Of a stretch of DNA of 17,478 bases, positions 1 through 17,478 are shown piece after piece. The notes under the pieces were generated by a model, which made no database searches, was not told where the DNA came from, and saw only the letters and a list, made by a program, of their open reading frames with translations. The stretch comes from Candidatus Poribacteria bacterium (lineage in GTDB: Bacteria > Abyssobacteria > SURF-5). Positions within the stretch are counted from its first letter, which is position 1. Each line of letters opens with the position of its first letter. Made by a program: the position numbers and the translations under genes. The stretch covers positions 1-17,478 of the forward strand of contig JACRIR010000144.1 of assembly GCA_016215705.1 (NCBI GenBank). The letters are read 5' to 3'.

Positions 1-431
1 CAAGACTCGGCGCAGATTTCCTCGTTCAACTGACCAATGACGGCTGGTTCGGGCGCACTGCCCAGCCAAAGCAGGATATGGCGCTCGCAGTGTTTCGCGC
101 CATAGAAAACGGCGCTACACTTGTGAGAGGAACCAATACGGGCATATCGGGCTTCATCGACCCGTGGGGCCGGGTGAGCGGGGTCGTGCAGGCACACGGC
201 AACGAGACTGTGTTTGTGCGCGGCTTCTCCGTTGAATCAATCTCCACGGCCGCCCACAATACGTTCTACAAGTCGCACGGAGACATCTGGGTGTTGGCCT
301 GCGTAATGGTTTCGGTTATAATATTCGGGTTTTGTTCAGGGCGAAGGAGTCCCGGGTCACGAGACGTGAGTCGAAGACCAGAGGAAGCGATAGACAGTGG
401 TGAGAAGAAGGCGAAAAAGAGAGAACATTGA
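1..431 (+). CDS. lnt: Apolipoprotein N-acyltransferase, C-terminal part (5' end outside window)
   Basis: This is the end of the inner-membrane enzyme that adds the third acyl chain to lipoproteins in diderm bacteria. The reading frame is open from base 3 to the stop at 429-431. The visible 142 residues contain the nitrilase-domain signature NDGWFG, followed by a stretch matching 'FRAIEN..LVR..NTGISG.IDPWGR', which is typical of Lnt. A hydrophobic segment (around IWVLACVMVSVIIFGF) matches the last membrane helix of the family. After it comes a polar, basic tail of about 30 residues (GRRSPGSRD...KKAKKREH) that looks less conserved and may have been added by read-through into intergenic repeat DNA. 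The catalytic Glu and Lys lie upstream of the window. argS follows on the same strand after 166 bp of repeats. Confidence 0.93.
   Translation, partial: RLGADFLVQLTNDGWFGRTAQPKQDMALAVFRAIENGATLVRGTNTGISGFIDPWGRVSGVVQAHGNETVFVRGFSVESISTAAHNTFYKSHGDIWVLACVMVSVIIFGFCSGRRSPGSRDVSRRPEEAIDSGEKKAKKREH
294..322 (+). promoter_or_regulatory. Possible sigma70 promoter inside the lnt tail
   Basis: TTGGCC (294-299), 17 bp, then a perfect TATAAT (317-322). It would read toward argS through the repeat block at 469-558. It lies in codons for the last membrane helix, so the match may be chance. Confidence 0.28.
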
Positions 432-468
432 GAAAGGTCAACAAGAACTTGCGCTGCAATTCGTCGCT

Positions 469-558
469 GTAAGGGCGCGATTCATTGCGCCCGTGCATCG
501 TAGGGGCGCAGTCCATTACGCCCGTGCATCGTGGGGGCGCAGCATGCTGCACCCTCAC
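469..558. repeat. Three tandem 31-bp palindromic units (GTAGGGGCGC type)
   Basis: Units are at 469-499, 500-530 and 531-558. The first two are both 31 nt and end in CGCCCGTGCATC; the third starts GTGGGGGCGC and has a different end. Each unit has a G-rich left arm and a C-rich right arm (for example GGGCGC at 473-478 with GCGCCC at 487-492), so each can fold. The third centres on the perfect palindrome GCAGCATGCTGC. The core GTAGGGGCG recurs at 3984, so this is a dispersed intergenic family. It sits between lnt and argS. Confidence 0.8.
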
Positions 559-597
559 AAGAGATTACTGAATCCACCGCAATAGAAAGCTACACAC

Positions 598-2274
598 ATG
601 GAAAACCTGATTGAATCGAAAATAAGAGAAAAACTGGTGGCCGCAATAGAAAAAGCCATAGAAGACGGCAGCCTCAAGCTGGAATCCATTCCGGATATTT
701 ACCTCGAGATTCCCAATAATCCGGAGAACGGCGACTACGCCACCAGCCTCTCGCTCAAGCTTGCAAAGACTCTTCGGATGCCGCCAATGAAGATTGCCGG
801 TATCATTGTCGAACATCTCGAAGAGCCGAACTCACTCTTTGACAAGATTGTCATGGCGCCGCCCGGCTTCATCAATTTCTTCCTGAGAGAACGGGCGGTA
901 TCGGCGGTCATCAAACAAGTGTTGGCCGAAGGGGATCGCTACGGCAGCTCGATGCAAGGAAGCGGCAAAAAGGTGAACGTCGAGTTTGTCAGCAGCAACC
1001 CGACCGGCCCGCTGACCATCGGACACGGACGACAGGCCACAATCGGCGACGTGCTCTCGAATGCCCTCAGCTTCTGCGGCTACGAAGTCACGCGCGAATA
1101 TTATTATAACGATGCCGGCAAGCAAATGAACATGCTCGCACAGTCGGTCCACGCCCGCTATCAGCAGCTCTATGATAGTGCCTATCCGTTCCCTGACGAG
1201 GGCTACAAGGGCGACTACATCCGGGACGCAGCAGTGGACGTGCGCGAACAGGAAGGCGACAAATTCGCAGGCAAGAATGATCCGGAAACGCTCGATTTCT
1301 TCAGGCGATTCGCAGTGCGCGAGATGATCGCCTTGATCGATAGAGACCTCAAGAACTACGGCGTTCGGTTCGACGTGTGGAGCCTCGAATCTTCGCTGTA
1401 TTCGGAAGGCAAAGTCGAGCAAGCGATCGAACTGTTGCGCAAGCACGGGCACATTTACGAGAAAGACGGCGCCGTTTGGTTCCGGAGTTCTGCTCTCGGA
1501 GACGAAAAGGATCGTGTCATCGTCCGGAGCAACGGCGAAAAGACGTACTTCGCGGGCGATATCGCGTACCACATGAATAAACACGAGCGCGGTTTCGACT
1601 GGGCAATTGACATTTGGGGCGCCGACCACCACGGTTATGTGCCGCGCATGAAGGCCGTCATAAAGGCCCTCGGCTATCCCGATGATTTCCTCGAGTGCAT
1701 CGTGCACCAGATGGTCAGCTTCATGCGAGACGGACAGGAGATCAAAATGTCGACCCGCCAGGGCCAGTTCGTCACCCTCGACGAGCTCGTGAGAGAAGTC
1801 GGTCTCGCTGTCACACGCTTCTTCTTCCTTATGCGCAGCGCCGACAGCCATCTTGTGTTTGACCTCGACCTCGCTAAAAAGGAATCCAACGAGAACCCGG
1901 TATATTACATACAGTATGCGCATGCGCGCATCAGCAGCATCGTGAAACACGCCTCCGAAAAGGGCATCGACCTGGGCAATCTCGCCGGAGCAGACCTGTC
2001 ACTCCTTACAGAACCCGAAGAGATTGACCTCATGAAATACCTCTCCCGGTTCCCCTCTGTTGTCGAGGCGGCCGCCGAAAAACGCGAAGTCCATAGAATC
2101 CCGAATTTCATCCTCGAAGCCGTCGGACTCTTCCACGCCTATTACAACAAGAGCCGCGTCGTCTCTGAAGATGAGCCACTCACCCTCGCCCGCCTCGCGC
2201 TCGTCGAGGCGCTCCGCCTCGTTGTCAGGAACGCGCTCGGCCTCCTCGGCATCGAAGCGCCGGAACGCATGTAA
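598..2274 (+). CDS. argS: Arginyl-tRNA synthetase
   Basis: Class I aminoacyl-tRNA synthetase that charges tRNA-Arg in the cytoplasm; 558 aa, the normal length. Domains in order: the N-terminal tRNA-contacting domain (about 1-115), the catalytic Rossmann fold with the FVSSNPTGPLTIGHGR signature (about 127-145), the KMST loop at 383-386 followed by RQG, and the C-terminal DALR anticodon-binding helices (about 430-558). In the HIGH motif the first His is replaced by Thr (T140-I-G-H143). The second position of functional weight, His143, is kept, and the KMSK lysine is Thr, as in many ArgRS. The ATG at 598 fits the family N-terminus (MENLIESKIREKL), but only a weak AGAAAG ribosome site precedes it. 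Nothing suggests a broken gene. Confidence 0.97.
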   Translation: MENLIESKIREKLVAAIEKAIEDGSLKLESIPDIYLEIPNNPENGDYATSLSLKLAKTLRMPPMKIAGIIVEHLEEPNSLFDKIVMAPPGFINFFLRERAVSAVIKQVLAEGDRYGSSMQGSGKKVNVEFVSSNPTGPLTIGHGRQATIGDVLSNALSFCGYEVTREYYYNDAGKQMNMLAQSVHARYQQLYDSAYPFPDEGYKGDYIRDAAVDVREQEGDKFAGKNDPETLDFFRRFAVREMIALIDRDLKNYGVRFDVWSLESSLYSEGKVEQAIELLRKHGHIYEKDGAVWFRSSALGDEKDRVIVRSNGEKTYFAGDIAYHMNKHERGFDWAIDIWGADHHGYVPRMKAVIKALGYPDDFLECIVHQMVSFMRDGQEIKMSTRQGQFVTLDELVREVGLAVTRFFFLMRSADSHLVFDLDLAKKESNENPVYYIQYAHARISSIVKHASEKGIDLGNLAGADLSLLTEPEEIDLMKYLSRFPSVVEAAAEKREVHRIPNFILEAVGLFHAYYNKSRVVSEDEPLTLARLALVEALRLVVRNALGLLGIEAPERM

Positions 2275-2275
2275 T

Positions 2276-2305
2276 TCTTTGCCGCAAGGCGCAAAGACCG
2301 CACCC
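2276..2305 (-). repeat. TTTGCG-type dispersed repeat, copy 1
   Basis: Read on the - strand, positions 2302-2285 give TGCGGTCTTTGCGCCTTG, identical over 18 nt to 16518-16535 on the + strand. It begins right after the argS stop codon. It looks like an intergenic repeat family rather than part of a gene. Confidence 0.6.
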
Positions 2306-2397
2306 GCACAATAACGGCGTTCCGGCTGCGGCTATACCGCGCCGCGCAATCTGCGGACAAAAAGGGTTTCTCCCGCTGGAAGATTGCCAGAAGATCG

Positions 2398-2427
2398 TTG
2401 ACCTTCTTGTTATTCTTATTGTATGAT
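2398..2427 (+). promoter_or_regulatory. Sigma70-type promoter for the radical SAM gene
   Basis: TTGACC (2398-2403), an 18-bp spacer, then TATGAT (2422-2427) in a locally AT-rich stretch. Transcription would start near 2434, leaving a leader of about 50 nt that holds AAGGAG at 2468-2473. Confidence 0.5.
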
Positions 2428-2483
2428 AGAATAGTTTCGTTTTGGATGCTCAAGCTCATCTGCCAAAAAGGAGTCTAGCCAAA

Positions 2484-3950
2484 TTGAAGAAAAAAATCGT
2501 ATTCGTCGAACCCAAAGCGCCCGGCTTTCACATATACAGCAAGTGGGCGTTGCCGAGACTTGGAACCGCCCTTCTCGCCACGATACTTCGCGACATGGGG
2601 CACGATGTGAAGGTGTACGTGGAAGAAGTTCACAAAGCGGATAAGGAGGACCTGCGCTCAGCCGACCTTGTCGGCATATCCACCATCACTTCGACGGCTC
2701 CCCGGGCTTACGCGATGGCAGACGAATTGCGCGAGAGCGGCGTGCTGGTCGCCATGGGAGGCCCGCACCCGACGTTCCTGGCGGACGAGGCTATGGAGCA
2801 TGCGGACTATGTCGTTCGGGGCGAAGGCGAAGACGCCATCGTCGAACTGCTCGAGGCCCTCGACGGCAAGCGGCCACTGAACTCGATCGTCGGCCTGACG
2901 TACCGCGAGAACGGGAAGGTCGTCCATAATGCCATGCGTCCCCTGTGCCCCGACCTCGACGCGCACCCATCGCCTGACCTCTCCCTCATCGTCGGTTTCG
3001 GTTCGGGCACTCGCAGCTTCTTCAAGTACAAGCCGATTATCCCCGTCCTCACGTCGCGAGGCTGCCCGTTCAACTGCAAGTTCTGCTCGGTCACGACAAT
3101 GTTCGGCCGCAAGTACCGTTTCCGGTCTACAGAAAAAGTCCTTGAGGACGTCAGGCCCTACGTAGATAAGAGTGTATTCTTCTACGACGACAACTTCACG
3201 GCAAACAAGGAGCGCACAAAAGACCTGCTTCGCCGCATGATAGAGGAAGGCGTCACACCCGAATGGACGGCGCAGGTGCGCGCAGACGCCGCCAAGGACG
3301 AAGAGCTGCTCGACCTCATGGAACGCTCCAACTGCTTCGGCGTCTACGTCGGAATTGAATCGATAAACCCGAAGACCCTCGAGCTTTACTCCAAAGGACA
3401 AACACTCGACGATATCAAAGAGAGCATCAAGAAGTTTCACGAGCACGGCATCCGCATCCACGGAATGTTCGTCCTGGGTTCCGATGAAGACGACGTGCGC
3501 GTCATCCGCGAGACGGCTCGATTCGCAAAGCGGCTCAGAATCGATTCGGTCCAGTTCATGATCCTTACGCCGATTCCCGGCTCGAAGATTTTCGAGCAGT
3601 TCAAGAAAGAAAAGAAGATATTCACGTTTAACTGGAAATTCTATGACGGGCACCACGTCGTATTCAAACCCAAGAATATGGTCCCGATTGAACTTCAAAA
3701 GGAAGCTATCCGGGCAATGAAAAAGTTCTTCTCGCGCGCGCAGATGCTGAAAGGCTTCTTCAGGGGGGACTGGCACGGCGCCATAGTAAAGGGCTACGGC
3801 AACCGCCTCATCAAACGGTGGGAACGGTTCAATAAGGAATACTACTATCAACTGAAACACGAATTGTACGAAGAATTGAATACGAAGATAAGCAAGATAA
3901 CGGAGAGGTTCAAGCACTCCGATCTCAATGGAGTGAAATACCAGGATTAG
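2484..3950 (+). CDS. B12-binding-domain radical SAM protein
   Basis: An iron-sulfur SAM-radical enzyme of unknown substrate; 488 aa from the chosen start. An N-terminal cobalamin-binding-like Rossmann domain (about 1-150, with IVFVEPKAPG, PRLGTALLATILRDMGHDV and a MGGPHPTF loop) is followed by the radical SAM core with C194xxxC198xxC201 (RGCPFNCKFC) and the downstream YVGIES motif. The C-terminal part (KPKNMVPIELQKEAI...) is like the helical tail found on many such proteins (BchE/HpnJ-like relatives). The classical DxHxxG cobalamin motif is not evident, as is common in this group. I chose TTG at 2484 because AAGGAG lies 10 nt before it; an in-frame TTG at 2442 has no such site. Neighbours do not reveal the substrate. 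Modification of a lipid, cofactor or tRNA are all possible. Confidence 0.9.
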   Translation: MKKKIVFVEPKAPGFHIYSKWALPRLGTALLATILRDMGHDVKVYVEEVHKADKEDLRSADLVGISTITSTAPRAYAMADELRESGVLVAMGGPHPTFLADEAMEHADYVVRGEGEDAIVELLEALDGKRPLNSIVGLTYRENGKVVHNAMRPLCPDLDAHPSPDLSLIVGFGSGTRSFFKYKPIIPVLTSRGCPFNCKFCSVTTMFGRKYRFRSTEKVLEDVRPYVDKSVFFYDDNFTANKERTKDLLRRMIEEGVTPEWTAQVRADAAKDEELLDLMERSNCFGVYVGIESINPKTLELYSKGQTLDDIKESIKKFHEHGIRIHGMFVLGSDEDDVRVIRETARFAKRLRIDSVQFMILTPIPGSKIFEQFKKEKKIFTFNWKFYDGHHVVFKPKNMVPIELQKEAIRAMKKFFSRAQMLKGFFRGDWHGAIVKGYGNRLIKRWERFNKEYYYQLKHELYEELNTKISKITERFKHSDLNGVKYQD

Positions 3951-3983
3951 AAATTGGGACAGAAATCTGTCCTGCAATTTCTT

Positions 3984-4095
3984 GTAGGGGCGACCCGCCG
4001 GGTCGTCCCTACGTCGCGGTTTCAAAGCAGGTCGTCCCTATGTATTCTAAGCGGGTTGCCCCTGCGTCACAATCTCGAGGCGGATCGCCCTTACG
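3984..4095. repeat. GTAGGGGCGACC palindrome and degenerate tandem copies
   Basis: Arms 3984-3996 and 4000-4012 form a 13-bp stem (one G-T pair) around the loop GCC. The right-arm core (GGTCGTCCCTAC-like) recurs near 4030, 4054 and 4082 with increasing divergence, giving units of about 24-29 bp. The left-arm core matches the repeats before argS. Confidence 0.7.
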
Positions 4096-4097
4096 TC

Positions 4098-4154
4098 GAG
4101 GACTATTGTCTGGCCGTCGAGCTCGAAGTATTTGAATTTGCGGTCGCTCTCCAT
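4098..4154 (-). repeat. Perfect 57-bp inverted copy of part of the GH38 mannosidase gene
   Basis: The - strand of 4098-4154 is identical, base for base, to 4576-4632 on the + strand, which encodes residues 40-58 of the mannosidase (from MESDRKF to QTIVL). The copy begins with ATG on the - strand and that frame continues for only 35 codons (stop at 4047-4049). Flanking bases on both sides differ from the gene. The two copies face each other 421 bp apart, with the mannosidase ribosome site between them. Confidence 0.95.
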
Positions 4155-4174
4155 ACGGTTTCGAACTCGTGGAA

Positions 4175-4219
4175 AAATCCCCCCTCACCCCCCTTTGCAA
4201 AGGGGGGAAGGGGGGATTT
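4175..4219. repeat. Long C-run/G-run hairpin element
   Basis: Outer arms AAATCCCCCC (4175-4184) and GGGGGGATTT (4210-4219) pair perfectly. The centre 4188-4207 is a perfect 20-nt palindrome, CCCCCCTTTGCAAAGGGGGG. From memory, similar C-rich/G-rich hairpins are common intergenic elements in several bacterial phyla; no encoded protein is involved. Confidence 0.85.
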
Positions 4220-4266
4220 AGCGCATTTCGGCTCGTGAAAGAACTATTAGGCTCTGCCCTTCATTG

Positions 4267-4345
4267 ATAATATCTTGCAGCATTGCGGTTTATTCGGGGA
4301 CACCTTGCGGCAGTGCATCTCGTTCGGAGATACCTTGCAGCATTG
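4267..4345 (+). repeat. Degenerate ~30-bp tandem repeat (CTTGCAGCATTG ... TTATTCG)
   Basis: Units 4267-4296, 4297-4326, 4327-4355 and a last unit from 4356 share a CCTTGCRGCA core; the first three end in TTCG. The last unit runs into the inverted repeat at 4346-4390. Divergence between units suggests an old expansion. Confidence 0.65.
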
Positions 4346-4390
4346 GGTTTATTCGGGGACACCTTGCAGCAAGGTGTCCCCGAATAAACC
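4346..4390. repeat. Perfect 22-bp inverted repeat with 1-nt centre
   Basis: Arms 4346-4367 and 4369-4390 are exact reverse complements around A4368. The arm begins GGTTTATTCGGGGACACC. It lies 68 bp before the mannosidase start. The nearest T-run (CTTTTT, about 4405-4411) is too far away for a normal Rho-independent terminator. Confidence 0.9.
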
Positions 4391-4458
4391 GGAAAGATGT
4401 CTAGTCTTTTTGGAGTTCAACGGTGAACCATGAACCGAGTTCCTCAGGAGGAATTCCC

Positions 4459-7278
4459 ATGCCCGCCAAGCATCTCGTGGTAGTGCCCCACACCCATTGG
4501 GACCGAGAATGGTACGCCCCATTCGAGAGTTTCCGAAAAAGACTCGTCTCCATGATCGACCATCTGCTTGAAGTCATGGAGAGCGACCGCAAATTCAAAT
4601 ACTTCGAGCTCGACGGCCAGACAATAGTCCTCTTCGACTACCTCGCCATACGGCCCGAGAACGAGCGCCGTCTACGAAAGCTTGTCGAATCGGGGCGAAT
4701 AATCATAGGCCCGTGGTACGTTCAGCCCGACGAGTTCCTCGTCAGCGGCGAGTCCATCATCCGCAATCTGCGCATCGGAATCAGGACCGCGAAGGAATTC
4801 GGGAAGCCGTCGTTGATCGGCTATCTGCCCGACCAGTTCGGACACACGGCGCAGATGCCCCAGATCTTCTCAGGCTTCGGAATAAACTCCGCCGTCGTCT
4901 GGCGGGGAGTAGGCGACACGGTGGGACACACGCAGTTCCTCTGGGAATCGCCCGATGGGACCCGCATTTTCGGCATCTATCTGGCCGACTCGTACAGCAA
5001 TGGCGCCCTGTTGCCGCTCAAACCGGCTCTGCTCAAGGAACGCCTCTCGAACCTGATGAAACAGCAAAAGGAGTATTCCGATATCGATAGCATATTGGTG
5101 ATGAATGGGTCCGACCACCTCGAACCACAGGCCGGACTTCCGGTACAACTCGAGAAAGTGGTTCGCGTCCTGCCCGAGACCACATTCGAAATGGGGAATC
5201 TAAGTATATTCATCAGCCAGGCCAGGAAACAGGCGCCTTCGCTGCAGACGCACACCGGAGAGTTCCGCAGTTCCAAGAGGGTTCCCCTTATCCCCGGCGT
5301 GACCTCGGTCCGGGTCCGCCAGAAACAGCGCGACTTTTTCAACTGCCGCCTGCTTGAGAAATATGTCGAGCCTCTGTGCGCATGGGCATATGTCTGCGGC
5401 GATGACCGACCTCATGCGAACTTCATAGATTACGCCTGGCGGCTCACGATCGAGAATCATCCGCATGACAGCATATGCGGCTGCAGCGTTGACGCGGTGC
5501 ATGAGGAAATGGAAACCAGATTCGACAAGGTTCAACAAATTGGTGAATACCTCAAGAGCGATGCTCTCTCGTTCCTGGCCAACCGCGTTGACTGTTCGTG
5601 GGCTTCCGACGACAATCCGGCGCTTTGCGTTTATAGCCCAACCTCCGCCGGTGCGCAGATTGTAGACGTCGTCGCGGAGATTGAAGAACCCGACTTCGCA
5701 AACTCGCTCAAAGGCCGCGAAGGCAAGTCGTTGCCCGTTCAGAAAACCGTAGGCGACCGCGAGCTTTACATCGGAATGCAGATGACTCCCGTCATGGTGC
5801 GCGAACAACTCGCCGGCATGGAAGGCAGAGAACTGATCGGATTATACGTGAACAATATCCTGTGGCGGCGCGAAGGGAAAGCGCTGAGACTGAACATCAT
5901 CATGGGGCGCGCTCCAATGGGAGAGGTCGACGTGGAGAAGCGGAAGAAAGAACTCCTCGATTTGCTGTACGATCCCTCGCTCGAACTCGTGGACATAAAG
6001 GGAATATCCGGCGCAAAGACACGCTTGACGTTCTTTTCCGACGCTTTGCCCTCCGCTGGTTTGAAAGTCTATTCAGTCTCGAGCGACCCGCCTTCCGACT
6101 CCTCTAAGTCGCTCATGATTGGGCCGAAGACTCTCGAGAACGATTTCTATGCTGTCTCGGTCAACGACGATGGAACCCTCGATATTCTTGACAAGCACTC
6201 GGGAGCGGCCTTCAACGGATGCCTCCGTTTCGTCGACGATGGCGACCGTGGCGATGTGTACACTTTCGACGAAATCTCCGGCGGAGAGATAGTGGATACG
6301 CCCTCCGGCTTGGCGGTCGTCTCAATTGCAGAAAGCGGCCCCGTGAGAGCTACATTGAAAGTGGATGTATGCCTCCACATACCGGAGAAAATTGTACCCG
6401 AACGCGACGCGCGGTCCTCGAACAAGATCGAAATAAACATCACTACCCTTGTGTCTCTGTACAGAGACATCAAGAGAATAGACTTCCACACTACATTCGA
6501 CAACCGATGTGAGGATCATCGCATGAGGGTACACTTCAATGCTCCGTTTGCCGCCCCGTCAGTCCTTACGGAAACGGCCTTCGGCCTCGTGAGACGCTCC
6601 GCAAAGGTTGAAGTCGCAGGGGACTGGTTTGAAAAACCCATTGGCACAGGCCCCCAGAAGACTTTCTCATGCGTCGAGAACGGCTCGTTGGGCATGGCGC
6701 TGTTGAATCGCGGTATCCCGGAAATCGAGGCGATTGCAGGCAACAACGCGACTGCGCTCGCACTCACCCTGGTGCGCGCCGTCGGCTGGCTCTCGCGCGA
6801 AGATTTGAAGGCGCGTCCCGCCGGCGCCGGCCCCGCACTCGAGACGCCCGGCGCACAGTCAAAAGGCCCGCATTCGTTCGAGTATGCGTTCGTCAGTTTC
6901 CAAGGGAATTATTCCAGCACCGGCCTCGTCGAACAGGCCCACTCATTTGCGTTCCCGCCGATCGGCATCATCACGAATCGACACAAGGGCAAGATCAATG
7001 ACGGAGCTTCGCTCGTCTCCACGGACAATCCTAACGTTATTGTGAGCGCGATCGAGAAATCCCGGTTTGAAGGCGTGTTACTTCTTAGACTCTATAACAC
7101 GACTGATGGCACACAGCAGGCGCGACTCGCTCTTTGGAGCAAGAATGCCAAAGTATATGAAGTGAACTTGCTCGAGAAGCTGCTTTCAAAAGAACCGCTT
7201 CGGCAAAAAGCCGGGCGCCTGGAGCTTGCGTTCCGTCCCGCCGAAATCAAGACGTTACAGGTTGTCTATGGCCAATGA
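4459..7278 (+). CDS. Glycoside hydrolase family 38 alpha-mannosidase
   Basis: A metal-dependent retaining alpha-mannosidase, 939 aa, in the normal size range. The catalytic domain (about 1-330) has the metal-site motif HTHWDREWY (H13, D15), GPWYVQPDEF (84-93), and the nucleophile and metal ligand D125 in LPDQFGH. NHPHDSICGC supplies the last metal ligand, H336. The three-helix middle domain and the beta-rich C-terminal GH38 domain follow. I chose ATG at 4459 because AGGAGG lies 7 nt upstream; an in-frame GTG at 4423 lacks a site. No signal peptide is seen, so it is probably cytoplasmic. Substrate is unknown: a mannosylglycerate-like solute or imported mannoside are both possible. Its stop overlaps the rhomboid start by 4 bp (ATGA), implying translational coupling. 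Codons 40-58 are duplicated in inverted form upstream. Confidence 0.95.
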   Translation: MPAKHLVVVPHTHWDREWYAPFESFRKRLVSMIDHLLEVMESDRKFKYFELDGQTIVLFDYLAIRPENERRLRKLVESGRIIIGPWYVQPDEFLVSGESIIRNLRIGIRTAKEFGKPSLIGYLPDQFGHTAQMPQIFSGFGINSAVVWRGVGDTVGHTQFLWESPDGTRIFGIYLADSYSNGALLPLKPALLKERLSNLMKQQKEYSDIDSILVMNGSDHLEPQAGLPVQLEKVVRVLPETTFEMGNLSIFISQARKQAPSLQTHTGEFRSSKRVPLIPGVTSVRVRQKQRDFFNCRLLEKYVEPLCAWAYVCGDDRPHANFIDYAWRLTIENHPHDSICGCSVDAVHEEMETRFDKVQQIGEYLKSDALSFLANRVDCSWASDDNPALCVYSPTSAGAQIVDVVAEIEEPDFANSLKGREGKSLPVQKTVGDRELYIGMQMTPVMVREQLAGMEGRELIGLYVNNILWRREGKALRLNIIMGRAPMGEVDVEKRKKELLDLLYDPSLELVDIKGISGAKTRLTFFSDALPSAGLKVYSVSSDPPSDSSKSLMIGPKTLENDFYAVSVNDDGTLDILDKHSGAAFNGCLRFVDDGDRGDVYTFDEISGGEIVDTPSGLAVVSIAESGPVRATLKVDVCLHIPEKIVPERDARSSNKIEINITTLVSLYRDIKRIDFHTTFDNRCEDHRMRVHFNAPFAAPSVLTETAFGLVRRSAKVEVAGDWFEKPIGTGPQKTFSCVENGSLGMALLNRGIPEIEAIAGNNATALALTLVRAVGWLSREDLKARPAGAGPALETPGAQSKGPHSFEYAFVSFQGNYSSTGLVEQAHSFAFPPIGIITNRHKGKINDGASLVSTDNPNVIVSAIEKSRFEGVLLLRLYNTTDGTQQARLALWSKNAKVYEVNLLEKLLSKEPLRQKAGRLELAFRPAEIKTLQVVYGQ

Positions 7279-7961
7279 TTCCAATTAGAGATAAAAATCC
7301 GACTGACCTTTTTCCGGCGGTCACGATTCTGATCATTGGGGCCAACATAGCCCTATTCGTGTTTCAGCTTTCGGAGGGCATCAGCCATTTTGAGCGCTTT
7401 GTCATGAGCTACGCGCTCATCCCGAAGCAGTTCACGGCCCATCCGTTTGCCTCGGACCAGTACATCTCAATATTCACAAGTATGTTTATGCATGGCAGCC
7501 TGCTGCATCTGGGAGGCAACATGCTTTTCCTGTGGATTTTCGGGAACAACGTCGAAGACTACCTCGGACATTTCAAATTCGCTGTCTTCTACCTGGCATG
7601 TGGTGTCGCCGCCACACTGGCGCACGTCCTGACGCATCCCGTCTCCCCCGTGCCGACAATCGGCGCAAGCGGCGCGATATCAGGAGTGCTCGGCGCATAT
7701 TTCCTGCTTTTTCCCAGGGCAAAGATCGTTACGCTCGTGCCCATCTTTATTTTTCTTTATTTCATTGAAGTGCCGGCCTTCCTTTTCCTGGGACTATACA
7801 TAGCCCTCCAGTTTCTCTATGGGCTGCCCAGCCTCTCAGGGGGGCCCACAGAAGCTCAAGGCATCGCCTGGTTCGCTCACATCGGGGGATTCTTCGCCGG
7901 ATTCTTCTTCCTCTTTCTTCTCGGTGGTCGAAGAGGGTTCCGCAGGCGACAGTACTACTGA
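7275..7961 (+). CDS. Rhomboid-family intramembrane serine protease
   Basis: A membrane protease that cuts transmembrane segments of other proteins; 228 aa, about six hydrophobic segments. Visible motifs: HGSLLHLGGNMLFLWIFGNNVED (rhomboid helix-2 region; catalytic-site His and Asn), the nucleophile Ser132 in GASGAISG, and the catalytic His202 in AHIGGFFAGF. The family start MIPIRDKNPT is typical. The start codon overlaps the stop of the mannosidase gene (ATGA at 7275-7278), so the two are probably one operon, an uncommon pairing. The C-terminus is short and basic (GRRGFRRRQYY). No clear terminator follows; the next gene has its own promoter 140 bp downstream. Confidence 0.95.
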   Translation: MIPIRDKNPTDLFPAVTILIIGANIALFVFQLSEGISHFERFVMSYALIPKQFTAHPFASDQYISIFTSMFMHGSLLHLGGNMLFLWIFGNNVEDYLGHFKFAVFYLACGVAATLAHVLTHPVSPVPTIGASGAISGVLGAYFLLFPRAKIVTLVPIFIFLYFIEVPAFLFLGLYIALQFLYGLPSLSGGPTEAQGIAWFAHIGGFFAGFFFLFLLGGRRGFRRRQYY

Positions 7962-8099
7962 GTGCCCGGAGCGAACCGCTTTCAATCCATTTGGGCTGAA
8001 TATGTCCGGCCGCTGACATCCTCTTATTAACTCATAGCTTAACCATCTCAATATATAGTGTCCTTTCTGGAAAAATTTACAACATATTGCATTTTCTTT

Positions 8100-8128
8100 T
8101 TGACTTCCTCCAGTTCCGGTGGTATAAT
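8100..8128 (+). promoter_or_regulatory. Strong sigma70 promoter for the ParA-CBM operon
   Basis: TTGACT (8100-8105), exactly 17 bp, then a perfect TATAAT (8123-8128). Transcription should start near 8135. The leader contains a small dyad, GGGCG (8142-8146) with CGCCC (8155-8159), and the ribosome site GGAGG at 8197-8201. A second TATAAT (8147-8152) lies in this dyad but has no well-spaced -35. Confidence 0.75.
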
Positions 8129-8206
8129 TATTGTCAAAATAGGGCGTATAATCTCGCCCGAGGGACGGTTACAGAGGGGATTTGAGGGCATAGGGGGGAG
8201 GAAGCG

Positions 8207-9253
8207 ATGAAGACGCTTGCGGTGGTCAATCAGAAAGGCGGTTGCGGCAAGACCACCATAGCCGTGAACATGGCTGCATGCATCGCGGCCGGTGGGGAGA
8301 AGGTCTTACTGATAGACATGGACCCTCAAGGGCACGCATCAATTGCGCTTGGCACGAACGGAGACCAATGTGAGCCGACGATTTACAATTCTCTGACTGA
8401 CGAAGAAGACAACATCTGTTCTCTTTCGAGCACGGTTATTGAGATCGGCGAGAACCTGTGGCTTGTTCCCTCGAACATCTGGCTGAGCGCAATCGAACAG
8501 CAACTGGCGGGTAAGAGAGGCCGCGAGGACAGATTGCGCGATTGTCTTGTCGAGGTCGTGGAACGTTACGATTACTGCATCATAGACTGCCCTCCGAGCG
8601 TAGGTCTCTTGACGATGAACGCTCTTCGAGCGGCCCAGCTCGCCCTTATTCCCATCGACATGAGCCGCTTCTCACTGCACGGCCTGCAAAAGCTCACTGA
8701 GACCATCAGCGTCTTGTGTTCACAGACTTCGCACATGGTCCACACGCGAGTCGTGGCAAACATTTTCGACTCGCGCACCAAGTTCGCCAAAAACATGCTC
8801 GCGTCGTTGCAAAACGATCTGGGGGATAACCTCTGCAAGACGGTAATACACAGGTGCGTGAAGGTCGCAGAAGCGGCAATGCTCGGTCTGCCCATAAGAA
8901 AATCTGCTCCGTATTCGAGCGCCCATGAGGATTTCGCGGACCTCGCAATGGAAATCGTGATGAATCAGCATCTCTTCGAGACCCCTGACCCCTTCCCCGC
9001 TCGTGTCATGTTCTCGTACTTTGCGCCCGAAGCGCATGAGGTCAAAGTGGCCGGCGACTTCAACAATTGGTTCCCATCGGGGCGCTACAAGCTGAGGAAA
9101 GAGCAGGATGGGAAATGGAGTTTGTTCCTCCCTCTGAAGCAGGGAAAATACAGGTATAAATTCATTGTTGACGGCGAGTGGCGAGAAGACCCCTCGAATC
9201 CGCTGCAGGAGCTTGGCGGTTTCGGCGAAAAGAATTCGGTGCTTGAGATTTGA
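8207..9253 (+). CDS. ParA-family ATPase fused to an AMPK-beta/CBM48-type glycogen-binding domain
   Basis: 348 aa in two parts. Residues 1 to about 255 are a ParA/Soj ATPase: deviant Walker A KGGCGKTT (10-17, with signature lysine K10), LLIDMDPQGHAS with D37 and D39, Walker B CIIDCPPS with D127. Such ATPases dimerise with ATP and position plasmids, chromosomes or large protein cargo on the nucleoid. Residues about 265-348 form an early-set carbohydrate-binding domain: VAGDFNNW, GKYRYKFIVDGEW, and a final KNSVLEI. W288, K318, W325 and N343 line up with the glycogen-contact residues known in AMPK-beta (W100, K126, W133, N150). GGAGG lies 5 nt before the ATG. The stop is 16 nt before the next gene. 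A role in tethering or segregating polysaccharide granules is my inference; a structural, non-sugar-binding role is the alternative. Confidence 0.93.
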   Translation: MKTLAVVNQKGGCGKTTIAVNMAACIAAGGEKVLLIDMDPQGHASIALGTNGDQCEPTIYNSLTDEEDNICSLSSTVIEIGENLWLVPSNIWLSAIEQQLAGKRGREDRLRDCLVEVVERYDYCIIDCPPSVGLLTMNALRAAQLALIPIDMSRFSLHGLQKLTETISVLCSQTSHMVHTRVVANIFDSRTKFAKNMLASLQNDLGDNLCKTVIHRCVKVAEAAMLGLPIRKSAPYSSAHEDFADLAMEIVMNQHLFETPDPFPARVMFSYFAPEAHEVKVAGDFNNWFPSGRYKLRKEQDGKWSLFLPLKQGKYRYKFIVDGEWREDPSNPLQELGGFGEKNSVLEI

Positions 9254-9269
9254 AGGAACGGAGCTATCC

Positions 9270-9920
9270 ATGCGAGGCGCGCAGCATCAAAAGAAGGCCG
9301 CCAAGAGTTTTGAGGATATCTCCCACTATTTCTTATCCGCAGCCGAGGCGGATGGCTCACACAATGTGACAGGAACGGCTGGCCACCTGGAAGATTCAAA
9401 TGTTCCACCGACCTCCGACAGCAAGCCGGCAAGTCCGCGAGGCGCAACAGCACCCGCGCGCAGACGAGAGAACTGCGCCTCGTGCGCTCACCTGATTGCA
9501 GCCAGGGGAGGCCAGCCGTTCCAATGTCGCATCTACTCGGCGCAGCATGAGGAATATAAGGTTGCGCGCCGCGAGAGAATCGATCTCGAGGAAGGGCGGA
9601 CGTGCCCCTATTTCATGCGCGTCACCTCGAGACAACTCGAAGATATCCTGCGAAGCCACGGCAGTCAACTGAGTTCGGAGCAAGTGCGCGAATACGCGCA
9701 TGAGGTGGATGAGCAGGTTATTCTGAATAAGACGATAACTTTCTCCCCCCGCGCCGGCATGACCCCCGAGGAAGTCTTACGCGAGGAGTTGCTCAGATAT
9801 CTTGTTGACGGCTACTCGATAGTCGAAGCCACCGTGACCCGCAAAGAAAGCCATTCCGAAGACAAACACTCCAAGACTGTCATGCATAAGACCAAGCTGC
9901 GCGTGAAGCAGGAGATTTGA
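9270..9920 (+). CDS. Unrecognised four-cysteine protein, likely partner of the ParA-CBM protein
   Basis: 216 aa; I do not recognise a named family. The N-terminus (MRGAQHQKKAAKSFEDISHYFLS) is a basic stretch followed by a short possible helix, then a low-complexity linker to about residue 60. A cysteine cluster follows: C69xxC72, C86, C112, with spacing suited to zinc or an Fe-S cluster. The C-terminal half (FSPRAGMTPEEVLREELLRYLVDGYSIVEATV...) is charged and probably folded. ATG at 9270 has CGGAG 6 nt upstream. It starts 16 nt after the ParA-CBM stop and no other promoter intervenes, so it is almost certainly co-transcribed. ParA partners often carry a basic N-terminal peptide that stimulates the ATPase; that role here is inference only. 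Confidence 0.85.
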   Translation: MRGAQHQKKAAKSFEDISHYFLSAAEADGSHNVTGTAGHLEDSNVPPTSDSKPASPRGATAPARRRENCASCAHLIAARGGQPFQCRIYSAQHEEYKVARRERIDLEEGRTCPYFMRVTSRQLEDILRSHGSQLSSEQVREYAHEVDEQVILNKTITFSPRAGMTPEEVLREELLRYLVDGYSIVEATVTRKESHSEDKHSKTVMHKTKLRVKQEI

Positions 9921-9963
9921 CGCAGATTCCGGAGTTTGCGCTCAGAGCGGTCATTTCGTTTGC

Positions 9964-9991
9964 TTGACATTGAGACTTTGACTGGTATAAT
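9964..9991 (+). promoter_or_regulatory. Consensus sigma70 promoter for tRNA-Val
   Basis: Perfect TTGACA (9964-9969), a 16-bp spacer and perfect TATAAT (9986-9991). Predicted start near 9998, about 32 nt before the tRNA, as expected for a stable-RNA gene. Confidence 0.8.
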
Positions 9992-10029
9992 AAAGAAGCG
10001 CTGCAAATGGTCCTGCAGTCTGATTAGCA

Positions 10030-10103
10030 GGGCGGTTAGCTCAGTTGGCGAGAGCGCCTGCCTTACAAGCAGGAGGCCACTGGTTCGAGTCCAGTACCGC
10101 CCA
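10030..10103 (+). tRNA. tRNA-Val, anticodon UAC
   Basis: A complete cloverleaf: acceptor arms GGGCGGT (10030-10036) and ACCGCCC (10096-10102), D-arm GCTC/GAGC, anticodon stem CCTGC/GCAGG with loop CTTACAA giving anticodon TAC at 10064-10066, T-arm ACTGG-TTCGAGT-CCAGT, discriminator A at 10103. The following bases are CAA, so the 3' CCA is not encoded and must be added by the CCA enzyme. It lies alone between the ParA-CBM unit and the MaoC gene. No obvious attachment site or integrase is next to it. Confidence 0.97.
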
Positions 10104-10257
10104 CAAGATCGGCGATTTCAAAGAGGCCCTTCACGATCTCTCTCCCGGCATCTCATTTCTTTTGAATCTTCTGACTGAAAGCATGGAAACCCTTGCGCCT
10201 TGCGTGGTTTCGCTTTTGCATTGCTCCTTGCGACTTTTGATTTTTTCGGATAAGGGA

Positions 10258-10286
10258 TTGACTTCTCGTCCGCCCGAAGGTATGCT
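10258..10286 (+). promoter_or_regulatory. Sigma70 promoter for the MaoC-SDR pair
   Basis: TTGACT (10258-10263), a 17-bp spacer, then TATGCT (10281-10286). The leader would be about 75 nt and ends in AAAGGAGAG before the ATG at 10369. Confidence 0.55.
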
Positions 10287-10368
10287 TTCTTGACAAATGT
10301 TTGCGGTGAGGCCGCGATTTTCCACTATGGAGTGTTTCTGGCTGTGACGCAGGAAAGGAGAGACAAAA

Positions 10369-10833
10369 ATGGCGGCGGAAGTCCTTCCCATTGGTGAAAT
10401 CAGGGAACGTATTGGCAAGGAGCTTGGAATAAGCGATTGGGTCGCAATCGACCAACGGAGGATCAATCAGTTCGCTGACTGCACGAATGACCATCAATGG
10501 ATTCACGTCGATGAAGAAGCTGCGGCAAAAGGACCGTTCGGCAAGACCATCGCGCACGGATACCTGACGGTTTCCTTACTTCCCCACTTTTCCGCCGGCA
10601 TAGGCGTGATTCCTGAAGGCACGATGATGGCGATCAACTACGGAATGAACAAACTCAGGTTCGTCAATCCGGTGAAAGTCGGCTCAAGAGTCCGCGACCG
10701 AATCACGCTCAGCAACGTCGAGGAAAAAGGTGGCGGGCGATTTCTCATTACCACGACCCACACCGTGGAGATAGAGGGTGAAGACAAGCCTGCTTGCGTC
10801 GCCGAGACACTAAGCATGTTTTTCACAAAATAA
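10369..10833 (+). CDS. MaoC/NodN-like hotdog-fold hydratase
   Basis: A 154-aa single hotdog-domain protein of the (R)-specific enoyl-CoA hydratase superfamily, closest in look to the NodN-like branch. The hydratase-2 motif is present: FADCTNDHQWIHVDEEAA...FGKTIAHGYL. D41 and H46 have the same five-residue spacing as the catalytic Asp/His pair of PhaJ-type hydratases. Expected activity is reversible hydration of a trans-2-enoyl-CoA to the (R)-3-hydroxyacyl-CoA; the chain length is unknown. A good AGGAG site precedes the ATG. An SDR dehydrogenase follows after 74 bp on the same strand, a sensible partner for acyl-CoA or 3-hydroxyacid metabolism. Confidence 0.93.
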   Translation: MAAEVLPIGEIRERIGKELGISDWVAIDQRRINQFADCTNDHQWIHVDEEAAAKGPFGKTIAHGYLTVSLLPHFSAGIGVIPEGTMMAINYGMNKLRFVNPVKVGSRVRDRITLSNVEEKGGGRFLITTTHTVEIEGEDKPACVAETLSMFFTK

Positions 10834-10907
10834 CACATGGGAAGAAGTGTGAAGTATCCGCGCCTGTCAATGACTATTCTCGACAAGAATGAAGGAGGTA
10901 TCTCAGA

Positions 10908-11669
10908 ATGAGCAGTGAGTTTCGTCTTGATGGTAAGGTGGCGATTGTCACGGGCGCCAGCCGCGGCATAGGAGAGGCAATTGCCAGAATGTTTGTCCGC
11001 AATGGCGCAAAAGTGGTAATCTCGTCGCGCAAACAGGACTCGCTCAACGCGGTCGCTGACTCCATCAAGAAATCGGGCGGCGAAGCGCTTCCCGTCGCAT
11101 GTCACACGGGCAAGGTTGAAATGATAAATGCGCTTTTCGACAAAGCGCTCGAGAAATATGGGAGACTCGACATCCTCGTAAACAATGCGGCCACCAATCC
11201 TTTTTTCGGCAGCATTCTCGATATTTCTGAAGCCGAATACGAGAAGACCTTCGAGGTCAACACGAAGGGATATTTCTTCATGGCGCAGAAGGCCGGCAGG
11301 ATCATGGCCGAGCAAAAGTCCGGTTCAATTGTCAATATTGCCTCTGTCGCGGGACTCCATGCCTCGCCGATGCAGGCCGTGTATGGCATGACCAAGGCCG
11401 CCGTCGTTCTTATGACGAAGGCATATGCAAAAGAGCTAGGCGCTCATGGCGTGCGATGCAACGCCATCTGCCCGGGCTTGACTGAGACCCATTTCGCTAA
11501 AGTGCTCATCGAGACCGAGGAGATTTACAATTACGCGGTCAAGAATATCCCGTTAGGAAGGCACGCCCAACCCGATGAAATCGCAGGGGCCGCCTTGTAC
11601 CTGGCGTCGGACGCCTCGAGTTTCACGACAGGATCAGTGATCGTTGTCGACGGCGGCAACACGGCCTGA
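10908..11669 (+). CDS. Short-chain dehydrogenase/reductase (SDR), FabG-like
   Basis: 253 aa, classical SDR length. The nucleotide-binding motif TGASRGIG (15-22), the NNAA motif (92-95), and the catalytic S146, Y159 and K163 (YGMTK) are all present, as is the C-terminal LASDASSFTTGSVIVVDGG. Asn near 118 (FEVNTKG) completes the tetrad. R38 region 'ISSRKQ' after the second strand suggests a preference for NADP(H). GAAGGAGG lies just upstream of the ATG. Substrate is not fixed by sequence; with the MaoC hydratase next to it, a 3-hydroxyacyl or related alcohol/ketone is plausible. It converges on the S28 peptidase gene with 71 bp between the stops. Confidence 0.95.
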   Translation: MSSEFRLDGKVAIVTGASRGIGEAIARMFVRNGAKVVISSRKQDSLNAVADSIKKSGGEALPVACHTGKVEMINALFDKALEKYGRLDILVNNAATNPFFGSILDISEAEYEKTFEVNTKGYFFMAQKAGRIMAEQKSGSIVNIASVAGLHASPMQAVYGMTKAAVVLMTKAYAKELGAHGVRCNAICPGLTETHFAKVLIETEEIYNYAVKNIPLGRHAQPDEIAGAALYLASDASSFTTGSVIVVDGGNTA

Positions 11670-11740
11670 CAACCGGTTGCAGTATGCGCCTCCGTCTTTG
11701 CCGCCGTCGGCCGTTCAGGAGTGATTGGCTGTCTCTTCGC

Positions 11741-13027
11741 CTACTTGCCGTCAATGCGTTTCAGCATCTCAGCCAATATCTTGCGGGCAAGTTCGGGATC
11801 ATCGCGGTCGGGGCAGTGGCGGCCTTCAGGCACAAAGAAATACTTTCCGTTCTTTATTTTGTAATCGGGTTGAACACTGACTGAGAGCCACGGATCCATG
11901 CCGCCGGTGACGTATATGATGGGAATGGCAAGTGACTCAAGCAGTTTCCGCTGGGACCATTCCCCGACTGCGGAAGGCGGGTCCTCGCCGAACAATTCGC
12001 GGCACTCTTCGCAGAAATCATCATGTTTTCGGATAAATAGCCCTTCAGGGTCTTCTGACGCCAGAAAGCCACCGATCTCGGCGCACATCTGGTAGCGCCA
12101 TGCATGCCAGTTGTGGATACCTTCCGCGACCTCATTGGCAGCAACTTTACGCGCTGACGATGCCTGCGCATATCTCCATGCCTCACCGTCACCAAATTGA
12201 TTGTCCATTCGATGCATAACTCTCAAGAAAGAGCGTGTCGGCAGGAATGATAACATCTGGAAAGCCGGCTTCAATCTCTTCAGTCGCGGGAATTGGGTAA
12301 CCCCCATGATCGTTGCATGCAGAAACTCCCGTTCCGTCCAGTTCGCATCGAACAACTCTACTGGTTCGAGATTCTTCGAGTGTCGCGCGAGACGCTTGTA
12401 ACAGGCATCTCCCAAGGTCTTCCTGACCTGACGGTCATAGCCGTAATCCAGGAAAGGCCAGTCCACGACGCCACTCGAGCATAGTATTACTTCGACGTCG
12501 TCGGGATATTTCGCGGCAAACTCCAAGACCAAAGCTCCCCCATAGCTCCATCCTGCAACCATCCAAGGGCCCGGGTATTCTTTCTTCAACTCCTGCGCCA
12601 CCTCATGCGCGTCGGCCAGGGCCTGCTCGACACGCACATATGAGGGGACCGATTGATCTTCACCCTGCGTCAGACTTTGGCCGTATCCGCGATGCTCGGC
12701 CTGAACATAGATTATCCGGAACCCTTTGCCATGAAGGCGAAACAACCTGAGAAGATGTTCGTCAGTCAGGTCTGTTTCGTTGCCGAAATGAAAGAACACG
12801 GGCGCGTTCGGCGGCACGCCGTCAGGAATCAGAATGTCGACATGTTGATCCAGCGTCGGACCACTGGGATCGGCATGGTCCGCCGGCTGCGAGATCACCT
12901 TGTGGATGATTTTGTAGTCCTGTGCGTTATCGGCGTCCCGATTGGCCGTCGCGCACGATGCAGAGCACGCCAGCGACAGAATCAGACAAAAAAGGAATAT
13001 ATCTCGACGCGTTCCATTGGCTTTCAT
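11741..13027 (-). CDS. Exported serine peptidase, S28-like (prolyl/dipeptidyl peptidase family)
   Basis: 428 aa from the ATG at 13027. An N-terminal basic stretch and hydrophobic core (MKANGTRRDIFLFCLILSLACSASC) give a Sec signal peptide; cysteines at the end could be lipidated, but the lipobox is not classical. The alpha/beta-hydrolase body carries S161 in AGWSYGG, D378 in TGGMDPWL and H404 in EGRHCPD, the arrangement and local motifs of the S28 group (prolyl carboxypeptidase and tripeptidyl aminopeptidases). HFGNETDL and VQAEHRGYGQS are family hallmarks. It would trim proline-containing peptides outside the inner membrane. An upstream in-frame start at 13078 is less likely, because the 13027 ATG follows GGAAGGGGAAG and begins a proper signal peptide. 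Confidence 0.9.
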   Translation of the reverse strand: MKANGTRRDIFLFCLILSLACSASCATANRDADNAQDYKIIHKVISQPADHADPSGPTLDQHVDILIPDGVPPNAPVFFHFGNETDLTDEHLLRLFRLHGKGFRIIYVQAEHRGYGQSLTQGEDQSVPSYVRVEQALADAHEVAQELKKEYPGPWMVAGWSYGGALVLEFAAKYPDDVEVILCSSGVVDWPFLDYGYDRQVRKTLGDACYKRLARHSKNLEPVELFDANWTEREFLHATIMGVTQFPRLKRLKPAFQMLSFLPTRSFLRVMHRMDNQFGDGEAWRYAQASSARKVAANEVAEGIHNWHAWRYQMCAEIGGFLASEDPEGLFIRKHDDFCEECRELFGEDPPSAVGEWSQRKLLESLAIPIIYVTGGMDPWLSVSVQPDYKIKNGKYFFVPEGRHCPDRDDPELARKILAEMLKRIDGK

Positions 13028-13066
13028 TTCGTATCTTCCCCTTCCGGTTCCGAGGCTCGATATCGA

Positions 13067-13096
13067 AGTATATATCATTGGGCCGTCATGTTACAA
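13067..13096 (-). promoter_or_regulatory. Possible promoter for the S28 peptidase gene
   Basis: On the - strand TTGTAA (13096-13091), an 18-bp spacer, then TATACT (13072-13067), about 40 bp before the start codon. The match is moderate and it overlaps the start of the opposite ORF. Confidence 0.3.
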
Positions 13097-13384
13097 GACC
13101 AGGTTTACGTTCGGACTTCGCTGGCAACCCAGATTGACGTTTTTGCGACGTCATCACCCGATGCGGCTCTTGATGTCGACCTTGGAGCCCTCGCGCCAAC
13201 ACCTATTCCGATGATCGGGGATGGGAGCGGCAAGTTCTTTACTCATTTTGTGGTCCCCGGCGCGGTTGCGGTTCCGGCATTCATTACGGTCACCGCCTTC
13301 ACTCCGCCTCCGGGAATACCGACCTCGCACATCAGCAATCTTGTCGACGACGTCGCCGTTATTTCGCCGACGGTCGACCGCTGA
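13088..13384 (+). CDS. Short orphan ORF, possible remnant of a larger surface protein
   Basis: 98 aa from ATG at 13088, rich in Val, Ala, Pro and Thr with alternating beta-strand character (QIDVFATSSPDAALDVDLG, GKFFTHFVVPGAVAVPAFITVTAFTPP). The pattern resembles the beta-sandwich end of surface-exposed proteins that contain an 'A.SSD' motif, but I cannot name a family. In favour of a real gene are the protein-like composition and a hairpin 33 nt after the stop. Against are the absence of a ribosome site or signal peptide, and the fact that the frame runs open upstream through the antisense of the peptidase gene. A truncated 3' end of a once larger gene is the simplest reading. Confidence 0.4.
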   Translation: MLQDQVYVRTSLATQIDVFATSSPDAALDVDLGALAPTPIPMIGDGSGKFFTHFVVPGAVAVPAFITVTAFTPPPGIPTSHISNLVDDVAVISPTVDR

Positions 13385-13416
13385 TCACACATCTGATGAG
13401 CGCTGTTCTCTCCGTT

Positions 13417-13452
13417 CGTGCCGGCGGCGAGTCACCGCCGGCACGATTTCTT
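13417..13452 (+). terminator. Rho-independent-type terminator
   Basis: A perfect 11-bp stem: CGTGCCGGCGG (13417-13427) and its complement (13435-13445) around the 7-nt loop CGAGTCA, followed by ATTTCTT. The T-run is short. It lies between the ends of two converging genes (33 nt after the + ORF, 25 nt past the - strand stop), so it may serve both. Confidence 0.7.
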
Positions 13453-13469
13453 AGCCATCTGCAAACCCG

Positions 13470-15113
13470 TTAGAAAGGACCTCCTCGCATCGGGCGGATT
13501 CCTTGAGGAGGCCACGCAACTCCATAGAAGGCGCCGTCGGCCATTTGTGCAACTAGCCGAAGCCCGAACTGACTTCTAATCTCCATCTCGGAGGGGAAGT
13601 TGGGGGAAATCGGACTGAAGTACGCGAGAATGGCATCCCCCTTACGAAGCCTTTCTCCCATTGCTGCAAACTCGATGGAATAGTTAGTGTTGGCTCGAAG
13701 GGTGTAAATATTCACTTTCATGGGGACCTGCACGGCAGACCTTCCGGTGAGCAAATAAACGGCGGGCGCTACATTTGTGAAGATGGTGAATTCAGGGGGG
13801 ATGGCCCTGATCCGGTCCATTGTTTCGGAACTCCGCCAACGGCCGGTCGTATAACCAAGGCCATAAGTACGGTTGTAGTTAATAGAGACCATCGAACGAA
13901 ATATACAGCAGACAGCAAGGATTGTGCAGACAGCGACGCATACGAGTCTAGTGCCTCGTATCCCCTCCAAATCGCGCGAGACCTTGTGTCCCGCGCAAAG
14001 ACAGCAGATCAGAGCGGGCAAGAAAATGGGCGACAAAATGCGATTGTCGGGTGTGGTATCAGCGTCAAGGAAGGACATGGTGACAATCAAGAGGATTGCA
14101 TAGATAAGGATGAAAAGGCCAAGCAAAGGAAGAAGTCTTCCGCGTTTCTCACCGTTATCATTCGCCGGGTTCGACGGATTTGTTGAGTCTTTTCGCAAGA
14201 ATTTGTTCCCTGCCACTGCCAGCAGGCCCACTGTGCCCAGGAGAAGGACACTTACTCCCACCCACACCGATGAACCAATGGGGAGAACCCATGACGAAAT
14301 CATAAGAAGACCATATCTTGCGTGGCCAAGAGTAAGGGGGTGGTAGGCGAAGGCCCTATCCGTCGATGCGCCTGCGAGGCTCATATTCCTTATAGCCCAA
14401 ATCAGCATTGGAAAAGAACTGATCGCAAAAAAGAGCGCGCTATCGCGAATCCTGGCATAAACCGTCCCCCTTCCACTCAAAAGGAGTATGCCTGCAATTC
14501 CGGCGCCCACCAAGGCGACACCTGCATACCTTGCGAGAAACGCCAAAGCAACTATGGAAGCTGAGATGACAAGAAGCGGTGGCCTTGGGTTCTTCAGATG
14601 CTCGGCCAGTTGTAAGAGTCCCAGGAGACCGAGAAAAACGAATAGCGGCTCTGTCCAGACCCATGAGTGAATCCAGAGCATGGCGATTGAGCTTAACGCG
14701 AGGATTGCGCCAAGAAGAGACATTCGGACCGAACAGGTGTATCTATTGACAATCACACCGACCAGCAAGACATTGGCGCCGAAGAGGACCATGTTCAGCC
14801 ATCCGGCTGCGATTAGCGGGTCCCCTGAGACAACAGCGATCAACGCGAGAAGCGAGGGAAACAAGGGCGGGTAATGAGTCAATGGCGTCGGCTCGAGAGT
14901 TCCAAACGGTATGGTCAAGCCCCGTCCCTCAAGCACACTGCGGGCCACGCCTAAATAAACAGCGGAATCAGGGGAGAGGCCTGGACCGCGACTGGTCTCA
15001 AGAAAAATAGCCACCGCGCCAATCGCGGACAAAACGCACAACGGCAAGAGGACTCTACTCACGTTGTTTGCGCGGATGATCTTCCCTCCGACGCTATCAC
15101 AATAGTTGCGCAT
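13470..15113 (-). CDS. Multi-pass GT-C (PMT/ArnT-like) glycosyltransferase
   Basis: 547 aa with roughly 11-13 hydrophobic segments. After the first membrane helix comes LSPDSAVYLGVARSVLEGRGL (D49) and then PLTHYPPLFPSLLALIA, the first periplasmic loop typical of the PMT_2/GT39-like membrane glycosyltransferases that use polyprenyl-phosphate sugars. The C-terminal third is a soluble-looking domain (from about residue 400). GGAAGGGTGA immediately precedes the ATG, supporting the start. It would transfer a sugar to lipid or protein on the periplasmic face; donor and acceptor cannot be read from the sequence. It lies downstream of the UroD-type gene on the same strand, with 82 bp between them, and converges on the orphan ORF. 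Confidence 0.85.
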   Translation of the reverse strand: MRNYCDSVGGKIIRANNVSRVLLPLCVLSAIGAVAIFLETSRGPGLSPDSAVYLGVARSVLEGRGLTIPFGTLEPTPLTHYPPLFPSLLALIAVVSGDPLIAAGWLNMVLFGANVLLVGVIVNRYTCSVRMSLLGAILALSSIAMLWIHSWVWTEPLFVFLGLLGLLQLAEHLKNPRPPLLVISASIVALAFLARYAGVALVGAGIAGILLLSGRGTVYARIRDSALFFAISSFPMLIWAIRNMSLAGASTDRAFAYHPLTLGHARYGLLMISSWVLPIGSSVWVGVSVLLLGTVGLLAVAGNKFLRKDSTNPSNPANDNGEKRGRLLPLLGLFILIYAILLIVTMSFLDADTTPDNRILSPIFLPALICCLCAGHKVSRDLEGIRGTRLVCVAVCTILAVCCIFRSMVSINYNRTYGLGYTTGRWRSSETMDRIRAIPPEFTIFTNVAPAVYLLTGRSAVQVPMKVNIYTLRANTNYSIEFAAMGERLRKGDAILAYFSPISPNFPSEMEIRSQFGLRLVAQMADGAFYGVAWPPQGIRPMRGGPF

Positions 15114-15195
15114 TCACCCTTCCGGGCAGTGAATGTTCGACAAGGGAGCAACTGCTTCATGACTTCAAACAATGGTCTATAATAAGCAAGGTTCT

Positions 15196-16365
15196 TCAGG
15201 CGTAATACCCGAACCGTTTCACCGCGTCGATCATGGCTTTGACGTTTTCGGGGCGGGCGTTGGGCGGGATTTCGCAGCCGGCGCCGAGGATGAAGCCGCC
15301 GTCCCTGCCGACAGCCTCGATCAACTTCTTGCAGTAATCACTAACTTCTTCCTTCCCGCCGAATGCGAGCATCGTCGCGGGGACGTCGCCGAATATGCAA
15401 CAGTGATCGCCAATGACCTCCTTTGCGCGGAAGATGTCTGTCCTGCCGTCGAACTGCAAGACGACTTTCGCTTTCGGGAACTCATGCAGATAGTCGAGGT
15501 TCTTTCCCCAATCACCGTCGCAGTGAAGAATCGGAGTAATGCCCGCCGACACGAACCCGTTGACGATCTTCTTCAAGGCCGGCAGCGCGTATTCGCTGAA
15601 ATGTTTCGGCGACATGAAATCGTTTGAGGTTCTGTGACAGAAGACGAGCACGCGCGGCACGCCTGTACATCTGCTGAAGAACCGACCCACTCCGACGTAA
15701 CCATCCGAAAGAATTGAAGCTGCTTTGGCGAGGACCTCCGGTTCTTCCATCAGGTCGTATGAAAAATCCACGACACCGCGCGACATCGAGAACGTGTCAA
15801 ACGGCGCCTCGGCGCACAGTCCGTGCTGGATCGCGACTCCCTGCGCTTGCCACCACTTGAATTCCTCCCGCCAGGCCGGTATCTGCTTCAAAAGTCTACG
15901 AAGGATGCCCACCTTGGCCACCAGACCTTTGACCGGTTCTCGCTGAACGCGGCATGCAAGCGTGAGCATGAAATTGAGATATTTAAGGAACGCTGTCGGA
16001 ACGCCGTTGTCGCTGAACTCGCGGTATTCGTCAGCGGTCATGATCGCCTCTTCCATGACCTGGCAGATGTTGTCTGGCGGCAGGTCGATGCCCGGATACT
16101 TGACCTTCATGGGAAGGATGAACACATATGCGGTCGGATTAATGGGATTGATCGGATAATAGATGTCCCACGGCCCAAGCTCGCGAAAACATTTCCTGAT
16201 CGCGAACTCGTATTTCTTCGGGTCGGACCACAACTCGTGCACGGTGATATTCGCATAGAAGGCGGCAAAGTAATAAATCATAGGCGCCACGGGCGCCCTA
16301 TCCGGCACACCCAGTTCGACCACGGTCCGAAGCCTCTGTTCGGCAGTCATCGTATCATTCGACAT
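15196..16365 (-). CDS. UroD-superfamily (MtaA/CmuA-like) methyltransferase
   Basis: 389 aa in the uroporphyrinogen decarboxylase fold, but of the branch that acts in corrinoid or methyl-transfer metabolism rather than heme synthesis. N-terminal QRLRTVVELGVPDRAPVAPM is the typical opening. Possible metal ligands are H281 and D283 in LHCDGDW, and C364 in GAGCEIPPNA; the classical His-x-Cys is thus His-x-Asp, as in a subgroup of these proteins. FGDVPATMLAFG is a family motif. I chose ATG at 16365, 10 nt after AGGAGG; a TTG at 16374 is only 1 nt from the same site. No corrinoid protein is in the window. It shares strand and neighbourhood with the linalool dehydratase-like gene upstream, separated by 204 bp of repeats. 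Confidence 0.9.
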   Translation of the reverse strand: MSNDTMTAEQRLRTVVELGVPDRAPVAPMIYYFAAFYANITVHELWSDPKKYEFAIRKCFRELGPWDIYYPINPINPTAYVFILPMKVKYPGIDLPPDNICQVMEEAIMTADEYREFSDNGVPTAFLKYLNFMLTLACRVQREPVKGLVAKVGILRRLLKQIPAWREEFKWWQAQGVAIQHGLCAEAPFDTFSMSRGVVDFSYDLMEEPEVLAKAASILSDGYVGVGRFFSRCTGVPRVLVFCHRTSNDFMSPKHFSEYALPALKKIVNGFVSAGITPILHCDGDWGKNLDYLHEFPKAKVVLQFDGRTDIFRAKEVIGDHCCIFGDVPATMLAFGGKEEVSDYCKKLIEAVGRDGGFILGAGCEIPPNARPENVKAMIDAVKRFGYYA

Positions 16366-16447
16366 TTGAGCCAATCCTCCTCAGAAGAGTCCATCGTGGT
16401 GAAGACAAGGGAGAATTGCACAGGCAATCAAGAGAGAAGGCAAACAG

Positions 16448-16473
16448 AGAATCTTCGTTTCGCTCGGAATGAC
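16448..16473 (+). repeat. Short dispersed-type motif (CTTCGTTTCGCTCGGAATGAC)
   Basis: This stretch has the form of a repeat often seen between genes in environmental genomes (variants of TTCGCTTCGCTCAGAATGAC). Only one copy is in the window, so the call rests on memory of the motif. Confidence 0.35.
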
Positions 16474-16514
16474 ACCGGAATGGCTCGGCGTCCATCCGTG
16501 GTTTCATGTCGCCC

Positions 16515-16560
16515 CTTTGCGGTCTTTGCGCCTTGGGCCTGCGGCCCTTTGCGGTGAAAT
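16515..16560 (+). repeat. TTTGCG-type dispersed repeat, copy 2
   Basis: Contains TGCGGTCTTTGCGCCTTG (16518-16535), identical over 18 nt to the reverse strand of 2285-2302. A small hairpin GGGCC (16535-16539) with GGCCC (16543-16547) follows, then a second CTTTGCGGTG. It lies between the two - strand genes at the right end. Confidence 0.6.
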
Positions 16561-16569
16561 CCCCGGTTC

Positions 16570-17478
16570 TCAGTGTGAATGCGCAGCCGCGCTTGTGGCT
16601 TTCGTCCAATCTTTCACGTCGATAAGTTTTTCCAGACCGGGATTGACCTTTCCGAAAAGCATCATGCCCCAGACGGGCGAGGGAAGCTTCTCGAATGTCA
16701 GCACATCCCCTTCGATCTTTCTTCCGCCCGCTCTATCGAGCGAGTTCATCAAGCCGCCGAACAGTTCTTTGTCTTCCATTGCCTTTGCGGCGTAAAGCGC
16801 GCAGATAGTGCCGAGGTCGTCGGGCTTGCCACCGCCCGGAGACTCGGACGCATAGCAATAGAGGCCGCCAAGTTTCTTGTGTATGAATGTCTTCTTGAAC
16901 TGCGGATACAAAGAGCGAGCGAATTCAGGATCGAGCGCCATCAGGAACGCTATGCTCCATCCCGTACCGTAGCTGGTCACTAGTTGCTCGGCGTAGTCGT
17001 GCTCCATATGATATGAGTTGCGGAAAACTCCCTGTTCCGGTTCGACCATCCGCTTCTTGGTCCATGCGAGCCACGGGCCGATGATATCCGAATAGTTGGC
17101 GTCTTTGTAAATCGTGTCGTACACTGCCATGCTGTACATGCCGATGGTATTGCACTGCACAAAATAATCGTCCGGCTCGCACGACATGCCGCAGTACTTG
17201 CCTTCGCGCTCGGTTTGCTTCATCTCGTCGTGCAGCGCTTTTGCAAGCGCCTTGTATTCCTTCTCATATTTCGTGTCACCCGAAGTCAACTGATACAGCC
17301 CATACATCAGATTAAGATGGCCGCGGTACATGATATTCTGCTTCGCCATCGGGTCGGGCCCGAAGCCCGCCTTGATCCAATCCTCCCACACCTCTTTTTG
17401 TTTCATTTTTTGAATCAGCTTATCCATGTAATGGCCGCAGAACGACTGGTAGGAGGGGTCGATCTTCGCGATACACGC
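16570..17478 (-). CDS. Linalool dehydratase-isomerase-like protein (5' end outside window)
   Basis: At least 302 residues; the frame is open to the window edge (ACIAKIDPSYQSFCGHYMDK...), so the true start lies beyond it, and the ATG at 17427 is internal. The alpha/alpha-barrel style sequence matches the linalool dehydratase-isomerase group: MYRGHLNLMYGLYQLTSGD, then CEPDDYFVQC, in which two cysteines nine residues apart fit the catalytic Cys pair (C171/C180) known in the Castellaniella enzyme. The His of YRGHL fits the position of its catalytic His. The known enzyme removes water from linalool to myrcene and isomerises geraniol. Substrate here is unknown. The downstream gene on this strand is the UroD-type methyltransferase. 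The short tail ends in AAAHSH. Confidence 0.8.
   Translation of the reverse strand, partial: ACIAKIDPSYQSFCGHYMDKLIQKMKQKEVWEDWIKAGFGPDPMAKQNIMYRGHLNLMYGLYQLTSGDTKYEKEYKALAKALHDEMKQTEREGKYCGMSCEPDDYFVQCNTIGMYSMAVYDTIYKDANYSDIIGPWLAWTKKRMVEPEQGVFRNSYHMEHDYAEQLVTSYGTGWSIAFLMALDPEFARSLYPQFKKTFIHKKLGGLYCYASESPGGGKPDDLGTICALYAAKAMEDKELFGGLMNSLDRAGGRKIEGDVLTFEKLPSPVWGMMLFGKVNPGLEKLIDVKDWTKATSAAAHSH

Follow-up and report, generated by a model that had tools for sequence, protein, structure and literature searches.

A conserved family of ParA-type ATPases fused to a CBM48 domain and its possible role in positioning alpha-glucans

ParA ATPases and CBM48 domains are each well known, and a single protein carrying both raises the question of what such an ATPase would place, sense or regulate. 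The gene in question lies on a 17,478-nucleotide contig of a Candidatus Poribacteria bacterium (GTDB: Abyssobacteria, SURF-5; JACRIR010000144.1, assembly GCA_016215705.1), referred to here as the window. It had been predicted from the sequence to encode an ATPase that spreads glycogen granules between daughter cells. Cargoes described for ParA/MinD proteins include DNA, carboxysomes, chemoreceptor arrays, flagella and the divisome. The literature examined does not add a storage polysaccharide to these, and a search covering few subscription journals returned no published link of a ParA ATPase to CBM48 or glycogen placement. If the prediction is true, placing the energy store is an active process in bacteria, run by a system that many mostly uncultured phyla share and that could be reassembled in a laboratory host from two genes.

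The fusion gene is a single uninterrupted frame of 348 codons with a purine-rich ribosome site immediately 5' of its ATG (Table 1). Pfam AAA_31 matches residues 1–173 (E=5e-51, over the curated cut-off), while the C-terminal part is matched by AMPK1_CBM (residues 275–348, E=4e-14, 52.9 bits versus a cut-off of 26.8) and by CBM_48 (E=6e-12, 46.3 bits versus a gathering cut-off of 22.4). This profile search, proposed along with the original prediction, therefore places both halves over the Pfam curated cut-offs, and the intact ParA core predicted in one open frame with an AMPK-beta/CBM48-like domain is borne out, K10, K15, D39 and D127 being present. The candidate promoter upstream agrees with consensus at 11 of 12 positions, in a region that holds three promoter-like sites where 1.3 are expected. 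The fusion gene and the gene behind it are probably one transcription unit, since the next good promoter (9964–9991) serves tRNA-Val. That tRNA gene (TAC) occupies positions 10030–10104, and its promoter has perfect -35 and -10 elements.

Table 1 Features of the fusion locus, in window coordinates.
Feature	Position	Strand	Remarks
Sigma-70-like promoter, extended -10 (TTGACT-17-TATAAT)	8100..8128	+	candidate promoter of the two-gene unit; consensus match only
ParA-CBM48 fusion gene	8207..9253	+	348 aa; conserved at 63–64% identity in G001 and G002
ParA/Soj-type ATPase domain, residues 1–255	8207..8971	+	K10, K15, D39, D127; DNA-contact-type R190 and K219
AMPK-beta/CBM48 domain, residues 274–348	9026..9250	+	W288, K318, W325, N343
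Partner gene, 216 aa	9270..9920	+	16 bp downstream of fusion; probably co-transcribed
Basic N-terminal peptide KKAAKSFEDISHYFLS of partner, proposed ParA-binding	9291..9338	+	motif shared by partners from six lineages
Cysteine-rich stretch of partner (C69, C72, C86, C112), candidate metal site	9474..9605	+	invariant in three Abyssobacteria relatives

The ParA-CBM48 fusion is a real, conserved family with an unusually wide distribution. It is present in all three Candidatus Abyssobacteria genomes examined (63–64% identity), one of which is SURF_17, and is followed in each by the same downstream gene. Further fusions were found in Zixibacteria, Phycisphaerae and other Planctomycetota, Omnitrophota, Desulfobacterales, Nitrospirota and one Gammaproteobacteria bin. 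Profile searches detected the fusion in 164 of 285 Omnitrophota genomes (above a score threshold, the matches listed being full-length to the model). Among 199 Planctomycetota genomes, about 9 have it; four of these score lower, and for two the listed match is confined to the ATPase part. Two relatives at 63–64% identity and 52 further members across phyla keep the two domains joined, so the fusion is not a product of chance or of an assembly join. The first scan covered 84,980 species genomes and demanded either V[KQ]VAG[DN]FN or PYS[TS]AHED, so the conservation of these two peptides is partly a selection artefact; the tryptophans and ATPase residues considered below lie outside the scan patterns, and it was the profile search that supplied 30 Omnitrophota members. 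In a tree whose contrast set comprised only 18 other ParAs, 14 of them viral, the 55 fusion ATPase domains form one group (support 92/88). Whole-fusion alignments were absent among the best 15 of more than 5000 plasmid ParA-like records, all 15 aligning to the ATPase part, and a viral scan returned matches to the ATPase part only.

The catalytic residues of ParA are kept throughout the family. K10, K15, T16, D39 and D127, which represent the deviant Walker A motif (KGGxxK[ST]) and the Walker A' and B aspartates, are unchanged in all 55 aligned fusions; R190 is present in 54, and position 219 is lysine or arginine in 50. R190 and K219 align to the arginines of 'DgRT' and 'NVRLAEA' in Soj, and their spacing of 29 residues equals that between R195 and R224, DNA-binding residues of Caulobacter ParA (PMC7229837). 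The ATPase domain of the family is 34–48% identical to its best-matching Soj/ParA structures, an AlphaFold model of a homologue resembles Soj/ParA (TM to target 0.88–0.94), and the catalytic residues and DNA-contact-type positions correspond to those of Soj/ParA in ParABS systems. The fusion differs from Soj/ParA in its C-terminal CBM48 and in reading KGGCGKT instead of KGGVGKT. McdA-McdB offers a second likeness, as a ParA-type ATPase that moves a non-DNA metabolic body with a diverse partner bearing a basic N-terminal peptide (PMC12204374). The McdA motif is SGGQGKT (PMC9178275), whereas that of the fusion is NQKGGCGKT, and the cargo contact, unlike in McdAB, would sit in the ATPase itself. 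Carboxysome genes were not recognised in the fusion neighbourhoods read.

The C-terminal domain belongs to the same family as that of AMPK beta, here joined to a bacterial ParA ATPase. As predicted, W288, K318, W325 and N343 fall opposite W100, K126, W133 and N150 of AMPK beta-1 in the alignment. Both tryptophans are invariant among the 55 aligned fusions, position 318 is always lysine or arginine, and position 343 is always asparagine or aspartate. Changes at W100, K126, W133, L146 and T148 of AMPK beta-1 are reported to lower glycogen binding (PMC2642990). Three of these five mutation-tested residues (W100, K126 and W133) have retained equivalents in the fusion; the L146 equivalent is F or Y in most members, and that of T148 is variable and not retained. 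Nonsynonymous change is equally low in the two parts of the protein (dN of 0.26–0.29 for the CBM and 0.27–0.31 for ParA, with synonymous sites saturated). CBM48 and other early-set domains can be structural, and the module might accordingly serve in protein-protein contact or dimerisation without binding sugar, the cargo then being an unspecified protein. The complete retention of the binding-face positions over several phyla makes this decidedly improbable in our estimation, even though the T148 and L146 equivalents have not been kept.

The predicted sugar-binding end had also been expected to dispense with a separate adaptor, and this part of the original prediction was not supported: a partner bearing a ParB-like peptide adjoins the fusion in the window, as it does in the majority of the other lineages. 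The window partner, kept beside the fusion in G001 and G002 at 55–67% identity, begins MRGAQHQKKAAKSFEDISHYFLSAAEAD and is without a match in Pfam, NCBIfam or PADLOC. A defence system was considered for the locus and dropped; PADLOC gave one weak match, to the P-loop only. Variants of the N-terminal motif recur in downstream genes of other lineages as EEISHLFLS (Nitrospirota), EEISHFFLS (Desulfobacterales), SEISHLFLS (one Planctomycetota), LGKGLEDISHLFLS (Zixibacteria) and LGKGLEDISYLFLS (Omnitrophota). In its strict form the motif occurs in 27 of 7751 ORFs across all loci examined, each beside a fusion, with some loci counted twice. A glutamate-only DNA pattern for the motif proved too strict, missing the aspartate forms, and gave near-chance matches elsewhere. 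Short as it is, the motif provides a handle for finding the remaining machinery.

The ParB of the window genome itself starts MVEKKALGKGLKALIG. The partner motif LGKGLEDISYLFLS resembles its LGKGLKALIG, and LGKGLEDIS accordingly looks like a ParB-type ParA-binding peptide. This observation is in line with reports that partner proteins use basic peptides at their N-termini to bind ATPases of the ParA/MinD kind (PMC10241942, PMC12204374, PMC11229316, PMC12462528), and we infer that the partner peptide would bind the fusion ATPase. The likeness to ParABS extends to the basic N-terminal peptide of the partner and not to its identity: the partner is without a ParB/Srx or HTH match, and the window genome has a separate Soj-ParB pair. 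When fusion and partner were modelled with AlphaFold as one read-through chain, the peptide was left undocked on the single ParA chain (pLDDT ~34).

Behind the motif, most partners carry a MinD-like domain without a P-loop. This assignment draws on a Pfam CbiA match in one partner (E=4e-5), on a profile comparison between the partner MinD-like profile and the fusion ParA profile (E=3e-5), and on a partner AlphaFold model that comes closest, among solved folds, to FlhG, FleN and MinD (Foldseek E=3e-14 and TM 0.65 for FlhG/FleN), with the motif lying in a disordered tail (pLDDT 42–48). Partners were aligned apart from the fusions, as a joint alignment misplaced them. The FlhG/FleN-like fold is found in partners from Omnitrophota and others; these differ from FlhG and FleN in the lost P-loop and in the N-terminal peptide, and no domain of this kind is seen in the Abyssobacteria partner. 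The cysteine-rich stretch was seen in Abyssobacteria partners only, and the remainder of those partners differs from that of other lineages. Three of five Omnitrophota operons contain a second copy of the motif, in a lysine-rich region of a DUF4912 protein. In Phycisphaerae, conserved-neighbour analysis did not find a shared partner, and most fusions there are without a recognisable adjacent one. An ExeA-like AAA ATPase lies directly 3' of one fusion (L036:6528-7397), with LFSFFLT near its start.

The anticipated link to alpha-glucan metabolism is supported by the genes around the fusion and by those of the window genome, in which GlgC, GlgA, GlgB and alpha-glucan phosphorylase all score over subfamily or equivalog cut-offs. 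GH57 is present in the fusion cluster at 20 of 40 Omnitrophota loci, and its placement takes two forms. At 16 loci it lies upstream, in the order GH57, membrane protein, fusion; at the other four it lies downstream, in the order fusion, partner, further genes, DUF4912, GH57. The one downstream GH57 tested contains a BE_C domain, as in alpha-glucan branching enzymes. The 40 loci were picked for good score and for partner presence or absence, one of them for a GH57 already seen adjacent; three GH57 identities come from Pfam and the others from BLASTP clustering. These 20 neighbourhoods represent about two evolutionary events, not twenty.

A CBM48 also turns up alone in this context. At five of 13 glgA loci, a small stand-alone CBM48 of the fusion type (E ~1e-25 against the fusion CBM profile) lies directly 5' of glgA. 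These Omnitrophota genes are located at L198:793-1152, L199:4726-5064, L207:5272-5631, L208:5641-5952 and L209:5368-5760. The plant CBM48 protein PROTEIN TARGETING TO STARCH (PTST) is required for recruiting a second protein to an alpha-glucan granule (PMC4339375), and the gene upstream of glgA is possibly a bacterial counterpart of such starch-targeting proteins. PTST has no ATPase, and homology is claimed for CBM48 only.

At the level of whole genomes, homologues that were widespread where glycogen genes are missing would have spoken against a glycogen function, and the sample looked otherwise: of 26 fusion-bearing genomes, all have GH57, 25 a GT5-type match (mostly weak in Phycisphaerae) and 23 a phosphorylase match. 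Because many bacteria have genes of this kind, their co-presence alone is weak evidence. Among Omnitrophota, GlgA was found in 155 of 164 fusion genomes and in 91 of 106 fusion-free ones, 15 ambiguous genomes having been excluded (Fisher p=0.027, uncorrected for kinship or completeness). The nine fusion genomes without a GlgA match comprise two with phosphorylase above cut-off, two others with strong GH57 and five with no strong marker. The one Phycisphaerae operon read (L113:6917-11579), from a genome in which no classical GlgA matched strongly, encodes GH57 and an archaeal-type glycogen debranching enzyme together with a GT4-like glycosyltransferase. The immediate upstream neighbours in the window, a GH38 alpha-mannosidase (4423–7278) and a rhomboid protease (7275–7961), are not glycogen genes. 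The same two genes precede the fusion in SURF_17 (L031).

Taken together, the domains, key residues, conserved partner with its motif and alpha-glucan gene neighbourhoods form the observed basis for an alpha-glucan-linked ParA positioning or anchoring system, a reading to which we give about an even chance. We counted against it the GH38 and rhomboid neighbours in the window, the fusion genomes without GlgA, the uncorrected statistic of the GlgA association, the membrane protein and porin genes near the fusion in one Omnitrophota group, and the undocked peptide. In such a system, the ATP-bound ParA dimer would use its conserved basic surface to sit on the nucleoid, and the C-terminal CBM48 would hold either glycogen or a complex that makes it, so that the ATPase itself would bridge granule and nucleoid. 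The partner would bind the ATPase through its basic ParB-like N-terminal peptide and stimulate ATP hydrolysis, which would release the tether; cycles of tethering and release could then distribute glycogen over the length of the nucleoid or keep it in position. Unlike in ParABS or McdAB, the cargo contact would reside in the ATPase, and the activator on one or more separate proteins. Somewhat more tentatively, we propose that glycogen granules or their synthesising complexes constitute a class of ParA cargo, served by a dedicated and widely distributed system in which the ATPase would bind the glucan, and different partners, pseudo-MinD and DUF4912 proteins among them, would plug into it through the short linear motif GL-E/D-D-I-S-x-L-F-L-S.

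The main rival to positioning is a sensory role, in which the CBM would report the level of alpha-glucan or maltodextrin to the ATPase and a ParA-type switch would control something else, such as division, secretion or an enzyme, glycogen being the signal rather than the cargo. The AMPK beta domain inhibits its kinase once glycogen is bound (PMC2642990), the diversity of partners (MinD-like, DUF4912, Cys-rich) suits a switch with many outputs, and the widely variable length of the linker between ATPase and CBM is likewise compatible with this role. The alpha-glucan enzymes in the clusters fit it equally well and therefore do not decide between sensing and positioning. We nonetheless consider a sensor rather unlikely, as the fusions retain the DNA-contact positions of ParA and the partners a ParB-like peptide, as in positioning systems.

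Another alternative is that a BcsQ-like ATPase places or regulates a membrane machine for envelope or exported polysaccharide, the CBM touching the polymer or a cytosolic precursor. Pfam CBP_BcsQ does match the fusion (E=3e-13), and one Omnitrophota group has a membrane protein with a related N-terminal peptide and an alginate-export-type (Alginate_exp) porin in its fusion cluster, which could point to envelope polysaccharide. GH57 and branching enzymes, however, act on alpha-glucans, and mostly do so in the cytosol, a polysaccharide synthase was not recognised among the neighbours examined, and the fusion stays below the NCBIfam BcsQ cut-off (86 bits versus 157.85), leaving this explanation improbable beside the positioning or anchoring of alpha-glucans.

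The Alginate_exp-type outer-membrane porin (L161:3030-4343) recurs 5' of the GH57 gene at 18 of 40 loci. In a second Omnitrophota group, the membrane protein directly 5' of the fusion (L161:6071-6628 and 22 other loci) has an N-terminus, DKKDIYEHLAKIYLDAS-KKKK, that is similar to the partner motif in the type of residue at each position. Just 3' of the fusion in this group, at L161:7796-8251 and 21 other loci, a lysine-rich, histone-like tail is joined to a small domain (THYFPKVRAAVIKLK) that weakly resembles Peptidase_U32_C.
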